From positions 66,321-130,320 of the forward strand of contig JAUXGA010000008.1 of assembly GCA_030622545.1 (NCBI GenBank): a stretch of DNA of 64,000 bases, in the 5' to 3' direction. A model generated the notes under the pieces. That model saw nothing but the letters and a program-made list of their open reading frames with translations, was not told where the DNA came from and did not search any database. The position numbers and the translations under genes are program-made. This document shows, piece after piece, positions 1-64,000 of the stretch (its first letter is position 1; each line of letters opens with the position of its first letter). Source of the DNA: a bacterium (GTDB lineage: Bacteria; Electryoneota; RPQS01; DYHQ01).

Positions 1-425
1 GCCCGGCGGAAATGTTTGGCGGCGCTGCGAAAAGCGGTTTCCGAACGAACCTGTTCCTCTGTCGCGGGCGACATCACCGTCGTGTCTCCGAACAACGTGC
101 GCACCTTTCCTAACAAACCGCGAGGTCTTGTCCTTGACACGTCAACGCTCTCGATTTGCGCGAGTGAATCAGCGGCGCTTCGAAGTTCCTCGCCCGTTTC
201 GAAATCCTGTCGGCCTCGTTCCATTTCGCGCTCGGCCATACGTTCTGCTTCCGGTGAACCATACAGCGCATCCGCGAGCGTATCCGCTTCCACCGCCGTC
301 GTCGTATCGACTCCCTGCGGCACAGCCGTCTGCCCTCGACGACCTGCCGCGCAGCCGCTCAGCAACAAAAGCCCAAACAGCAGCGCAACCGCACCACAGA
401 GAACAGCTTCAAATCTATATCGCAT
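1..425 (-). CDS. Lipoprotein, truncated by the window edge
   Basis: This gene is absent from the ORF track because it runs off the left edge. Reading the minus strand from the ATG at 425 gives 141 open codons without a stop. The product starts with a signal peptide ending in the lipobox LLLLSGC (Cys25), so it should be exported and lipid-anchored. The mature part is charged and rich in Glu, Arg and Ala (AERMAEREMERGRQDF, then ETAFRSAAKHF at the edge). It looks helical and may lead into a TPR or coiled-coil region, but I recognise no family. It follows the T9SS cargo gene on the same strand after 96 bp. The plus-strand ORFs 16..471 and 128..556 are shadows of it. Confidence 0.7.
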   Translation of the reverse strand, partial: MRYRFEAVLCGAVALLFGLLLLSGCAAGRRGQTAVPQGVDTTTAVEADTLADALYGSPEAERMAEREMERGRQDFETGEELRSAADSLAQIESVDVSRTRPRGLLGKVRTLFGDTTVMSPATEEQVRSETAFRSAAKHFRR

Positions 426-487
426 ATTTTCCCCAATCAATCGTCATCTTCTTCTTTCCCCGCCGAGGTAATGCTACTCCTACTCTC

Positions 488-505
488 CCCCCGCGTGCGG
501 GGGGA
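488..505. repeat. GC-rich palindrome between two minus-strand genes
   Basis: CCCCCCGCGTGCGGGGGG is a perfect inverted repeat in the short gap between the T9SS cargo gene and the truncated lipoprotein gene. There is no T-run on either side, so it is a poor intrinsic terminator. A small REP-like palindrome is an equal possibility. Confidence 0.45.
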
Positions 506-521
506 ATAAAAGGGGATTTCC

Positions 522-1985
522 TTATTTCAACAGCATCATCTTCTTTGTCGTCATGAAATTCCCTGCCTGCAAACGGCAAAGATAAATCCCCGATGCCAAA
601 CCCGAACCGTCAAAAATAACCGCGTGACTTCCTACAGACTGAATATTATCCATGAGGGTAGCGACTTCCCGACCAAGCAAGTCGAAAACTTTCAATGACA
701 CATGTCCCGCTTTTGTCAGGTCGAAGCTGATTTGCGTCGATGGATTAAACGGATTCGGATAGTTCTGGTGCAGTACGTATTTGTCCGGAAGAGGACTTAA
801 CATTGGATCAGCCGCCAATTCCGGCCCCGTCTTCACCAGCCAGAAATCACTATCGCCCGCCCCGTAGGACCTAGTTTCCCCCCCAAGAATATAGCCGCCA
901 TCCGATGTTTGTTGAACAGAATTGCATCCATCCAAGTCGCTCCCCCCGAAGGTGCAGCTCCACTCTTCTGTACCACTGGCATCCGTCTTCACCAGCCAGA
1001 AATCTGCATCGCCCGCCCCGTACGACATGGTATACCCCCCAAGGATATAGCCGCCGCCTAACGTCTGCTGAACCGATGAGCAAACATCTTCATCGCTTCC
1101 CCCGAAGGTTGTATCCCAAAGCTGTGTGCCACTAACATCCGTCTTCACCAGCCAGAAATCATTAGAGCCCGCCCCGTAGGACATTGTTCCTCCCCCCAAG
1201 ATATAGCCACCGTCGGTGGTCTGCTGAATCGAAGTGCAAACATCATCATAGCTTCCTCCGAAGGTGCGGCTCCACTCCTCGGTGCCACTAACGTCCGTCT
1301 TCACCAGCCAGAAATCAAAATAACCCGCCCCGTAGGAGTCGGTATACCCCGCAAGGATATAGCCGCCGTCGGTGGTCTGCTGAACCGACCAGCAAATATC
1401 ATTGCTGCTTCCCCCGAAGGTGCGGCTCCACTCCTCTGTGCCACTAACATCCGTCTTCACCAGCCAGAAATCACATTCGCCCGCCCCGTAGGACCTGGCA
1501 TACCCCCCAAGGATATAGCCGCCGTCGGTGGTCTGCTGAACCGACAAACAAACATCAGAGTTGCTTCCCCCGAAGGTGCGGCTCCACTCCTCGGTGCCAC
1601 TAACGTCCGTCTTCACCAGCCAGAAATGAAGAGAGCCCGCCCCGTAGGACCTGGTCATCCCCCCAAGAATATAGCCGCCGTCGGTGGTCTGCTGAACGGA
1701 AAAGCAAACATCATCATCGCTTCCCCCGAAGGTACGACTCCAGAGGCTGTCTCCGTTCGCATCCGCCCGAACCAGCCAGAAATCACTACCGCCCACCCCG
1801 TAGGAATAGGTCTCCCCTCCAAGGATATAGCCGCCGTCGGTGGTCTGCTGAACCGAAGTGCATTCATCCCTATCGCTTCCCCCAAAGGTGTGACTCCACA
1901 AGCTGTCCGGCTGGGCAAACGCCCCCGAAACCAAGACAAGCAGAGCCATCCCCCACGCAACAAGACTAAAAATGCGCATGTTCAT
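522..1985 (-). CDS. T9SS-sorted secreted protein with seven 52-residue repeats
   Basis: The 487-residue product has a signal peptide ending SGAFA|QPD. Seven tandem copies of a 52-residue unit follow (consensus FGGSxxDxCxSVQQTTDGGYILGGxTxSYGAG, then DFWLVKTDVSGTEEW). The underlying DNA repeats with a 156-bp period and is nearly identical between copies. Seven such units suggest a seven-bladed beta-propeller. The last ~80 residues (NYPNPFNPSTQISFDL to the terminal MMLLK) are a type A T9SS C-terminal sorting domain, so the protein should cross the outer membrane through the SprA system. A GGAGAG ribosome-binding site precedes the ATG. The gene starts 14 bp after the DNA methyltransferase stop and may share its transcript. 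Its ligand or role is unknown. Confidence 0.9.
   Translation of the reverse strand: MNMRIFSLVAWGMALLVLVSGAFAQPDSLWSHTFGGSDRDECTSVQQTTDGGYILGGETYSYGVGGSDFWLVRADANGDSLWSRTFGGSDDDVCFSVQQTTDGGYILGGMTRSYGAGSLHFWLVKTDVSGTEEWSRTFGGSNSDVCLSVQQTTDGGYILGGYARSYGAGECDFWLVKTDVSGTEEWSRTFGGSSNDICWSVQQTTDGGYILAGYTDSYGAGYFDFWLVKTDVSGTEEWSRTFGGSYDDVCTSIQQTTDGGYILGGGTMSYGAGSNDFWLVKTDVSGTQLWDTTFGGSDEDVCSSVQQTLGGGYILGGYTMSYGAGDADFWLVKTDASGTEEWSCTFGGSDLDGCNSVQQTSDGGYILGGETRSYGAGDSDFWLVKTGPELAADPMLSPLPDKYVLHQNYPNPFNPSTQISFDLTKAGHVSLKVFDLLGREVATLMDNIQSVGSHAVIFDGSGLASGIYLCRLQAGNFMTTKKMMLLK
835..1900 (-). repeat. 156-bp tandem coding repeats, seven units (approximate span)
   Basis: The phrase tgcggctccactcct recurs at 1265, 1421 and 1577, exactly 156 bp apart, and flanking text repeats almost word for word. 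The repeats encode the 52-residue propeller-like units. Near-identity at the DNA level points to recent duplication or gene conversion. Confidence 0.85.
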
Positions 1986-1999
1986 TTTCTCTCCAAATA

Positions 2000-3538
2000 T
2001 TAAGTTATCGCCAGTGACAATCTTTGTTGGGTTGGGCCAGTGTATTCCTTTAGAGTATCTTCTAGCTTGAGCTCTTTCGCAAGAGCGAGAAGATCCAAAC
2101 GACGTAGGATATCCACTTTGATTGGTCGCTTTTCATCCCAAAAAATAAACGAAGAAAAAAATTCCTTCGCGACATCGGAATTAAAAAGCTGTGCAATAAA
2201 GAGTGCCTCTTCTCTCGTTTGACAAGGAACGAAGTAGCACGTATCATCAAAAACGACGGGCTTGCCTCTATAGGGTCCAATTGCCCTGAAGCTTAATTCT
2301 TTGTAGAAACCGGATATGGCTACTTTCCACGGAGCAAATGAATAATCTCCGACACCAAAAACAGAGAACCGAGGGCGTTTCTGATAAACAGAGCTGGAAC
2401 GTCGATCCAAAAAACTGGCGTTCTTGTTCAGATATTCCCATGTATTCGGAGACCGTTTTTCAATCGTGTTGGTATCTTCGCCTATACTGCGTTGAGTAAC
2501 AAGCATCCAGCGAGATGGCTGTATATCTGACTTCTTGGCAATCTCTGAGCTCTTGAGCATCGGAAAGATATAATCACTATCGAGTTCTGTAATTTCTCCA
2601 AGACCGTTTCGATATCGACCGTTTTCCTCGCGAAGTTCCATGATATTAGAACAGTCATGCTTAATTCCGGATCTCCATCGGTAGAGTTCTTCTCCCATGA
2701 GGTGTTTCCAGCGCTCAAAGGCTGTAACGCTCGCCACAAGGCATCCCTCTCTGTATCCGTAAGCCGTCGTGTGCGGGCTGTCTTTGAGCACGTTGTGGAC
2801 CAGACAGTCGAAGTTCCGAGTGGTAGGAGACGCAACAATAACGAGAAGGCATGCTTCGACGGCTGCTCCAAAATACTTCGTTGCATCAATGTGGTAAATA
2901 TCTGAGCGCTTGAGAGACTTTCCACTCTTCCAACCGTGAAACAAAACCTTTCTGGCAACAGAAGTCTTGCAAAGCATTGCCAATGTCGCCTCACGCCCGT
3001 CAATCCATTCAAGCGCGCGGGTTAGCATCCATTCCGAAATATCGAAATTGCTTTTTCCTGTGATTGCCTCAATTCCGCGATGGTTCTGGGAATTGACCTT
3101 TTTAGGTAGATTAGAACTCCCAAGACTTCCGAGTTCTGCGTTCGTAATCCACGGGGGATTACCTATCACAAGAAGGGGGTCAGCGAGAGATTCGAGGATA
3201 CGTTTCCAATCGACGTTGAAGAAGTCATCGTGCAAGACGGATACATCACCTACACCATTGGTCTTTGAAAGTGCGTCGCGAGCTGTTCTGACATAATCCC
3301 CGTTAACTTCAAGTCCGATTACTTTCTGGGCATTCTTAAAGTGTTCTCGGGCCGACACGAGAAAGCTGCCCGTGCCGCAGGTTGGTTCAAGTATGGAAGC
3401 AGGTTTAAGCCCGCGTTTGACCAGCAAAGCGCAGACTTTCTTAGTAAGCTCGACAGGCGTCTGGAAATCTCCAAACTCTCTCTTCTTCTTATTCCTTTTT
3501 GTAATTGCCATGATGCTATCGGAGCCGATGGATTCCAC
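2000..3538 (-). CDS. SAM-dependent DNA (adenine-N6) methyltransferase of a type II R-M pair
   Basis: The product is 512 residues. Near the N-terminus FGDFQTP is followed by SAM-binding motif I ILEPTCGTGSF (about residue 50) and then the catalytic motif GNPPW (about residue 130). Motif I before an NPPW box is the order of gamma-type N6-adenine methyltransferases. The C-terminal half should hold target recognition. I take the GTG at 3538 as start because AGGA lies 7 bp upstream, although an ATG at 3511 is possible. The GTG start makes the gene overlap the end of the endonuclease gene by 23 bp, suggesting coupled translation. The enzyme would protect host DNA from that endonuclease. The recognition sequence cannot be read from the protein. 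Confidence 0.85.
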   Translation of the reverse strand: MESIGSDSIMAITKRNKKKREFGDFQTPVELTKKVCALLVKRGLKPASILEPTCGTGSFLVSAREHFKNAQKVIGLEVNGDYVRTARDALSKTNGVGDVSVLHDDFFNVDWKRILESLADPLLVIGNPPWITNAELGSLGSSNLPKKVNSQNHRGIEAITGKSNFDISEWMLTRALEWIDGREATLAMLCKTSVARKVLFHGWKSGKSLKRSDIYHIDATKYFGAAVEACLLVIVASPTTRNFDCLVHNVLKDSPHTTAYGYREGCLVASVTAFERWKHLMGEELYRWRSGIKHDCSNIMELREENGRYRNGLGEITELDSDYIFPMLKSSEIAKKSDIQPSRWMLVTQRSIGEDTNTIEKRSPNTWEYLNKNASFLDRRSSSVYQKRPRFSVFGVGDYSFAPWKVAISGFYKELSFRAIGPYRGKPVVFDDTCYFVPCQTREEALFIAQLFNSDVAKEFFSSFIFWDEKRPIKVDILRRLDLLALAKELKLEDTLKEYTGPTQQRLSLAIT

Positions 3539-4169
3539 TCACGGTTCCTGCTTTCTCTATTACCCGTGAATATTGCAGTCTCCACTGCAGCGCATTGGAA
3601 ATTGTCAGATATCCAACCTTTGGCGGATTTGCTACTATTTCATCAGCGATTTGAGAAGCTTCAATGTCACTCGTTGGGAGCATGTGGTCTTGCATAAACG
3701 CTATAAGGTCGTCCTTGTTGCCCTGGTTTTCGAGAATTCTTAGGATACCAGTTGTCGTTTGGAAATCGGCCGTTCTTTCCGCCTCAACGAATATTGTGTG
3801 GAGTATGTTCAGTTTTCCTGTGCGCGTTTTCGAGTCGTCAGTTTTCTCATAGACAAAGACCAAAACGGAGTAGCCCAGGCCAAAAATCTTTTGTCGTGCA
3901 GACTTGAACGGGCATGAGGATTGTGGCTGCTTGACACTGGTCACCTTTATATCCACACCGAATTCAGGGAAGTCTATTCCCTTAGCGGAGCTTCCAACCT
4001 CATAAGTGTATCTCTCGCTAAGATATGCTCGGAACTTGTGCTCAAAGTAGGTTCCAACAGCTTTTCCATCTGTGACACCAAAAAGTGTAGGTTCAGCGAA
4101 AGCTGACTCTCTTTCGGAGAAATGGCTCGCTTCTTCGCGGAGGAGCTTAATCGTCAACTTTGGTTTCAT
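3516..4169 (-). CDS. Predicted type II restriction endonuclease (PD-(D/E)XK-like)
   Basis: The ORF track extends this frame to 4460, but the true start is almost certainly the ATG at 4169 (MKPKLTIKLL). It has AGGGAAG just upstream, lies 17 bp after the preceding gene's stop, and avoids a 270-bp overlap with it. The 217-residue protein contains KGIDFPEFGVDIKVTS, which fits the acidic residue plus (D/E)xK core of PD-(D/E)XK nucleases. A conserved-looking KQPQSSCPFKSARQKIFGLGY segment follows. Its overlap with a DNA methyltransferase gene is the strongest support for a restriction role. I cannot assign the subfamily or cleavage site. Together the two genes form a compact R-M cassette inside an ExbB/ExbD operon. 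Confidence 0.72.
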   Translation of the reverse strand: MKPKLTIKLLREEASHFSERESAFAEPTLFGVTDGKAVGTYFEHKFRAYLSERYTYEVGSSAKGIDFPEFGVDIKVTSVKQPQSSCPFKSARQKIFGLGYSVLVFVYEKTDDSKTRTGKLNILHTIFVEAERTADFQTTTGILRILENQGNKDDLIAFMQDHMLPTSDIEASQIADEIVANPPKVGYLTISNALQWRLQYSRVIEKAGTVSGIHRLR

Positions 4170-4186
4170 AACTTCCCTGAATGTGA

Positions 4187-5287
4187 CTACCTCGACGCAT
4201 TCGCTCCGAAAGTAATTCCCTCCGACTCCATCCAACTGTGGAAAACAGCGTAGAAATCGCGCGTTCGTTCCAACGTCGGTCGGTCGCGGACAGCGACAAT
4301 AGCCGATGGTCCGGCAGGGCTTTGAGTCACACGGCCTAATCCCAGGAACTGACTTCTCGAACGAAAATCCGAGTCCACAAGCAGAATCGCTGTTTCGCCC
4401 CTCACAAGGAAGAGTTTGAGCTGATGTTCGATTTCGGAAAACTGCACATGGATGTCCCATCCCTGATAGCGCGCCCGGCCTTTCAAGTAGTCCTGCTTGG
4501 TCTCCATATAGTTCATCACAACCGGAGCGAAGCTCGCCCCGCCCTGACCCTGCAGCCAGCGCAGCAATCCCCCCAGAACCGCTTCATCTACGATATCATC
4601 GCCGATGCTCAAATCGTCGGACGGTTTTTTTGAATCGCTGAGGCCGGCGGGACTCTGGTATGTCTCGCCCTTGGCTAATTCCGGAAGGTTATACTCCGGC
4701 GCTTTTTCATCATGGGAAATACCAACCTGAGGCATTGCTGCAGTCGGCGCATCCGTCGAAGGACCTGTATAAGATGGTTTGGATGCATCCGGCAAATCGC
4801 GGCCTCCGCGTCCCTGATAGACCTCTCCTCGCGTCGGCAATTGCCCCGGAAGCGCCATCGGCAGATGACGTTCGCCTTCCTCGGCTTTGCGGGTAACGAT
4901 TTCCGGCAATGGCGCGGCTTCGGGTTCCATGCGTGGTTCCCAAGTTACCGGCTGGTCAAGCGCACGGTCAAGTAACCCGAATTCGGCGGGTTCGGCGGGC
5001 GTTCCGGCGACTTCGATATTCGCAGGCGCAGGCTGAGTTTCGGCGGGTTTTACCGAAATCGAGGGTGCCGGTTTCCCGGCTTTCGCGCGGCGATGGCGCG
5101 GCGGCGGGGGAGGCGGCGGAGGGGGAGGTTCGCGCCACTCGATTATCCGTTCAATGGGGATAATCAGGATCGGTATATCGGACGTAAGATTGGGCAAATC
5201 CGTCCAATCAGGAACGATAGAAAGCACCCCAAAACTCAGCACGAACGCCATCCCTCGAATCCCGATGAGAATCTGGCGTTCTTTCAT
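4187..5287 (-). CDS. TonB-like proline-rich periplasmic protein
   Basis: The 366-residue protein has one N-terminal membrane segment (about residues 11-28), then WREPPPPPPPPPPRHRRAKAGKP, a long Pro/Glu-rich linker, and a folded C-terminal part from about residue 240 (GLLRWLQGQGG, GWDIHVQFSEIEHQLKLF). The anchor plus proline stretch and the position right after exbD (ATGA overlap, 5284-5287) suggest the TonB or TolA role of transmitting force to the outer membrane. The C-terminal domain does not show the usual TonB signature and I cannot place it in a family, so it may be a divergent or functionally different energy transducer. The sequence does not show which outer-membrane partner it serves. 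Confidence 0.6.
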   Translation of the reverse strand: MKERQILIGIRGMAFVLSFGVLSIVPDWTDLPNLTSDIPILIIPIERIIEWREPPPPPPPPPPRHRRAKAGKPAPSISVKPAETQPAPANIEVAGTPAEPAEFGLLDRALDQPVTWEPRMEPEAAPLPEIVTRKAEEGERHLPMALPGQLPTRGEVYQGRGGRDLPDASKPSYTGPSTDAPTAAMPQVGISHDEKAPEYNLPELAKGETYQSPAGLSDSKKPSDDLSIGDDIVDEAVLGGLLRWLQGQGGASFAPVVMNYMETKQDYLKGRARYQGWDIHVQFSEIEHQLKLFLVRGETAILLVDSDFRSRSQFLGLGRVTQSPAGPSAIVAVRDRPTLERTRDFYAVFHSWMESEGITFGANASR

Positions 5288-5724
5288 GGCGTTGTCCCCG
5301 CTATGTTACGCGGATTCAAGGCGATACTGACGCCGATACCGTTGCGACCGACGGCCTGCATCACCTGAATCGGCCGGTCCCAAACAGCGCCGCTGTCAGC
5401 CCGCAACAGCACACGCGCCTCCGGCTTTTGAATCTTCAGGTCAGCGAAGAGCCTGTCGCATAGCTCGAACAAGAGCGAATCTGACGCCTCGGCAGGCGCT
5501 AAAAGCTCGCCTCCCACAAAGACAGCGCCTTCACGTTCAATCTGAACCAGAAGCTCATCACCGACTTCAATCACCTTGTCTCCACCGGTGAAATCATTCG
5601 GCAGTACCAATGGTATCGTGGTCTCAGGCGTAAAAATGAGAGAAATCGCAAAGAAGAGAATCAGAATGAACGCGATGTCAATCAGGGAGGTCGTCGCTTC
5701 CGCAAATGGATTCCGAACTCGCAT
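5284..5724 (-). CDS. exbD: ExbD/TolR-type biopolymer transport protein
   Basis: ExbD subunits sit in the inner membrane with ExbB and use proton flow to energise a TonB-like partner. The sequence has the typical short N-terminus, one membrane helix (TSLIDIAFILILFFAISLIF) carrying the essential Asp, and a periplasmic domain of about 100 residues (VLLRADSGAVWDRPIQVMQAV). The ORF track starts at 5757. I prefer the ATG at 5724 because GGGGGAG lies 8 bp upstream, exbB stops one base before it, and the helix then begins near residue 13 as in the family. The 3' end overlaps the TonB-like gene by 4 bp. Confidence 0.9.
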   Translation of the reverse strand: MRVRNPFAEATTSLIDIAFILILFFAISLIFTPETTIPLVLPNDFTGGDKVIEVGDELLVQIEREGAVFVGGELLAPAEASDSLLFELCDRLFADLKIQKPEARVLLRADSGAVWDRPIQVMQAVGRNGIGVSIALNPRNIAGTTP

Positions 5725-5725
5725 C

Positions 5726-6349
5726 CTATTTCTCCCCCGGCCCTGCCAGAAGCTCACGCATCGCGGCGACGCGAGAGATCAGGAAGTGCCGTCCGATAAT
5801 ACCGATGAGACCGACGACCAAGCCGCAGACGGTTGTCACCATCGCGACATACATGCCTCCCGCCAGACTTTGCATCGTGACATGCTCGACCAGCGTTTGC
5901 TCCCGGAAAACCTGAACCAATCCCACGACGGTTCCGAGCAATCCCGATACCGGCGCGGCGGCAATCATCATGTCAAGGAAGAGGAAGCGATTCTGAAGGC
6001 TTTCCATTTCAAAATCGACAGCGTGGCGAGGGTCGAGACCACCGCCCGTTGCGAGTTTTCGAATCGTCTGGCGAATTCCCTCTAAAAAGCCTTTCTGATG
6101 AAAGCGGATCAGGTAGTAGGCGGTGAAACCTAATCCCAAGAACAGCAGAATTGCTTGAAAGAAGTAGATCCAGACATCAAAAGCCCGAAACAGCACCACA
6201 AAAACCCCGATGCGCTCCGACATAGTCACATGACGGCCGACATCTCCGGTCTGGGCGAAGGACACACCCACATAAAACAAAGCCAAACCTGCAGCGACTA
6301 AAGCCACCTTAAGAAGTGCGCGCGAACGTTTTTCATTCCATCGAAACAT
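5726..6349 (-). CDS. exbB: ExbB/TolQ/MotA-type proton channel protein
   Basis: The 207-residue product has an N-terminal hydrophobic segment ending VSFAQTGD, a second membrane helix (VWIYFFQAILLFLGLGFTAYYLI), a cytoplasmic loop, and the conserved MotA/TolQ/ExbB core (MIAAAPVSGLLGTVVGLVQVF, then MYVAMVTTVCGLVVGLIGII). With ExbD it should form the proton-driven motor of this operon. It is the first gene of the minus-strand run, behind a promoter at 6403-6431 and an AAGGAG ribosome-binding site. The first hydrophobic segment could be either a membrane helix or a cleavable signal, which is unusual but seen in some ExbB proteins. Confidence 0.9.
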   Translation of the reverse strand: MFRWNEKRSRALLKVALVAAGLALFYVGVSFAQTGDVGRHVTMSERIGVFVVLFRAFDVWIYFFQAILLFLGLGFTAYYLIRFHQKGFLEGIRQTIRKLATGGGLDPRHAVDFEMESLQNRFLFLDMMIAAAPVSGLLGTVVGLVQVFREQTLVEHVTMQSLAGGMYVAMVTTVCGLVVGLIGIIGRHFLISRVAAMRELLAGPGEK

Positions 6350-6402
6350 AGTTTATCTCCTTCTGCCTACGGTAATCTGAATTACTAAATAGTATGAATT
6401 AG

Positions 6403-6431
6403 AATATAATAAGTCTCTAAGACAGATGCAA
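6403..6431 (-). promoter_or_regulatory. Promoter for the exbB operon
   Basis: On the minus strand TTGCAT (6431-6426) and TATATT (6408-6403) are separated by exactly 17 bp, about 50 bp upstream of the exbB ATG. The same TATATT -10 recurs at several other promoters in this window. Confidence 0.7.
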
Positions 6432-6812
6432 GATGAATATTGACAATCTTCTGAAAAATCAACCTGCTTGATTTCGAAACGCACAACCCAGAATACCGGA
6501 AAATCCTTCTTGATGCAACGAAAAACGCCTTTCTCTCGTTACATACAAGGCAGGCTTCTTGGTAACCTTCACGAAAATAATCGATTTAAGATGTTATATA
6601 TCAATAGGTAACATCTTTTATCATTCGAGCAGGGGTGGCTCAAAGGTTTTCGGGGCCAGATTTTTGCCTTGCAATTCATTAAGAAAAATGGTAGATTTAC
6701 ATTCCCAAAAATCTTGCAGGCATTCGCTCAGGAGGACATGGTAGCTCTGGCTATGGATCTTCATTGTTAAACCCTATCGGCTCGATACCGATTGGAGTCA
6801 TTGCGCACAAGA
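6432..6812. other. Intergenic region upstream of sprA
   Basis: This is the non-coding stretch between the exbB promoter and sprA. It contains a perfect 9-bp inverted repeat, AAGATGTTA (6588-6596) and TAACATCTT (6609-6617), AT-rich and followed by TTTTATC. That could be an operator or a weak terminator. It also holds a short ORF with a strong ribosome-binding site at 6738. I see no convincing plus-strand sigma-70 promoter, tRNA or known riboswitch. Confidence 0.5.
6738..6770 (+). CDS. Possible 10-codon leader ORF ahead of sprA
   Basis: AGGAGG stands just before ATGGTAGC, which encodes MVALAMDLHC and then TAA. This is the best Shine-Dalgarno sequence in the region. The frame is the same as sprA, whose start follows within 22-58 bp. 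It may be a translated leader, or the relic of an original sprA start closed by a nonsense change. A chance match is also possible. Confidence 0.25.
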   Translation: MVALAMDLHC

Positions 6813-9800
6813 ATGCCTGCACCCACGATGCTTTCGAATAAAAGCCGTTTTTCCCTTCGTTTTTTCCCACTGGCCTTTCTTCTTTTGGTCGGAAATCCAA
6901 CCATTGCGCCCGCGAAGGTTGGTTTTTACTACTCCTGTGCGGATTCGCTGACAACAAACTTCCTCGTCCGGCGACTCCCTCAAGGTCTTTCCCTCACACC
7001 CCACGCTCTACTGGAACGCCCCACTTCCAATTTCTATGTCATCGAAACCGTTATCGACAGCAGTCTGCAATATGTCATACTGCGCGAACGAATTAAAACA
7101 GACGACATGCGTCCTCCGACGGTTTTAACCTATGAGGAATACCGCGACCTGCGTTTGGCGGCGGATATCCGTCAACTGTTCCATGAAAAAACGCGCGCCG
7201 CGTTCAAATTCCAAAAAGTTGCCGCCTCAGGAGAAGGCATCGCGATTGACGTTCCCTTCCGTATTAAAAGCCGCACATTCCGCCGGATTTTCGGCGGCGA
7301 GCGCGTGGGATTGCGCGTGAGCGGCGATATCAGCATCAATGGTCATATCCGGCGGCAAAAATTTTCTCAGATTCAAACCGCCAATAATCAGAACGCTTCC
7401 ACGTCGTTCCTGATTGACCAGACTCAACGCTTTACCATCGAAGGGAAAGTCGGGGAGAAAGTCAGAGTGCGTGTGGATCAAGATTCCGAACGTCTCTTTG
7501 ATTTTCAGAACTCTATCGCTCTGACCTATACCGGCGACGAAGATGAAATTGTCCAGTCTATCCAAGCCGGGAATATTGACATGCGTCTGGGCACCAAACT
7601 CGCGACATTTTCCGGTCGCAATCAGGGTCTTTTTGGTCTAAAAACAGAAGCGAAAATCGGCGCTCTCACTCTGACCGGCATCGCCTCTCTCGAAAAAGGA
7701 CAGAAGAACAAGCAGCGTCCGAACGCCAGCGGCTCTCAGGCTCGTCCTCCGTTTTCAGAAAAAGACTACCTGCGCGGTGTCTATTTCTTTCTGAGCGATG
7801 CAGAGTATATGTTTACGGATACCGATGGCAGGGAAAAGACCTTCTGGGATTATCGCGAGAATTACCGGAACTTCGTCAATCGAACCCATGTGGCGGTGGC
7901 CGAACTCGGGCGCATTTCCTCCATTGAAGTCTATGTCTCAAGTAATACCTATTCGGGCGGGCAAGGTTCGACACCTTTGCCCGGCGTCGCCGTGTCGTGG
8001 CCATACATCGGCCAGCCCCTACTTGACGATTCCCTGATAGGAGACCATGAGCATCGCAGCGGGCAGTTCCGGCGGCTTGATTACGCGTCCGGCGAATACG
8101 ACTTCGATAGGGCTCTTGGGTTTATCCGGCTGCGGTATCCGGTTACTCAGGGAGACATTTTGGCTGTTGCCTATGCGACAGCGGCGGGTGATACATTCGG
8201 TGTCTTGGCCGCTAACCCGGACAGTCTGAGGCTTTTGCTGCTGAAACCTGAGAGTCCCCAACCGACCGATACCACATGGAATCTCATGTTCCGGCATGTC
8301 TATTCACTCGGCTCTTCAGATATAAATCCGGACAATTTCAAAATGGAAATCGTCCGTTCCGCCAGCAGCGCCAATATTCCCGAGACCGGTTTACCGGGGC
8401 TGAACGAAACCTATCTGACCACCTTCCGCTTTGACATGGAACAGGAAACAGGTGGGGGAGATCCCGACGGCAAAGTGGACAACCTGCCCGCTCTTATCCG
8501 ATACGACCGTGGTGAGGTTCATTTCCAAGACCTGACACCTTTCTGCCCGGAAGGATTCTGGGATGGCCCAAGCGGGGGAACTTTCATGACGTATCCTCTA
8601 CCGGATTCCGGCAAATACAAGCATTGCGAACTTTATACGAATACAAGGACTGTCATTCAATCTCGGAGCGCCTATTGGAGCTTCCAAACGGAATTCCGCG
8701 GCTCGCGTACTGTCTATGATTTAGGCCCTCTCGTCCTCGAAGGCTCCGAAGAAGTGATTCTGAATGGCGTCCATTTGCAGCGCGGAATCGACTACACCAT
8801 CGATTATATGTCCGGCCAGCTCCGTATTTTGAGTGAAGCGGCGAAAGCCGAAAACGCCGACCTCGAAATCCTCTACGAAAGCGGCACCGTTTTCCAGCTC
8901 GAACGCAAAAGCCTACTCGGGCTCCGGGCGGAATATGAACTATGGGAAGATTCCTACATTGGAGGGATGTGGCTCTACCTTAATGAAAAACCCCTCGAGA
9001 AGCGTGTCCGTGTGGGTTCGGAACCGGTTCGCAATACTCTCTATGACATAAATACAAAGCTGACGTTCCGTCCCCAATTCCTGACCCGCGCCGTGGATTT
9101 ATTACCCTTAGTCAACACGGAAACACCTTCTCTGGTGACATTTGATGCGGAAGTTGCCCGCGTGTATCCGAATCCGAATTCAATGGAGAATCAAGCCACG
9201 GGTGATGTGGGAGGATTGGCCTATCTGGACGATTTCGAAAGTTCCCGAAGAGCGGTTCCGCTGGGACTTTTGCGGCGACAATGGATGCTGTCTTCAATTC
9301 CTGTGGATACCGATATTGACTCCCTCCGCGGCAGGATGATTTGGTACAACCCAACGGTCAGCGGACAGGTTCCGGTTCAGGAAGTCTTCCCGGATAAAGA
9401 AGTCAATCAAAATGTCGCCAACACGCTCCAGTCTTTGAACATCACATTCCGTCCGGATTCAAGTACGGGCGACGCTACCCGCAGTTGGGGCGGAATTATG
9501 CGCTACCTCGGAGAAGCTTATGCCGACCAGACCCTTTCGAAATTCATCGAAATCTGGGTCAAATGGGACGGAAATAACGACGGGCGGTTGGTCGTTGACC
9601 TCGGACAGGTTTCCGAGGACGCCCTGCCGGATAATCAGATGAGTACCGAGGATCGTCCGGAACCGGGACAGCCGCAACCCGGCGACGCCAGTTTTGACCC
9701 GCGCTGGGAATATGGAAACGGCATTATTAATGGCCCTGAGGAAGACACCGGGATTGACGGCATCGCGGGACCCGCGGACTCCGCTTACTGGAACGGCTTG

Positions 9801-12800
9801 ACCCGACCGAAGGTCCCCTCTATGGACGACTGGAATTATACCGCCGGGACAAGCTACTACGAGAACATCAACGGCACCGAAGGAAACCTGAACGACGAGA
9901 GCGGCAACTATCCTGACACGGAAGACCTCAACAACAACCAAGTCCTCGATCTCCAGAATCACTACTATTCGTATAACTTCTGGCTAAACGATAGCTGCCA
10001 CTATATCGTGGGAGGTCAAACGAATATCTACGGTTGGCGTCTCTTCCGAATCCCTTTAGAAGAATACTCGAATACCGTCGGCAATCCTTCGTTTACGCAG
10101 ATCCGTTTTGTCCGTGCCTACCTGACCGGCTGCAGCGGAGACAGAAACGGGAACAAGAACATTAAAATCGTCCAGTTAGACATCGTTGGCAACGAATGGC
10201 AGCAAGTATTCCCGGTCGATTCCGTCGAGCGTGTCAGCGTTGCGATCATCAACAATCATGAGAATCCCGGTTATGTCAGCCCTCCGGGTGTGCAGGGAGA
10301 AATTGATCCCATCTCGGGCGTGCGTTCCAAAGAGCAGTCCCTCGTTCTCGAGATACACGAAGCGAAATCTTATTTGGATCCCGTGCTGGACGGTGGATGG
10401 ATTGCGAAGAATCTTTACACCTCGATAAACCTCCTCGAATACCGCCGCTTGAAGATGTTCATTCATGGCGGAGGAACGGATTACACCACATTCCCGGAAG
10501 GACGGCTCGAACTCATCTTCCGGCTGGGATACAGTTACGCGGACGTTTTCGATAACTACTACGAGATAAATAAAATTGTCTATCCCGGTTGGGCGGAATC
10601 GAATACGATTGATATTGCCTTAAATGACCTGACACGCCTGAAAACCCTCCGAGACGCTGATACTCTCTATTCCCCAGAATTTCCATTCTACGAGACGCTT
10701 GATTCCGTCACCACCGTCAGTATCCTCGGCAATCCCGCTCTGTCGCGTATAGGATTCTATTCATTAGGTGTCCGGATGGCGACCCGGCCTCCGGTTTATA
10801 ACGAGGAAATCTGGGTGGATGAACTCCGCCTTTCCGAAGTGTATAAAGATCCCGGAACCGCCGCGGATGTAAGTGGTCAGGTGAAACTCGCGGATTTAGC
10901 GACGATAAACGTAGGCTATGAAACTCGCGACGCTGATTTTCACAATGTAAATACGCGTATCGGTGACCAGAATACCCGTGAAACGAAGCGCGCTTCCGCA
11001 AAAATTTCTCTCCACAAGTTCTTTCTCGACCGATGGGGCTTCAATCTTCCTTTATCGCTAAATTATTCTGATTCTAAACAGACTCCAAAATATTTTCCGA
11101 ATTCGGATTTTCGAGTCAATCCTGATCACGCGCCGGACAGCATCAAATCGCTGAAAACGGATTACAGCGCTCAGATTAATTTTTCGAGGGCGGGAAGCGG
11201 GAAATATGCTCTGACGAACTACACCATAGATCGTATCACGGGCGGCTTCTCTTTTTCTCGAAGTGATGGAAGCAGTTTTCAGGAGGTTGAACGCTGGAGC
11301 GAGTCGCGAAGCGCCAACGCCGCCTATAGTTTCCCCACCAGCCGCGGCCGGGGAGTCGCGCCTCTCTTCTTCCTGCGAGGAATCCCGATGATCGGCGTTT
11401 TGGGCGACAAACGGTTCTACTATAAGCCGACCAAAATCACCACCAGCGCGGACGCCAGCGAATCCTCCAGCCATCAGGAGCAGCGCACCGGCGTCGTGCA
11501 GGATACTCGAACCCTGCGGACCAATCGAAACTTCTCGACCGGTTTTAACTTCTTCGAACCGCTGACGATGGATTATGGGCGAACCATCCGTTCGGATTTA
11601 TCCAATGGAGATTGGAAAGATTTGACCCGGCTTGATTTCGGTCGGGATTCCGACATCTCGCAGAACTTTTCATCCAATTATAATCCGACCTTCGCTTCCT
11701 GGCTGCGCTCCGATTTCAGCTATAATGCAGACTACCGCTGGGCACACAGCAATTTCGCGCAGGACAACTCACAGAGTATTTCCAGCAACCGAACCATCCG
11801 GACGGATTTCCAGATTGACCTCTTTCGGGTTTTAGGAGAGGTCAAAGAACCCTCCGCCGCATCTCCGTCAGAAGAACCATCGGAAGAGCCTTCGGAAGAA
11901 TCCTCCGGGTTTTCAGAATTTCCTTCAGGCGAGGGGTCTCCTCCGGACAGTGGAGCCGTACGCGAAGACAGCGTCCAGACTCCGAAACCTCGGGCAAAAT
12001 CGCGGGGAAGTCTTCTTGACATGCTGCTAAATCCTGTGCGAAAAATATCTCGGTCTGTCGATCCCATCAGTTTAACTTACAATCAGGGGCGCTCGCATAC
12101 TCAATCGGCGACGATAGGTCAGGCCGATTGGGGTTATCAATTCGGTTTGACACAGACTCCGAATGTCGATACGGTCGGAGGCTATACGCAGGTGCCTGCG
12201 CTTTCTAAAAACGAAGACTACGACCTGCGTTCAGGCTTCCGTATCGGTCAGAATATTCGTGTTGGACTCAGTCACGCGCTTCGCATCACATCGTCGATTT
12301 CAAATGCAAGCACCGGCTCGCGCGAAAGCACCGTCTTCTTCATGTCAAGCAAAGGAGGAGACGTCACGGCGATACCCTTCTTTGACTGGACCTTCGATTG
12401 GTCAGGCCTGTCTTCGTTTATACTCTTCCGGAAAGTGACCGAGTCAGTCAGTCTCAATAACGCTTTATCGAATCGCGTGCGAGAAAGCTGGACAGGAAGC
12501 GCCAGCCAAATCACTGGCAAGTCCTATACCCAGCAATGGAATCCCCTTATCGGGCTGAATATTCTATGGAAATATGGAATAGATTCACAAATCCGATACA
12601 GCTCCAGCAGCTCGTTTGAAGATCAAGTGCAGACGTCGACAAAGCGACGTTCGAGTGAACAGCAAATCTCGCTGACGATGGGTTATTCAATTCGCACAGG
12701 CTTCCGCATTCCGGTTCCCTTCCTCAACAGATTTCGACTGACAAACCAGACCAACATCTCCCTGGCCTTTGACAACCGCTCCTCTAAATCGGAATATACG

Positions 12801-12998
12801 CCGACCAGCAGCGGAGAATTTACGGTTCAGAGCGAGTCCAGTTCGTGGAATCTGACTCCGCGGCTAACCTATACGTTTTCCAACACCGTCAACGGACAAA
12901 TTTATATGCAGATGAGCACGAATGACGATAAGATTCCTCCGCGAAAATCACGTAGTTTCGAATTCGGAGTTCAGATCAATATTGCGATTCGCGGATAA
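6813..12998 (+). CDS. sprA: SprA, outer-membrane translocon of the type IX secretion system
   Basis: At about 2,060 residues this matches the SprA/Sov family, the giant beta-barrel that exports T9SS substrates. The N-terminus carries a signal peptide (RFSLRFFPLAFLLLVGNPTIAPA). The body contains long barrel-like alternating segments, the family hallmark GGLAYLDDFESSRRAVPLG near residue 800, and a C-terminus ending in an aromatic-rich strand (SRSFEFGVQINIAI). A low-complexity EEPSEEPSEEPSEESSG segment interrupts the barrel near residue 1700. The ORF track begins at a TTG (6792); ATGs at 6813 and 6828 are alternatives and none has a strong ribosome-binding site. Three proteins in the window carry T9SS sorting domains, so substrates are encoded nearby. 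The next gene overlaps its 3' end. Confidence 0.92.
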   Translation: MPAPTMLSNKSRFSLRFFPLAFLLLVGNPTIAPAKVGFYYSCADSLTTNFLVRRLPQGLSLTPHALLERPTSNFYVIETVIDSSLQYVILRERIKTDDMRPPTVLTYEEYRDLRLAADIRQLFHEKTRAAFKFQKVAASGEGIAIDVPFRIKSRTFRRIFGGERVGLRVSGDISINGHIRRQKFSQIQTANNQNASTSFLIDQTQRFTIEGKVGEKVRVRVDQDSERLFDFQNSIALTYTGDEDEIVQSIQAGNIDMRLGTKLATFSGRNQGLFGLKTEAKIGALTLTGIASLEKGQKNKQRPNASGSQARPPFSEKDYLRGVYFFLSDAEYMFTDTDGREKTFWDYRENYRNFVNRTHVAVAELGRISSIEVYVSSNTYSGGQGSTPLPGVAVSWPYIGQPLLDDSLIGDHEHRSGQFRRLDYASGEYDFDRALGFIRLRYPVTQGDILAVAYATAAGDTFGVLAANPDSLRLLLLKPESPQPTDTTWNLMFRHVYSLGSSDINPDNFKMEIVRSASSANIPETGLPGLNETYLTTFRFDMEQETGGGDPDGKVDNLPALIRYDRGEVHFQDLTPFCPEGFWDGPSGGTFMTYPLPDSGKYKHCELYTNTRTVIQSRSAYWSFQTEFRGSRTVYDLGPLVLEGSEEVILNGVHLQRGIDYTIDYMSGQLRILSEAAKAENADLEILYESGTVFQLERKSLLGLRAEYELWEDSYIGGMWLYLNEKPLEKRVRVGSEPVRNTLYDINTKLTFRPQFLTRAVDLLPLVNTETPSLVTFDAEVARVYPNPNSMENQATGDVGGLAYLDDFESSRRAVPLGLLRRQWMLSSIPVDTDIDSLRGRMIWYNPTVSGQVPVQEVFPDKEVNQNVANTLQSLNITFRPDSSTGDATRSWGGIMRYLGEAYADQTLSKFIEIWVKWDGNNDGRLVVDLGQVSEDALPDNQMSTEDRPEPGQPQPGDASFDPRWEYGNGIINGPEEDTGIDGIAGPADSAYWNGLTRPKVPSMDDWNYTAGTSYYENINGTEGNLNDESGNYPDTEDLNNNQVLDLQNHYYSYNFWLNDSCHYIVGGQTNIYGWRLFRIPLEEYSNTVGNPSFTQIRFVRAYLTGCSGDRNGNKNIKIVQLDIVGNEWQQVFPVDSVERVSVAIINNHENPGYVSPPGVQGEIDPISGVRSKEQSLVLEIHEAKSYLDPVLDGGWIAKNLYTSINLLEYRRLKMFIHGGGTDYTTFPEGRLELIFRLGYSYADVFDNYYEINKIVYPGWAESNTIDIALNDLTRLKTLRDADTLYSPEFPFYETLDSVTTVSILGNPALSRIGFYSLGVRMATRPPVYNEEIWVDELRLSEVYKDPGTAADVSGQVKLADLATINVGYETRDADFHNVNTRIGDQNTRETKRASAKISLHKFFLDRWGFNLPLSLNYSDSKQTPKYFPNSDFRVNPDHAPDSIKSLKTDYSAQINFSRAGSGKYALTNYTIDRITGGFSFSRSDGSSFQEVERWSESRSANAAYSFPTSRGRGVAPLFFLRGIPMIGVLGDKRFYYKPTKITTSADASESSSHQEQRTGVVQDTRTLRTNRNFSTGFNFFEPLTMDYGRTIRSDLSNGDWKDLTRLDFGRDSDISQNFSSNYNPTFASWLRSDFSYNADYRWAHSNFAQDNSQSISSNRTIRTDFQIDLFRVLGEVKEPSAASPSEEPSEEPSEESSGFSEFPSGEGSPPDSGAVREDSVQTPKPRAKSRGSLLDMLLNPVRKISRSVDPISLTYNQGRSHTQSATIGQADWGYQFGLTQTPNVDTVGGYTQVPALSKNEDYDLRSGFRIGQNIRVGLSHALRITSSISNASTGSRESTVFFMSSKGGDVTAIPFFDWTFDWSGLSSFILFRKVTESVSLNNALSNRVRESWTGSASQITGKSYTQQWNPLIGLNILWKYGIDSQIRYSSSSSFEDQVQTSTKRRSSEQQISLTMGYSIRTGFRIPVPFLNRFRLTNQTNISLAFDNRSSKSEYTPTSSGEFTVQSESSSWNLTPRLTYTFSNTVNGQIYMQMSTNDDKIPPRKSRSFEFGVQINIAIRG

Positions 12999-13899
12999 AT
13001 TTTTCAGCGTCTTTCTCTTCGCTCTTGTCTTCGCTTTCGGGCAGTCATCGGCGTGCGCCGAGGTGCCTGAGTTTGATGACAGACACGCTTTCTTTCTATT
13101 GGAAGCGCAATGCGCCATTGGTCCGCGCAATCCCGGTTCAACGGGACACGCTCAAGGCCTGGAATTCCTGCAGCGTGAACTTAGCTTTTGGGCGGACACC
13201 GTCTTTCTGCAAACCTTCACGTACGACAGCAAAGACCGCGGGACGACACTAAGACTGTCCAACATCATCGGTCGCCTGAAACCCGAAGCACGCTCGCGGA
13301 TTCTGCTGTGCGCTCACTGGGATACCCGGCCTGTCGCTGACCACGACCCGAATCCCGAAAATTGGGATACACCGATTCTCGGAGCAAACGACGGCGCGTC
13401 CGGAGTCGCCGTTCTCTTGGAAATTGCGCGACGCTGCGCTCTCGACCCTCCCGATATCGGTGTGGACATCGTTCTTTTCGATGGCGAAGACTACGGCATT
13501 GACGGCTCGCCCACCGACTGGCTTATCGGCTCGAAATATTTCGCCCGCAATCCTGTTATCCCCCGCGTGCGCTATGGCATTCTGCTCGATTTAATCGGCG
13601 ACAGAGATTTGCATATTCCCATCGAAGATGCGTCGTTTTTCTACGCACGCGAAATCGTCGAGAAGATATGGACGACGGCTCGCGACTTAGGAATTACGAC
13701 GTTCGAGAATAGAATCGGCCAGGCGATTTATGACGATCATATTCCGCTCAACGAAGCCGGCTTACCCACCGTCGATGTTGTTGACTTCGACTATGAATTC
13801 TGGCACACCGTGCGCGATACGCCCGCCGAATGCAGTCCGAAATCCCTCGAAGACGTCGGACGCGTGATAATGCATGTCATCTATAACGAGAAACCATAG
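12982..13899 (+). CDS. Type II glutaminyl-peptide cyclotransferase / M28-fold zinc enzyme
   Basis: The product is an exported M28-fold protein. It has HWDTRP, then GANDGASGVAVLLEIAR with the metal-binding Asp, DGEDYG with the catalytic Glu, LLDLIGDRD, and FWHTVRD with the metal-binding His. The wording GANDGASG, EDYG, SKYFA, DDHIPLNEAGLPTVDVV and WHT is closest in my memory to the type II glutaminyl cyclases of Bacteroidetes, which convert an N-terminal Gln to pyroglutamate. An aminopeptidase role cannot be excluded. The ORF track starts at 12922. I prefer the TTG at 12982, which begins a good signal peptide (RFADKFFSVFLFALVFAFGQSSACA) and overlaps sprA by only 17 bp. Co-transcription with sprA suggests it acts on exported proteins. 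Confidence 0.82.
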   Translation: MRFADKFFSVFLFALVFAFGQSSACAEVPEFDDRHAFFLLEAQCAIGPRNPGSTGHAQGLEFLQRELSFWADTVFLQTFTYDSKDRGTTLRLSNIIGRLKPEARSRILLCAHWDTRPVADHDPNPENWDTPILGANDGASGVAVLLEIARRCALDPPDIGVDIVLFDGEDYGIDGSPTDWLIGSKYFARNPVIPRVRYGILLDLIGDRDLHIPIEDASFFYAREIVEKIWTTARDLGITTFENRIGQAIYDDHIPLNEAGLPTVDVVDFDYEFWHTVRDTPAECSPKSLEDVGRVIMHVIYNEKP

Positions 13900-13910
13900 A
13901 GGAGGCCGAC

Positions 13911-15107
13911 ATGAAGAAATCAACAAATCGCCGCTCCACTCTAATGTTTGTCTTTCTTCTGAGCGCAATTGGCTTTGGTCTCTTTCTCTCGTGTTCAACA
14001 ATGGACCCTAATGGTATCATCTCTCCCCCAGACTATACCATAATAATAGAAGAAATCCCTGAAGCTCTTCCTGTAGATGTTGCAATCTATTTCCCAATCG
14101 TTATCCAACTGGAACCAAGCAATCCGGACATTGATTCGCTCTATTGTTTAATCTTTAATCCCGAAAACGAGTCTTTCCTGGATTTCTATCTTTATGACGA
14201 CGGCTCAGCTTTCGACCATCCAATGGAAAGCACTCTTTTAAGCGTGCGTTCCGGCGATAATGTACCCGGTGATAGCAGATTCACGCGGCAGATTACCGGA
14301 CAAGATTTCGAAGGTGATTTCGGCACTTACACTTTCGATTTCGTAACACCTGATGGAGATAGCTATTCAGACTCCATCGACATCCAACCTGTCGAAGCGC
14401 CCTCGTTTACAAGTGTCACACCGGTCATCTCAGAATTCCCGTCGGGCTTTGATCCCGTCGAATATGAAGTGCATATTCATAGACCCACTGCGAGTGATCG
14501 CATTGATTCGGTTTATCTTGCGCTTTGGTATTCGGGCATACCGACGAGCGATTTACGACATATTCCTTTCACTGCAAGTTTAGGCGATACTGTATGGACG
14601 TTGACCCTAACACCCGGTCATTTCTGGGGAATTCCTTCGGGTCTCTACGATTTTCAGTTTGTGCTTTGGGACAGGTTTGGTCTCTCAGCAGATACCGAGC
14701 AGCGATTTATCAGCATTGCAAACGGCCAGCCAGTCGTTTCGAATCCGGTTATGCCGGATACTATATGGCGTCCCCGGCAAGGCGAACCCAACGACACCAC
14801 CGTTATCACCGTTCAGGCCGACGACCCTGAAACGCTGCTGGACATCGCCACCGTGCGTTTCGAGGTGCGCAAAGTCTGGGAAACCGAATGGACCGGCCAC
14901 GAGGATTTCTATCTCCTCGATTTGGGAGGCCGATGGGATGATGTGGAGGGCGATGGCGTTTACAGCGTTCCGTTGGTGACAGCGTTTAGCGATTCTCTGA
15001 AAGACGATCTCTTCTATTTCCGTTTCTTTGCGATTGACTTCACGCAGGACACCAGCAACTACGTCATCGACAGCGTCCGCGTCATTGAACCCGTTGTCTT
15101 GCTATAA
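13911..15107 (+). CDS. Lipoprotein with Ig-like regions, unknown function
   Basis: The 398-residue product has a signal peptide and lipobox LFLSC (Cys28). The rest is beta-rich, with several ~90-residue segments that resemble Ig or FN3 folds (for example PVVSNPVMPDTIWRPRQGEP, then TVITVQADDPETLLDIATV and DVEGDGVYSVPLV). The phrase GRWDDVEGDGVYS occurs in many FCB surface proteins. A very good ribosome-binding site (GAGGAGG) precedes the ATG, 11 bp after the cyclase gene, so the gene is in the sprA operon. It may be a cell-surface lipoprotein accessory to secretion, but nothing in the sequence proves this. Confidence 0.8.
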   Translation: MKKSTNRRSTLMFVFLLSAIGFGLFLSCSTMDPNGIISPPDYTIIIEEIPEALPVDVAIYFPIVIQLEPSNPDIDSLYCLIFNPENESFLDFYLYDDGSAFDHPMESTLLSVRSGDNVPGDSRFTRQITGQDFEGDFGTYTFDFVTPDGDSYSDSIDIQPVEAPSFTSVTPVISEFPSGFDPVEYEVHIHRPTASDRIDSVYLALWYSGIPTSDLRHIPFTASLGDTVWTLTLTPGHFWGIPSGLYDFQFVLWDRFGLSADTEQRFISIANGQPVVSNPVMPDTIWRPRQGEPNDTTVITVQADDPETLLDIATVRFEVRKVWETEWTGHEDFYLLDLGGRWDDVEGDGVYSVPLVTAFSDSLKDDLFYFRFFAIDFTQDTSNYVIDSVRVIEPVVLL

Positions 15108-15117
15108 ACTTCGCCGC

Positions 15118-15137
15118 GGCATGCGTCCCCGCGTGCC
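15118..15137 (+). terminator. Hairpin after the sprA operon
   Basis: GGCATGCG and CGCGTGCC form an 8-bp stem with one G-U pair and a TCCC loop, 10 bp after the lipoprotein stop. No T-run follows, so termination would be weak or Rho-assisted. Confidence 0.3.
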
Positions 15138-15224
15138 CGGAACGGCGATTGGTAAGCCGCAGGCTCTTAAAAATCAACAACATACTCCATTTCCTCTCAA
15201 AACTCAGGAAACTCTAGAATTTAC

Positions 15225-15253
15225 TTGACAATCCAATGTCTTTTCGCTATATT
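15225..15253 (+). promoter_or_regulatory. Near-consensus sigma-70 promoter, candidate RNA
   Basis: TTGACA (15225-15230), a 17-bp spacer and TATATT (15248-15253). The predicted start is near 15260. No credible protein-coding start follows for more than 400 bp, so this promoter probably drives a non-coding RNA or a very long leader. Confidence 0.75.
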
Positions 15254-15259
15254 TTATGA

Positions 15260-15383
15260 TGTAAAATTGCTATTCTAAAGGGGCCTGCCATTTGGGCATG
15301 GGTCCTCTACAATTCAAGGCACAACTAAACTCCTTTTCAAGGAAGAGAGCGGTTTAGCTGTGCCTTTATATTTGAACGCCCCT
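15260..15383 (+). ncRNA. Candidate structured RNA, family unknown
   Basis: Downstream of the 15225 promoter the transcript can fold into one long irregular hairpin. AGGGGC (15279) pairs with GCCCCT (15378), and GGCACA with TGTGCC. CTAAAC pairs with GTTTAG after a single A/C mismatch, and an inner TCCTT-TTC-AAGGA hairpin caps it. A side hairpin TGCC-ATTTG-GGCA lies in the 5' arm. Such nested complementarity without an ORF is good evidence of a functional RNA. The 3' end is unclear because no T-run terminator follows. It may extend to about 15550, where another hairpin (GCCAT 15461, ATGGC 15475) is found. I do not recognise RNase P, tmRNA, SRP or a known riboswitch; a 6S-like RNA is possible. 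Confidence 0.5.
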
Positions 15384-15566
15384 GATAAGCGGTGCCGCGA
15401 AAAGTGCCTACTACCCAGCGGCCGACAACCAACCTTTAAGCCATCGCGGCGCCGTGGGGGGCCATTTATTGAAGATGGCGTTGGTGAAATGATTTCGCGA
15501 GGGGCGCAAGGCACTCTCTCACGGCGAGATTTGCGGCTACGTCCGTTCTATATATGCAAGCATGCC
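15384..15566. other. ORF-poor region between candidate RNA and next promoter
   Basis: This stretch holds a GCCAT/ATGGC hairpin (15461-15479) and several GC-rich complementary segments. It may be the 3' part of the candidate RNA. ORF 15360..15650 on the plus strand has no ribosome-binding site and unnatural composition, so I do not call it. Confidence 0.4.
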
Positions 15567-15595
15567 TTGACAATATCCGGAGAAGAGTGTATATT
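15567..15595 (+). promoter_or_regulatory. Near-consensus sigma-70 promoter for the lolA-like operon
   Basis: TTGACA (15567-15572), 17 bp, TATATT (15590-15595). It stands about 100 bp before the lolA-like start codon and probably drives lolA, the flippase-like gene and the BY-kinase gene. Confidence 0.75.
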
Positions 15596-15692
15596 TGGCG
15601 GCGCAATTTCTCTCTATAGACGACATCATAGCGATATCCGTTCTCTTTAAAATGTGATGATGAATGTTACGGATTGCTAATTCAGTTCACAC

Positions 15693-16337
15693 ATGATGAG
15701 CCCGATATTTCGATACATCCCAGTGCTTTTACTTGCCGCCTTCGTGCCGTGCCTATATGCTGGAACACCGGCAGAGCAGCGTTTCGACAAAATGGAACGC
15801 CATTTGCGCGAGTTGCAGTCGTTAGAAGTTCACTATACGGCTGAGGGAGAAGCGTTTGCCGACAGCGCACTCGGTGGCCGGATGGTCTGGATTCGCCCGG
15901 ACCGATTCTACCATGACACGCCGGAATGGACGCTGGCACAGCATGGCGACGAAAAATGGCGCTATCTTAAAGGCCAAAGCACTCTGATACTGGAAACAGT
16001 TCGCGACGATGACCCGCAATTGCCCGAAGAGGTGCTCTTTGCCCTGAATGAAGAAGTGGCGGCGGAAACTCTGGCAATTGATCCCGCGGAATCCGGGGCG
16101 CATAAGTTGACGCTGAAAACCACCAATGAACAGGCCACAGGTGAGTTCTGGCTCTGGCTGCATGCCGATTCCGACCAGCCTTTAAAAATCGCCTGGCGGC
16201 TCCCCGATGGAACGGTTGCCGCTTATCGCGTCGAAACATGGCGTGAAAATATATCGGTTGATGACGGCCTTTTCACTCGCCCCGATGCGAGTGAAACTAT
16301 TGACTTTCGCTTAAAGAAAGAAACGGACAAGAGGTAG
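15693..16337 (+). CDS. lolA: LolA-like outer-membrane lipoprotein carrier
   Basis: The product is 214 residues with a signal peptide (YIPVLLLAAFVPCLYA). The mature sequence follows the LolA pattern: an N-terminal helix (RFDKMERHLRELQSLEVHYTAEG), strands with MVWIRPDRFYHDTPEW, WRYLKGQSTLILE, and a strand region near WLWLHADSDQPLKIAWRLPDG. LolA ferries lipoproteins across the periplasm from LolCDE to the outer membrane, and this window encodes many lipoproteins. It starts at tandem ATGs (15693, 15696) behind the promoter at 15567. The gene ends 7 bp before the flippase-like gene. LolA-like periplasmic proteins with other jobs exist, so the exact role is inferred. Confidence 0.75.
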   Translation: MMSPIFRYIPVLLLAAFVPCLYAGTPAEQRFDKMERHLRELQSLEVHYTAEGEAFADSALGGRMVWIRPDRFYHDTPEWTLAQHGDEKWRYLKGQSTLILETVRDDDPQLPEEVLFALNEEVAAETLAIDPAESGAHKLTLKTTNEQATGEFWLWLHADSDQPLKIAWRLPDGTVAAYRVETWRENISVDDGLFTRPDASETIDFRLKKETDKR

Positions 16338-16344
16338 AGGAGGT

Positions 16345-17418
16345 ATGGCAAAAGGTCGTCAGGCGACACGTATCGTCATTAGTATCGTTATATCGCTGTT
16401 CTTTTTATACCTTACGTTCTGGGCGCCGCGTTTTGGAGCCTTATTCCGGGGAGAAGAAGGCATCGGTCGCGCTCTATTCAGCCACGGGCGCTTCAACCTC
16501 GCGGACCTGTGGCAAGCGATGACCACGGCGCATTGGAGCTATATTGCTGCCATTGGCGTTCTTTATATGCTGGGACTTGCGTTGCGCGCCTGGCGCTGGC
16601 ATCTTCTATTGCCGCACGGAACCCTGAATTACGGGCAATCTTTCGCGGCGATGATGGTCGGTTACATGGCCAACAACCTTCTGCCGCTGCGCATGGGTGA
16701 GTTTTATCGCGCACAGGTTGTCTGGCAGATGTGCGGTCTGTCGCGTTCGAGCGCTATGGGAACCATCGTTCTCGAACGGACGCTGGACTTGTTCTTTTTT
16801 CTGCCGTTCGTGGCCGGAGCTATGCTGCTTTATCCTTTGCCTTCGGCTCTGAAAACGGCGGGGATAACCGGCGCTGTCGTTATTTTGCTCTTAGTGGTTT
16901 TTCTTGTTTGGATGGTTTTCCAAAGGCAGCAAGCTATGGCGGCACTTCGATTTATGCTGTCAGTACTGCCATCGCGTTTTCGTGAAAAGGCCATCGCGCT
17001 CTTCGACAAATTTACCACTGGCCTTTCGGCACTGCGAGATATAAAGCTCTGCTTGCGGCTGACGGTTTACTCTCTCGCGCTGTGGGTTTTATATTCTACG
17101 GTTATGTATCTGATGCTTCTGGCGATGAACCTGACAGGGCCTGAGATACCAAGCATCGCGAAGGATCCCTTGGCAGCGTCGCTGGTTCTTCTGGTCATTA
17201 CCACCATCGGCTTTGTCACGCCGAGTGCGCCGGGAGCAGTGGGCACTTATCACGGCGTTACCGTTTTGGGACTCAGTCTTTTCGGCGTGCCGGGAGATCA
17301 AGCCGCCGGATTTGCGATTCTGCTGCATGCGATGAATTTCCTACCGCTGACAGGCATCGGGCTCTTTTTCTTCTGGCAGCAGGGTCTCTCGTTTCGCAAA
17401 CCGGCAGAAACCGAATAG
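16345..17418 (+). CDS. Flippase-like (LPG synthase transmembrane domain) membrane protein
   Basis: The 357-residue product has seven to eight membrane segments and family phrases such as ALRAWRWHLLLPHG, GYMANNLLPLRMGEFYRAQVV, GTIVLERTLDLFFFLPFV and TPSAPGAVGTYHGVTV. These are characteristic of the UPF0104/lysylphosphatidylglycerol-synthase TM family, whose members are lipid flippases or synthase domains. No soluble aminoacyl-transfer domain follows, so phosphatidylglycerol aminoacylation is unlikely. GAGG motifs stand at 10 and 3 bp before the ATG. The neighbouring BY-kinase suggests a link to surface polysaccharide or glycolipid export, which is an inference. Confidence 0.8.
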   Translation: MAKGRQATRIVISIVISLFFLYLTFWAPRFGALFRGEEGIGRALFSHGRFNLADLWQAMTTAHWSYIAAIGVLYMLGLALRAWRWHLLLPHGTLNYGQSFAAMMVGYMANNLLPLRMGEFYRAQVVWQMCGLSRSSAMGTIVLERTLDLFFFLPFVAGAMLLYPLPSALKTAGITGAVVILLLVVFLVWMVFQRQQAMAALRFMLSVLPSRFREKAIALFDKFTTGLSALRDIKLCLRLTVYSLALWVLYSTVMYLMLLAMNLTGPEIPSIAKDPLAASLVLLVITTIGFVTPSAPGAVGTYHGVTVLGLSLFGVPGDQAAGFAILLHAMNFLPLTGIGLFFFWQQGLSFRKPAETE

Positions 17419-17448
17419 ATTTTTAACTCCTCATTTCAGAGGCGGGTT

Positions 17449-19713
17449 TTGGAAAATAAGACAACAACTCCTCAGATTGCAGATTATCTGCGCATTCTCT
17501 TTCGCGGGCGTTGGATAATTTTCATGTCCTTCCTAACCGTGGTGGCGACATCGGCATACCTCACCTACAAGATGGAGCCGGAATACAAGGCTTCTGCTAC
17601 CATTCTGATTGAAAACCGGGATATTGTCGAGTCGAAGCTTTTTAATGCGCCTTCGCCCTACATACAGAGAACACATGTAGCGAACCAGACGGAAATCCTC
17701 AAAAGTCGGACACTTGTGGAGGAAGTCCTCCGCCAATATGAGGATTCGCCATACCGCGACGAACTGGAAATGATGAGCGCAACCGTGGATGATAAAAAGC
17801 CTACTTTCAATGATTGCGTCGATAGACTCCGGGAAAACTCCACGATTACCAACATCAAGGATACGGACATCCTCGTCATGACCTTTCGGGCACATTCCGG
17901 GTTCGAAGCTGCTTTTTGGGCGAATGCCCTCGCGGAACAATACTATAAAAGCTCCCTCCAGGCCAGCCGGGGAGAAGTCTCTGAAATCCGTCGCTTTCTG
18001 GAAAAGCAACTCGAAAAAACACGGATAAAACTCGCGGAAAGTGAGGATTTACTCAAACGCTACAAAGAAGCCCAGCGCGTCGTGGCGCTCGAACCGGAGA
18101 CGATGAAACTTGTTGAACAGGCGGCTACTTTCGAGTCCTACTACAATCAGGCTGAAACCGACCTCAATTCCAATCTGCGCCGCTTGGATTATCTGAAGAA
18201 ACAGCTCTCACAGACGAAACTCACTCTGGTTGATGATGTGACGCAGATTACAAGTCCGCTGATTGAACAACTTCAACGCGATATCGCCGAACGCCAGTCG
18301 CGGGTAGCCAGTCTCCTGGCCACTCCCGGTCCCGGCACGGATGTGACCGTCGCCGCCATTGAACGAGAGATTAAACGGATCAAAGAGCGCCTCGTTTCCG
18401 AGACGCGTAAAATCGCCAGTTCGGGGATTGCTTCTATCGATCCCATTGGCACATCTCAAGATATTTTCAACAACATCCTGACGACAGAAATAGAAGTGCG
18501 TTCCATTACGGCCCGTGCCGAGGCACTGCGCGATATTGTGGATGATTTTAACGCACAACTGGAAAGCCTTCCCGAAAAGAGTCTGATTCTGGCGAGGCTG
18601 GAACGGGATACCAAGCTCCATGAAAAGCTCTATCTCATGCTCAATGAGAAATACGAGGAAACCCGAATCGCTGAAGCAGGCAAGATGCCGTCGGTGCGCA
18701 TCATTGACCGCGCAACTCCCCCGCAGCAGCCGTTCCGTCCCGACAAACGAATGAATATTATCATCGGAATTTTTCTAGGACTCGGACTCGGCTTAGTCAT
18801 CTCATTTTCTCTGGAATTCATGGACGATTCCATCAAAACCCCTGAAGATATCGAAAAGCTTTCGTTGCCACTTTTGGGAACGATTCCTGCTGTGAAAATC
18901 GCTGAAGTCGCCCGGCGTTTGAAGCGAGAAGGAAAGGGTTATTCGGTAGCTGATTTGGATCTGCACGAGTCCAAGCTTGTCACACGCTTCTCCCCGACAT
19001 CACACGTTTCGGAAGCCTATCGCTCTCTGCGAACCAACCTTCAGTTCCTCTCGCCGGATCAGCCTCATAAAGTGCTGATGGTGACATCAGCGGTAACCCG
19101 TGAGGGAAAGTCAACGATACTGGCGAACCTGGCGATTGCGACCGCTCAAGCAGGCAGCCGCGTTCTCTTGGTAGACTCGGACCTTCGTCGCCCCGCGCTG
19201 CATGAGTTCTTTCATCTTGAAGATTCAAAAGGCTTGTCTGAAGTCCTTCGCGGCTCGCTGTCCCTTGATAAGGCTGTGCACAAAACGGACATTGAGAATC
19301 TCCATGTTCTGACCGCGGGAGAATCTCTGGATAGTCCTTCAGAAATGCTGGCGACGAATGGTATTGCTCATTTCATTGACGAAGCTCGAAGCAAGTATGA
19401 CTTTGTTCTCATGGACAGCCCGCCGCTCATGGCGGTAACCGATGCTGTCATACTGAGTACTCGTGTCGACGGCTCATTTCTTGTGGTGGCCTCCGGTTTC
19501 GTCGGGTCGCGCGAAGTGAATCACGCTGTTTCACTTATGCGTAATGTCAATGCTCCCTTCCTCGGCATTGTCTTAAACGGCCTCGATATTAAGAAGATCT
19601 ATGGGTCATACTACTACCATTTCCATTATTATCAATACTATCAATACTTCGATAACCAAGACAGAAAAAAACTCGAGCGCGTGAAAAACAACGGCAAGCA
19701 CGCCGTAACTTGA
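17449..19713 (+). CDS. Polysaccharide co-polymerase / BY-kinase (Wzc-like)
   Basis: The 754-residue protein joins an N-terminal Wzz chain-length domain (helix at about 20-45), a coiled-coil periplasmic part, a second membrane helix (MNIIIGIFLGLGLGLVISFSLEF), and a cytoplasmic tyrosine kinase. Walker A is TSAVTREGKSTILANLA and Walker A' is LLVDSDLRRP. The C-terminus has the tyrosine cluster YGSYYYHFHYYQYYQYF, where autophosphorylation is expected. Such proteins control exopolysaccharide length and export. The start is a TTG at 17449 behind GAGGCGGG. The usual polysaccharide biosynthesis genes are absent around it, although a glycosyltransferase and a polysaccharide deacetylase lie near 45 kb. 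Confidence 0.9.
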   Translation: MENKTTTPQIADYLRILFRGRWIIFMSFLTVVATSAYLTYKMEPEYKASATILIENRDIVESKLFNAPSPYIQRTHVANQTEILKSRTLVEEVLRQYEDSPYRDELEMMSATVDDKKPTFNDCVDRLRENSTITNIKDTDILVMTFRAHSGFEAAFWANALAEQYYKSSLQASRGEVSEIRRFLEKQLEKTRIKLAESEDLLKRYKEAQRVVALEPETMKLVEQAATFESYYNQAETDLNSNLRRLDYLKKQLSQTKLTLVDDVTQITSPLIEQLQRDIAERQSRVASLLATPGPGTDVTVAAIEREIKRIKERLVSETRKIASSGIASIDPIGTSQDIFNNILTTEIEVRSITARAEALRDIVDDFNAQLESLPEKSLILARLERDTKLHEKLYLMLNEKYEETRIAEAGKMPSVRIIDRATPPQQPFRPDKRMNIIIGIFLGLGLGLVISFSLEFMDDSIKTPEDIEKLSLPLLGTIPAVKIAEVARRLKREGKGYSVADLDLHESKLVTRFSPTSHVSEAYRSLRTNLQFLSPDQPHKVLMVTSAVTREGKSTILANLAIATAQAGSRVLLVDSDLRRPALHEFFHLEDSKGLSEVLRGSLSLDKAVHKTDIENLHVLTAGESLDSPSEMLATNGIAHFIDEARSKYDFVLMDSPPLMAVTDAVILSTRVDGSFLVVASGFVGSREVNHAVSLMRNVNAPFLGIVLNGLDIKKIYGSYYYHFHYYQYYQYFDNQDRKKLERVKNNGKHAVT

Positions 19714-19784
19714 TTCTTCCGGATTTGCCAACACCTATCTCATATCCTCTCAGCCGGCCTCTCCCCAAAGAAGCCGGTTTTGTC

Positions 19785-20627
19785 ATGGAATCCCCCGCCA
19801 AAATCAACCTCGGTCTCCGGATTTTGGGACACCGCGATGACGGCTACCATGACATCGAAACCATTTTTCAGGAAATCTCGCTCACGGACAGTATGGAATT
19901 CCGTCCTTCCGGTGATTTCCGGTTGACCTGTACAGATGAAACCCTCGACTGCGGCAAAGGAAATCTTATCACCATTGCCGCAAACAAGTTAGCTCAAACA
20001 ACCGGGCATCTTCTTCAGGGCAAGGTGCATCTTTTTAAGCGGATTCCCATGGGAGCAGGTTTTGGAGGAGGCTCGGGCAATGCCGCTGTCGCCCTGCATG
20101 GCCTTTGCAGGCTCTGGGATATTCGTCCCGCGCCGGGCTTGCTTGAACAACTAACTGGTGAAGTTGGGGCGGATTGTTCCTTTTTCCTGCAAGGAGGACT
20201 CGCCCATGCCACTGGTCGGGGAGAGCGACTCGAGTGGCTTGATGGAGCTGTTTCAGGCACGATTTTGCTGGTGATACCGGCTTTTCCTGTCCAAACGGCT
20301 TGGGCGTATGAAAACGTACAAATCCTCTTGACAAATAGAGAAAAAAATAGTATTTTGAAAGATTGTATAAACTCAAGTAATCCACTGAGGGCACTTGCTA
20401 ACCGGGCGACAAACGACCTCGAACCCGGTGTTTTTCGGCGATTTCCTGAATTAAGGGACATTAAAAGTGAGCTGCAGTCCTCCAAAGCCGATTTGGCCGG
20501 GCTTTCAGGCAGTGGCAGCGCCCTTTTTGGAATTTATCAGGACCGGTCCCTGGCCGAGCTGGCCGCGCAGCGTTTTCACGGCCGATACCGGACTTTCATT
20601 TGCTCCCCGATTGCGAGGCAACGCTAA
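19785..20627 (+). CDS. ispE: 4-diphosphocytidyl-2-C-methyl-D-erythritol kinase
   Basis: IspE phosphorylates CDP-methylerythritol in the non-mevalonate isoprenoid pathway. The GHMP-kinase features are present: SPAKINLGLRILGHRDDGYHDIET, the ATP-binding PMGAGFGGGSGNAAVAL, GADCSFFLQGG, and GLSGSGSALFG. The ORF track starts at a TTG (19710) overlapping the previous stop. I prefer the ATG at 19785 because conserved sequence starts at once after it, and a small hairpin (CCGGC/GCCGG then TTTT) lies in the extension. Neither start has a clear ribosome-binding site. It precedes spoVG and prs in an order common in many bacteria. Confidence 0.92.
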   Translation: MESPAKINLGLRILGHRDDGYHDIETIFQEISLTDSMEFRPSGDFRLTCTDETLDCGKGNLITIAANKLAQTTGHLLQGKVHLFKRIPMGAGFGGGSGNAAVALHGLCRLWDIRPAPGLLEQLTGEVGADCSFFLQGGLAHATGRGERLEWLDGAVSGTILLVIPAFPVQTAWAYENVQILLTNREKNSILKDCINSSNPLRALANRATNDLEPGVFRRFPELRDIKSELQSSKADLAGLSGSGSALFGIYQDRSLAELAAQRFHGRYRTFICSPIARQR

Positions 20628-20689
20628 AGCTTCCATGCAATCGTGAGAGTGCTTACTTATCTACGGAAGCCACGCCTGCGGAGGAACCT

Positions 20690-21025
20690 ATGGGCACAGA
20701 ACAGGGAATTGACATCACCGAGATTAACATCAGTCTGCGTGATGAAGAAAAGCTGAAAGCATTTGTAAACATTACTTTTAATGACGTTTTTGTGGTCAGG
20801 GGATTGAAAGTCATCTCGGGAAAAAATGGGCTTTTCGTCTGCATGCCGAGCCGGCAATTGGAAAACGGAACCTACAAGGATATCGCCCATCCGATTTCGA
20901 ATGACTTTCGCCAGATTCTTGAAAACAAGATTCTCAGTGAGTATCGCCGATTAGCAGAGGAAGCTGCTGAAGTCCCGAATGCGCCCGGTCATGGGGCGGA
21001 TTCCACGGCCGATTCTGGGGCGTAG
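20690..21025 (+). CDS. spoVG: SpoVG-family RNA/DNA-binding regulator
   Basis: The 111-residue protein begins at the ATG at 20690, which has GAGGA 5 bp upstream; the ORF-track start at 20600 is not plausible. ITEINISLRDEEKLKAFVNITFNDVFVVRGLKVISGKNGLFVCMPSR is the SpoVG core. These proteins bind nucleic acids and act as post-transcriptional regulators in several phyla. The C-terminal tail (PNAPGHGADSTADSGA) is not conserved. Its stop codon TAG (21023-21025) lies inside the tRNA-Gln gene, so the two overlap by 10 bp. The gene sits between ispE and prs. Confidence 0.92.
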   Translation: MGTEQGIDITEINISLRDEEKLKAFVNITFNDVFVVRGLKVISGKNGLFVCMPSRQLENGTYKDIAHPISNDFRQILENKILSEYRRLAEEAAEVPNAPGHGADSTADSGA

Positions 21026-21087
21026 CCAAGCGGTAAGGCACGGGGTTTTGGTCCCCGCATGCGGAGGTTCGATTCCTCCCGCCCCAG
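21016..21087 (+). tRNA. tRNA-Gln (anticodon TTG)
   Basis: A full cloverleaf can be drawn: acceptor TGGGGCG/CGCCCCA, D stem GCC/GGC, anticodon stem CGGGG/CCCCG with loop TTTTGGT (anticodon TTG), T stem GGAGG/CCTCC with loop TTCGATT, and discriminator G. CCA is not encoded. The first 10 bases are also the end of spoVG. Confidence 0.97.
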
Positions 21088-21114
21088 CTCATTTAAGAGG
21101 GGGCAGGTGATAGA

Positions 21115-21162
21115 ATGAACCGGAAACGGTTTTCGAAGCTGTTTCCGACGTGTAAATATTGA
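21115..21162 (+). promoter_or_regulatory. Leader of prs: hairpin and possible 15-codon ORF
   Basis: CGGAAAC and GTTTCCG form a stem between the tRNA and prs. The same segment can be read as ATG to TGA, MNRKRFSKLFPTCKY, behind GGGGGCAGGTG. It could be a translated or structured leader of prs, or chance. Confidence 0.25.
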
Positions 21163-21168
21163 GCCAAC

Positions 21169-22122
21169 GTGGCACAAAATCACCTAAAGATTTTTACGGG
21201 CACCGCCCATCCTGAACTGGCAAAGCAGATTGCCAAGTCGGCCGGTATGTCGCTGGGTTCGGTCGATGTGCAGCGCTTTTCGGACGGGGAAATCGGGGCG
21301 AAATACAATGAGAATATCCGGGGGTGGGATATCTTTCTCATTCAACCCACGCTCCCGCCTGCCGATAATCTGTTGGAACTGCTCATTCTCATTGATGCGG
21401 CGAAACGTGCTTCGGCGCGGCGAATCACAGCCGTGATTCCTTATTTCGCGTATGCGAGGCAGGATCGTAAAGACCAACCCCGCGTTGCAATTACCGCGCG
21501 GCTCATCGCTGACCTACTGGAAGCCGCAGGTGCGGACCGCGTTTTGACAATGGATTTGCATGCTCCGCAGATTCAAGGCTTTTTCAAAATCCCGTTCGAC
21601 CATATCTACGCGTCGAAGCTCTTTATCGAATGGTTCCGAAAACATCCCATCCGCGACCTGGTCATCGTCGCTCCGGATGTCGGTTCGACAAAACTGGCGC
21701 GATTCTACGCCACTCAGCTCAACACGGATTTCGTCGTCGTGGACAAGGAACGTCAGCGCCCCAATCAAGTGCATGCGATGAACCTCATCGGCGAAGTCGA
21801 AGGGCGACGGGCGCTCATCGTCGATGATATGATCGACACAGGGGGAACTTTCGTTGCGACGGTCAAGCTCCTTCTGCAAAGGGGCGCGCACGAAATCATG
21901 GCGGTGATTACCCATCCGGTTTTTTCCGGACAGGCGGTTAAGCGAATCGAAGCCTCACCCGTTAAAGCGATTGGGGTTTGCGATACGCTTCCGACGCCAC
22001 AGCAGCATCTGTTTCACAAGATTCAACTGGTCTCAACGGCGAAAATCTTTGCACAGGCGATTCTATCCATTCATAGTAACCGCTCACTCAGCAAGCTCTT
22101 CATTCAGCAAATGAAAGCTTAA
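21169..22122 (+). CDS. prs: Ribose-phosphate pyrophosphokinase
   Basis: This enzyme makes PRPP from ribose 5-phosphate and ATP for nucleotide, His and Trp synthesis. The 317-residue length is normal. Motifs visible are FSDGEIGAKYNENIRG, YFAYARQDRKDQPR (ATP-binding loop), TMDLHAPQIQGFF, and the PRPP-binding LIVDDMIDTGGTF. The start is a GTG at 21169. It follows the tRNA-Gln and leads into rplY, so spoVG, tRNA-Gln, prs, rplY, pth and rpsF may form one transcript. Confidence 0.97.
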   Translation: MAQNHLKIFTGTAHPELAKQIAKSAGMSLGSVDVQRFSDGEIGAKYNENIRGWDIFLIQPTLPPADNLLELLILIDAAKRASARRITAVIPYFAYARQDRKDQPRVAITARLIADLLEAAGADRVLTMDLHAPQIQGFFKIPFDHIYASKLFIEWFRKHPIRDLVIVAPDVGSTKLARFYATQLNTDFVVVDKERQRPNQVHAMNLIGEVEGRRALIVDDMIDTGGTFVATVKLLLQRGAHEIMAVITHPVFSGQAVKRIEASPVKAIGVCDTLPTPQQHLFHKIQLVSTAKIFAQAILSIHSNRSLSKLFIQQMKA

Positions 22123-22188
22123 GATAAGAAACGGCAACGTTAGACCACTTACAACGAGAGATTAAGAAGAGAAGATCCGGAAGGAACG

Positions 22189-22842
22189 ATGGAAAAAGTA
22201 GTATTAGAAGCTCAAGCGCGACCGACAGGGAAAAGGGCGCTTAAAGATTTGCGAAAAGAAAACTCGGTTCCCGCCGTCTATTACACGGGACATCGAGAGG
22301 TGCGGCATATCGCCATCGATGCTCATGACCTGTCGCGAAAATTGTCGGAAGATATCGCGATGCTTCACCTGATAGTTGATGGTGAAGAACTCCCCTGTAT
22401 CATCCGTGAACTGCAGCGGGATCCGGTCAGTGAACGGATTCTTCATGTCGATTTCTTCGCCGTGGAGAGCGGACAAAAACTTCGCGTGGCTGTTGCGTTT
22501 CATCTCATCGGCACACCGGAAGGCCTTAAACAAGGCGGCATCCTCGAACACGCTATCCGCGAGGCGCAAATCGAATGCCTGCCGCAGGATTTGCCCTCCC
22601 GTCTGGATGTCGAAATCTCTCATCTGGAAATCGGGGATTCGATTCATATCGAAGATCTTTCTTTTGATAATATCACCATGCTTGATGACCCTCATACCCT
22701 CGTCGCTCATGTGATTCCGCCTCGACTGGAGACAGAGGTCGAAGAAGTTAAGGAAGAAGAAGCAGAGGAAGCGGAAGAACCTGAGGTGATTACAGAACGC
22801 CGCGGTGAGGACGAGGACAAGCAAGAGACCAAAGAAAAGTAA
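22189..22842 (+). CDS. rplY: 50S ribosomal protein L25/general stress protein Ctc
   Basis: The 217-residue product is the two-domain CTC/TL5 form of L25, which binds 5S rRNA. It begins EKVVLEAQARPTGKRALKDLRKENSVPAVYY. It continues with HVDFFAVESGQKLRVAVAFHLIGTPEGLKQGGILEHAIREAQIECLP and DLPSRLDVEISHLEIGDSIHIEDL. The tail is highly acidic (EEVKEEEAEEAEEPEV), as often seen in this family. A GGAAGGA ribosome-binding site precedes the ATG. Three bases separate it from pth. Confidence 0.96.
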   Translation: MEKVVLEAQARPTGKRALKDLRKENSVPAVYYTGHREVRHIAIDAHDLSRKLSEDIAMLHLIVDGEELPCIIRELQRDPVSERILHVDFFAVESGQKLRVAVAFHLIGTPEGLKQGGILEHAIREAQIECLPQDLPSRLDVEISHLEIGDSIHIEDLSFDNITMLDDPHTLVAHVIPPRLETEVEEVKEEEAEEAEEPEVITERRGEDEDKQETKEK

Positions 22843-22845
22843 ATC

Positions 22846-23487
22846 ATGCCTCTGGTGGTCGGTCTCGGCAATCCCGGCGGCGCCTATCAAAATACGCCAC
22901 ACAATATCGGATTTGCCGTCGTAGAGGAATTAGCCCGGCGAACCGGGACACCTTGGAAGAGAGCGCGAGGGAAATCGCGTGTTGCGAAAGCGCTGAATCA
23001 GGAACCTCCGTTGATCTTTCTCAAACCCTTTGCCTATATGAATCGCTCCGGAAGGCCGGTTCAATCCGCACTGGCGCGTTACCGCATAGCGCAGACGGAG
23101 CTCCTCGTCGTCTGCGATGATGTCAATCTGCCTTTCGGCAGGCTACGGCTGCGTATTTCAGGTTCAGCGGGCGGGCATAAGGGACTTAAATCCATTATGG
23201 ATGTCTTGGGTTCAGACGATTTCGTCCGGCTGCGTATTGGTGTCGGTGGCGGAGAACCCAGCGCAGACCTGACAGATTTTGTTCTTCGAAAATTTCCTTT
23301 AGATTTGCGCGACAGCGTTACCGCGCTTGTCGAACGCGCCGCGGATGCTGTCTTGTGCTGCGTCCAGCAGAGCGTCCAGCAAGCTATGAATCAATATAAT
23401 GCAGAAACGGCTCATTCCGTTTCAAATGATAGCAACCCTCCCGGCGAAAAAACGCCGGGCACAAATGACCGCAGGGAGTCACGATGA
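22846..23487 (+). CDS. pth: Peptidyl-tRNA hydrolase
   Basis: Pth frees tRNA from peptidyl-tRNA that drops off the ribosome. The sequence has VVGLGNPGGAYQNTPHNIGF with the catalytic His, LKPFAYMNRSG, VVCDDVNLPFGRLRLRISGSAGGHKGLKSI, and RLRIGVG, all standard. The 213 residues include an unusual 20-residue polar tail (SNDSNPPGEKTPGTNDRRESR). Its stop overlaps the rpsF start by 4 bp (ATGA), which implies coupled translation. Confidence 0.96.
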   Translation: MPLVVGLGNPGGAYQNTPHNIGFAVVEELARRTGTPWKRARGKSRVAKALNQEPPLIFLKPFAYMNRSGRPVQSALARYRIAQTELLVVCDDVNLPFGRLRLRISGSAGGHKGLKSIMDVLGSDDFVRLRIGVGGGEPSADLTDFVLRKFPLDLRDSVTALVERAADAVLCCVQQSVQQAMNQYNAETAHSVSNDSNPPGEKTPGTNDRRESR

Positions 23488-23993
23488 AAGCAAGAACTTA
23501 CGAATGCGTTCTCGTCCTGGATCCGGGTCTGGACGCAGACAAAACCACCGAACAACTCAAAAAATTCCAAGAACAAATTCTTGGACTCCGCGGAGAAATC
23601 CGTCGATGGGATCGATGGGGAAAGAAGCGGCTCGCTTATGAAATCCAACGCAAGCAATACGGCTATTACGCTGTCGTCATCTTTGACGGCGAGTCCACAG
23701 TCGTAAAATCTCTGGACCGTTATGTCAGGCTGAATCAATATATCCTGCGGCACCTGATTGTCCTGTTGGAGCCGCAACGTGTTCCTCCGGTTGACCCGTC
23801 CGCACAGCTTGATCCACCGATAGAGGAAAAAGCACCTGAACAGCCTGAAGAGATAAAAACCGATGACGTCGATAAAAAGGAGGATTCGATAGAAGACAAA
23901 TCTTCTGTAAGCGAGCAGGCCGAAGTACCTTCGGAACCGGAGGAGGCTTCAGGGGATGACGCCGCCAGCGAATCGGCTGAAGAGGTGTCGTAG
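23484..23993 (+). CDS. rpsF: 30S ribosomal protein S6
   Basis: The first ~100 residues are ordinary S6 (TYECVLVLDPGLD, WGKKRLAYEIQRKQYGYYAVVIFDG, RLNQYILRHLIVL). It is followed by an acidic, low-complexity tail of about 65 residues (EEKAPEQPEEIKTDDVDKKED and onward). Such tails occur on S6 in some bacteria. Usually S6 is followed by ssb and rpsR (S18); here ssb follows but rpsR is missing. An ATGA overlap joins it to pth. Confidence 0.95.
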   Translation: MKARTYECVLVLDPGLDADKTTEQLKKFQEQILGLRGEIRRWDRWGKKRLAYEIQRKQYGYYAVVIFDGESTVVKSLDRYVRLNQYILRHLIVLLEPQRVPPVDPSAQLDPPIEEKAPEQPEEIKTDDVDKKEDSIEDKSSVSEQAEVPSEPEEASGDDAASESAEEVS

Positions 23994-24040
23994 TCTGCCC
24001 GTAATGCCTGTTTAAAGGGTATCAGCCCGTTGACCGGAAG

Positions 24041-24057
24041 CGTGTTCCGGGAGAGAA
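24041..24057 (+). promoter_or_regulatory. Small hairpin between rpsF and ssb
   Basis: CCGGAA-GCGTG-TTCCGG is a perfect 6-bp stem in the rpsF-ssb gap. No T-run follows. It could be a processing or regulatory site. Confidence 0.25.
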
Positions 24058-24087
24058 TTCATGTCTGTTGTGCAGGAGGAAAGTAAG

Positions 24088-24636
24088 ATGGCTGATTTGA
24101 GAATGCCCGACATCAACAATGTGATTATCGTCGGCAATTTAATCAAGGACCCGACGTTCCGTTCGACAACTACGGGAACTCCCGTAACTAATTTTACCAT
24201 CGCGTCGAATCGAAAATTCAAAGACAGTTCCGGGCAAATTAAGGAAGATGTCTGCTTCATTGGTGTCGTCGCATGGTACAAGCTCGCGGAAAGCTGCGTT
24301 GAAAATCTGAAAAAGGGCAGCGCGGTTCTCGTGGAGGGAGAACTTCAGTCGCGGAGCTGGAAGACCGAAGACGGTTTCAACCGCAATGTCGTTGAAATTA
24401 AAGCGCGCCGTATCCAATTCTTAAACAAGCGCGAAGTTTCCGCAGGCGTCGAACATGGCGAGCATGTCGAACATGTTAAAACGGAAACGAGTACGGAGCA
24501 CGTGGCCGAGAATTCCGAGACAAAACCCAACCAAAGTGAAAAGGAAAAAGAACCTACTCTGGTGCATGCAGCAAACAATAATCAAACGTCCAAACCACTT
24601 CATAACGATTTCGGCTACCGAGATCTGAAAATATAA
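24088..24636 (+). CDS. ssb: Single-stranded DNA-binding protein
   Basis: The OB fold is clear: NVIIVGNLIKDPTFRSTTTGTPVTNFTIASNRKF, VAWYKLAESCVENLKKGSAVLVEGELQSRSWKTEDG, and NVVEIKARRIQFL. A polar linker (EHGEHVEHVKTETSTEH) leads to the C-terminus. I use the ATG at 24088 because AGGAGGA lies 8 bp upstream; the ORF-track start (24061) has none. The protein ends FGYRDLKI instead of the acidic DDDIPF-type tip that normally recruits partner proteins, which is unusual. The tip may have been lost or replaced. Confidence 0.95.
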   Translation: MADLRMPDINNVIIVGNLIKDPTFRSTTTGTPVTNFTIASNRKFKDSSGQIKEDVCFIGVVAWYKLAESCVENLKKGSAVLVEGELQSRSWKTEDGFNRNVVEIKARRIQFLNKREVSAGVEHGEHVEHVKTETSTEHVAENSETKPNQSEKEKEPTLVHAANNNQTSKPLHNDFGYRDLKI

Positions 24637-24672
24637 ACCCGTGCAACCGTAGAAATCTAAAAGAGTCATCTC

Positions 24673-25131
24673 ATGCAAATTATACTTCGCAGCGATGTGG
24701 AAAAATTAGGGAAAATGGGGGATGTTGCCCAAGTGAAGGGCGGCTATGCCCGCAACTTTCTAATCCCCCGCGGCCTGGCCTATGCCGCCACAAAATCCAA
24801 TCTGGCAAGACTGACCGAAGAACGGCGGATTTTAGCTCAACGCGCGCTGAAAGAACAGCGCATCGCCGGTGATGTCGCCGCCAAACTCGACGGCATGAGC
24901 TTGACCGCGATGGTTGTCGTCGGTGAAGAAGACCGTATGTTCGGTTCGGTTACCAGTCAGGATATCGCCGAGCTTCTTCGGGAAAAGGGTATCGATGTGG
25001 ACCGCCGCAAAATCCAGCTTGAAGAACCCCTCCGGGCTCTCGGCGAATTTCAGGTTCCCATCAAGCTTCATACCGATGTGACAGCGACGATTACCATTGA
25101 GCTCGCCAAGGAGAAGACGCTGGAGCCGTAA
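24673..25131 (+). CDS. rplI: 50S ribosomal protein L9
   Basis: The product is 152 residues and typical: MQIILRSDVEKLGKMGDVAQVKGGYARNFLIPRGLAYAAT, a long connecting helix (LAQRALKEQRIAGDVAAKL), and the C-terminal domain (MFGSVTSQDIAELLREKGIDVDRRKIQL). It binds 23S rRNA. It is the last gene of the ribosomal run and is followed by a strong terminator. Confidence 0.97.
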   Translation: MQIILRSDVEKLGKMGDVAQVKGGYARNFLIPRGLAYAATKSNLARLTEERRILAQRALKEQRIAGDVAAKLDGMSLTAMVVVGEEDRMFGSVTSQDIAELLREKGIDVDRRKIQLEEPLRALGEFQVPIKLHTDVTATITIELAKEKTLEP

Positions 25132-25180
25132 CTTCCGGCGGATTGTATGAAGTTTCCTCATGTCACATTGCTCAAATCAC

Positions 25181-25214
25181 GGCGCGGCTATCTCCAAGAG
25201 CTGCGCCTTTTTTT
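25181..25214 (+). terminator. Intrinsic terminator after rplI
   Basis: GGCGCGGCT and AGCTGCGCC form a 9-bp stem with a 9-nt loop, followed by seven T. It should end the ribosomal transcript and lies just before the next gene's ribosome-binding site. Confidence 0.9.
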
Positions 25215-25228
25215 AGTAGAGGCTTTTG

Positions 25229-26464
25229 ATGACATACGCCTTTGCATTGCTGTTGTTGCTGGTGGCGCAAGTTGCTCTGCCTGCGACAAAATACGTCTCA
25301 CCGAGGTCAGATTCGCTGCCGGGTAGCGGCACGTCCGCAAATCCTTTCGGTGACTTGCAGCAGGCTATCGAGCAAGCGAAGGACGGTGATGTGCTCAAAT
25401 TAGCGCCCGGCGAGTATCTTTCAACGCCCGCTCCATTTATCGAAGAGCTGTGCGGCAACTGCGCGGAACACAAGACCGACGTCCAAGCCACACGCGGATT
25501 TATCATCGAGGGCAAAACTCTGCACATTCAGGGAGCAGGAGCAGATACAACCACCTTGTGCACCGATGCTGGTTATGGCGTCCTCTTCCTGAACTCCCGC
25601 GGCTCGACTCTCGAAGATGTCATGATTACCGGCGGCGTGCGAGACTTTGATGGGAATGCCACGGACGCTGGGATCGTCGTGAAATTTTCCTCGGTGACCA
25701 TCCGCCATTGCCATATCCGTGACAATACCGATTACAACGATTCTGTCATTGTGGGTATCGGCGGCGTTATGGGGCGCGAAAATTCCGAACTCCTTATTCA
25801 GGAATGCCGCATAACGAACAATTCGTGGGACGGCGTCGCACTCTACCGTGGAGCAACAGCCGTCATTGAGGATTGCGTGATTGATTCCGGTCGCGGAGTG
25901 GGCATCGGCGTTACGTGGGACGCGTCAGCAACGTGCCTGCGCAACCGCGTTTCCAACTATTGGAAAGGCATCGGAAGTTTCGGAACATCCACCGTCGTCG
26001 CTCGCAACAACGCCGTCTTCGATAACCTCGGCTGGGGAATTATCGCTACGGGTGAAAGCCATCTTATCGCCGAGAATAATGTCGTCACACGCAACGGGAA
26101 CTGCGGTATGGCGATCTGGTCGGCGAAATGCCGCGGCCGAATCGTCAACAATATCATTACGAAAAACGGCCACCGGAAAGAATGGGTCTGCCCGTGCGTG
26201 GGACTCTGGAGCGTCGGAAAAACGACCCATTGGACGATTGATTATAATGATGTGTGGGCGAATTTCTTAGATGATTTCAAAGGACCGATTCCTGTGATGC
26301 AGATGAACGGAACCCTGTCCGCCAACCCGCAATTTATTGACTCTCCTAATTTTCATCTGGCTCCATCGTCACCCTGCATCGATGCAGGAGATTCCAAATT
26401 GACCGATCCGGACGGCACACCTTCGGATTTAGGAATCCACGGCGGCCCCGCGGCAAGACGTTAG
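25229..26464 (+). CDS. Secreted right-handed beta-helix protein
   Basis: The product is about 411 residues with a signal peptide (YAFALLLLLVAQVALPA). KYVSPRSDSLPGSGTSANPFGDLQQAIEQAKDGDVLKLAPGEY is the usual entry into a parallel beta-helix. Repeats of the form IRHCHIRDNT, IQECRITNN, VIEDCVIDSG and IAENNVVTRNG follow. The end NFHLAPSSPCIDAGD, DPDGTPSDLGIHGG is a common closing motif of these proteins. There is no T9SS sorting domain, so it should stay periplasmic or leave by another route. ATG at 25229 fits better than TTG at 25226. Its substrate, if any, is unknown. It is joined to pyrD with a 2-bp gap. Confidence 0.85.
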   Translation: MTYAFALLLLLVAQVALPATKYVSPRSDSLPGSGTSANPFGDLQQAIEQAKDGDVLKLAPGEYLSTPAPFIEELCGNCAEHKTDVQATRGFIIEGKTLHIQGAGADTTTLCTDAGYGVLFLNSRGSTLEDVMITGGVRDFDGNATDAGIVVKFSSVTIRHCHIRDNTDYNDSVIVGIGGVMGRENSELLIQECRITNNSWDGVALYRGATAVIEDCVIDSGRGVGIGVTWDASATCLRNRVSNYWKGIGSFGTSTVVARNNAVFDNLGWGIIATGESHLIAENNVVTRNGNCGMAIWSAKCRGRIVNNIITKNGHRKEWVCPCVGLWSVGKTTHWTIDYNDVWANFLDDFKGPIPVMQMNGTLSANPQFIDSPNFHLAPSSPCIDAGDSKLTDPDGTPSDLGIHGGPAARR

Positions 26465-26466
26465 CG

Positions 26467-27486
26467 ATGTCCTATTCCCTCCTACGTCCCCTGCTTTTCC
26501 TGAGCGACCCCGAGCGCGCGCACGAGCGCGCGTTAACGTGGCTCGAACGCAGTCAACATAGTGCGTTTCTGTCCCGTTTGATGCGCCGCACTTGTCAGAT
26601 TCAGGATAAAAAATTAGAGCGCAAGCTGGGTAATCTGATATTTCCGAATCCGATTGGATTGGCCGCTGGATTCGACAAAGACGGGCGGGTTGTGCAGGCG
26701 GCGGAAAATCTCGGCTTCGGTTTTATGGAAGTCGGAACGGTAACTCCGAAACCACAGCCGGGCAATATCAAACCCCGGCTTTGGAGATTCCCTAAACAGA
26801 AGGCACTCGTCAATGCGCTTGGTTTTCCGGGCATTGGTGCTGCTGCCGTCGCGCATCACCTGAAGGATGTAACCGTTTCCATTCCTGTGGGCGTGAACCT
26901 CGGTAAGAATTTCGACACTCCACTCGAGCACGCGCACGAGGATTTACTCGCCGTATTGGGAATACTTTATCCGTTCGGCGATTTCTTTATCGTGAATGTT
27001 TCTTCGCCCAACACTCCGGGGTTGCGAGAACTGCAGCAATTCGAAGCGCTAACAAGAATTGCGAGCACGCTGCAGGAGAAATTAGCGGAGTTAGGGCCTA
27101 AACCTTTGCTGGTCAAAATTGCTCCCGATGTGACGGAACAAGACTTGGAAGAAATCGTACAGACCGTTTCCCAAAACAAGCTTGCCGGACTTGTTGTCGC
27201 CAACACAACCACCAACCGCGCTCAAGTGCCGGGTGCGGCTTTCCTCGACCGCGGAGGTTTGTCGGGTAAACCTCTCTTCGAACGAACGCTTTCACTGATA
27301 AAACAAACCCGCAATCTCTTAGGACGCGATACCATCCTCATCGCTTCCGGAGGTATCTTCAGCGGTACTGACGCCGCGAAAATCTTCGAGGCGGGCGCCG
27401 ACCTCGTTCAAATCTATACCGCGCTGATTTACCGCGGCCCCCGCTGTGCAAAGCTCATCAACCGCGAGCTACTGAATTTCCTTTAA
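26467..27486 (+). CDS. pyrD: Dihydroorotate dehydrogenase (quinone), class 2
   Basis: PyrD oxidises dihydroorotate to orotate with membrane quinone as acceptor. The 339-residue length and N-terminal helix (YSLLRPLLFLSDPERAHERAL) are those of class 2 enzymes. FMN-site motifs are NPIGLAAGFDKDG, EVGTVTPKPQPGN, FIVNVSSPNTPGLRELQ with the catalytic Ser, VANTTT, and SGGIFSGTDA. It would feed electrons to the same quinone pool used by the complex I encoded at 38-54 kb. A terminator at 27601 ends the unit. Confidence 0.96.
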   Translation: MSYSLLRPLLFLSDPERAHERALTWLERSQHSAFLSRLMRRTCQIQDKKLERKLGNLIFPNPIGLAAGFDKDGRVVQAAENLGFGFMEVGTVTPKPQPGNIKPRLWRFPKQKALVNALGFPGIGAAAVAHHLKDVTVSIPVGVNLGKNFDTPLEHAHEDLLAVLGILYPFGDFFIVNVSSPNTPGLRELQQFEALTRIASTLQEKLAELGPKPLLVKIAPDVTEQDLEEIVQTVSQNKLAGLVVANTTTNRAQVPGAAFLDRGGLSGKPLFERTLSLIKQTRNLLGRDTILIASGGIFSGTDAAKIFEAGADLVQIYTALIYRGPRCAKLINRELLNFL

Positions 27487-27497
27487 TTCCATTTCAT

Positions 27498-27516
27498 CCG
27501 CGACCAGAGGTCGCGG
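27498..27516. repeat. REP-like palindrome, copy 1
   Basis: CCGCGACC-AGA-GGTCGCGG, 12 bp after pyrD. The same 8-bp arms occur at 54558 and 61065 with different 3-bp centres. Confidence 0.75.
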
Positions 27517-27600
27517 CTAGTATCGAGAGGAATTTAATTCGCAAAACACCCATTCCCATGTAATTCTTTTCTAACAAAGCTCACGTAATTCATTTATTCT

Positions 27601-27640
27601 TGCCCCGATTGCTGAAAAAAGCGGTCGGGGCATTTCTATT
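27601..27640 (+). terminator. Intrinsic terminator after pyrD
   Basis: TGCCCCGATTGCT pairs over 13 bp (two G-U) with AGCGGTCGGGGCA across a GAAAAA loop, followed by TTTCTATT. Confidence 0.85.
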
Positions 27641-27972
27641 ATGAATCGTTATTCGGATACGTTTAATTCACCTGTTGAGCAGAAATATTATAGTAACACG
27701 AGCGTCAGGCGCACTGATTTGAGTAAAATAAATTGCGGAAATTGAAATAATGATTGAATTAAAACCGAGTTTCTGATAGATTTATAGCAATCAACTTATA
27801 CATTGTTGCAATCTCCTCTTGGGACGTTCGTAAAGAACTCTTTTAAAGAGACATATGCGGCTCTGTACGTGTGTATACGCGGGTGCATTTCGTCCCTTGA
27901 AGAAGGGGAATGCATTTGTGTAATCTCTATCGTTATTTATGTGTTGTCCTTGCCATAGTAAGGAGACTTCCT
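27641..27972. other. Intergenic leader of the 27973 gene
   Basis: AT-rich region without a credible gene. A hairpin at 27884-27914 (TGCATT/AATGCA and TCCCTT/AAGGGG around a GAAG loop) sits about 60 bp before the start codon and may be a 5'-UTR element. The ORF-track extension of the next gene to 27910 runs through this hairpin and is unlikely to be coding. I see no clear consensus promoter. Confidence 0.45.
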
Positions 27973-29835
27973 ATGAGAACGCCCATGATGCGCTGGATTT
28001 TTGTTTTCACTGTTATGCTTTTTACGAGTGCTTTGACCTATGCGGGAATTGATGCGACAACCGCCCCACTAAAACCTGGGCAGGGAGAATTCGAAACTCC
28101 CCTACTTGGCAATCTGGATTGTACCAACGCGATTGCCATTTCATGCCCGGAGACTGTTTCGGGACAGACCATTGAATACCCGAACAATGTTTCTTATTGG
28201 TCGTGTGGATTCACTGATCCAGGCGGAGAAATCATCTATGAATTGACGCTCGAAACCGTCATGGATTTGACCATCACGATTCTCGAACAGAACGAAGGAT
28301 GTATTGACGTTTATTTTCTTGAACAGTGCGACGAACAACCGTGCACCTGGATTGGATCGGAAACAGGAGATGCCCGGATGATTCACGATATCGGCCCCGG
28401 CACCTTCTATGTCGTTGTCGATCGATGGATTGGCTGCAGCCCCGGGTCGTATGATTTCGAGCTTCAATTTGACTGCAATCCTCCGCCGCCTTCCTGCAAT
28501 TATATCGGCCGCAGTACAGAAAATTTAGGTCGGCTTAATTGGTACGCTGATGGAGAATGGAGTTCCGTCGACGGGCTTATCTATCAGGTATTCCGAGGCG
28601 GCTTTCTCCCGGCGGCTCCCGATGTTGTTGTCTTCAATCCGACAACCGGCGATGTCGTGCGCAGCTTTCAACTAAGCTTCACAACCGCTGCTCAGCGCGG
28701 AATCGCTGTGGATGCCCGCAATGGAAATCTATGGATCGCGGGATGGATCAATAGAATGATTTACTATGTTGACGATGCAGGCTCTCTGATCCACAGCTTT
28801 GGTCATGGGCCTCTCTATGCCGGATTAGCGTACGATCCGGACAACCAACGACTCTGGGCGGTCACAAACAACGCCCCTGATAAATATTTTGTCTATGATG
28901 TCAGCAATCCTTTGGAGCCCACTCTCCTTTGGGGACCCACACCGGTCCCTTGGCAATGCGGCGGTACGTTCTTCGGAACTAATTTCAACGGCGCCGGTCT
29001 CGAATACAGTCCTTTTTCCAACAGCGTTATCTTCATCAATCAGGATGGAGCGGCACAGGAGTGTTTCCATGATAACGGAGACGGAACACTGACGCCGATG
29101 GGCTGCTGTCAGTTGTCCCCCCTCCAGTGGCCTTGGGGTTGTGCGCTGATTGATGGTGCTTTCGGCGATCGTGGCGCTCTATTCGTCACCAGTCTCGACG
29201 AATGGCCCTTTGGACCGTGGCTGGTGGATGTGTTCGAAACCGTCTGCGATGCCATGCTTCCCGTCGAACTCTCTTCTTTCACAGCGACCGGCCGCAATGG
29301 ATACATTGACCTCGCCTGGACAACCGCCAGTGAACTTAATACGGCTCATTTCAATGTCTATCGCCGACAGACAACATCGACCTGGCGCGAAATCGCGCAG
29401 ATTCCTTCACAAGGCAACGGGACATTTATGCGCGACTATACCTACAAAGACGAAGGCGTAAGAGTAAATCAGGAGTACGAGTATTTGCTCGCGGATGTTG
29501 ACCTATCAGGACTTGAAACGCGGGCTGACAATATGATATGCCGAGCCACCGCTCTTCCGGAAGCTCAACCTACGGACTTCGCCCTCTATCAAAACTACCC
29601 CAATCCCTTCAATCCGGAAACCACCATTCGCTACGACGTGGGAAAAGCGGGACACGTGCAGTTGCAGGTCTTCGATATTACGGGAAGACTTGTTTCTACT
29701 CTTGAAAGCGGCTACGCCGCTGCAGGGTCTTATTCGGTTGTTTTCGATGGGAGTGAGTTGCCGTCGGGAATTTATCTGGTGGTTTTAGATGCGGAACGCT
29801 TCCGCGCCGTAACGAAAATTGTTTTAGCAAAATAG
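27973..29835 (+). CDS. T9SS-sorted secreted protein with propeller-like region
   Basis: I start at the ATG at 27973 (AAGGAGA upstream), giving a signal peptide MRWIFVFTVMLFTSALTYA|G. The first third (NLDCTNAIAISCPETVSGQTI to ELQFDCN) is a Cys-rich domain resembling bacterial pre-peptidase C-terminal domains. The middle (GIAVDARNGNLWIAGW, GLAYDPDNQRLWAVTN, GAGLEYSPFSNSVIFIN) looks like a beta-propeller. PVELSSFTATGRNGYIDLAWTTASELNTAHFNVYR is an FN3-like domain found ahead of T9SS tails. The end (NYPNPFNPETTIRYDVGKAGHVQLQVFDITGR to the terminal KIVLAK) is a type A sorting domain. Function is unknown; it is a surface or secreted protein. Confidence 0.88.
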   Translation: MRTPMMRWIFVFTVMLFTSALTYAGIDATTAPLKPGQGEFETPLLGNLDCTNAIAISCPETVSGQTIEYPNNVSYWSCGFTDPGGEIIYELTLETVMDLTITILEQNEGCIDVYFLEQCDEQPCTWIGSETGDARMIHDIGPGTFYVVVDRWIGCSPGSYDFELQFDCNPPPPSCNYIGRSTENLGRLNWYADGEWSSVDGLIYQVFRGGFLPAAPDVVVFNPTTGDVVRSFQLSFTTAAQRGIAVDARNGNLWIAGWINRMIYYVDDAGSLIHSFGHGPLYAGLAYDPDNQRLWAVTNNAPDKYFVYDVSNPLEPTLLWGPTPVPWQCGGTFFGTNFNGAGLEYSPFSNSVIFINQDGAAQECFHDNGDGTLTPMGCCQLSPLQWPWGCALIDGAFGDRGALFVTSLDEWPFGPWLVDVFETVCDAMLPVELSSFTATGRNGYIDLAWTTASELNTAHFNVYRRQTTSTWREIAQIPSQGNGTFMRDYTYKDEGVRVNQEYEYLLADVDLSGLETRADNMICRATALPEAQPTDFALYQNYPNPFNPETTIRYDVGKAGHVQLQVFDITGRLVSTLESGYAAAGSYSVVFDGSELPSGIYLVVLDAERFRAVTKIVLAK

Positions 29836-29876
29836 ATGATGTCGCGCATTCCTCCAAGCGACAATCATTGACCGAA

Positions 29877-29911
29877 CCGCGCAAACGCCCCTTCCGTTTG
29901 CGCGGTTTTTT
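29877..29911 (+). terminator. Intrinsic terminator after the T9SS gene
   Basis: CCGCGCAAACG and CGTTTGCGCGG form a perfect 11-bp stem with a 7-nt loop and six T. Confidence 0.92.
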
Positions 29912-29962
29912 CTATAGACACTTCCCCATACTGGCAAAATCTCATTATCAGAAAGATAGACA

Positions 29963-29993
29963 AAGCCCCGCTTTTTTCAGGTGGGGCTTGTTT
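29963..29993. terminator. Second hairpin, weak terminator
   Basis: AAGCCCCGC and GTGGGGCTT form a 9-bp stem with a T-rich loop, followed only by GTTTC. It may back up the terminator at 29877. A third small hairpin (AGGAAA-CTTG-TTTCCT then TTTT) lies near 30044-30060. Confidence 0.45.
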
Positions 29994-30294
29994 CATGCCA
30001 TTAAGATATTGAACAGCGAATTAAGGACAAAAAGGGGAGGAGGAAACTTGTTTCCTTTTTAAATATCTGCCGGATCCACGAAATACGAGTTCATAATCAA
30101 TTTTATCGTAATTACATAATAAACAATATGTCATTGTGATTGAAATGCTTTTTACTCAATCTTACAGGAAACTAAAAAAATTCTATAAATCAAAAAACCA
30201 ATAGATTTTCAGGAATCGACTTGCTATATTGATAAAAGGAAAGCACATTGATTTGACACAAACCGTTACATGTTGTTTTTTAAGGAGGTACATC
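29994..30294. other. AT-rich intergenic region upstream of the 30295 gene
   Basis: No gene is visible. TTGC directly before TATATT (30225-30230) makes an extended -10 promoter with a weak -35, about 65 bp before the start codon. TTGACA at 30254 has no good -10. Confidence 0.4.
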
Positions 30295-31761
30295 ATGACA
30301 CGTCTGGTAAAGGTTATTGGAGTTTGCCTTTTAGTCGGTGCACTCTCGACGGCAGCTTGGGCGATTCCGCAAATGATTAACTATCAAGGGGCGATGGTGG
30401 ACACGAGCGGCGTCCCTGTGGACAGCACCTTATCTATAACTTTCAGAATGTGGAACGATCCTGTTTCTGTTTTACCCGGCGACCTGCTCTGGAACGAAAC
30501 TCAGCCTGTCGTGGTAATTACCGACGGGCTTTTTAATGTCCTGCTGGGAAGCGTGAACAACATACCCCTTTCCGTGTTCGACGACGATAGCGTCTGGCTC
30601 GAGGTGAAAGTAGGTTTGAATCCAGCGATGACTCCACGTCAAAGGATTGCGTCTGTGGCGTATGCGTTTCACGCTTGGTACGCTGATACGGCGGGAGTGG
30701 CGTTGATAGGTCCCGGTGTGAGTTACGCGCGCGTTTACACGGTGGCCGAGGCCGGAGGAGATTTCACTTCCGTGGCGGCCGCTATTGCCGCGATTCCCCT
30801 TCCCGGACCGCCCTATCTGATTCGAGTGATGGCAGGAACCTACAATGAGCCAGCTTTCACAATTCCAGGCAATGTAACCTTGCGCGGCGCGGGAAGGGAC
30901 TGCACGTTTCTGATCGTTAATGGCGGAATCACCATGAACCAACCATCCGCTATGATCACCGGTTTTTATATCCGAACCAGTTCTTCTGCTGTCGGAGGCA
31001 TTGACGTTACCGCTGAAGGCATCACGATCTGCGACAACTACATAACGAATGAGTATAGCGACGGCATCACGATCTCAGGAGACTGGAAAACCATCATCCA
31101 TGATAACAGGATTCGCAACTGTGAAGGCTACGGCGTGTTGGCTCAGGACGGTGCCAGTCCCTTCATCCATGACAACGCCATTTCTGACAATGCGTCCGGC
31201 GGTGTTCAATTCTACGAATCGGGTGGAACTCTCAGTAACAACAAGATTTTCGGTAACAGCATGTATGGAGTCTTCTTGCAAGGAATGACTTCCATTGAAG
31301 CTGTTCTGACCGTTGATGACAATCAGATCGGCAACCACAATACAGGCATCATGCTGATGTTGGAGTATTCTGAGCCCCGAATAATGGGCAATGAAATCCG
31401 CGCAAACAATACATATGGCATTGAGGTTGTTGCGGGGTTCGCGCATATTGTCGCCAATACCATCTCTCGGTGCTCCGGTGCCGGGATTGCTGTGGCTGGT
31501 GATATGGCATCGGCGCACATCGTCGGTAATAACATCTGGGATAACCAAATGTACGGATTGGAATGCAGTGGAGGAGGCGGTGGCGCTACGAATTCCGTTG
31601 TCAGTTCCAATATTATCATCCTTAATGGCCAGGACATCTGGTATCCGGGACCGGCGATACCACCTTTCACCTTCAACAACAACACCTTCGATTCAAGTCC
31701 GGGTTTGCCAGCACCCGGTCGGTACAATGTTGATTCGAATGGAAATCCCATTGCTCCATAA
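30295..31761 (+). CDS. Secreted beta-helix protein with N-terminal FCB-type domain
   Basis: A perfect AAGGAGGT precedes the ATG at 30295; the ORF-track start (30229) lies inside the likely promoter. The signal peptide ends STAAWA. The first domain (INYQGAMVDTSGVPVDSTLSITFRMW, LWNETQPVVVITDGLFNVLLGS, PRQRIASVAYAFHA) is common at the start of FCB and planctomycete surface proteins. From VYTVAEAGGDFTSVAAAIAAI onward it is a right-handed parallel beta-helix with repeats such as IIHDNRIRNCEGYGV and FIHDNAISDNASGGV. There is no T9SS tail. The next small secreted protein follows at once, and they may act together. No active site is evident. Confidence 0.85.
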   Translation: MTRLVKVIGVCLLVGALSTAAWAIPQMINYQGAMVDTSGVPVDSTLSITFRMWNDPVSVLPGDLLWNETQPVVVITDGLFNVLLGSVNNIPLSVFDDDSVWLEVKVGLNPAMTPRQRIASVAYAFHAWYADTAGVALIGPGVSYARVYTVAEAGGDFTSVAAAIAAIPLPGPPYLIRVMAGTYNEPAFTIPGNVTLRGAGRDCTFLIVNGGITMNQPSAMITGFYIRTSSSAVGGIDVTAEGITICDNYITNEYSDGITISGDWKTIIHDNRIRNCEGYGVLAQDGASPFIHDNAISDNASGGVQFYESGGTLSNNKIFGNSMYGVFLQGMTSIEAVLTVDDNQIGNHNTGIMLMLEYSEPRIMGNEIRANNTYGIEVVAGFAHIVANTISRCSGAGIAVAGDMASAHIVGNNIWDNQMYGLECSGGGGGATNSVVSSNIIILNGQDIWYPGPAIPPFTFNNNTFDSSPGLPAPGRYNVDSNGNPIAP

Positions 31762-31817
31762 GGCTTGAGATCCGAGTAGAAGAAATCATTGTTTTCCACG
31801 AAAGAGAGGTGTTGAAA

Positions 31818-32333
31818 GTGCAAAAAATAAATCGATTCAAAGGCGGCTTGGCAATTCTGGCGTTTCTGATGTTTACAACGGTATGTATCGGTCTCGGTCG
31901 GAGCAGCGATGGCATCTTTACCATCCGACGCTCTGTCTTGGATAATGCGGGCGGCGCAATCTCAGAAGCTCCGTCCGGCGGACTCTATGCGATGAACAAC
32001 AGCTTTGGGCAGCCATCGGCTATCGGCGTTTCGACCGTCATAGGTGTCAATCCGGAAAAGCTCTATGCGGGATATCAGTTGCCGCTTATTTTAACTGAGG
32101 TGGACTCGTTGGTTACCTATCGTGTGCCTGTGACATTGGATATGAGGCTCTGGTGGGAGAAAATCCCTTGGGCAACAGGGTATCGTATCTATACGAACGC
32201 GACGGATCCCTTCGGGCTCTATATTACATTGGGAGCTAGCTCCCAAACGCAATATACTCACTCAGGCGTGGTCGGCATATCGGCAAAGCAGTTCTATCTC
32301 GTCCGAGCAATGCGTCCGTGGGTAACTCCGTAG
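31818..32333 (+). CDS. Small secreted protein with FN3-like end
   Basis: I choose the GTG at 31818 because GAGAGG lies 8 bp upstream; the ORF-track GTG (31809) overlaps that site. The product is about 171 residues with a signal peptide or anchor (GGLAILAFLMFTTVCIG). The middle (VLDNAGGAISEAPSGGLYAMNNSFGQPSAIGVS, then LYAGYQLP) matches a short beta-domain often seen at the start of FCB surface proteins. The end (LDMRLWWEKIPWATGYRIYTNATDPF) resembles a single FN3 module. It is transcribed with the beta-helix gene and closed by a terminator. Function unknown. Confidence 0.75.
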   Translation: MQKINRFKGGLAILAFLMFTTVCIGLGRSSDGIFTIRRSVLDNAGGAISEAPSGGLYAMNNSFGQPSAIGVSTVIGVNPEKLYAGYQLPLILTEVDSLVTYRVPVTLDMRLWWEKIPWATGYRIYTNATDPFGLYITLGASSQTQYTHSGVVGISAKQFYLVRAMRPWVTP

Positions 32334-32357
32334 CACAAGCCTAATCTGATTTGCTCG

Positions 32358-32391
32358 AAGCCCCGCTCTTCTTTTAGGCGGGGCTTTTTTT
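32358..32391 (+). terminator. Intrinsic terminator
   Basis: AAGCCCCGC and GCGGGGCTT form a perfect 9-bp stem with an 11-nt loop and a run of seven T. It ends the 30295-32333 unit. Confidence 0.92.
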
Positions 32392-32434
32392 ATACGCGCT
32401 TGATAATGTCGGTCATGAGTCGTAACTTTGTTTA

Positions 32435-33607
32435 ATGTCTCTCTCCAAAAAACACTCCGGGCATGGTTCGGCGAAGAAAATGAGTTTCGGAATTTATCTA
32501 CACATGCCGTTTTGTCGGCGGCGCTGTCCTTATTGCGACTTCTACAAGAAAGTTCCGCGTGCGAACGAATTGGAAACCTTTCCGAGTTTGCTCGAAAAGG
32601 AACTGCAAGCTCGCGCGCAAAATGCTCCGTTTTCCGAGCGCGAAGTTACTTCTATCTATTTCGGTGGCGGCACACCATCTCTCCATCCACCACGAGATAT
32701 CGCCAACCTTCTACACACAATTCGCCGGCTTTGGCCTGTGAAAAGCAATGCCGAAATCACTCTCGAAGCCAATCCCGGAACCATCGGTTTGAATGAAATG
32801 GAAGCGTTGCTTTCCTGCGGAGTCAATCGGCTTTCACTTGGGATTCAGTCTTTCTCGGAACGCAAACTGCAACTTCTTTTTCGAGACCATGATACACAGG
32901 AGAGTCAAGCATCTTTCAAATACGCAAGACAAGCAGGCTTTCAAAATATCTCGGTGGATTTAATCTATGGACTCCCCGGCGAAACGGCAGATGAATGGCG
33001 AAACGATTTAGACGAAGTCCTCGATATCGCACCCGAACATGCTTCCCTCTACAATCTTGAATATCACGAGGGAACTCCATTCTACCGCTGGCGTGAAAAA
33101 GGCAAACTTATTCCTCTAAATGATGAAACGGAATTGGAATTCTACCTCGCGGCATCCGACAAACTTACCCGTGCCGGTTTCGAACACTACGAGATTTCCA
33201 ATTTCGCGCGCCCCTCGCTACGCTCGCACCATAATCTCCTTTACTGGACAGGAAGCCCTTACTTAGGGATAGGGCCATCCGCACATTCCTACGATAGTAA
33301 ACGAACACGACTTGAAAATCCCGCAAATCTCGACGACTGGAAAGCGAATCTCCGTAAAAGCGAAGTCCTCACCGATGAACAATGGCTCTTGGAATGGCTG
33401 TCGTTGCGACTGCGCTTGTCGGATGGCTTGTATTACCAGAAGACTGTCGAGACTGTTGGCGATTCTCGGGCGGAGGCTTTATGGCTCGCTGCCAAAGACA
33501 TTGACCCGAAATTCGCGCACGTTAATCACGAGCATTTGGCGCTTAAACCTCGGGGCTGGTTTTGCCAAAATGATATTATATTATTGTTATATAAGAATAT
33601 AAGCTGA
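32435..33607 (+). CDS. hemW: Radical SAM heme chaperone HemW family
   Basis: The 390-residue protein carries the radical-SAM cluster motif CRRRCPYCDFYK, followed by IYFGGGTPSL, ITLEANPGT, RLSLGIQSF, ISVDLIYGLPGET, and HYEISNFARP. This is the HemW/coproporphyrinogen-dehydrogenase-like family. The CxxxCxxC spacing is that of HemW. HemW hands heme to respiratory enzymes; true CPDH would have extra N-terminal sequence, so HemW is preferred. The first ATG (32435) lacks a clear ribosome-binding site; ATG 32480 (MSFGIYLHMPF) is an alternative closer to the family start. The C-terminal winged-helix region is present (LKPRGWFCQNDIILLL). Confidence 0.9.
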   Translation: MSLSKKHSGHGSAKKMSFGIYLHMPFCRRRCPYCDFYKKVPRANELETFPSLLEKELQARAQNAPFSEREVTSIYFGGGTPSLHPPRDIANLLHTIRRLWPVKSNAEITLEANPGTIGLNEMEALLSCGVNRLSLGIQSFSERKLQLLFRDHDTQESQASFKYARQAGFQNISVDLIYGLPGETADEWRNDLDEVLDIAPEHASLYNLEYHEGTPFYRWREKGKLIPLNDETELEFYLAASDKLTRAGFEHYEISNFARPSLRSHHNLLYWTGSPYLGIGPSAHSYDSKRTRLENPANLDDWKANLRKSEVLTDEQWLLEWLSLRLRLSDGLYYQKTVETVGDSRAEALWLAAKDIDPKFAHVNHEHLALKPRGWFCQNDIILLLYKNIS

Positions 33608-33691
33608 GACACGCATGCGGAACACCCTCCTTCAGGAAACCGTATAATGAATGAGGGTTTCTGACCCATCTTGTAATCTATTGTTTTTATT

Positions 33692-34555
33692 ATGAAAATT
33701 ACAATTCTTGACGGAGCTATGGGCACAGAGCTTCAGCGCCGAGGACAGCGTACGCTGTTGCCTCTCTGGTCAGCTCACGCTTTGATTAATACACCGGATT
33801 TAACAAGACAAATTCATTCGGAATATGTACTTGCAGGCGCAGAAGTCCTGACTGCAAATACGTTTAGAACCTCCCGGTACACTTTAGCCAAGACCAACAT
33901 GGAACATCAGGCTGCGGCGTTGACGTATCGCGCCGTCCAGCTTGCCCGTGAAGCTGCCGCTTCAGCTCCTCGCTCCAAGAAAATCCGGATAGCCGGCTCC
34001 ATAGCGCCGTTGGAGGACTGCTATCGTCCTGGTTTAGCTCCAACAGATGATATCCTGCGTCGCGAGCACCATGCACAAGCGGGACTATTGGCGGACGCGG
34101 GCGTGGATCTGATTCTGGTTGAAACCCAGAATAACATCCGGGAAGCGCGCATTGCCGCACAGGCAGCGCTCGCTCAGCGGATGCCCGTTTGGGTGTCACT
34201 TTGCCCCAAAGATGGTCAAACCCTTTTTTCAGGAGAACCTCTCCGAGAAGCCGTCCGCACCATCGCCGGGCTCAAACCGGAGGCGATTTTAGTCAATTGT
34301 TGTCCTCCTCCTATCGCGCGGGATGCTGTGCGGGTTCTTACGGAGGAATGGGATGGCCCATGGGGAGCTTACCCAAACTTTGGGATTCCGGAAGATGAGA
34401 CAGATTCTAACTTTGCGGAATCTCTTTCGCCGGCTAAGTTTGCCGAATGGGGTATGGAAATCGTATCCGATGGGGCTCAAATTATCGGCGGATGCTGCGG
34501 AACGCGTGTTGCTCACATCGCTGAATTCGCGACGGATTTGAGAAAACCCCACTAA
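33692..34555 (+). CDS. Homocysteine S-methyltransferase family protein
   Basis: The 287-residue TIM-barrel has the family start ILDGAMGTELQRRG, TANTFRTSRY, and the zinc-binding cysteines in ILVNCCPP and IIGGCCGTRVAHI. These enzymes move a methyl group to homocysteine to make methionine, from S-methylmethionine, SAM or betaine, or act as the first domain of MetH. A split MetH system is possible. No cobalamin or folate domain is encoded nearby. The upstream gap (33635-33663) has an imperfect hairpin (TCAGGAAACC/GGGTTTCTGA) but no recognisable SAM riboswitch. Confidence 0.85.
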   Translation: MKITILDGAMGTELQRRGQRTLLPLWSAHALINTPDLTRQIHSEYVLAGAEVLTANTFRTSRYTLAKTNMEHQAAALTYRAVQLAREAAASAPRSKKIRIAGSIAPLEDCYRPGLAPTDDILRREHHAQAGLLADAGVDLILVETQNNIREARIAAQAALAQRMPVWVSLCPKDGQTLFSGEPLREAVRTIAGLKPEAILVNCCPPPIARDAVRVLTEEWDGPWGAYPNFGIPEDETDSNFAESLSPAKFAEWGMEIVSDGAQIIGGCCGTRVAHIAEFATDLRKPH

Positions 34556-34713
34556 GTATATATTATTCAATAGCAATTTTTAGAGAATTTTTTATCACCT
34601 CCTCTTTTTCTCTTGACATTTCACGAACGTTTCACCAAATTTAATAAAGGAATCTCCTGACGCTTGAGGGAGTTTTCCGTCGCTTTTAAACCGGGTACGC
34701 CACTTTTAACAAC

Positions 34714-35031
34714 ATGGCAAAAGCAGGTAAACATAAAAAGCCGATTCAAATCGAAATCCTTGGACCCGGCAACGCCGTTTCTCAAATGACCGCGCAGGTT
34801 CTGGACGCCGCAATCCGCGATTTAGGCTTACTTCCCGACCGCGATATTCATCTGAATCTTATCCGGGATTCATCGGAAATCGCGGCCAGTGGTGTCTTTT
34901 GGACTCCTGCTGTCCGTGTGAACGGGGATTTGAAATGCACCGGACGCGTCCCGTCTCTCAAAGAGGTTCAAGGCTGGCTGAAGCAGCCGCCGGAGCAACC
35001 TTCCGCCCAGTCTCCTCCTCCTAAAGGATAA
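34714..35031 (+). CDS. Small thioredoxin-fold protein lacking the CxxC
   Basis: The 105-residue product follows the small redox-active disulfide protein family (TM0996/MTH895-like). These normally read ILGxGCxxCxxL, then VxxTPAxxVNGxVxxxGRVPSxxEI. Here the frame and second half match (IQIEILGPG, then GVFWTPAVRVNGDLKCTGRVPSLKEVQGWL). The active-site cysteines are replaced by Asn and Ser/Gln (GPGNAVSQM). It therefore cannot do dithiol chemistry in the usual way. One cysteine remains (LKCTG). The N-terminus is basic and the tail is Pro-rich (QPPEQPSAQSPPPKG). It may be a binding or scaffolding protein. No partner is obvious. Confidence 0.65.
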   Translation: MAKAGKHKKPIQIEILGPGNAVSQMTAQVLDAAIRDLGLLPDRDIHLNLIRDSSEIAASGVFWTPAVRVNGDLKCTGRVPSLKEVQGWLKQPPEQPSAQSPPPKG

Positions 35032-35151
35032 TAAAAATTGTTCGTCAGGACGAAGCGCGTCACTGGCGATGTCCTCTATCCTTTCATTTGGCTTTGTCTT
35101 CTTGAATTGAATTAGGTACTTACAATCTTCCCAAAATAGAAAGCTAATTTC

Positions 35152-36144
35152 ATGCGATTCTACATACACAAGCGGCACCTTTCCAATGCGTGCCTTTTTT
35201 TATGCCTGATGAGTTTTATCTGCTTCCTCGGCTCCTGTACGACACCCAAATTTCTGCAGAAGAAAGAGCCTTCCGTCCAGCGTCATGATCCTGTGAAAGC
35301 GAGAGATTTTGCGCTGGAACTTACGCCAACTTCCGCGAAAGTCGGCTGGAACGAAACCGTGGACATCGAAACCTGCATTAGCTGGGAAACCGAGCGGAGC
35401 TATCCGGTACGAATATCTGTGGCGGATTGTCCGTCTTGGCTGACCGTCACTCTTCAACCGGCGATTCTTGAGCCTGACCAAATCGGCAAGCTATCCATTT
35501 CTCCCATGATAGGTGAAGCGCAATTAGGCCCGACGGAAATCCTGCTGCAGGCCAGCGCGTATGGTATGAAGCAGCCGCGCGAGTTTCGCTTCACGGTCGA
35601 TATCACGCGCCAATCGGGTTCGTTTGCTCAAGTACTCTTAGCGCCCGTCAATCAGCAATGCCGCTCGTTTTGCGCGCAGATCTTCACATCAGGAAATCAA
35701 CCTGTCGTCAATTTCTATAATCTGCTCCCCGATTTGGGACAGGAATGCGATGACAAAAAAATCCTTCCCATGAGTCAACGCGTCAACGGCCGCCCTTATC
35801 CCATATCGGATGAAGGTTTTGGTTTTGGGCGAACCTGTCGCGTTGCCTTGGTGGCGTCACCGAGCGGAGAATACAACCTCGTGAATATCGCCCTTCCGGG
35901 GGCAAGCGTTCCTCCCGGAAATGTGCTGCTTCAACTGCGAAATGTTCGGGATTTCTGGCTTTCGCCGGATAATACCATCGCTCTGGTTCTGTCGAGCAAT
36001 TCGCTGAAACCTTATGATGTGCTGACAGGCCAGCTTCTCGGCGAGACATGCCATATCGTTGGACAACTCACTCATATCACATTGGAAGACGGAATAAACC
36101 TGACCGCTCAGGCGGATTACCCCTGTCGCTGGACGATTGAATAA
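35152..36144 (+). CDS. Lipoprotein of unknown function
   Basis: The 330-residue product has a signal peptide and lipobox FLGSC (Cys29). The mature part starts with a basic stretch. An Ig-like domain follows (LELTPTSAKVGWNETVDIETCISWETERSYPVRISVADCPSWLTVTL). The second half (VALVASPSGEYNLVNIALPG, FWLSPDNTIALVLSSNSLKPYDVLTG) is reminiscent of propeller-type blades. Several cysteines may form disulfides. I recognise no family. It ends in a strong terminator and starts a group of envelope genes (35-37.4 kb). Confidence 0.75.
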   Translation: MRFYIHKRHLSNACLFLCLMSFICFLGSCTTPKFLQKKEPSVQRHDPVKARDFALELTPTSAKVGWNETVDIETCISWETERSYPVRISVADCPSWLTVTLQPAILEPDQIGKLSISPMIGEAQLGPTEILLQASAYGMKQPREFRFTVDITRQSGSFAQVLLAPVNQQCRSFCAQIFTSGNQPVVNFYNLLPDLGQECDDKKILPMSQRVNGRPYPISDEGFGFGRTCRVALVASPSGEYNLVNIALPGASVPPGNVLLQLRNVRDFWLSPDNTIALVLSSNSLKPYDVLTGQLLGETCHIVGQLTHITLEDGINLTAQADYPCRWTIE

Positions 36145-36168
36145 CCTCTTTAAAAGAAAGTACCTACC

Positions 36169-36206
36169 GTCAGCCTTCGATATACACTCGGAGGCTGGCT
36201 TTTTTT
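36169..36206 (+). terminator. Intrinsic terminator
   Basis: GTCAGCCTTCGA and TCGGAGGCTGGC form a 12-bp stem (two G-U) with a 7-nt loop and seven T. Confidence 0.9.
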
Positions 36207-36207
36207 C

Positions 36208-36236
36208 TTGACTTCACAGGAAATAATCCGTAATAT
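36208..36236 (+). promoter_or_regulatory. Sigma-70 promoter for the outer-membrane protein/lipoprotein pair
   Basis: TTGACT (36208-36213), 17 bp, TAATAT (36231-36236). It begins two bases after the preceding terminator and stands about 45 bp before the start codon at 36283. Confidence 0.75.
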
Positions 36237-36282
36237 GTTATATCAATAGGCATAAATGCCGTCACCAAAATAGGAGGGACCC

Positions 36283-36864
36283 GTGAGAACATTACTCATT
36301 ATTTGCCTTCTAAGCTTGTTTGCATTGTCGATTCCCTATGCGCAGGCAAAGTCGTATCCGTTGGGCGTGGAGGCCTTCTTCGGCTGGGACGCACCTCTTG
36401 TTCAAGAGGACGTCAACAGTGGGCAGATGTGGGGTGTATCGGTGCGCGGCCACCTGTTGGCCTTTTTGCATGGACAGCTTGTCTTCCGTTCAACGTCGCA
36501 GCTCGATAAGGATATCGATGTGCAGCCGATAGGTACAGCTCCAATCACCGAAACGCTCGAAGGAGGGTCTTTGACTGGCTTCGGAGCGAATCTCATTTTG
36601 GCCGGTCGCGATCCGGCTTCGATTTGGCCGTATGGATTCGTCGGAATCTATTCGAACAACTTCAAACCCGGCAATCGCGACAGTGAAACCCTTTTCGGAC
36701 ATGCCTGGGGAGGGGGACTGGCCATCAACCTTTACCACAATCTTGTCTATGCGGACGTGAGCACCAGCCTCCTTATTATGCCGATTGAGGGCGGCGAAGC
36801 GACGCGCAAGAATTGGCAGGCGACTCTTGGTCTCATGTACATGTTTCAAATTCCCATGAAATAG
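36283..36864 (+). CDS. Outer-membrane beta-barrel protein (OmpA/porin-like, small)
   Basis: The start is a GTG with AGGAGGGA upstream. The 193-residue protein has a signal peptide ending IPYA|QAKS. It then alternates short strands and turns (GVEAFFGWDAP, MWGVSVRGHLLAFLHGQLVFR, TGFGANLILAG, WPYGFVGIYSNNFK, AWGGGLAINLYHNLVYADVSTSLLIM) and ends in an amphipathic strand with aromatic residues (WQATLGLMYMFQIPMK). This is the pattern of an eight-stranded outer-membrane barrel. No specific function can be assigned. The following lipoprotein gene is 12 bp away. Confidence 0.75.
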   Translation: MRTLLIICLLSLFALSIPYAQAKSYPLGVEAFFGWDAPLVQEDVNSGQMWGVSVRGHLLAFLHGQLVFRSTSQLDKDIDVQPIGTAPITETLEGGSLTGFGANLILAGRDPASIWPYGFVGIYSNNFKPGNRDSETLFGHAWGGGLAINLYHNLVYADVSTSLLIMPIEGGEATRKNWQATLGLMYMFQIPMK

Positions 36865-36876
36865 GAGGTTTCAATC

Positions 36877-37419
36877 ATGAAAAAGTGGCTTATACTATTA
36901 CCGGCTGTCGCCTTGACTTTTCTTGGTTGCGGCCTGATTTCAGGGGTTTTTACTATCGATCAAGAATTCGAGGATATTCATAGCAGCTCGGAGGAAGGCC
37001 ATCTCGATGTCTGGGACAAGGTCTTTATCGATTTGAACGATAGTCAGACTTATGAGGATCACAAGGACAAGCTCAAGGGCATCGAAAGCGCTTGCTTGAG
37101 CGCAACTGTAATAAATCATTTGAACCAGGATGTTTCCGGCGAAATCTGGATTGCTTACACGGAATACTTCGAAAAAGACAGCGTAACTAGCGCTGAAGAT
37201 GCAACGCTCATCTTTTCCGGTATCGCGCTGGGTCCGAATGATACACTTTATGTCACCTGTGCTGATATGGCAGATATCCTGACCGATGAGGGTCTGGACG
37301 CACTCGAGGACGCCGTGGAAGTTGGTCAGTTTTGGGCATACGGCTTCGGCAATGAGGATGAGTATGATGTGACCTTTAAGCACAACGTCCTCATACTGGC
37401 CATCGCCGCCGGTTTATAA
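36877..37419 (+). CDS. Lipoprotein of unknown function
   Basis: The 180-residue product has a lipobox TFLGC (Cys18) after a short signal peptide (KKWLILLPAVAL). The mature sequence is acidic and contains AYTEYFEKDSVTSAEDATLIFSGIALGPNDTLYVTCADMADIL, which looks like a beta-sandwich. AGGAGGT precedes the ATG. It shares a transcript with the barrel protein at 36283 and may be its partner. I recognise no family. Confidence 0.75.
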   Translation: MKKWLILLPAVALTFLGCGLISGVFTIDQEFEDIHSSSEEGHLDVWDKVFIDLNDSQTYEDHKDKLKGIESACLSATVINHLNQDVSGEIWIAYTEYFEKDSVTSAEDATLIFSGIALGPNDTLYVTCADMADILTDEGLDALEDAVEVGQFWAYGFGNEDEYDVTFKHNVLILAIAAGL

Positions 37420-37443
37420 GTCTATCGATATACTCTACAAGCA

Positions 37444-37475
37444 AAAAAGCCGAAGGTTTTTTCCTTCGGCTTTTT
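37444..37475. terminator. Bidirectional terminator between convergent units
   Basis: AAAAAGCCGAAGG and CCTTCGGCTTTTT form a perfect 13-bp stem with a T6 loop and A- and T-runs built into the arms. It serves the plus-strand lipoprotein and the minus-strand methyltransferase gene. Confidence 0.95.
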
Positions 37476-37518
37476 CTACGATTCCGATTCTGTTCTATCG
37501 AATCGGTTCCCTTATCTA

Positions 37519-38259
37519 TTATCGTCCTTCCACATGCAAAATCTTTGTTTTCCGGTTCAGCGTTCTCAGAATCAGATATATCACGACAGCTAACCCAAGC
37601 AGAATTCTCCAATGGAAATCCAAATCAAATCTGCGTTCATGAAGAAGATTGCTCACGATATCCAGAAATGCGAATGACGCCACGATGCCAAGCATACCCG
37701 AGTATTCCCGCTTCAAGATCGTTCGAAAAGAAAACGCCAAGTCCGCGGACTGCCAGCGCCTGAAATCAGGCAGAAATGCCGGTGTTGTCTCAGCCCATTG
37801 CAAATAGTCGTCGCCGAATTTCTTGCGCAGGAATTCCTCTTCTGCAAACATAATCCGTTCGTAATACAGCCAAAAGATGAAGACGCATAAAAGGCTCACC
37901 CACCAAACTTGCACAAACAAGGATAGTCCCAACCAGATAAAAAAATTGCCCAAATAGAGCGGATGCCTGACAATCGAATAGATTCCTCCGGTATTCAAAA
38001 CATCCGCTTCCTGCTCATTCACATTTCGCCCCGACGTTCCTTTGGGGACTTGACCAATGGTAAAAATGCGAATCCCTAATCCGACAAAGGATACCGCGAG
38101 ACAAAACAATTCCCACAGTTCTTCATACCGGCTGTCTTGTTCGAGGAATTCGGAGCTTTTCAATCCGACGAGAATGATGCCGAGCATGAGCAGCGGCAGA
38201 TAACTTCTCCATCTGAAAAGCCAATTCCCCGTTCTTTCGAATTCTTCCCGTAGAGCCAT
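37519..38259 (-). CDS. Membrane methyltransferase, isoprenylcysteine/phospholipid methyltransferase-like
   Basis: The 246-residue membrane protein contains the conserved SAM-dependent block TGGIYSIVRHPLYLGNFFIWLGLSL and the closing YYERIMFAEEEFLRKKFGDDYLQW, typical of ICMT/PEMT-like proteins. In bacteria without prenylated proteins these often methylate lipids. An extra C-terminal region with two more helices (LGIVASFAFLDIVSNLL and ILLGLAVVIYLIL) is present. It is the last gene of the minus-strand nuo region, separated from nuoN by a hairpin. Substrate unknown. Confidence 0.8.
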   Translation of the reverse strand: MALREEFERTGNWLFRWRSYLPLLMLGIILVGLKSSEFLEQDSRYEELWELFCLAVSFVGLGIRIFTIGQVPKGTSGRNVNEQEADVLNTGGIYSIVRHPLYLGNFFIWLGLSLFVQVWWVSLLCVFIFWLYYERIMFAEEEFLRKKFGDDYLQWAETTPAFLPDFRRWQSADLAFSFRTILKREYSGMLGIVASFAFLDIVSNLLHERRFDLDFHWRILLGLAVVIYLILRTLNRKTKILHVEGR

Positions 38260-38294
38260 TTGTATCTCTTAAAAATATCGCGTTCTGTATCAAT

Positions 38295-38326
38295 AAGAGC
38301 CGAGGATTTTTTATCTCTCGGCTCTT
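38295..38326. terminator. Hairpin between nuoN and the methyltransferase gene
   Basis: AAGAGCCGAG and CTCGGCTCTT form a 10-bp stem with a T-rich loop. On the minus strand it follows nuoN; the tail (ATTGATAC) is only moderately U-rich. Confidence 0.65.
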
Positions 38327-38358
38327 CTATTTTTCCGCAGCTTTAAACATCTATTTTG

Positions 38359-39798
38359 TTACGGCGCGACTAATTTAAACGCTTCGCCGGCGATGGCGAT
38401 AATTGGTGACCAGTAAACGCCCATCACGACGATAGGGACGACCAGAAACAAGAGGAGAAGTTTTGTCCCGACTCCTTCAGGGATGGGTTCGGATTTCAGC
38501 GGGTCGCGCAGGAACATCTCGCGGACAATCTTGACATAATACCAAAGCGACACGCCGCTGTTTAAAATCCCGATGATTGCCAGAGGAATCATATGCTGCT
38601 GAATCAGCGCGGCAAACAAGTAAAACTTACCGATGAATCCCGCGAGAGGCGGCAGACCCACCAGTGAGAAAAGAAAAATCGCAAAGACGACAGCGGTGAA
38701 CGGCGCGCGGTATCCTAAGCCTCGAAAGTCGCGCAATGTTTCACTGCCTTCCTTGCGCGCGACAATATCCACCGCGAAAAAAGCGCCGAAATTCATGAAG
38801 AGATAGACAACAAGGTAGAAGAGAACCGCCTGAAATCCTAAGAAACACGCCGCCGCGAAACCCATCAGAATATATCCGGCGTGCGCAATCGATGAATACG
38901 CGAGCAGGCGTTTCAGGTTCTGCTGACGAATCGCCGCTAAATTCCCCAGTGTCATCGTCGCGGCGCTGGCGAGCGTGAACATCACCGGCCAGTCCCAGCC
39001 CGCTTCCCAACCTTCGGGAAGCAACGTCACCGTCAGACGAAGCAGTGCAGCGAGTCCGGCCGCTTTCGGTGCGACGGAGAAGAAAGCCGTTATCGGCGTT
39101 GGCGCGCCTTCGTAAACATCCGGGCACCAGAAGTGAAACGGCACCATCGCTATTTTGTAGCCCAGCCCGGCCATGATAAAGAGCATCGCAAGGAAAAGCG
39201 TTATCGGCGATGTGCTTTCCTGCAGGAAATGATTTCGAATCATTTCGAAATCCGTCGAGCCGGTCAATCCATAGAGCAGCGACATTCCGAAAAGCATGAC
39301 GCCAGTGGAAACCGCTCCGTACAGGACATATTTCAGCGCGGCTTCTCCCGACGAGCGTTTGCCTCGATACACCCCCGCCAGAATATAGCTGGGAATCGAG
39401 ACCATTTCAATCGCTAAAAACAGGAGAATTAAATCGTGCGCACCCGAGAGCAGCGACATCCCCAAAGCGGAACCGACTAAAAGTAAGTAGTATTCCGCGT
39501 CGGTTTTGAAGGTGAAGAGGCTGAAAAGCACCGCCACCATCGTCGCCAAACAGAAAAAAACCTTGAAGAACAGCGCGAACGGATCATGCGCGTAAGTCGC
39601 AAAGATGGTCTGTGACGTTCCCGGCCAAGCGGATATGGCGGCGATAGCCGCCGCGCCTAAAATCACAAGCGCAACAATTCCCGCGCCGCGCCGCAAAGGC
39701 CGAATGACGTCGACAATCATCAGCACCACAAAGCCGATAATCAAAATCAGCTCGGGTGAAAAGTAGACAAGATGCGTGAGTGGAAATGGCATAGTCAA
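38359..39798 (-). CDS. nuoN: NADH-quinone oxidoreductase subunit N
   Basis: The 479-residue membrane protein is one of the three antiporter-like subunits of complex I. SYILAGVYRGKRSSGEAALKYVLYGAVSTGVMLFGMSLLYG, FKIAMVPFHFWCPDVYEGAPTPITAFFSVAPKAAG, and RLLAYSSIAHAGYILMG carry the conserved Lys and Glu residues of the proton path (the first reads GYKIAMVPFHFW in full). It normally follows nuoM directly; here a dCMP deaminase gene lies between them. It is the last nuo gene of the cluster. Confidence 0.96.
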   Translation of the reverse strand: MTMPFPLTHLVYFSPELILIIGFVVLMIVDVIRPLRRGAGIVALVILGAAAIAAISAWPGTSQTIFATYAHDPFALFFKVFFCLATMVAVLFSLFTFKTDAEYYLLLVGSALGMSLLSGAHDLILLFLAIEMVSIPSYILAGVYRGKRSSGEAALKYVLYGAVSTGVMLFGMSLLYGLTGSTDFEMIRNHFLQESTSPITLFLAMLFIMAGLGYKIAMVPFHFWCPDVYEGAPTPITAFFSVAPKAAGLAALLRLTVTLLPEGWEAGWDWPVMFTLASAATMTLGNLAAIRQQNLKRLLAYSSIAHAGYILMGFAAACFLGFQAVLFYLVVYLFMNFGAFFAVDIVARKEGSETLRDFRGLGYRAPFTAVVFAIFLFSLVGLPPLAGFIGKFYLFAALIQQHMIPLAIIGILNSGVSLWYYVKIVREMFLRDPLKSEPIPEGVGTKLLLLFLVVPIVVMGVYWSPIIAIAGEAFKLVAP

Positions 39799-39809
39799 GT
39801 ATTTAAAAT

Positions 39810-40304
39810 TTACTTCTCGCCGGTTTCACTGTGCGAGAAACGAAACTTTGAAATATCTGGATAAGTAACTTTGACGTTTGTCCGTTCGAAAACCAAGCGC
39901 GAGGCTTCCTCTCCCGGATAGTTACCAAAGACTTTGACACTTTTAATCCCGGAGTTCGCAATCATCCGCGCGCAAATCGTACAGGGAAAGACCGTGACGT
40001 AAATGTCAGCGCCGTCAACAGAAATGCCGTGACGGGCAGCTTGTAGGAGCGCATTCTGTTCGGCATGGAGGCAGTAGCAAAGTTCGAGGCGCTGACCGGA
40101 AGGAATATTGAGTTTGTCGCGCTCGCAGCCACCTAAATCTTCCGGGTGCGGATGACCTGCCGGTGGTCCGTTGTAGCCCGTGCACAGAATCTGATTATTC
40201 TTGACAATGAGCGCGCCGACTTTGCGGCGCAGGCAAACCGAACGCTCTTTGATGAGCTGCGCGATGCCGTAGAAATATTCGTCCCAGGAAATGCGGTCGG
40301 TCAT
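39810..40304 (-). CDS. Deoxycytidylate (dCMP) deaminase
   Basis: The zinc site is HAEQNALLQAA with PCTICARMIANSG, and the N-terminus RISWDEYFYGIAQLIKERSVCLRRKVGALIVKNNQILCTGYNG matches ComEB/dCMP deaminases. The enzyme makes dUMP for thymidylate synthesis. The ORF track starts at 40382, inside nuoM. I use the ATG at 40304 because it is where the family similarity begins and it clears the overlap. It is wedged between nuoM and nuoN on the same strand with no terminator, so it should be co-transcribed with them. No functional link to respiration is apparent. Confidence 0.9.
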   Translation of the reverse strand: MTDRISWDEYFYGIAQLIKERSVCLRRKVGALIVKNNQILCTGYNGPPAGHPHPEDLGGCERDKLNIPSGQRLELCYCLHAEQNALLQAARHGISVDGADIYVTVFPCTICARMIANSGIKSVKVFGNYPGEEASRLVFERTNVKVTYPDISKFRFSHSETGEK

Positions 40305-40365
40305 GTTATTTATCGTCCGTCGGAATCTCGCCATTGCGCGTCTGGAGACACACAACGGCGAATGA

Positions 40366-41937
40366 TTACATCCCCGCTGCACGCGCGCCGAGCATGACGA
40401 CTTCGTTCAAGTAGTTCAAGGTAGCGTCCATCATGTGCAGGACGGGTTGCGGAAAGACGCCGAGGAAAATGATAATCGCGGCCAGTGGAATCAGCGTAAA
40501 CAACTCGCGGCCATTAATATCCGACAACGTTTTCCAACGGTCAGGCAGCGTGCCGAGGAACATGCGTTGAATCGCCCAGAGAATATAGCCTGCTGTAATA
40601 ATAATCCCGAAAACGGAAATAATCGTGAATGTCTGCCACGTGGGGAAGGCACCGACGAACGAAAGCGCTTCGGAAATAAACGCCGATAATCCCGGCAGAC
40701 CCATCGCCGCGAAAAATGCCAGCGCAAAAATACCGCTGTAAACCGGCATCTGATTCGCCAATCCGCCAAAGCCAAGCTTGCCCCGCAGTTCCACTTCCGG
40801 ATAATCTTTGGGATAGACGAGGAAACGGTGATGCGCGCGGTCGTAAATCACTCCGACGAGCAAAAAGAGCATGGCTGTCACGCATCCATGATTGAACATC
40901 TGGAACACCGCGCCGTTGATGCCTGCCGGTGTAAAGCTCGCCATTCCCAGCATGACGATTCCCATGTGCGAAATCGAGCTGTACGCGACCAGCTTCTTTA
41001 AGTCTTTCTGCGCCAGCGCGCAGAATGCTCCATAGATGATATTCACCATCCCCATGAACGCAATGAACCACGCGAATTGCATCGTCGTATCGGGCAGCAT
41101 CGGGTAGCTGATGCGCAGGATGCCGTAGGTTCCCATCTTCAACAAAACTCCGGCCAGAATCACGGAAATCGCCGTCGGAGCTTCGACGTGTGCGTCCGGA
41201 AGCCACGTATGGAAGGGGACCATCGGAATCTTAATCGCGAATCCGATAAAGAGTCCGAAGAACATCAGCGTGCGAACGGTGCCGCCTTTAAGCCAATCTC
41301 CCTGCAGACCCTGATTCATCATGTCCAGCATGTTGAAGGTGTGAGCGCCGGTGACAGGGTCGCGGGTGTTCAAGTAGAACGCGATTATCACCAGCAACAT
41401 CAGCAGCGACCCGAAGAAGGTATAGAGGAAGAACTTTATCGCTGCATATTCCCGCCGCGGGCCGCCCCAGACACCGATGAGGAAATACATCGGCAGAAGC
41501 ATAATCTCCCAGAAGACATAAAAGAGGAAGAAATCGAGAGCGACAAAGGTTCCTATCATGCCCGCTTCCAACAGGAGAAACATGATAAAGTAACCCTTGA
41601 CCGCTTTCGTGATGCCCCACGATGCGAAAATGCACAGGAAACAGAGGAGTGCTGTCAGCCCTATCATCGGCATCGAGAGTCCGTCCGCACCGACGAAATA
41701 CTCGATATTGAACGCGGGAATCCATGATACATGATCAATGAATTGAAAACCGCCTTCCTGATTGATTCCTGTCTTCGATGGATCGAAATTCACCCAGGTG
41801 ACAGCGCCGATAATCAGCACCAATCCCGTGAAAAAAGCCGACGTCCATCGGATCAGATTGTGCCGGTCACGCGGAATAAAGAGAAGAATCACGATGCCAA
41901 CCACCGGCAAAAAAGTCATGTAAGTTAGAGGACTCAT
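40366..41937 (-). CDS. nuoM: NADH-quinone oxidoreductase subunit M
   Basis: This 523-residue antiporter-like subunit has FIMFLLLEAGMIGTFVALDFFLFYVFWEIMLLPMYFLIG with the conserved Glu, AIKIPMVPFHTWLPDAHVEAPTAISVILAGVLLKMGTYG, and KKLVAYSSISHMGIVMLG. It translocates protons in the membrane arm of complex I. It starts 24 bp after nuoL. The subunit M/L order and close spacing are standard. Confidence 0.97.
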   Translation of the reverse strand: MSPLTYMTFLPVVGIVILLFIPRDRHNLIRWTSAFFTGLVLIIGAVTWVNFDPSKTGINQEGGFQFIDHVSWIPAFNIEYFVGADGLSMPMIGLTALLCFLCIFASWGITKAVKGYFIMFLLLEAGMIGTFVALDFFLFYVFWEIMLLPMYFLIGVWGGPRREYAAIKFFLYTFFGSLLMLLVIIAFYLNTRDPVTGAHTFNMLDMMNQGLQGDWLKGGTVRTLMFFGLFIGFAIKIPMVPFHTWLPDAHVEAPTAISVILAGVLLKMGTYGILRISYPMLPDTTMQFAWFIAFMGMVNIIYGAFCALAQKDLKKLVAYSSISHMGIVMLGMASFTPAGINGAVFQMFNHGCVTAMLFLLVGVIYDRAHHRFLVYPKDYPEVELRGKLGFGGLANQMPVYSGIFALAFFAAMGLPGLSAFISEALSFVGAFPTWQTFTIISVFGIIITAGYILWAIQRMFLGTLPDRWKTLSDINGRELFTLIPLAAIIIFLGVFPQPVLHMMDATLNYLNEVVMLGARAAGM

Positions 41938-41961
41938 TTTCGTCGCAACTATTTTAACGAA

Positions 41962-44130
41962 TTAAAAAATTTGAAAGATGAGAACGAGGACAACCACCGC
42001 AGCGGTAATCCACACATAATTCTGGTAGCGCCCAGTCTGAAAACGGCGTGCAATCGCGCCGAATTGATCGATTATCCACGCCGAAAGATTTACCAGACCG
42101 TCAACCACGTGATCATCGAACCAACCCTGAACCGACGCGTAAATCGCCGTTACCTTCGCGGTGTTATCAAGGAATGCGTCGATAATGTATTTATCAATCC
42201 ACGCGAAGATTCGGGCGATGAGGAGCATCAGCGCAATCACAGTCGCGTGATACAATTCGTCAAACCACCATTTATTGAACATACCGCGATAGAGAATCCC
42301 GAGCCGCCTCTGCCACGCCGCCGCCGAAATTTTCCATTTGTAGTACGTCTGATACGCTACGAAAATTCCGGTCAGGGCAGCGATAATGGAAATCACCATC
42401 GCAATAGAGTGCGCGGTATGGTCGTCTCCATGATGCGCCGCTGCCTCGTGGCCGTGCCCTTGCTCGCTAACGATTTCACGATGCGATGCTTCTGTCGTCT
42501 CGTGATGCAAGACAGCTTCTTCTGCTGGAGCGTCAACGTGCTTCTCCGCGATTTCGTCATGCACGACGGCTCCCTGAGGCGCGGCATGAACGACACTTTC
42601 GGGCGCCGGCAGCAATTTCGCAAACCAACCGGACTCCGGTGAAACAGGATTCGGTGAATAGAAAATGAAGATGGAAAGCGTCGCCAGAACAATCAGTGGT
42701 ATGGTCATCGTCTTCGGCGATTCGGGAGTATGCGCCTCCGCTTCCTGAGGTCCTCGGAATTTCCCAAAGAACGTCAGGAATATCAGGCGAAACATATAGA
42801 ACGCCGTCAAAATCGCCGCGCCGAATCCAAACACAGGAAGGATAAACCATGCCGGATTCTCGATGGCGTACTGCAGCACGCCTCCCAGAATCGCATCTTT
42901 CGAGAGGAAACCGGATGTCAATGGAATCCCGGAAAGCGCCAATGTCGCGATGAGCATCGTCCAAAATGTGATGGGCAGTTTGCTTCTGAGCCCTCCCATG
43001 TTCCGCATATCCTGCGGCTCGGTCTTATGATCACCGATATGATGCAGTCCATGTTGCATCGCGTGAATGACGGAACCGGAACAAAGGAAGAGGCAAGCTT
43101 TGAACATCGCGTGCGTGGTCAGATGGAAAAAGCCTGCTGTGTACGCTCCCACGCCGATGCCCATAACCATATAGCCAAGCTGCGAAATTGTGGAGTAAGC
43201 CAGTACGCGCTTAATGTCATTTTGAGCCACGGCAATCGTCGCTGCAAGCAAAGCGGTAAAGCCTCCGAACAAAGCGATAATCACAGCCGCGTCCGGCGTC
43301 AGCATCGGAAAGATACGCGCCGTCATGTAAACTCCGGCAGCCACCATCGTCGCCGCGTGAATCAGCGCGCTGACAGGCGTAGGACCTTCCATCGCATCCG
43401 GCAGCCAGACGTGGAGAGGGAATTGTGCTGATTTTCCGATGGCTCCGGCGAAAAGGCAAAGGCTGGCGATGGTGAGCATTGAACCAGAGAGTTTCCCTGC
43501 GGCGACGCCTTCAAAGACTCCCGAAAGCGTCGTCGTTCCGGTGTAGGTCAGGATAATCAAAATCCCGATAAAGAAACCGAAGTCGCCAATCCGGTTCGTG
43601 ATGAAGGCTTTTTTGCCCGCATCGGCCGCGGAATCCTTCTCGTACCAGAACCCGATTAAAAGGTAAGAACAAAGCCCGACAAGCTCCCATCCGACATAAA
43701 TAAGGATGAGACTATCAGCCATGACCAGTTCCATCATCGAGAAGCTGAAGAGTGACAGAAAGGCGAAGAAGCGGCTGTAGCGCGGGTCCCCCTTCATGTA
43801 ACCCACGCTGTAGAGGTGAACGAAGGCCGAAACAATCGTCACCACCATCAGCATCACAATACACATATTATCCAGATTGATGCCTGCATCAATATGGAAC
43901 GGCCCGAGTTCGATCCAGCGCGCGCTCCAGTGATAGGATAAATCTGGATCCCCGCTGGCCAGCATGCGGGTGACGAAGAGGTAGGTCGAGATGCCGAGCC
44001 CTGCGAAAATCGCCGAAAGACTCACCCAATCTCCTCCACGGGGCAGGCGTTTCCCGATGAAGATTTGAACGGCGAAAGCCGCCAGCGGGAGAAGAAGAAC
44101 AATTATCGCAAGAAGAATTTCAGTTGGCAT
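41962..44130 (-). CDS. nuoL: NADH-quinone oxidoreductase subunit L with a His-rich insert
   Basis: The 722-residue protein has the NuoL core: FSMMELVMADSLILIYVGWELVGLCSYLLIGFW, AGAIGKSAQFPLHVWLPDAMEGPTPVSALIHAATMVAAGVYM, and KRVLAYSTISQLGYMVMG. The C-terminal lateral-helix part is present. Between the core and that part (about residues 500-590) lies a long soluble insert rich in His, Ala and Glu (HAAPQGAVVHDEIAEKHVDAP, HGHEAAAHHGDDHTAHS). It has no counterpart in ordinary NuoL and could bind metal. The gene follows a polysaccharide deacetylase gene instead of nuoK. Confidence 0.95.
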   Translation of the reverse strand: MPTEILLAIIVLLLPLAAFAVQIFIGKRLPRGGDWVSLSAIFAGLGISTYLFVTRMLASGDPDLSYHWSARWIELGPFHIDAGINLDNMCIVMLMVVTIVSAFVHLYSVGYMKGDPRYSRFFAFLSLFSFSMMELVMADSLILIYVGWELVGLCSYLLIGFWYEKDSAADAGKKAFITNRIGDFGFFIGILIILTYTGTTTLSGVFEGVAAGKLSGSMLTIASLCLFAGAIGKSAQFPLHVWLPDAMEGPTPVSALIHAATMVAAGVYMTARIFPMLTPDAAVIIALFGGFTALLAATIAVAQNDIKRVLAYSTISQLGYMVMGIGVGAYTAGFFHLTTHAMFKACLFLCSGSVIHAMQHGLHHIGDHKTEPQDMRNMGGLRSKLPITFWTMLIATLALSGIPLTSGFLSKDAILGGVLQYAIENPAWFILPVFGFGAAILTAFYMFRLIFLTFFGKFRGPQEAEAHTPESPKTMTIPLIVLATLSIFIFYSPNPVSPESGWFAKLLPAPESVVHAAPQGAVVHDEIAEKHVDAPAEEAVLHHETTEASHREIVSEQGHGHEAAAHHGDDHTAHSIAMVISIIAALTGIFVAYQTYYKWKISAAAWQRRLGILYRGMFNKWWFDELYHATVIALMLLIARIFAWIDKYIIDAFLDNTAKVTAIYASVQGWFDDHVVDGLVNLSAWIIDQFGAIARRFQTGRYQNYVWITAAVVVLVLIFQIF

Positions 44131-44168
44131 AAGCGCTTATAAGTCAGCTATCAACAATCAAAGAAATA

Positions 44169-44996
44169 TCAAGAAATCAGGGACCTTAGAGGATATCCTC
44201 CGAAAGTCATAAGAAGTTTTTCCAAATGGATCGCCGTGCGCGAAAGACCTAAATAATGCCGCAACCGAGCGATTTGAGAAATCGTCTTAACACGGGGTTG
44301 TTCCGGGTCAAGCTCCCAAGGGTGAAGGTAAAAGACGAACGGCCGACCTTTCTTTAGAATTCGCCGCACTCCCGCCCGAAAAAGACCGCCGGGAAGAATG
44401 CGAAAATAACCTCCGCCTCCCCACGGCAAATGCCGCCCGGCCATCACCAGCGATGATACCAGAATTTCATGTAGGCCGCAGTCCCACTGAAAAACCCATT
44501 TACCTTTCACATCCGCCGGGACCGGCGTATAGCGATCATGAAGCACTGTGGGAAAAAGGCTCGAACTGTAAATAAATCCTTCCTCGGCGAGAATTTCCGG
44601 CACCCACACGGGATAATTAAAACTGGGTGCCCGAAATCCAATCACATCTTTGCCAATAATTCCCGTTAAGATGTCCCGTGAGCGGCGCAAATCATCTCGA
44701 AAATTCGTCGGCCCAAGATGACTAGGCAACTGGTGCCCGTAACCGTGGCAGGCAATTTCATGTCCCGCTGCTGCAATGCGTTTGACAAGATCCGGATGTC
44801 GCTCGGCAATCCATCCTAAAACGAAAAAGGTTGCGCTCGCCTGTGATTTTTCAAGGAAACCCAGGATTTGGTCAATCGGTTTCTCTAAACGAATCTCGAG
44901 TGTATCCCAGACCTCTGGGGCAAAAGCAGGACGTAAATTCTCGACCTGAAACCATGCTTCGACATCAAAACTGATAAAGACCTTGGCATTGCTCAC
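44169..44996 (-). CDS. Polysaccharide deacetylase (DUF3473-type, XrtA-associated family)
   Basis: The 275-residue protein begins with FISFDVEAWFQVEN (catalytic/metal Asp). ATFFVLGWIAERHPDLVKRIAAAGHEIACHGYGHQ supplies the second metal motif (HxxxH), and IGFRAPSFNYP and FYLHPWELDPEQPR follow. These features match the NodB-fold deacetylases associated with exopolysaccharide loci. No signal peptide is present. It lies directly upstream of nuoL on the same strand, in a block of surface-polysaccharide genes that separates nuoK from nuoL. Confidence 0.88.
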   Translation of the reverse strand: MSNAKVFISFDVEAWFQVENLRPAFAPEVWDTLEIRLEKPIDQILGFLEKSQASATFFVLGWIAERHPDLVKRIAAAGHEIACHGYGHQLPSHLGPTNFRDDLRRSRDILTGIIGKDVIGFRAPSFNYPVWVPEILAEEGFIYSSSLFPTVLHDRYTPVPADVKGKWVFQWDCGLHEILVSSLVMAGRHLPWGGGGYFRILPGGLFRAGVRRILKKGRPFVFYLHPWELDPEQPRVKTISQIARLRHYLGLSRTAIHLEKLLMTFGGYPLRSLIS

Positions 44997-45120
44997 AAAA
45001 GTTCTTTCCTCCTGGAACCAAGCCAGGGTTCAGAGCTGAACCCGGAATTCTGCCTGCAAAATGCAGACAGATCGCTTGCCGAGTAGTCGGCCAGTGTCAC
45101 AGAAAGAACTTTATTCACAA

Positions 45121-45149
45121 TTGCTTTTGGATTTCTTTTTGTGTAATTT
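45121..45149 (+). promoter_or_regulatory. Possible promoter for the methyltransferase gene
   Basis: TTGCTT, 17 bp, TAATTT, about 20 bp before the start codon at 45170. The match is moderate. Confidence 0.4.
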
Positions 45150-45169
45150 ATCTTATCATTTAAAAAAGG

Positions 45170-45844
45170 ATGCCCAAAACCATGCATGTAACCGGTCAGA
45201 ATTCTGAGAAGCAACGCCATTACTGGGATCGAACCGCTGAAGATTTCGATTCCATCTATACGAAGCAGAAATCCAAGTTTGCCCGCTGGCTCGATCATAC
45301 TTTCCGAGCAGACATGTTTGGGCGACTCGACTATACCCTGCTCCAATCCGCGCCCATCCAAGGCAGAACTTTCCTGGATGTCGGCTGCGGTACAGGACAC
45401 TACGCGTTGGCCATTGCGCGAGAAGGCGCACAGAAAGTCATCGGGATTGATTTCGCGCCTAACATGATTCAAAGAGCCGAACACCTTATCGCCGAAGCGG
45501 GAATGGATCATATTTGTGAATTCCGGGTCCAAACGATCGAAGATATCCCTGAAAACGAGCAATTTGACATCGTTATCGGGATTGGCCTTTTAGACTATTT
45601 CTCTCGCCCCAGCGATTTACTCCGGCGCATACATCAACATGCCCGTGATAAAGTGATTCTTTCTTTCCCCCGATCCAACACGTGGCGAGCACCTGTACGA
45701 AAAGTCCGTTTATCGTTCCGCGGATGCGACGTTTATTTCTACAATGAATCGGATGTCCGCCGATTAATCGAAGAGTCCGGTGGACAGCTTATCGATTTTC
45801 AGATCATCGGAAAACTTTTCTGTACAACCTCTCAGCCCGTATAA
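45170..45844 (+). CDS. Class I SAM-dependent methyltransferase
   Basis: The 224-residue product has motif I FLDVGCGTGHYALAIAREGAQKVIGIDFAPNMIQRAE and motif IV FDIVIGIGLLDYF. The C-terminus (DVYFYNESDVRRLIEESGG) is typical of small-molecule methyltransferases. It is the only plus-strand gene in the 37-54 kb region, antisense to its neighbours. The minus-strand ORF 44993..45562 overlaps it but has no domain. AAGG stands close before the ATG. Substrate unknown; a sugar or lipid is plausible beside a glycosyltransferase. Confidence 0.85.
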   Translation: MPKTMHVTGQNSEKQRHYWDRTAEDFDSIYTKQKSKFARWLDHTFRADMFGRLDYTLLQSAPIQGRTFLDVGCGTGHYALAIAREGAQKVIGIDFAPNMIQRAEHLIAEAGMDHICEFRVQTIEDIPENEQFDIVIGIGLLDYFSRPSDLLRRIHQHARDKVILSFPRSNTWRAPVRKVRLSFRGCDVYFYNESDVRRLIEESGGQLIDFQIIGKLFCTTSQPV

Positions 45845-45909
45845 GTCTTCCCAAAATCCGAACCTCCCTAAGGACAGACATCCTCCTTTTCGCCCGAGCT
45901 CGGTCAGCT

Positions 45910-47082
45910 CTATATCCCTTTCGCAGAAGGGTTCCGTTCCGTGCGTTCCCAAATTACCTGACGCCTCCCCCGAAACCATGCAAATATCCCTAAGAGAAGC
46001 GCCACATTCATGATGGTGAAGTGATACGCCAAAATGAAACCCGGCAGCCGCAAATGCAACTCGTTTAGAAGCCCTGTCAAGAGCGCGGCTCCATACCCCA
46101 GAATCTGCAGCCAGAAAACGACTCGATAAAAGGGGATTCCGAAAAGCAGCAGACTTCCTAAGAGAATCATCAGGAGAAAGAAGGGAGAGAGCCACCGCAG
46201 AACCTTGTGCGAGAAAAAAGCGTAAGCCGTCGCTCCAAAACGGGGATGAACCATGTGAATCATCTTCACAAGAGTTTGGAAATTTCCCATCCCAAGCCGA
46301 ATACGGCGGCGAAATTCCTCTCTTAGGGAAGCCCCGGTTTCCTCGTAGGAAAGAGCTGTTGGTTCAAAGAGCACACGTTTTCCCTGTTCCACCACGTGCA
46401 ACAGGGTCACAACATCGTCTAAGCTGCCGTCGTGCGAATACGGGCGAAACAACTCGCGGCGAAGCGCATAAAAACCGCCAAACGCGCCGGTGGTTCCTCC
46501 GAAATTGCTTTCAAGCTGCTTAAGAAAAATTTCATATCTGCGATAAAAATCCTCCCCTTGCACCTCAGCGACACCCGCCGGTGGAATCATATCCATGCGA
46601 CTGCACGCAGCTCCGACACTTGGATCCACAAAATGCCTGACCAGTTTGCGTACCGCTGTTTTGTCAATGAACGTATTCGCATCCGTAAAAAAAAGAATGT
46701 CACCACGAGCTTCCGTCACCAGCCTGTTTAAAACCCCTGTTTTCCCCGTTCGCTGTTCCATTTCAGTCAAGCGAACGCGCGGATCGGGATTGGCTTTCAC
46801 AATTTCAACTGTGCGGTCACTGGAACAATCGGAACCGACCATGACTTCCAGTTTATCCGCCGGATAATCAACCGCGAGGCAGTTTTCAATCTTGGCGGCA
46901 ATCGTCAGTTCTTCATTATAAGCGGGCACCAGAATCGAAATCTTCGGCCATTCGGACGGTTCTTCGGGAGGTTTGTGTGCGCGACCGGCAAACAACAGGA
47001 GACTCAGCGGATAGAAGATATAGGTATGGGCAATACCCGCGAATCCAATCCAGAAAATTATCCCGCCGACAATTTCAAGCAC
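45910..47082 (-). CDS. Membrane glycosyltransferase, family 2
   Basis: The 390-residue protein begins with a membrane helix, then the GT-A domain: ISILVPAYNEELTIAAKIENCLA, VMVGSDCSSDRTVEIV, ILFFTDANTFID (DxD-like), and RIRLGMGNFQTLVKM (the QxxRW-like region). Three more helices follow. The layout resembles processive or EPS glycosyltransferases. It lies 4 bp after nuoK, on the same strand, and leads toward the deacetylase. With the deacetylase it may make or modify a surface glycan. Product unknown. Confidence 0.88.
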   Translation of the reverse strand: MLEIVGGIIFWIGFAGIAHTYIFYPLSLLLFAGRAHKPPEEPSEWPKISILVPAYNEELTIAAKIENCLAVDYPADKLEVMVGSDCSSDRTVEIVKANPDPRVRLTEMEQRTGKTGVLNRLVTEARGDILFFTDANTFIDKTAVRKLVRHFVDPSVGAACSRMDMIPPAGVAEVQGEDFYRRYEIFLKQLESNFGGTTGAFGGFYALRRELFRPYSHDGSLDDVVTLLHVVEQGKRVLFEPTALSYEETGASLREEFRRRIRLGMGNFQTLVKMIHMVHPRFGATAYAFFSHKVLRWLSPFFLLMILLGSLLLFGIPFYRVVFWLQILGYGAALLTGLLNELHLRLPGFILAYHFTIMNVALLLGIFAWFRGRRQVIWERTERNPSAKGI

Positions 47083-47086
47083 ACTA

Positions 47087-47392
47087 TTACCCTCGCAGAC
47101 TATCCGCGAGATTCACATCTATCGCTCTCCGCTGGCGATAGAAGTTCAGAATAATCGCTAACGCCACCGCAGCTTCAGACGCAGCGACAACAATAATGAA
47201 AAGAGCGGCGATTTGCCCGTCGAGATTTGTCGTGGTAAATCGGGTGAACGCGACAAAATTCAAGCCGGCGGCGTTAAGAATGAGTTCCACACCCATCAGA
47301 ATCTTCACGAGATTCTTGCTGGTCATAACCGCAATGAGGCCGAGCACGAAAAGAATAACCCCAATCGCCAGATAAATCGTTAGATTATTCAT
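47087..47392 (-). CDS. nuoK: NADH-quinone oxidoreductase subunit K
   Basis: The 101-residue product with three helices is typical NuoK: NNLTIYLAIGVILFVLGLIAVMTSKNLVKILMGVELILNAAGLNFVAF, with the conserved membrane Glu in GVELILNA and a second Glu in AASEAAVALAI. I start at the ATG at 47392 (AGAGGT upstream), not 47416. It overlaps nuoJ by 8 bp. Confidence 0.95.
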   Translation of the reverse strand: MNNLTIYLAIGVILFVLGLIAVMTSKNLVKILMGVELILNAAGLNFVAFTRFTTTNLDGQIAALFIIVVAASEAAVALAIILNFYRQRRAIDVNLADSLRG

Positions 47393-47903
47393 GGTGACCT
47401 CTCTTAGTGCGCGCAAGCCAAACCGCCCCGATTAGCGCGACCAGCAAGAGCATCGAGGCCATCTCAAACGGAATGAGATACTGTGTGAGCAGCGACACGC
47501 CGATAATTTCCGTCGTTGGAGTATCCGGGCGCGGCGCTTGCGTCCACGGAGTGGCGAGTACCACTCCAAAAAGCACTCCCGCAAGCACGACCCCCAATAC
47601 CCCCGCCGCGATACGCTGATGCGATTGCTCGAAATATTTCGAATCCATGACTCGCTGCGTGAGCAAGAGACCAAAGATAATCAGAATCAGAATCCCCCCG
47701 ACATAAATCAGCAGCTGCGTCACCGCCAGAAAATCCGCGTAGAGGAACACATAGAGCGCCGCGACTCCGCAGAACGTGAAGAGCAATCCGAAAGCGCTGT
47801 GAATAATGCGTGGCGAAAATACAACGACCGCCGCCGACACCACCGTCAGCAGGGCAAAAACAACGAAAAGTATTTGGGCGAAAAGGGATGATGCTACATT
47901 CAT
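47385..47903 (-). CDS. nuoJ: NADH-quinone oxidoreductase subunit J
   Basis: The 172-residue membrane subunit shows HSAFGLLFTFCGVAALYVFLYADFLAVTQLLIYVGGILILIIFGLLLTQRV, the conserved NuoJ block. The end (FEMASMLLLVALIGAVWLARTKR) is also typical. It overlaps nuoI by 4 bp (ATGA), so translation is coupled. Confidence 0.95.
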   Translation of the reverse strand: MNVASSLFAQILFVVFALLTVVSAAVVVFSPRIIHSAFGLLFTFCGVAALYVFLYADFLAVTQLLIYVGGILILIIFGLLLTQRVMDSKYFEQSHQRIAAGVLGVVLAGVLFGVVLATPWTQAPRPDTPTTEIIGVSLLTQYLIPFEMASMLLLVALIGAVWLARTKRGHHE

Positions 47904-48499
47904 GAGGATGAATCAGATTGGTTTGGTTTCTTCGGAGCAGATTCGGCTGCTTTGGCTTTTTCCGCGGCGGCTTGCGCTTTGGCAGCAGCGGCTTTGGCTT
48001 TCGCCTCGCGGTCAGCTTCCCGCAGCGTCTCCACCTCGTCCGATGTCATAATCGAGAAGTGATAGATGAGTTCTTTGCGCGTCAGCTTCATCGCTTCGTA
48101 ATCCAGATCAAAATGAATCGCGCCCGTCGGACAGGGAGGGATGCACAAACCGCAATAGATACATTTGGCGTTGTCCACATCGAACTTCAAAACGTGCAGG
48201 CGTTTCTTCGTGCCGTTGGATGTTTCCCCCAAATCAACACCGGCCTGCGCCTTGAGCACTTCGATGATAATCGCATCCACCGGACACGCCCGAGCGCACG
48301 CTCCGCAGCCGGTGCATTCATCGAAGTCCATTTGAATGCGAAGCCGGGCTCCCTCAGGCATCGGCCACCGCTCATGAGGATACTGAAGCGTTACAGACGG
48401 TTTGAACAGGTGCCCGATGGTCACACTCATTCCGATGAGCGTCGTCGAGATGCCCTTCCAGATTTGTTTGAAATAATTTTCTTTCAGCGCTGTTCGCAT
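47900..48499 (-). CDS. nuoI: NADH-quinone oxidoreductase subunit I (two 4Fe-4S clusters)
   Basis: Two ferredoxin motifs are visible: CTGCGACARACP and CIYCGLCIPPCP, which ligate clusters N6a and N6b next to the quinone site. The start is taken at the ATG at 48499 (MRTALKENYFKQ), because the ORF-track start overlaps nuoH. The C-terminus has an added Ala/Lys-rich helix (REAKAKAAAAKAQAAAEKAK) that ordinary NuoI lacks; its role is unknown. Confidence 0.95.
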   Translation of the reverse strand: MRTALKENYFKQIWKGISTTLIGMSVTIGHLFKPSVTLQYPHERWPMPEGARLRIQMDFDECTGCGACARACPVDAIIIEVLKAQAGVDLGETSNGTKKRLHVLKFDVDNAKCIYCGLCIPPCPTGAIHFDLDYEAMKLTRKELIYHFSIMTSDEVETLREADREAKAKAAAAKAQAAAEKAKAAESAPKKPNQSDSSS

Positions 48500-48524
48500 A
48501 AGATGCTCGTTCGTGTGTCGAATC

Positions 48525-49517
48525 CTACTTGACCCAAAGCATCCAGAAGGAAACGACAATAAGGTTCAAAAATGAAAACGGTAAAAAGACTTTCCAACAA
48601 ACTCCCATGAGCTGGTCCACGCGCAACCGGGGCAGTGTCCAGCGCAGCCACATCTGGATGAATACCAGCACCATACTCTTGCCGAGAAACCAAATCGGCC
48701 CTGGGATGAATGTCAAAAACGGCAGCGGCGAACTCCAGCCTCCTAAGAAAAGCGTCGCCCCAATCGCCGATACGACAAACAAGTTGGCATATTCCGACAT
48801 GAAAAACATCGCATAGCGCATCCCGGAATATTCCGTCGCGTAACCGGCCACGAGTTCCGATTCCCCTTCCGGAATATCAAAGGGCGTTCGATTCACTTCC
48901 GCTACACTCGCCCAGAAATAGATGATAAACGCGATAAGACCAAACGGAGGCGCCTGGAGAAAATTCCAGTTCCAAAAACCTCCTCCTTGTGCCGCGACCA
49001 GAGTTTGCATCGAGAGCGAACCGGCCATCACCGCGGGAACCAGCAGCGAAAGCCCGATGGGTATTTCATAACTTATAATCTGAGCCGCCGACCGCATCGC
49101 GCCATAGAGCGACCATTTATTATTCGACGACCATCCCGCCATTAAAATACCAATCGCGATAATGGAAGAAATCGCAATGATATAGTAGAGTCCGATATTC
49201 AAGTCAGAACCGATAAGATGCGCTCCGAAAGGAATAACGGCAAACGCTCCCAGGGTTCCGATGAAAATGATGTACGGCGCCAGACGGAACAGGGGTTTGT
49301 CAGCCTGTTCCGGAATGATATCCTCTTTCAACAAGAGCTTTATTGCATCGGCGATGGTCTGGAGCCATCCCTGAAAGCCTCCCGTTTCCATCGGCCCCAG
49401 GCGATCCTGCATCCAGCCGGAAAGCTTCCGCTCAAACCAGACAGCAAAAAGCACAAAGAGAAAGAGAAAAGAAATAACACCGACAAGATAGGCGATGGTT
49501 AGGATGACGTCCAACAT
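48525..49517 (-). CDS. nuoH: NADH-quinone oxidoreductase subunit H
   Basis: The 330-residue subunit forms the quinone entry channel. It shows FVLFAVWFERKLSGWMQDRLGPMETG, ADAIKLLLKEDIIPEQADKPLFRLAP, and NRTPFDIPEGESELVAGYATEYSG, all conserved in NuoH. It follows the unknown 194-residue gene by 23 bp and precedes nuoI. NuoG, which usually precedes NuoH, is absent. Confidence 0.97.
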   Translation of the reverse strand: MLDVILTIAYLVGVISFLFLFVLFAVWFERKLSGWMQDRLGPMETGGFQGWLQTIADAIKLLLKEDIIPEQADKPLFRLAPYIIFIGTLGAFAVIPFGAHLIGSDLNIGLYYIIAISSIIAIGILMAGWSSNNKWSLYGAMRSAAQIISYEIPIGLSLLVPAVMAGSLSMQTLVAAQGGGFWNWNFLQAPPFGLIAFIIYFWASVAEVNRTPFDIPEGESELVAGYATEYSGMRYAMFFMSEYANLFVVSAIGATLFLGGWSSPLPFLTFIPGPIWFLGKSMVLVFIQMWLRWTLPRLRVDQLMGVCWKVFLPFSFLNLIVVSFWMLWVK

Positions 49518-49540
49518 AAATGACTCAAGAATGAACGAAA

Positions 49541-50125
49541 TTATTTGCGTTTCGAAAGGTCGTAGTAGCGCTTCTCTATCGGAGTTTGAGGCGCGAGCTT
49601 TTTCGTGACCTCAAGAACGGAATCTCCTGCCGCCAGACGATTGAAGGCGTGGCGAAAGATTTCCGGCGCGTTGACCGTTCGATCATTATAATCCGTAACA
49701 AGGATAAGTCCCTGTACGACACAAAGGAAGAGCAGCGTGGGCAATCCGGCTGTTCGATACATTGTCATCGGGAGCGCCCAATCCGCATCGCCCCCTTCAC
49801 GAAACTGTTGCGGAAACGAGCGATTCTCAAATACCTGCGCGGGATCAGCTCCGATACAGATTTGTTCGCAGGCCTCTAAAAGCGAGTGCCGCAGCTCAGG
49901 CCGCGCTTTAGTTTTCAGCAAGAGATCCGTGAAAAGGTCGCTGTTGCGCGGCTTCGTTTCCCGGCGATTCCACTGCACCACCAGTTGATAGATATTTTGA
50001 GCGGGGAGGTGAGGATGGCGGCGTCCGGCGTTATCAATGAAAACCGCATCCGGCGCCAAATCATAAATCAGATGCCGCCCTGCCGTCAGCGATTCTGTCT
50101 GAGCTTTTAAATCAGAATAGCGCAT
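49541..50125 (-). CDS. Unknown protein encoded between nuoD and nuoH
   Basis: The 194-residue protein is encoded on the nuo strand 4 bp after nuoD and 23 bp before nuoH, exactly where nuoE/F/G lie in many genomes. It resembles none of them: there are no Fe-S cysteine motifs, no flavin or NAD site. Visible parts are FIDNAGRRHPHLPAQNIYQLV, a hydrophobic stretch TLLFLCVVQGLILVTD (possible buried helix), and a basic end (TPIEKRYYDLSKRK). There is no signal peptide, so it is likely cytoplasmic. It could be an assembly factor or an electron-input adaptor of this complex I, but that rests on position only. Confidence 0.75.
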   Translation of the reverse strand: MRYSDLKAQTESLTAGRHLIYDLAPDAVFIDNAGRRHPHLPAQNIYQLVVQWNRRETKPRNSDLFTDLLLKTKARPELRHSLLEACEQICIGADPAQVFENRSFPQQFREGGDADWALPMTMYRTAGLPTLLFLCVVQGLILVTDYNDRTVNAPEIFRHAFNRLAAGDSVLEVTKKLAPQTPIEKRYYDLSKRK

Positions 50126-50129
50126 GTTA

Positions 50130-51338
50130 CTACCGATCCACTTCCCCTAAGACAATATCAATCGAACCTAAAATAGAAACGATGTCCGCAATCATCGCTC
50201 CGACACCGATTTCAGGAATAGCCGACAGCGACGTAAAACAATTGGAACGGCATTTCACCCGATACGGAATCTGTTTCCCATCCGAAACAACATAATATCC
50301 GAGTTCGCCGCGCGGCGCTTCCGTGCGCATATACACTTCGCCTTCGGGTATCTTGCGGAAATTCTTCGGAATGGCTTCTTTCACATCTCCTTCAGGCAAA
50401 CGGTCGAGCGCTTGTCGAATGATGCGGGTGCTCTGTTCCATCTCGCGAATCCGCACCATATACCTGTCCCAGCAATCTCCGACAGTGCCTTTTTCTCCGG
50501 TACCGATACAGACATCGAAATCGTAATTTTCATAGCCGCTGTAGGGTTCCGTCTTGCGCAAATCCCAGGCAAGTCCTGAGCCGCGCACGTTCGGCCCTGT
50601 CGCACCGTAAGCGATGGCCTGCTTCGCTGTCATCACTCCGATATCCGCCGAGCGGTCGATAAAAATCTGGTTAAAACTGTACAAGTTGTTGTATTCGTCG
50701 ATATTAGGCAGGAAGTAATCGCAGAAATCGCGGCACTTCTCGACCCAGCCCGGCGGCAAATCGTGAGACAGACCACCTATCCAGATATAATTGTAGAGCA
50801 GACGGGCTCCGCAGACATCTTCAAATAAATCAACAATACGTTCGCGCTCACGAAACGCATAGAGGAACGGCGTGAAAGCTCCGGTATCCAGCGCATAGGT
50901 GCCGAACGATACAAGGTGAGACGCGATGCGATTGAGTTCGGCCATAATGACGCGAATCGTCTGCACGCGCTCATTCACCTCGATGCCCATAATCTTTTCC
51001 ACCGCCAGCGCAAAACCGAGGTTGTTGTTCATCGAGGCGAGATAGTCAAGCCGGTCGGTATAGGGGATGACCTGATTGTAAGGAATGGATTCGGCAATCT
51101 TTTCAAAACAGCGATGCAGATACCCGATATGGGGCGTGATTTTAACAACGACTTCGCCATCGGTCAGCAGTTCGAATCGCAGCACGCCGTGTGTCGAAGG
51201 ATGCTGAGGCCCCATATTGAGGATCATATGATCCCCTTCAATAATGTCCACCTCTGCCGCTCGGGAACCGAGCAGCTTAGACCGGTCAGGGCCCAGCGGA
51301 ATATCCATCTCCCGCATCGTTAAATTTTCTTTTTCCAT
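50130..51338 (-). CDS. nuoD: NADH-quinone oxidoreductase subunit D
   Basis: The 402-residue subunit shows MILNMGPQHPSTHGVLRFELLTDGE, HIGYLHRCFEKIAE, YTDRLDYLASMNNNLGFALAVEKIMGI, and the closing SLSAIPEIGVGAMIADIVSILGSIDIVLGEVDR. These form the quinone-binding pocket with NuoB. It is a separate gene from nuoC (no CD fusion). It begins 39 bp after nuoC. Confidence 0.97.
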   Translation of the reverse strand: MEKENLTMREMDIPLGPDRSKLLGSRAAEVDIIEGDHMILNMGPQHPSTHGVLRFELLTDGEVVVKITPHIGYLHRCFEKIAESIPYNQVIPYTDRLDYLASMNNNLGFALAVEKIMGIEVNERVQTIRVIMAELNRIASHLVSFGTYALDTGAFTPFLYAFRERERIVDLFEDVCGARLLYNYIWIGGLSHDLPPGWVEKCRDFCDYFLPNIDEYNNLYSFNQIFIDRSADIGVMTAKQAIAYGATGPNVRGSGLAWDLRKTEPYSGYENYDFDVCIGTGEKGTVGDCWDRYMVRIREMEQSTRIIRQALDRLPEGDVKEAIPKNFRKIPEGEVYMRTEAPRGELGYYVVSDGKQIPYRVKCRSNCFTSLSAIPEIGVGAMIADIVSILGSIDIVLGEVDR

Positions 51339-51377
51339 CGGTTGAATATATCTATTGATTCGTATTAACAGAAACGA

Positions 51378-51887
51378 TTATTCCCAGTCCAAAACCGGGG
51401 AATCTTTCAAGTTGTCGTATGCCACTTTCAGTCCCTGATATTCCTCAGGAGCCTGATAGTCCTTGCGCAGGGGGTGGCCTTCCCAATCGTCCGGCAACAG
51501 GATGCGCCGCGGATCAGGGTGGTTTAAAAATTCGACTCCCACAAGGTCATAGGCTTCGCGCTCATGCCATTCGGCGGTGCGCCAGATATGTGACACGGTC
51601 GGAACCTGCGGCTTTTCACCCGGCAACGACACTTTTAGCACCGTGCGATGGTTGTGCGTCATCGAATGGATATGATACACCACCTCGAAGCTCCCCTGCC
51701 GATCCACCGCCGAAAGACACATCAGGGAATCGAAACTGAGCTCGGAGTTGTCCTTCAGGTATGCGGCGATATCGGTGATGCGTTCCGCCGGAACCCGAAC
51801 CGCCGACTCCGGTTTCGTCTCGACAAGTTCGAAACTCACATCGGGAAATTTCTTCTGTAAGGCTTGTAAAACTTCTTCTGTCGTCAT
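51378..51887 (-). CDS. nuoC: NADH-quinone oxidoreductase subunit C
   Basis: The 169-residue protein has the 30-kDa subunit signature: SHIWRTAEWHEREAYDLVGVEFLNHPDPRRILLPDDWEGHPLRKDY. It is part of the peripheral arm. Upstream (51888-51975) stands a palindrome and then, in place of nuoB, two exported-protein genes. Confidence 0.96.
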   Translation of the reverse strand: MTTEEVLQALQKKFPDVSFELVETKPESAVRVPAERITDIAAYLKDNSELSFDSLMCLSAVDRQGSFEVVYHIHSMTHNHRTVLKVSLPGEKPQVPTVSHIWRTAEWHEREAYDLVGVEFLNHPDPRRILLPDDWEGHPLRKDYQAPEEYQGLKVAYDNLKDSPVLDWE

Positions 51888-51937
51888 TGTATTATCGTTA
51901 TATTAACTGCGGTGATGTAGGACGCGGCGAGTCGTAG

Positions 51938-51957
51938 GGACAAGGCCTGCCTTGTCC
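51938..51957. repeat. Palindrome inside the nuo cluster
   Basis: GGACAAGGC-CT-GCCTTGTCC is a perfect 9-bp inverted repeat between nuoC and the exported-protein gene. No T-run. It looks like a small REP-type element. Confidence 0.6.
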
Positions 51958-51975
51958 GTTTGTTGCCCGTCTGCG

Positions 51976-52626
51976 TTAAGGTTTTTCGGGTAGCAGCGCT
52001 CCCTGACGCTCTAATTGAACCATTGTCAGATTCACCAAATCCGCAAGCGTGGAGACCTGATTGATGTTCAACTCTCTATCGTGGGCTTCCTGCTGCGAAG
52101 TTTCAGGAAAATGAAGCTCGATATGCTGCACCGTGCCCTGTTGCCGAAAGAGGATTTCCCACGCGCTTTTGCCGAGGAAAAAGATTTGCGTATCGGTTCG
52201 ATTCGATGTCCGCATCCCTTCGGCTGTCTTCACAAGGTAGCGAAGCGCTTCCTCGAACGGCGCGAGTTCATCGACGTCAAGTATCGCGAATGCTAAAGGC
52301 TTGTCTTGCCCCTTCAGCACGAGATTCGCACCGAAATAGCGAGTCGTGTCGCCGGGCTCGAACGCCATGTCGGTGTAAAGTTCCACCGCTTCAAGCGTCT
52401 TTGCCTGAGCTTTGCCAAAGGGGAATTTGCGGTGGCTGCGTTCCGAGAGCGGCACACTTCCGACGAAAGTGCAATTGCGAAACATCGTGCGACCCGGCGT
52501 CTGCAGCTCCCATTCATAGTCTGTTGCCGGTTCGATGTCCTGAGCCAGCGACAAAGCGGTCATGAACAGAAGAACTGCAAGTACCACAGCGCTTCCGATA
52601 CCTCCCTTACTTCTTCCGCTTATCAT
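51976..52626 (-). CDS. Exported protein of unknown function, nuo cluster
   Basis: The 216-residue product has a signal peptide ending ALSLA|QDIEP. The mature part (MFRNCTFVGSVPLSERSHRKFPFGKAQAK, FAILDVDELAPFEEALRYLVKTAEGMR, TDTQIFFLGKSAWEILFRQQG) shows mixed alpha/beta content and no known motif. Its 5' end overlaps the preceding exported-protein gene by 20 bp. The pair lies between nuoB and nuoC on the same strand. It is probably periplasmic or secreted, which makes a direct role in the cytoplasmic arm of complex I unlikely. Confidence 0.75.
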   Translation of the reverse strand: MISGRSKGGIGSAVVLAVLLFMTALSLAQDIEPATDYEWELQTPGRTMFRNCTFVGSVPLSERSHRKFPFGKAQAKTLEAVELYTDMAFEPGDTTRYFGANLVLKGQDKPLAFAILDVDELAPFEEALRYLVKTAEGMRTSNRTDTQIFFLGKSAWEILFRQQGTVQHIELHFPETSQQEAHDRELNINQVSTLADLVNLTMVQLERQGALLPEKP

Positions 52627-53029
52627 AATTCTGGTGCTGCCAGCAATAACGCGAGCCTTTCTTGGCTCGGCGTGTGCAGCGTGTTCCCTTCAGGGTAATC
52701 GCTTCGCACTGGTGAAATTCCGAAGATTCTTCCTGAACGGCACTCACGTTTGGAGAGACTGTATCAGGCGGAGCATACTTCAGTGCCGTCGATACACGCA
52801 CCCAGCCTTCGACAGAGATTTTCGCCCAGCTCGCGACGGTGTCCAGAATCTGAACGCGCGCTCCGGGAATCATCGTCCCGACCACCGGACCGCAGGGAAT
52901 CGCCCATAACGTATCGGACTGAACGCTGCTTTCCTGCGGCGTTATCAGGCTATCCGGAAGCGCACCGCCTTGCTGAGCCAGAACACTTCCCGCGATGATG
53001 AGAATTAGTAATACGCGATACAGGATCAC
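52607..53029 (-). CDS. Exported SH3-like protein with Cys/His C-terminal motif
   Basis: The 140-residue product has a signal peptide ending GSVLA|QQGG. Residues from about 45 to 85 (WAIPCGPVVGTMIPGARVQILDTVASWAKISVEGWVRVSTAL) are a bacterial SH3-type domain, often a cell-wall binder. The C-terminus has CEAITLKGTRCTRRAKKGSRYCWQHQ, a short Cys3-His motif found in other bacterial proteins and suited to binding zinc. It sits 6 bp after nuoB. The combination is odd, and function is unknown. Confidence 0.75.
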   Translation of the reverse strand: MILYRVLLILIIAGSVLAQQGGALPDSLITPQESSVQSDTLWAIPCGPVVGTMIPGARVQILDTVASWAKISVEGWVRVSTALKYAPPDTVSPNVSAVQEESSEFHQCEAITLKGTRCTRRAKKGSRYCWQHQNYDKRKK

Positions 53030-53035
53030 GGAAAA

Positions 53036-53536
53036 TTACGCTTGCTTGGCCGGTCTTGCAAGCACCTTTTCTTTCATGATAACTTTTTCACGCAGTTCCA
53101 GAAGACCCGCGACGAGAGCTTCCGGCCTCGGCGGACAACCCGGCACATAAACATCCACCGGGACAATCTGATCCACGCCCTTGACCACGCTATAGCCGCG
53201 CTGCCAATAAGGTCCTCCGCAAATCGCGCACGAACCCATCGCGATGACCCATTTCGGTTCCGCCATCTGATGATAAATGCGCTTAAGCCGGGAAGCCATT
53301 TTCAATGTGACTGTTCCCGAAACGATCATCAGGTCCGCCTGACGCGGACTGGGACGGAAGAAGGTGCCGAAGCGATCCAAATCATAGCGCGAAGCCCCCG
53401 TGCACATCATCTCGATAGCGCAACAGGCAAGTCCGAACGTGACCACCCAAAGAGAACGCGAGCGGCCCCAGTCGAAAACCTTATCAACGGATGTAATGAT
53501 AATATTGTCGCCGAAGCGACCTTCAAGGATACCCAT
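53036..53536 (-). CDS. nuoB: NADH-quinone oxidoreductase subunit B (cluster N2)
   Basis: The 166-residue protein has the N2-cluster cysteines in [23 protein letters not shown] and [12 protein letters not shown]. It receives electrons last before quinone. It begins 19 bp after nuoA. Confidence 0.97.
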
Positions 53537-53555
53537 AATCGCTGCTTAGAAAAGT

Positions 53556-53978
53556 TTAATTCCGAAGATTATCAGGAGTTAGCGGCGTTTCTGCCGAGGA
53601 TTCTGTTTCTTTCTCAGGCAAACGAATCCACTCGAGATCCCCCTTCGCCCAGACATACGCCAGACCAGTCAGCAGAATCACAAGAAAAATCGCCATCTCA
53701 AGCCATGCCCAAAAGCCAAGATGCCGATAGACAATCGCCCAAGGGTAAAGAAAAACCACCTCGACATCGAAGATGATGAAAATCAACGCGATGATATAAA
53801 AGCGGCTGTTGAATCGAATCCACGAAGAACCCTCGGCGACTTCGCCACATTCATAGGTCGAGTTTTTGGCAGGATTCGGCCGGTGCGGAGCGATCAGGCT
53901 GGAGAAAAAGAGGATGACTAAAACCAGACCGCCCGCTGCAAGTAAAAATAGAATGACAGGAAAAAAAGAACCGAACAT
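53556..53978 (-). CDS. nuoA: NADH-quinone oxidoreductase subunit A
   Basis: The 140-residue protein has three helices and the conserved block [44 protein letters not shown]. It is the first nuo gene, behind a promoter at 54049-54076 and an AGGG ribosome-binding site. Confidence 0.96.
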
Positions 53979-54048
53979 GTAGGTGCCCTAAGAAAAAGAG
54001 CAAAGGTGAAGGATTGCGATTGATTTATGAGGGACAATGTTTGCAATT

Positions 54049-54076
54049 AATATAGGAAATTTTTCTCAAAATGCAA
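54049..54076 (-). promoter_or_regulatory. Promoter for the nuo cluster
   Basis: On the minus strand TTGCAT (54076-54071), 16 bp, TATATT (54054-54049). The start should lie near 54042, about 65 bp before the nuoA ATG. Confidence 0.65.
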
Positions 54077-54121
54077 CTCCAAATTCAGGAACCTGATGAC
54101 TTTATTTTTGTGAAATTTTTC

Positions 54122-54150
54122 TTGACTCTAACTGAAATTTTTTGTATATT
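54122..54150 (+). promoter_or_regulatory. Promoter of a candidate small RNA
   Basis: TTGACT (54122-54127), 17 bp, TATATT (54145-54150), divergent from the nuo promoter. Confidence 0.75.
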
Positions 54151-54156
54151 ACACGT

Positions 54157-54322
54157 GAAACATGGTGCAAACTCGCTCAAGAAGCAGGCAGTTTCGCATC
54201 GTATTTCTTTTTTAACAAATACTTACACTTCGCACTTATTCCTTTTTTCAAGCTTTGCGAAACTGGGGGATTTGTTGCGCCGAGGATTTCCCTCCCTTGT
54301 CCTCGGCGCAGTTTTGTTTTTT
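54157..54322 (+). ncRNA. Candidate small RNA, about 166 nt
   Basis: This unit has its own promoter (54122) and its own intrinsic terminator (54276-54322). Inside, CAGTTTCGC (54189-54197) and GCGAAACTG (54257-54265) are perfectly complementary over 9 bp and close a U-rich loop that contains GTATTT/AAATAC. No plausible protein is encoded: ORFs 54071..54331 and 54142..54324 have no ribosome-binding site, start before or at the promoter, and run through the terminator. The size (160-170 nt) is in the range of 6S RNA, but I cannot confirm the 6S shape. It could also be a regulatory RNA tied to respiration, as it diverges from nuo. Confidence 0.6.
54276..54322 (+). terminator. Terminator of the candidate small RNA
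   Basis: TGCGCCGAGGA and TCCTCGGCGCA form a perfect 11-bp stem, followed by GTTTTGTTTTTT. Confidence 0.9.
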
Positions 54323-54391
54323 AAGGACTAAAGAGGAATCTTTCCTCATCGGCTCGCCTTAATTTTTTTACTGAATTGATGAACTCTTGAT

Positions 54392-54422
54392 GCCTCCGCA
54401 CTCTTGTGGAGGCTTTTCTTTT
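54392..54422 (+). terminator. Second tandem terminator
   Basis: GCCTCCGC and GTGGAGGC form an 8-bp stem (one G-U), then TTTTCTTTT. It lies 70 bp after the first terminator, with a GAGGA/TCCTC hairpin between them, so it may end a read-through or a second short RNA. Confidence 0.75.
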
Positions 54423-54485
54423 GCTTGGAATCTCCTCCAATCTTTCCTATATTTAAATGATGGTATTTGCAATCACCTCGTAGGG

Positions 54486-54540
54486 TTGGTGTCTGTGACC
54501 CGACCGCGAGAACGACAGACGGGCCTGTCACAACACCAGC
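54486..54540. repeat. Imperfect palindrome upstream of mutY
   Basis: TTGGTGTCTGTGACCCG pairs imperfectly with CGGGCCTGTCACAACACCA, around a GA-rich centre. REP- or MITE-like. Confidence 0.4.
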
Positions 54541-54557
54541 TTCCAAAATAATACTAC

Positions 54558-54576
54558 CCGCGACCTCCGGTCGCGG
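54558..54576. repeat. REP-like palindrome, copy 2
   Basis: CCGCGACC-TCC-GGTCGCGG, 9 bp before the mutY ATG. Same arms as at 27498 and 61065. Confidence 0.75.
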
Positions 54577-54585
54577 ATATCGATA

Positions 54586-55686
54586 ATGCCAGACAATAAA
54601 CCCATACCACTCGCCGCGCTCCGAAAGCTGCTGAAATGGTATCGCACCAACAAGCGAGAATTGCCGTGGCGAGGCACAACGGAGCCTTATGCCGTCTGGG
54701 TCTCTGAAGTCATGCTTCAGCAAACTCAGGTTAAAACGGTAAAACCGTACTACGAACGCTGGATGCAGCGGTTCCCGAGTGTCGCGGTTCTCGCTGAAGC
54801 ATCACTAAATGACGTGCTGAAACTTTGGGAAGGTTGCGGCTATTACGCGCGAGCTCGCAACCTGCACCGCGCCGCTGTTCAGATTGTCAGCCAAAACAAT
54901 GGACAGTTGCCGAAAAGCGCTGCGTTGCTTCAAAAGCTGCCCGGTATCGGGCCTTATACTTCCGCCGCGATTGCTTCGATAGCTTTCGATCAGGCGGTGC
55001 CTGTTCTTGACGGAAACGTCGAACGAGTGTTATGCCGTTTACTCCTTGAAAGGCGGCTTTTTAAAACCACCGCCGTGCAAAAAAGATTGCGACGAACCGC
55101 CGAAGAAATCATGGATTCGCTCGGCTCCCAAATGGGCACACCAGGAGAGCTGAATCAGGCGATGATGGAACTCGGCGCAAATGTCTGCACCGTGCGAGCG
55201 CCACAATGTAAAATCTGTCCGTTGAAATCCGTTTGTCGCGGGCACCAGAAACTCGCCGACCCGGGAGTGTTGCCGCGCCGAAAAAAATCAAAGCCGCTCC
55301 CGCATTACGATATCACCGCGGCTATTATCAAACGCCGGGGTAAAATTCTGATCACTCAGAGGCCGCACGGTGGGATGCTCGGAGGTTTATGGGAATTTCC
55401 GGGCGGCAAACAAGAAAAGGGCGAGTCACTCGAAACGTGTTTGGCGCGGGAAATCCGTGAAGAATTGGATGTTGATATTGCCGTAGGAAAGCTCTTTCAA
55501 TCGGTGAAACACAGCTACTCTCATTTTCGCATTACACTTCACGCGTTTTCATGCACGCTTCCTCGCGGACGCATCCGAAAACTCGGCGTTACCGCTTTCC
55601 GCTGGACAACGCCGCACGAGTTTTCGAAATTCGCTTTTCCAAAAGCGGACCGTGTTATCATCGAGAAAATCCTTAGAAGAGCATAG
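54586..55686 (+). CDS. mutY: A/G-specific adenine DNA glycosylase
   Basis: MutY removes adenine opposite 8-oxoguanine. The 366-residue protein has RELPWRGTTEPYAVWVSEVMLQQTQVKTV, the helix-hairpin-helix KLPGIGPYTSAAIASIAF followed by the catalytic Asp in VPVLDGNVERVL, and the cluster cysteines CTVRAPQCKICPLKSVC. A C-terminal NUDIX-like domain (WEFPGGKQEKGESLETCLAREIREELDVDI) recognises 8-oxoG. The order and length are standard. A REP-like palindrome covers its likely ribosome-binding region, which may limit translation. Confidence 0.96.
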   Translation: MPDNKPIPLAALRKLLKWYRTNKRELPWRGTTEPYAVWVSEVMLQQTQVKTVKPYYERWMQRFPSVAVLAEASLNDVLKLWEGCGYYARARNLHRAAVQIVSQNNGQLPKSAALLQKLPGIGPYTSAAIASIAFDQAVPVLDGNVERVLCRLLLERRLFKTTAVQKRLRRTAEEIMDSLGSQMGTPGELNQAMMELGANVCTVRAPQCKICPLKSVCRGHQKLADPGVLPRRKKSKPLPHYDITAAIIKRRGKILITQRPHGGMLGGLWEFPGGKQEKGESLETCLAREIREELDVDIAVGKLFQSVKHSYSHFRITLHAFSCTLPRGRIRKLGVTAFRWTTPHEFSKFAFPKADRVIIEKILRRA

Positions 55687-55731
55687 TCCATAGCTTCGAA
55701 TTAATTTGAAGATTTCTATATAGGTGTTCCC

Positions 55732-56532
55732 ATGTTGAAAAAATCTGTTATCACCCGCAGCTTTCTTGGCGTTGTTTTCCTTGCGCTGGGCATTGCCGCC
55801 TGCTACACGAATCCGGAAACCGGTCGCCGCGCGATGATTCTTTTTTCGACCAAACAAGAAGCGGCGTTAGGATTTTCGGCCTTTGCCGAGCTTAAAAGAG
55901 AAAAGCCTATCTCGACAAATCCCGAGCAGACTGAGTTGGTGCGACGCGTTGGTAATCGAATTTCGTCCGTGGTGGAACTCCCACATGCCGAATGGGAATT
56001 CGTCGCTTTCAAGGATGACGAAATACCTAACGCGTTCTGCCTGCCGGGAGGGAAAGTCGGCATCTACACCGGAATATTGCCCTTCACGCAGGATGAAGCA
56101 GGACTGGCGATGGTGATGGGGCATGAAGTCGCCCACGCGGTTGCGCGGCACGGCGGCGAGCGAATGAGTCAGCAATTGCTGGTAGGATTAGGCGGAATCG
56201 GGCTGGCGGTCGCGATGCGAGAAAAACCCGCTGAAACGCAGGCGCTTGCGTTGGTCGCGTACGGTGTGGCCACCACCGTCGGAGTTATCCTGCCCTACAG
56301 CCGCAAACATGAACTTGAAGCCGATTATATGGGATTGAAATTCATGGCGAAGGCGGGCTACGACCCGCGAGCGGGTGTCGAATTCTGGCGGCGTTTTAAA
56401 GCGTACAGCGACCAACGCGGCGGCAAACCGCCCGAATTCCTGTCAACGCATCCCCTCGACGACCGCCGCATCCGCGAGATGGAAAAACACATGCCCGAAG
56501 CGATGGAAATTTACCGCCGAAGCCAAGGATAA
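55732..56532 (+). CDS. M48-family zinc metalloprotease lipoprotein
   Basis: The 266-residue protein has a signal peptide with a lipobox-like GIAAC (Cys24), then YTNPETGRRAMILFSTKQEAALG, typical of LoiP/YcaL-like lipoproteins. The zinc motif is GHEVAHAVARHGGERMSQ, followed by LPYSRKHELEADYMGLKFM, which supplies the third ligand. The end STHPLDDRRIREMEKHMPEA is also typical. It should work in envelope protein quality control. It starts 45 bp after mutY. Confidence 0.92.
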   Translation: MLKKSVITRSFLGVVFLALGIAACYTNPETGRRAMILFSTKQEAALGFSAFAELKREKPISTNPEQTELVRRVGNRISSVVELPHAEWEFVAFKDDEIPNAFCLPGGKVGIYTGILPFTQDEAGLAMVMGHEVAHAVARHGGERMSQQLLVGLGGIGLAVAMREKPAETQALALVAYGVATTVGVILPYSRKHELEADYMGLKFMAKAGYDPRAGVEFWRRFKAYSDQRGGKPPEFLSTHPLDDRRIREMEKHMPEAMEIYRRSQG

Positions 56533-56544
56533 AGATAACGCCGA

Positions 56545-56564
56545 GGCAGATCCCCTGATCTGCC
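56545..56564. repeat. Palindrome after the M48 gene
   Basis: GGCAGATC-CCCT-GATCTGCC is perfect over 8 bp per arm. No T-run follows; REP-like. Confidence 0.55.
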
Positions 56565-56590
56565 CGGAATGTTGACTTGTAGAATGCTGT

Positions 56591-56673
56591 TGTAGGGGCA
56601 CTCCCGCGTGTGTGCCCGTGAGCACATCCATGTATCCGAGAACGGGCGGACACGTGGGTCCGCCCCTACACCT
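56591..56673. repeat. Long imperfect palindrome (MITE/REP-like)
   Basis: TGTAGGGGC at the left and GCCCCTACA at the right end bound an 83-bp imperfect hairpin (CCCGCGTGTGTGCCCG against CGGGCGGACACGTGGG). It is the kind of non-coding dispersed element seen in many environmental bacteria. Confidence 0.55.
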
Positions 56674-56696
56674 CGTCATAACAAAAGGAGATTGCC

Positions 56697-58454
56697 ATGA
56701 AACAGCTTTGCACGTACGTCCTCCTGCTGACTTTCGCACAAACCAGCCTCGCTCAACTTTCCGGGCCATTAAGCGGCACCCTCGGCCCCGGCGAATTTCA
56801 TGTCGTTGGTACGATTTCAGTCGAATCCGGAGATAGCCTACGCCTCATGCCCGGAACGATTTTTCGATTTGACGGACCTTATCCATTCGAAATCTACGGA
56901 ACATTGCTGGCGGAAGGAGTCGAAGGCGATTCCATCGTCTTCACCACCGATACGCTCGTAAATCCCGACCGCTGGCGAGGTCTGCGATTTTTCAATGATG
57001 GTAGTTCGGGAGGGCGACTGGCCTATTGCGTCATTGAAAACGGCCTTGCGGCTGGCCCTTGGCCCAGTTGCGTGGGGGGTGGCGTGTACTGCCAGGATTC
57101 CTCGCCCGCTTTCACGCATTGCGCTGTCTATGCTAACCAAGCGGTTCCTTGGCAAGGGATTGGCGGTGCGGGCGGCGGCGTGTATTGCGACAATTCTGCA
57201 GCGCTCTTTACGAATTGCAATATTCAGGCGAACTCAGCGGATGGCGGCGGTGGTGGAGCGTTTTGCTATCGATCTTCGGCTAATTTTGTGGACTGTAGCC
57301 TCTGCGGGAATTTTGGCGGCGGCGTGGCGTGCTGGAACGATTCTTCGACAAGCTTTACCAATTGCATAATGAGCAATAACTCGGCAGCATTCGGCGGCGG
57401 TGTGTCCTGTTCCGAATCTTCTCCGAGATTCACGGATTGTACTGTTTCAAACAATTCGGGAATTGGCGGTGGAGTATATTGCTTTGGCTCTTCGCCGAAC
57501 TTCGTGCATTGCCTCATCAGCAATAACCAGTCACCGGGTTTCGATGGCGGCGGTGTATTCTGCGACCACTCTTCGCCGAGCTTCACGAATTGCGCCCTGA
57601 CCGACAACTGGACCTATGGTGTCGGCGGAGGAATAGATTGCGAGTTTTCTTTTCCCGAATTCACAAATTGTACATTCAGCGGTAATTGGGCAGGAATTTT
57701 TGGCGGCGCTCTCTTTTGTTGCTATTCTTTGCCAACTCTGACCAATTGCACGATGATCGGCAATTCAGCTCGCGAAGATTATGGGGGCGGCGTTTACTGC
57801 GACTATTCTTCTCTGACAATCAACAGTACTATTATTGCCTTCTCCCAAGGCGATGGGATCCATTTCGGATCAGCCACAGGAGAATGTCGAGTCGCCTATT
57901 GCAATTTCTTTAACAATAGTAGTGGAGATATTGTGGGCAATGGTCCCCCGGGACTCGCCGAACTCATCACCACAAACGCCAACGGCGATTCGTGCGATAC
58001 TTACTACAATATCTTTCTGGATCCAATGTTCGCTGACACAGCGGCGGGTGACTTTCATTTGATGGAAGGCTCGCCGTGCATTGATGGAGGGGATCCAGAG
58101 TTGCCTTATGACCCGGACAGCACCATCGCTGACATTGGCGCACTCTACTATCATCATGATGCCGCAGAAATGCCCGTCGCGTTAGTGCCGACGAGTCATG
58201 CTCTTCACCCCAACTGGCCGAATCCGTTTAATCCGACGACAACGATTCGCTATGACGTGAAACAAACCGGGCAGGTTCAATTGACGATTTTCAATTTACT
58301 CGGGCAAAGAGTGGCGACGCTAACAGATGGAAAACATCTCGCCGGTTCTTATACGATTTCATGGAATGCGAGTGATTTACCGTCGGGGATTTATCTCTGC
58401 CGAATGGAAACGCCGGGCTTCATGCAAACGCGGAAGCTTGTGCTATTGAAGTAA
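56697..58454 (+). CDS. T9SS-sorted parallel beta-helix protein
   Basis: The 585-residue product has a signal peptide ending AQTSLA|QLSG. An entry segment (GEFHVVGTISVESGDSLRLMPGTIFRFDG) leads into about 12 repeats of the type GGGVYCxxSSPxFTNCxxxxN, a right-handed beta-helix with stacked Cys and Asn residues. DFHLMEGSPCIDGGDPELPYDPDSTIADIGALYYH closes the helix. The C-terminus (NWPNPFNPTTTIRYDVKQTGQVQLTIFNLLGQR to the terminal KLVLLK) is a type A T9SS sorting domain. AAGGAG precedes the ATG. It is most likely surface-exposed or secreted, possibly adhesive; no catalytic residues are recognisable. Confidence 0.9.
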   Translation: MKQLCTYVLLLTFAQTSLAQLSGPLSGTLGPGEFHVVGTISVESGDSLRLMPGTIFRFDGPYPFEIYGTLLAEGVEGDSIVFTTDTLVNPDRWRGLRFFNDGSSGGRLAYCVIENGLAAGPWPSCVGGGVYCQDSSPAFTHCAVYANQAVPWQGIGGAGGGVYCDNSAALFTNCNIQANSADGGGGGAFCYRSSANFVDCSLCGNFGGGVACWNDSSTSFTNCIMSNNSAAFGGGVSCSESSPRFTDCTVSNNSGIGGGVYCFGSSPNFVHCLISNNQSPGFDGGGVFCDHSSPSFTNCALTDNWTYGVGGGIDCEFSFPEFTNCTFSGNWAGIFGGALFCCYSLPTLTNCTMIGNSAREDYGGGVYCDYSSLTINSTIIAFSQGDGIHFGSATGECRVAYCNFFNNSSGDIVGNGPPGLAELITTNANGDSCDTYYNIFLDPMFADTAAGDFHLMEGSPCIDGGDPELPYDPDSTIADIGALYYHHDAAEMPVALVPTSHALHPNWPNPFNPTTTIRYDVKQTGQVQLTIFNLLGQRVATLTDGKHLAGSYTISWNASDLPSGIYLCRMETPGFMQTRKLVLLK

Positions 58455-58518
58455 GAAGAAGGGTCGGCTGCAAGCAGCCAACACCGCAAACAACTTTTTA
58501 AATATATCTTGCTTTCAA

Positions 58519-59457
58519 ATGACAAATTCTGACAAAACAAAACTCCTGCTCGTCTTGGATGGCGGCGGTACGCGAACCCGCGCGCTTGTCGCACCAGCAG
58601 CAGACCCAAGCGCACTGCCGTGCGGCACTACCGAAGCCGGGCCGTCGAATTTCAATCAAGTCGGCGCGGACGGATTGAAAGCGGTTGCGTGCGAAATCAT
58701 CGAACGATTAGCTGTTCCTGCACACCGTATCCAAACTGTCGTCGCGGGTCTTGCGGGAGTCGGTCGCGAACAAGAACGGCAGCAGGCAGAGAGTGTTCTC
58801 TGCGAAATCTTCTCCGAAGCACGCGTGCTTGTTCGCACGGACGCTGAGCTCGCTTACGACGGTGCGTTTGGTTCGCAAACCGGCGGCATCCTGATTATCG
58901 CGGGGACGGGAAGTATTGCATGGACACGACTTGCGGACGGACGTTTCTTGCGCGCCGGAGGCTGGGGGCCGCTTTTAGGTGACGACGGCAGCGGCGCATG
59001 GCTGGGGCGTGAAGCGTTGCGGCTTTGCCTTCGTCAAGGAGAGACCGGAACCTTTGGCCCTTTGTCGAAAGCTATTTTAGAATCATTGAACATCACGGAA
59101 GCAAGCCGCATTCTGAACCTCGTTTATCAGCAGAAATACGATTCGCAGCATTGGGCGTCCCTCGCTCCTCTTGTGTTTGAATTCGCAGGAAAAGACATGG
59201 AAGCGGATAAGCTAATTCAGGAAACCGGCACCGCTCTGGCGGAACTTGCCAGACGGCTGCTTGCGCAAATGGATGCAACGACGGAGCAAATCCCATTAGC
59301 TGTCTGCGGCGGTCTTACAGCGCAATGGCCGCTCTTGGAACCTTCGTTCATGGCAGAACTCGAACGAGAAAGCCGTGCAAAGTTTGAAATCATCGAGCCC
59401 TTAGGCGACGCTCTTTTTGGCGGACGTTTCATCGCGCAAAAGCATTCTTCCCTTTAA
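58519..59457 (+). CDS. BadF/BadG-type ATPase, N-acetylglucosamine kinase-like
   Basis: The 312-residue protein belongs to the actin/hexokinase fold: LLVLDGGGTRTRALV (phosphate-1), ILIIAGTGSIAWTR, GGWGPLLGDDGSGAWLGREAL, and LAVCGGLTA. The last two motifs match bacterial and eukaryotic GlcNAc kinases. It probably phosphorylates an amino sugar released from cell-wall or glycan turnover. The other BadF-family role, as reductase activator, is less likely without the usual Fe-S cysteines. The gene ends in a bidirectional terminator. Confidence 0.85.
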   Translation: MTNSDKTKLLLVLDGGGTRTRALVAPAADPSALPCGTTEAGPSNFNQVGADGLKAVACEIIERLAVPAHRIQTVVAGLAGVGREQERQQAESVLCEIFSEARVLVRTDAELAYDGAFGSQTGGILIIAGTGSIAWTRLADGRFLRAGGWGPLLGDDGSGAWLGREALRLCLRQGETGTFGPLSKAILESLNITEASRILNLVYQQKYDSQHWASLAPLVFEFAGKDMEADKLIQETGTALAELARRLLAQMDATTEQIPLAVCGGLTAQWPLLEPSFMAELERESRAKFEIIEPLGDALFGGRFIAQKHSSL

Positions 59458-59490
59458 ATTTCCGGCCGGGAGATACGCTATTGAAAAACA

Positions 59491-59517
59491 AACGGCCTCG
59501 CATTTTGCGAGGCCGTT
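59491..59517. terminator. Bidirectional terminator between convergent genes
   Basis: AACGGCCTCGC and GCGAGGCCGTT form an 11-bp stem with an ATTTT loop. The minus-strand side is followed by TGTTTTTC; the plus-strand tail is weaker. Confidence 0.85.
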
Positions 59518-59556
59518 ATCATTTCGACGATAATAGAACGGAATGTCGCATCGTGA

Positions 59557-61005
59557 TTACAATGGCCCGTAGAGCCGATATTCGATGAGTTCCTGCTCGG
59601 AAAGGAGTTCGAGACCATCATATACGCGCACTCTCAGGATTCCGACTTGGGGCTTGATGGCAGTCTCAATTGTGGTCCCTCCGTCCGAAAATCGCGTGTA
59701 GATGTAGCACTCCTCGAAGTATCCCATAGGAACTTCGACATCCTCTTCCGTTCCTACAACCAGTACGCAATCGCCCTCTACGAAGAAAAAATCATCTTCC
59801 GAAGCGGGATACTTCCACAGAAGCTCTCCCTCGATAAATCCCTGCTCACGGAAGAGCACCCCTCGGTTTTCATCGCTATCTTCATTGCGCAAATAGGTGC
59901 TGGTATCGATATCGCCGGTATCAGAATGCTCCTTATACATCAAAAACCAAGGGGCGCTGTCAAAAAGATCCACACGAGATACGTGTTCGCGATAGGTGTA
60001 ATCTCCTCCGGAATCGGAGACATCATATATCCAGTAATTCTCCCTCGCCAGGGGAATCGCTCCCTTTGAATAGTAGCCGTAGTAAACATTCACGTCATTC
60101 GATGACTCCGACACACCGACGGTATTCGATGCCACCACATAGTAGACATACCGGTGAGCTTCGAGCACGAACGGATCAAGATAGACCCTGACGTTTGCGT
60201 CCACGGAATCAATCCACCTATAGTCGCCGCCGTCATCAGATCGCCAAATGATGAAGTGGTGTTCGTAGAGCGAGTTGTCCTGCCATGCGAGAGAAACTCC
60301 GACTCCCATCACAACATCCGCCTGCAGATTCGATGGGGCTTCCGGAACCGCATAAGGCCAGGTGCTCGCCGTATCATCTTCTGACCAACCAGTTCCATCC
60401 TGTCCCACAGCTCCAACGCGATAATAATAGAGCGTTTGAGCATCCAATGAATTATCGCTGTAACTGGTATCATTCGAAGCCGTCACGGTAATCGTGACAA
60501 AGCTGGCCGTTTGCAGGCGACGCTGCACCGCAAAACCGGTTTCATCATTTGAATTATCTGTCCAGGATATCAAAATTCGATTATAATCAAGAGTCTGCAG
60601 CGCGAGATTCTCCGGTGCCGATGGAATCAAAATCTGTTTGGTAGTAACAACGGCGCTGTTCGAAAAATCCGATTCACCCATGCTGTTGAACGCTTTGACT
60701 CGGAAACTATATTCCGTCCCAGGCCAGAGTCCAGCAACCGTGTCATGCGTGGTATTTGCTACTTTGGTTCCGATGGATCCCCATTGCACTCCGTCCCAAC
60801 TGTAAACCTGAAAACCCTCTTCATTATTCGAGTTATCTTGCCAGCTAAGTGAGATACTGACGGTATCGATGGCCGTGCCGACGAGATTGGTGGGAGCTTC
60901 GGGGCGTGTGGGTTCGGGATCGGTGGATTTCTTCGTGCAGGAATTGACAAATCCCCATAGAGCAACGAGCGCTAAGCATAGAATTATCAGTCCGAACTTT
61001 GGCAT
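59557..61005 (-). CDS. Lipoprotein with three fibronectin type III domains
   Basis: The 482-residue product has a lipobox FVNSC (Cys23). Three FN3 modules follow: PEAPTNLVGTAIDTVSISLSWQDNSNNEEGFQVYSW, SAPENLALQTLDYNRILISWTDNSNDETGFAVQRR, and PEAPSNLQADVVMGVGVSLAWQDNS. The C-terminal ~180 residues (AIPLARENYWIYDVSDSGGDYTYREHVSRV to the end) form a separate domain I do not recognise. It is probably a surface lipoprotein. It stands alone between two terminator or palindrome elements. Confidence 0.88.
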   Translation of the reverse strand: MPKFGLIILCLALVALWGFVNSCTKKSTDPEPTRPEAPTNLVGTAIDTVSISLSWQDNSNNEEGFQVYSWDGVQWGSIGTKVANTTHDTVAGLWPGTEYSFRVKAFNSMGESDFSNSAVVTTKQILIPSAPENLALQTLDYNRILISWTDNSNDETGFAVQRRLQTASFVTITVTASNDTSYSDNSLDAQTLYYYRVGAVGQDGTGWSEDDTASTWPYAVPEAPSNLQADVVMGVGVSLAWQDNSLYEHHFIIWRSDDGGDYRWIDSVDANVRVYLDPFVLEAHRYVYYVVASNTVGVSESSNDVNVYYGYYSKGAIPLARENYWIYDVSDSGGDYTYREHVSRVDLFDSAPWFLMYKEHSDTGDIDTSTYLRNEDSDENRGVLFREQGFIEGELLWKYPASEDDFFFVEGDCVLVVGTEEDVEVPMGYFEECYIYTRFSDGGTTIETAIKPQVGILRVRVYDGLELLSEQELIEYRLYGPL

Positions 61006-61064
61006 AAAATCCTCAATATTACTACTAAAATGTAACCTCGTAACCGCGCAAAGTCAAGTCAATA

Positions 61065-61083
61065 CCGCGACCGGAGGTCGCGG
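61065..61083. repeat. REP-like palindrome, copy 3
   Basis: CCGCGACC-GGA-GGTCGCGG between the FN3 lipoprotein and MscS genes. Its centre is the reverse complement of that of copy 2, so the two sit in opposite orientation. Confidence 0.75.
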
Positions 61084-61097
61084 ACGAATACACACAT

Positions 61098-62225
61098 CTA
61101 TTTCGGCAATTGGCGGGTCATGGCGGATGGCGCGCCTTCGGGTGGGAGGCCGTTGCCGCGAAGATGCAGGGTTTGTGTCGGGAAAGCGAAATCGAGACCC
61201 AATCCTTGAACGGCATCCATGATTTTCAAGAGCACCTCCTGCCGCACCCGCATATGTTCGGACCAGTTCGTCGTTATGGTGAAGCAATAGACCAGAATGT
61301 CAAGGCTGTAAGCTCCGAAATCGGTGAAGTAAACCATGAAGAAATCTTGATGGATATGTTCGTCGATTTCAAGGATTCCCCGAATCGCCTTGACCGCTTC
61401 TTCAAGCTTCTTGCGCGGTGTATCATAGGTCACGCCGATGGTCAGTTTGATCCGCCGCTTCTTCATCCGCGACCAGTTGTTGACCACGGATGTCGTGAAG
61501 ATGGCGTTCGGAATCGTAATCAGGCTGTTGGGAAACGTGCGAATGCGTGTCACGCGAAGGCTGACTTCTTCCACGGTACCTTCATAGTCTCCCACTTCAA
61601 TCCAGTCGCCGACATGAAAAGGCCGGTCAACGAAAATCACAATCGCGCCGAAAAAGTTAGAGAGCGTGTCCTTCGCCGCAAAAGCAATCGCCGCTCCTCC
61701 TAATCCAAACGCTGCCAAGAGCGAAGCGACCGAATAGCCCATATTCTGAACGACAATCACACCACCGATAATCCATAGAAAAACCTTCGCGCTCTTGGTG
61801 GCAATCGGAACAAGCTGATCATCGAGGCGTGTCTCGGTTTGACCGGCGACTTCTTTCCAATGTCGCCCGAAACCTTCCACGATGCGAACACCGAACCAAA
61901 TCGCTACAATGACGACCGCACTCTCCATAGCGGCATGCACGAGCCGGGCAACGTCGACGGGTTCGGTCGGAAGTTGGAATACGGCCACGGCAATCCAGAT
62001 GCCCACCAGAACCGCTACTACGCCAAGGGGCTGCCTAAGAGATTCCAGGAAGATGTCGTCGAGAGCGGTACGTGTCTTCCCCGCAAGGCGTCTCAGCCTT
62101 TTTATAATGCCGAGAATAATCCGTCGAGCGATAAAACCCGCTAAAATAAAGACAAACGAGATGACATATTTCTCCACAGCGATTCCCAAGATGGAATACT
62201 GAAAGAAATTCTGAAGCATTTCCAT
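61098..62225 (-). CDS. Small-conductance mechanosensitive channel (MscS family)
   Basis: The 375-residue protein has four to five membrane helices and the pore helix region VASLLAAFGLGGAAIAFAAKDTLSNFFGAIVIFVDRPFHVGDWIEVGDYEGTVEEVSLRVTRIRTFPNSLITIPN, the MscS signature. The C-terminal alpha/beta domain (IRGILEIDEHIHQDFFMVYFTDFGAYSLDILVYCF) is also present. It protects against osmotic downshock. It is followed upstream (at 62250) by an RND transporter gene on the same strand with a 24-bp gap. Confidence 0.95.
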   Translation of the reverse strand: MEMLQNFFQYSILGIAVEKYVISFVFILAGFIARRIILGIIKRLRRLAGKTRTALDDIFLESLRQPLGVVAVLVGIWIAVAVFQLPTEPVDVARLVHAAMESAVVIVAIWFGVRIVEGFGRHWKEVAGQTETRLDDQLVPIATKSAKVFLWIIGGVIVVQNMGYSVASLLAAFGLGGAAIAFAAKDTLSNFFGAIVIFVDRPFHVGDWIEVGDYEGTVEEVSLRVTRIRTFPNSLITIPNAIFTTSVVNNWSRMKKRRIKLTIGVTYDTPRKKLEEAVKAIRGILEIDEHIHQDFFMVYFTDFGAYSLDILVYCFTITTNWSEHMRVRQEVLLKIMDAVQGLGLDFAFPTQTLHLRGNGLPPEGAPSAMTRQLPK

Positions 62226-62249
62226 AGTTGCCTCAAAAAATGAATTAAT

Positions 62250-64000
62250 TTACGCGCCGATAGTCGTGATGGTCTCTTTATGCTTCCGGAATCGCTCCAT
62301 AAAAGTGTACATCACCGGCACGAGAACAAGTGTCAGCAGCATTGAACTCATAAGACCGAAAATAATCACAACGCCCATGCCTGAACGTCCTTCCGAACCG
62401 GGACTCAGCGAGAACGCCAGCGGCATTGTGCCGAAGACCATCGTGAAGGTCGTCATCAAAATCGGGCGGAGCCTCGTCTGCCCTGCTTCCAATAAAGCTT
62501 CCCGTATCCCCATTCCCCGGCCGCGCAGCGTGTTCGTATAGTCCACGAGGAGAATAGCATTCTTCGCCACAAGCCCCATCAGCAACAGAAGGCCGATCAT
62601 AGTGAACATCGAGAGACTTTTGCCCATGACGACGAGTCCAATCATTGCTCCCACGAGCGCGACAGGAATCGAGAACATCACCGTAAAGGGATGAATATAC
62701 GATTCAAACAGCGACACCATCACCATATAGACGAATATAATCGCGAGCAAAAGAGCAAAACCCATATCGCGGAACATATCCTGCATCATTTCCACGTCAC
62801 CGGCGGCGAAAATGGTCACATTCTCCGGTATGTTTAGTGACGGCAATCCTTCCTGAATATCACGATTGATATCGCCCAACGCACGCGAGGTGATATTGCT
62901 CAAGACGGTAATCAGCCGTTCGCGATCCTTGCGCGAGATGGATGTCGGTCCGCTGCTGCGTTCTATAGATGCAACGGTCTCCAGATGCACCGCTTCGCCT
63001 CGATGATTTCGCAGAAGCAGTTTTCCCAAAGCCGCAGGATTATTTCGTCCATCGGGATTCAGTTGAACGCGCAGGTCATAATCCTTCCCGTCCTCCTCGT
63101 ACTCGGTGGCGATTTCCCCCGCAATGGCGTTGTGCAGTGCTAATCCGACTTCTCCTACTGTAAGTCCTGCAGCCGCCGCTTTGTCGCGGTCCACATGAAC
63201 ACTCAACTCCGGGACTCCCAATTCGTAGGTGGATTTTACATCCACTGCTCCCGGTGTGGCTTTTAAAAGCGCGACCAGCCCATCCGCCACGCGCTGCACC
63301 GAATCGAGATTGGCTCCTCGAACTTCATATTGAATAGGGGATTGCTGGGCACCTCCGAACATACTGATTTCAGCAAACAGCGCCGTCATTCCCGGAAGGC
63401 GCAAACTATAGTTTTCGATATCGTTCATCACCTCTCGCGTGCGCCGATTTCGCTCACGCTTATCAACTAGGCGCACCTGAAGCTGCCCGATGTGTGTTCT
63501 TCGCCTTTGACCCGACCATTCTTGCTCCTGCATACCCGCCGTGGCAAAAACCATCTCAACTTCCGGCAAAGAACGGGTATAATCTTCCAGCCTGCGCACA
63601 GTCTGATCCGTCACTTCAAGTGCTGTCCCTAAGGGCATTTCGATATTGACGGCAAACTCACCGCGATCCGTCACCGGAAAGAATTCCGTCCCAACCCATC
63701 CCATGACAGGCAGGCTCATCGCCGCAAGGAAGATAGCCGTTACAATTAAAATGATTTTACCGCGATGATTGAGCGCCCAGTCCAAAAGCCCCCGATAGGA
63801 GATTTTCAAGCGCTCGAAATGTACATCTGTCCAGCGCCCGAATTTCCCCAGCCAACCCTTGGCCTTCAACGTTTCCAGACGATTCAACCTCGATGCTAAA
63901 AGCGGTGTTAGCGTAAAGCTGATAAAGAGAGAGAGAAGCGTGGCGATAACAATCGTAAACGCGAATTCCCGAAAGATTTTCCCGATGACACCCGTTAAGA
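62250..64000 (-). CDS. RND efflux transporter, 3' part only (runs off the right edge)
   Basis: The ORF track starts at a TTG (63887), but the frame is open to the window end and reads GVIGKIFREFAFTIVIATLLSLFISFTLTPLLASRLNRL, which is standard RND sequence. The gene therefore begins beyond 64000. The visible ~583 residues are the second half of an AcrB-like pump: the second periplasmic domain, then a membrane block with MVMVSLFESYIHPFTVMFSIPVALVGAMIGLVVMG, GLVAKNAILLVDYTNTLRGRGMGIREALLEAGQTRLRPILMTTFTMVFGTMPLAF. Substrate class cannot be told. A membrane-fusion partner is expected beyond the edge. Confidence 0.95.
   Translation of the reverse strand, partial: LTGVIGKIFREFAFTIVIATLLSLFISFTLTPLLASRLNRLETLKAKGWLGKFGRWTDVHFERLKISYRGLLDWALNHRGKIILIVTAIFLAAMSLPVMGWVGTEFFPVTDRGEFAVNIEMPLGTALEVTDQTVRRLEDYTRSLPEVEMVFATAGMQEQEWSGQRRRTHIGQLQVRLVDKRERNRRTREVMNDIENYSLRLPGMTALFAEISMFGGAQQSPIQYEVRGANLDSVQRVADGLVALLKATPGAVDVKSTYELGVPELSVHVDRDKAAAAGLTVGEVGLALHNAIAGEIATEYEEDGKDYDLRVQLNPDGRNNPAALGKLLLRNHRGEAVHLETVASIERSSGPTSISRKDRERLITVLSNITSRALGDINRDIQEGLPSLNIPENVTIFAAGDVEMMQDMFRDMGFALLLAIIFVYMVMVSLFESYIHPFTVMFSIPVALVGAMIGLVVMGKSLSMFTMIGLLLLMGLVAKNAILLVDYTNTLRGRGMGIREALLEAGQTRLRPILMTTFTMVFGTMPLAFSLSPGSEGRSGMGVVIIFGLMSSMLLTLVLVPVMYTFMERFRKHKETITTIGA

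Follow-up and report, generated by a model that had tools for sequence, protein, structure and literature searches.

How widely is the capping of exported proteins by glutaminyl cyclase shared outside the Bacteroidetes, and is it tied to type IX secretion (T9SS)? The window analysed here, a stretch of 64,000 nucleotides from a bacterium of the phylum Electryoneota, raises both questions through a gene, qc, that overlaps the 3' end of sprA. In the Bacteroidetes Q-rule, substrates of signal peptidase I show a sharp excess of Gln exactly at position +1 and the cell exports a cyclase. The literature treats the rule as peculiar to Bacteroidetes (PMC5837995, PMC10653852), where proteolytic pressure has been offered as its explanation (PMC10653852). 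Levels of +1 Gln there are 60-70%, with about 71% as a published figure and over 48% in nearly all members (PMC5837995, PMC10653852). Chloroherpeton and Ignavibacterium stand out as high outliers outside Bacteroidetes (PMC5837995), and a high Gln value beyond that group thus has a precedent. A sequence-only reading of the window proposed that this lineage uses the same capping, genetically coupled to the T9SS. The features discussed below are collected in Table 1.

Table 1. Features of the window. A slash marks a predicted signal-peptidase cut; Hs and Pg prefix the equivalent residues of reference cyclases.
Feature	Position	Strand	Remarks
T9SS cargo (CTD)	522..1985	-	GAFA/QPDSL, +1 Gln; Pfam, NCBIfam, predictor
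Membrane protein (ExbB in the sequence-only reading)	5726..6349	-	Possible SFA/QTGDV; three further TM segments, cleavage uncertain
sprA/sov, T9SS outer-membrane translocon	6792..12998	+	TIGR04189, 825 bits; directly upstream of qc
qc, predicted type II glutaminyl cyclase gene	12982..13899	+	305 aa; TTG start within sprA 3' end
Active-site core of qc product (predicted roles)	13390..13491	+	D137-G138 zinc ligand (as PgD149-G150), E169 catalytic (HsE201), D170 zinc ligand (PgD183)
Remaining active site (predicted roles)	13588..13806	+	D203 (HsD248), D252 in YDDHIP (HsD305), W274-H275 (HsW329-H330; H275 zinc ligand)
Lipoprotein, 398 aa	13911..15107	+	12 nt after qc
Exported protein	51976..52626	-	LSLA/QDIEP, +1 Gln; predictor P 0.87
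Exported SH3-like protein	52607..53029	-	SVLA/QQGGA, +1 Gln; Pfam, predictor
T9SS cargo (beta-helix plus CTD)	56697..58454	+	TSLA/QLSGP, +1 Gln; Pfam, NCBIfam, predictor

Fold and active site of the qc product

The qc gene overlaps sprA by 17 nt, counted from its TTG start to the sprA stop, and an in-frame ATG at 12922, from which the frame is open, provides an alternative start. Pfam profile searches placed the product in the M28 fold (PF04389, 3.7e-34), while NCBIfam returned only weak aminopeptidase matches. The nearest sequences in the PDB were Bacteroidetes cyclases (3gux, 1e-67; 6qro, 1e-61). An AlphaFold (AF2) model of the protein had a mean pLDDT of 93.9, and its best Foldseek matches were again Bacteroidetes cyclases (TM 0.88). 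On VIA structural alignment the model matched BtQC (4fuu) with a Z of 46.1 and 1.1 Å over 279 residues, and the cyclases of Bacteroides thetaiotaomicron, Tannerella and Porphyromonas with Z 44-46 and 1.1-1.3 Å, compared with a Z of about 31 for the M28 aminopeptidase BSAP. The M28-like alpha/beta match to the solved cyclases spans the whole domain.

We assigned roles to the active-site residues from published work (PMC7948796, PMC5837995). The predicted zinc ligands D137, D170 and H275, the putative catalytic residues E169 and D203, and D252 are present in all 81 sequences of the homologue alignment, and W274 in 76 of the 81; the protein thereby carries the type II set of a zinc Asp, Asp/Glu and His with a catalytic Glu and Asp, together with the YDDHIP and FWHT motifs. 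Bacterial cyclases have Gly after the first zinc Asp and Trp before the zinc His, whereas dinuclear aminopeptidases have Asn/Asp and Tyr at these places (PMC7948796). At both diagnostic sites the aminopeptidase residues are absent from the qc product, which has Gly138 and Trp274 instead.

These data bear on the alternative that the protein is an M28 aminopeptidase and no cyclase. Its support comes from the common fold, which gives M28 aminopeptidases their Z of about 31, and from the aminopeptidase matches in NCBIfam. The closer structural match to proven cyclases, the Gly, the Trp at the place of HsW329, the two motifs and the mutual exclusion of type II and type I cyclases in the phylum (see below) make this alternative highly improbable. 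By modelled fold and predicted active site, the product of 12982-13899 is a type II (animal-type) glutaminyl cyclase. This bears out the sequence-only reading, which had recognised an M28-fold enzyme with cyclase motifs overlapping sprA and had suggested modelling it against a bacterial cyclase.

The Bacteroidetes enzymes PgQC (PG2157), TfQC and BtQC share with the qc product, at 37-42% identity, the fold, the Asp/Asp/His zinc ligands, the Gly after the first zinc Asp, the Trp-His motif and periplasmic export. The qc product differs from them in that its gene adjoins sprA and in that, in the lineage of the window, it is probably cleaved by signal peptidase I instead of being a lipoprotein. Its signal peptide was predicted to be cut between ACA and EVPEF, and it is predicted to be soluble in the periplasm or, less probably, a lipoprotein with the weak lipobox SSAC.

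Glutamine at position +1 of exported proteins

To count residues at +1, we built a signal-peptide model of n-, h- and c-regions with classes for signal peptidase I, lipoprotein and membrane anchor, trained by EM on pooled genes. The mature part, including +1, is scored as background, and the cut site therefore cannot be pulled towards Gln; the model mildly favours Gln at -2, a bias that runs against finding Gln at +1. On E. coli its calls agreed, by eye, with known signal peptides. It replaced two hand-tuned scorers that made too many false calls and put +1 Gln in the window's genome at 13-20% depending on the threshold.

With this home-made predictor, applied to 847 kb of the 2.66 Mb genome (32%), 21 of the 79 proteins called as exported carried Gln at +1 (27%), against 3.4% at positions +3 to +16 (P=2e-13). 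None of 20,000 position shuffles reached this count, and the peak was restricted to +1. In three relatives from the phylum the counts were 13/45 (G002), 14/51 (G004) and 11/46 (G030), and each of the four genomes exceeded its flanking background at P<3e-6. Cyclase neighbourhoods from many named lineages gave 43/111. By the same method, Bacteroidota plasmids reached 21/34 (62%) and E. coli 4/41 (10%). The window's genome lay below the Bacteroidota (p=6e-4) and, less strongly, above E. coli (p=0.035). E. coli favours Ala at +1, whereas the phylum genomes single out Gln. The +1 Gln rule in the window's genome is thus real but partial: signal peptidase I substrates are enriched, yet about 73% of exported proteins, the cyclase among them, lack +1 Gln, and the level falls short of the 48% exceeded in nearly all Bacteroidetes. 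The genome-wide count against a shuffled background, which the sequence-only reading had called for, came out in its favour, as did its view that the rule is partial.

Within the window, all four Ala/Gln junctions proposed from the letters alone (genes at 522, 51976, 52607 and 56697) were recovered by the predictor although it is blind to +1. A fifth, tentative junction at 36283 did not survive, since the predicted cut AQA/KSYP leaves Lys at +1; for the sixth, in the ExbB-like protein, SFA/QTGDV was indeed predicted but the extra membrane segments leave cleavage uncertain. Among five proteins listed as exported without +1 Gln, four were confirmed, namely 15693 (G), 25226 (T), 27910 (G) and the cyclase (E), whereas 30295 received no signal-peptide call.

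In the window's own genome, +1 Gln was commoner in T9SS cargo (8/14) than in other exports (13/65; p=0.008). This enrichment was not repeated in G002, G004, G030 or G014, and because of that we dropped cargo specificity as a rule and do not claim it. In P. gingivalis, pyroglutamate is not a T9SS sorting signal (PMC5837995).

Pairing of qc with sprA

We surveyed 80 named cyclase loci, 74 of them with enough upstream sequence, and found sprA immediately 5' of qc in 31/74. Adjacency was seen in Marinimicrobia (14/14), Calditrichota (6/8), KSB1 (3/5), Zixibacteria-labelled loci (3/3) and Krumholzibacteriota (1/3), and in none of the surveyed Poribacteria or Ignavibacteria loci. Across 45 sprA-qc pairs from the named loci and those of relatives, three of them duplicates, the median gap was 4 nt; 32/45 lay within 30 nt and 12 overlapped. 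Where the sequence downstream left room, a PorV/PorQ-family gene followed within 9.5 kb at 13 of 24 adjacent loci as against 2 of 30 others, usually accompanied by a CTD beta-propeller; the lipoprotein gene often lay in between. In a tree of the cyclases, sprA adjacency falls on many deep branches, with at least six changes on starred branches. The link is therefore wide, and is either ancestral with losses or repeatedly formed. It is not universal: in families f3 and f5, qc lies apart from sprA, and three Poribacteria (L074, L077, L079), whose genomes measure about 5 Mb, encode a type II cyclase but gave no match to SprA. The proposed genetic coupling of the cyclase to the T9SS is upheld by pairing conserved across several FCB phyla; qc shows the conserved linkage to core genes expected of a T9SS component, and the Poribacteria show that it is not confined to SprA genomes. 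The window-type cluster resembles known T9SS clusters in having sprA, PorV/PorQ-family and CTD proteins, and differs from them in having the cyclase as its second gene.

The lipoprotein encoded at 13911-15107 matched nothing in Pfam or NCBIfam, and its homologues occupy the same cluster in relatives, Marinimicrobia, Calditrichota and KSB1; we regard it as a candidate for a T9SS component not recognised before. After the sprA-qc-lipoprotein-propeller cluster come PorV/PorQ-family genes in tandem, at L195:10827-12679 (-), L094:13003-14826 (+) and L036:9047-14562 (+), and in the window's genome this half of the cluster is on another contig (C4). In relatives, qc (or sprA) is separated from the lipoprotein gene by a gene for a Ppx/GppA-family phosphatase, at L195:15483-16412 (-) and L187:15823-16794 (-); the window lacks it at this place. 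Downstream of the cluster in the window, 15693-16337 has a weak NCBIfam match to a LolA1-like periplasmic chaperone.

Two cyclase folds in one phylum

Type I (plant-type) cyclases (PF05096) presumably catalyse the same reaction as type II enzymes with an unrelated beta-propeller fold. In profile searches of 39 genomes of the phylum, 27 had type II, 9 had type I in its stead, with strong PF05096 matches at E below 1e-70, none had both and 3 had neither; 36/39 thus carry one of the two enzymes. The exclusion is significant when genomes are counted as independent and kinship is ignored (Fisher p=1e-6). Both types occur within the order of the window and likewise within family f5; provided that the order and the family are each monophyletic, the enzyme must have been switched twice or more. 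A comparison of two relatives illustrates such a switch. Gene order in G002 is sprA-qc-ppx-lipoprotein; in G004, ppx begins 5 nt after sprA, qc is missing exactly there, and a type I cyclase, whose nearest solved structures are type I cyclases, lies elsewhere and does not adjoin sprA. This is a pattern of non-orthologous replacement, and it provides the best evidence that selection acts on cyclase activity itself.

Family f4 includes two genomes, G014 and G019, that are rated 98-100% complete and have neither type. G014, rated 100% complete and with SprA present, gave no match to type I or type II, and still has +1 Gln in 16/76 exported proteins (21%), not significantly different from the window's genome (p=0.46). 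The expectation that +1 Gln vanishes without a known cyclase fails in this genome: with 21% kept in G014, the frequency of +1 Gln is not coupled to the presence of the known enzymes. The genome may have a third, unrecognised cyclase, or its +1 Gln may be a relic of an ancestral trait.

A proposed model for pyroglutamate capping

We consider it likely that a periplasmic type II cyclase caps +1 Gln as protection on a substantial fraction, though less than half, of the exported proteins, and that pairing with sprA serves co-expression. Cleavage by signal peptidase I would expose an N-terminal Gln, the cyclase would convert it to pyroglutamate in the periplasm, with the exported Gln proteins as its presumed substrates, and the cap would shield them from aminopeptidases. 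As the T9SS load crosses the periplasm, pairing with sprA would most likely provide co-expression with the T9SS; the pair would be an ancestral or repeatedly formed arrangement in several FCB phyla and the cyclase no mechanistic part of the translocon. The claim that capping is the same as in Bacteroidetes stands in part. It holds for the type II fold and active site, the +1 Gln excess and the conserved sprA link. It does not hold for the level of +1 Gln, which is intermediate (27% against about 71% published), nor for its persistence, outside Bacteroidota, in G014, where both known cyclase types are missing, and it gains nothing from cargo in the relatives. Together, G014, the Poribacteria and the cargo results argue against a strict dependence of Gln on the cyclase and against a T9SS-only role.

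The cyclase could instead be a dedicated T9SS accessory whose capping targets are SprA, PorV-type proteins or cargo during transit, with general capping of the periplasm secondary. Tight coupling to sprA across several phyla and deep branches of the cyclase tree, the CTD propeller and PorV/PorQ-family neighbours, and the cargo bias in the window's genome all point this way. We nevertheless find such a role unlikely in view of the four relatives that lack the cargo bias, the Poribacteria with a cyclase and no SprA, families f3 and f5, replacement in G004 by a type I enzyme unlinked to sprA, and the P. gingivalis result. It is similarly doubtful that the Gln excess reflects a cyclase-independent preference of signal peptidase I or of export in the FCB lineage. 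The level in G014 would fit such a preference, as would the non-significant differences between G014 and cyclase-bearing genomes of the phylum (p 0.38-0.82); yet Gln is singled out where E. coli prefers Ala, all but three of the 39 genomes retain a cyclase of either fold, and G014 may itself have an unrecognised enzyme or an ancestral trait. A broader conjecture, to which we give little credence, would make pyroglutamate capping an ancestral FCB trait tied to the T9SS, with the cyclase co-translated with SprA and capping proteins that cross the periplasm, type I able to replace type II, and a third cyclase in the family of G014.

Our literature search found no paper linking glutaminyl cyclase, type IX secretion and sprA. 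As far as shown, the sprA-qc pair, the exclusion of type I and type II cyclases in the phylum and the intermediate Gln level are new relative to the literature found. One presumed activity is supplied by two unrelated folds within a single phylum, and the coexistence of type II, type I and neither lineages makes the reason for Gln use directly testable. That almost all genomes of a second FCB phylum have a cyclase, with its two folds swapped and its gene paired with sprA across several phyla, suggests an older role for this activity, connected with envelope export and secretion.
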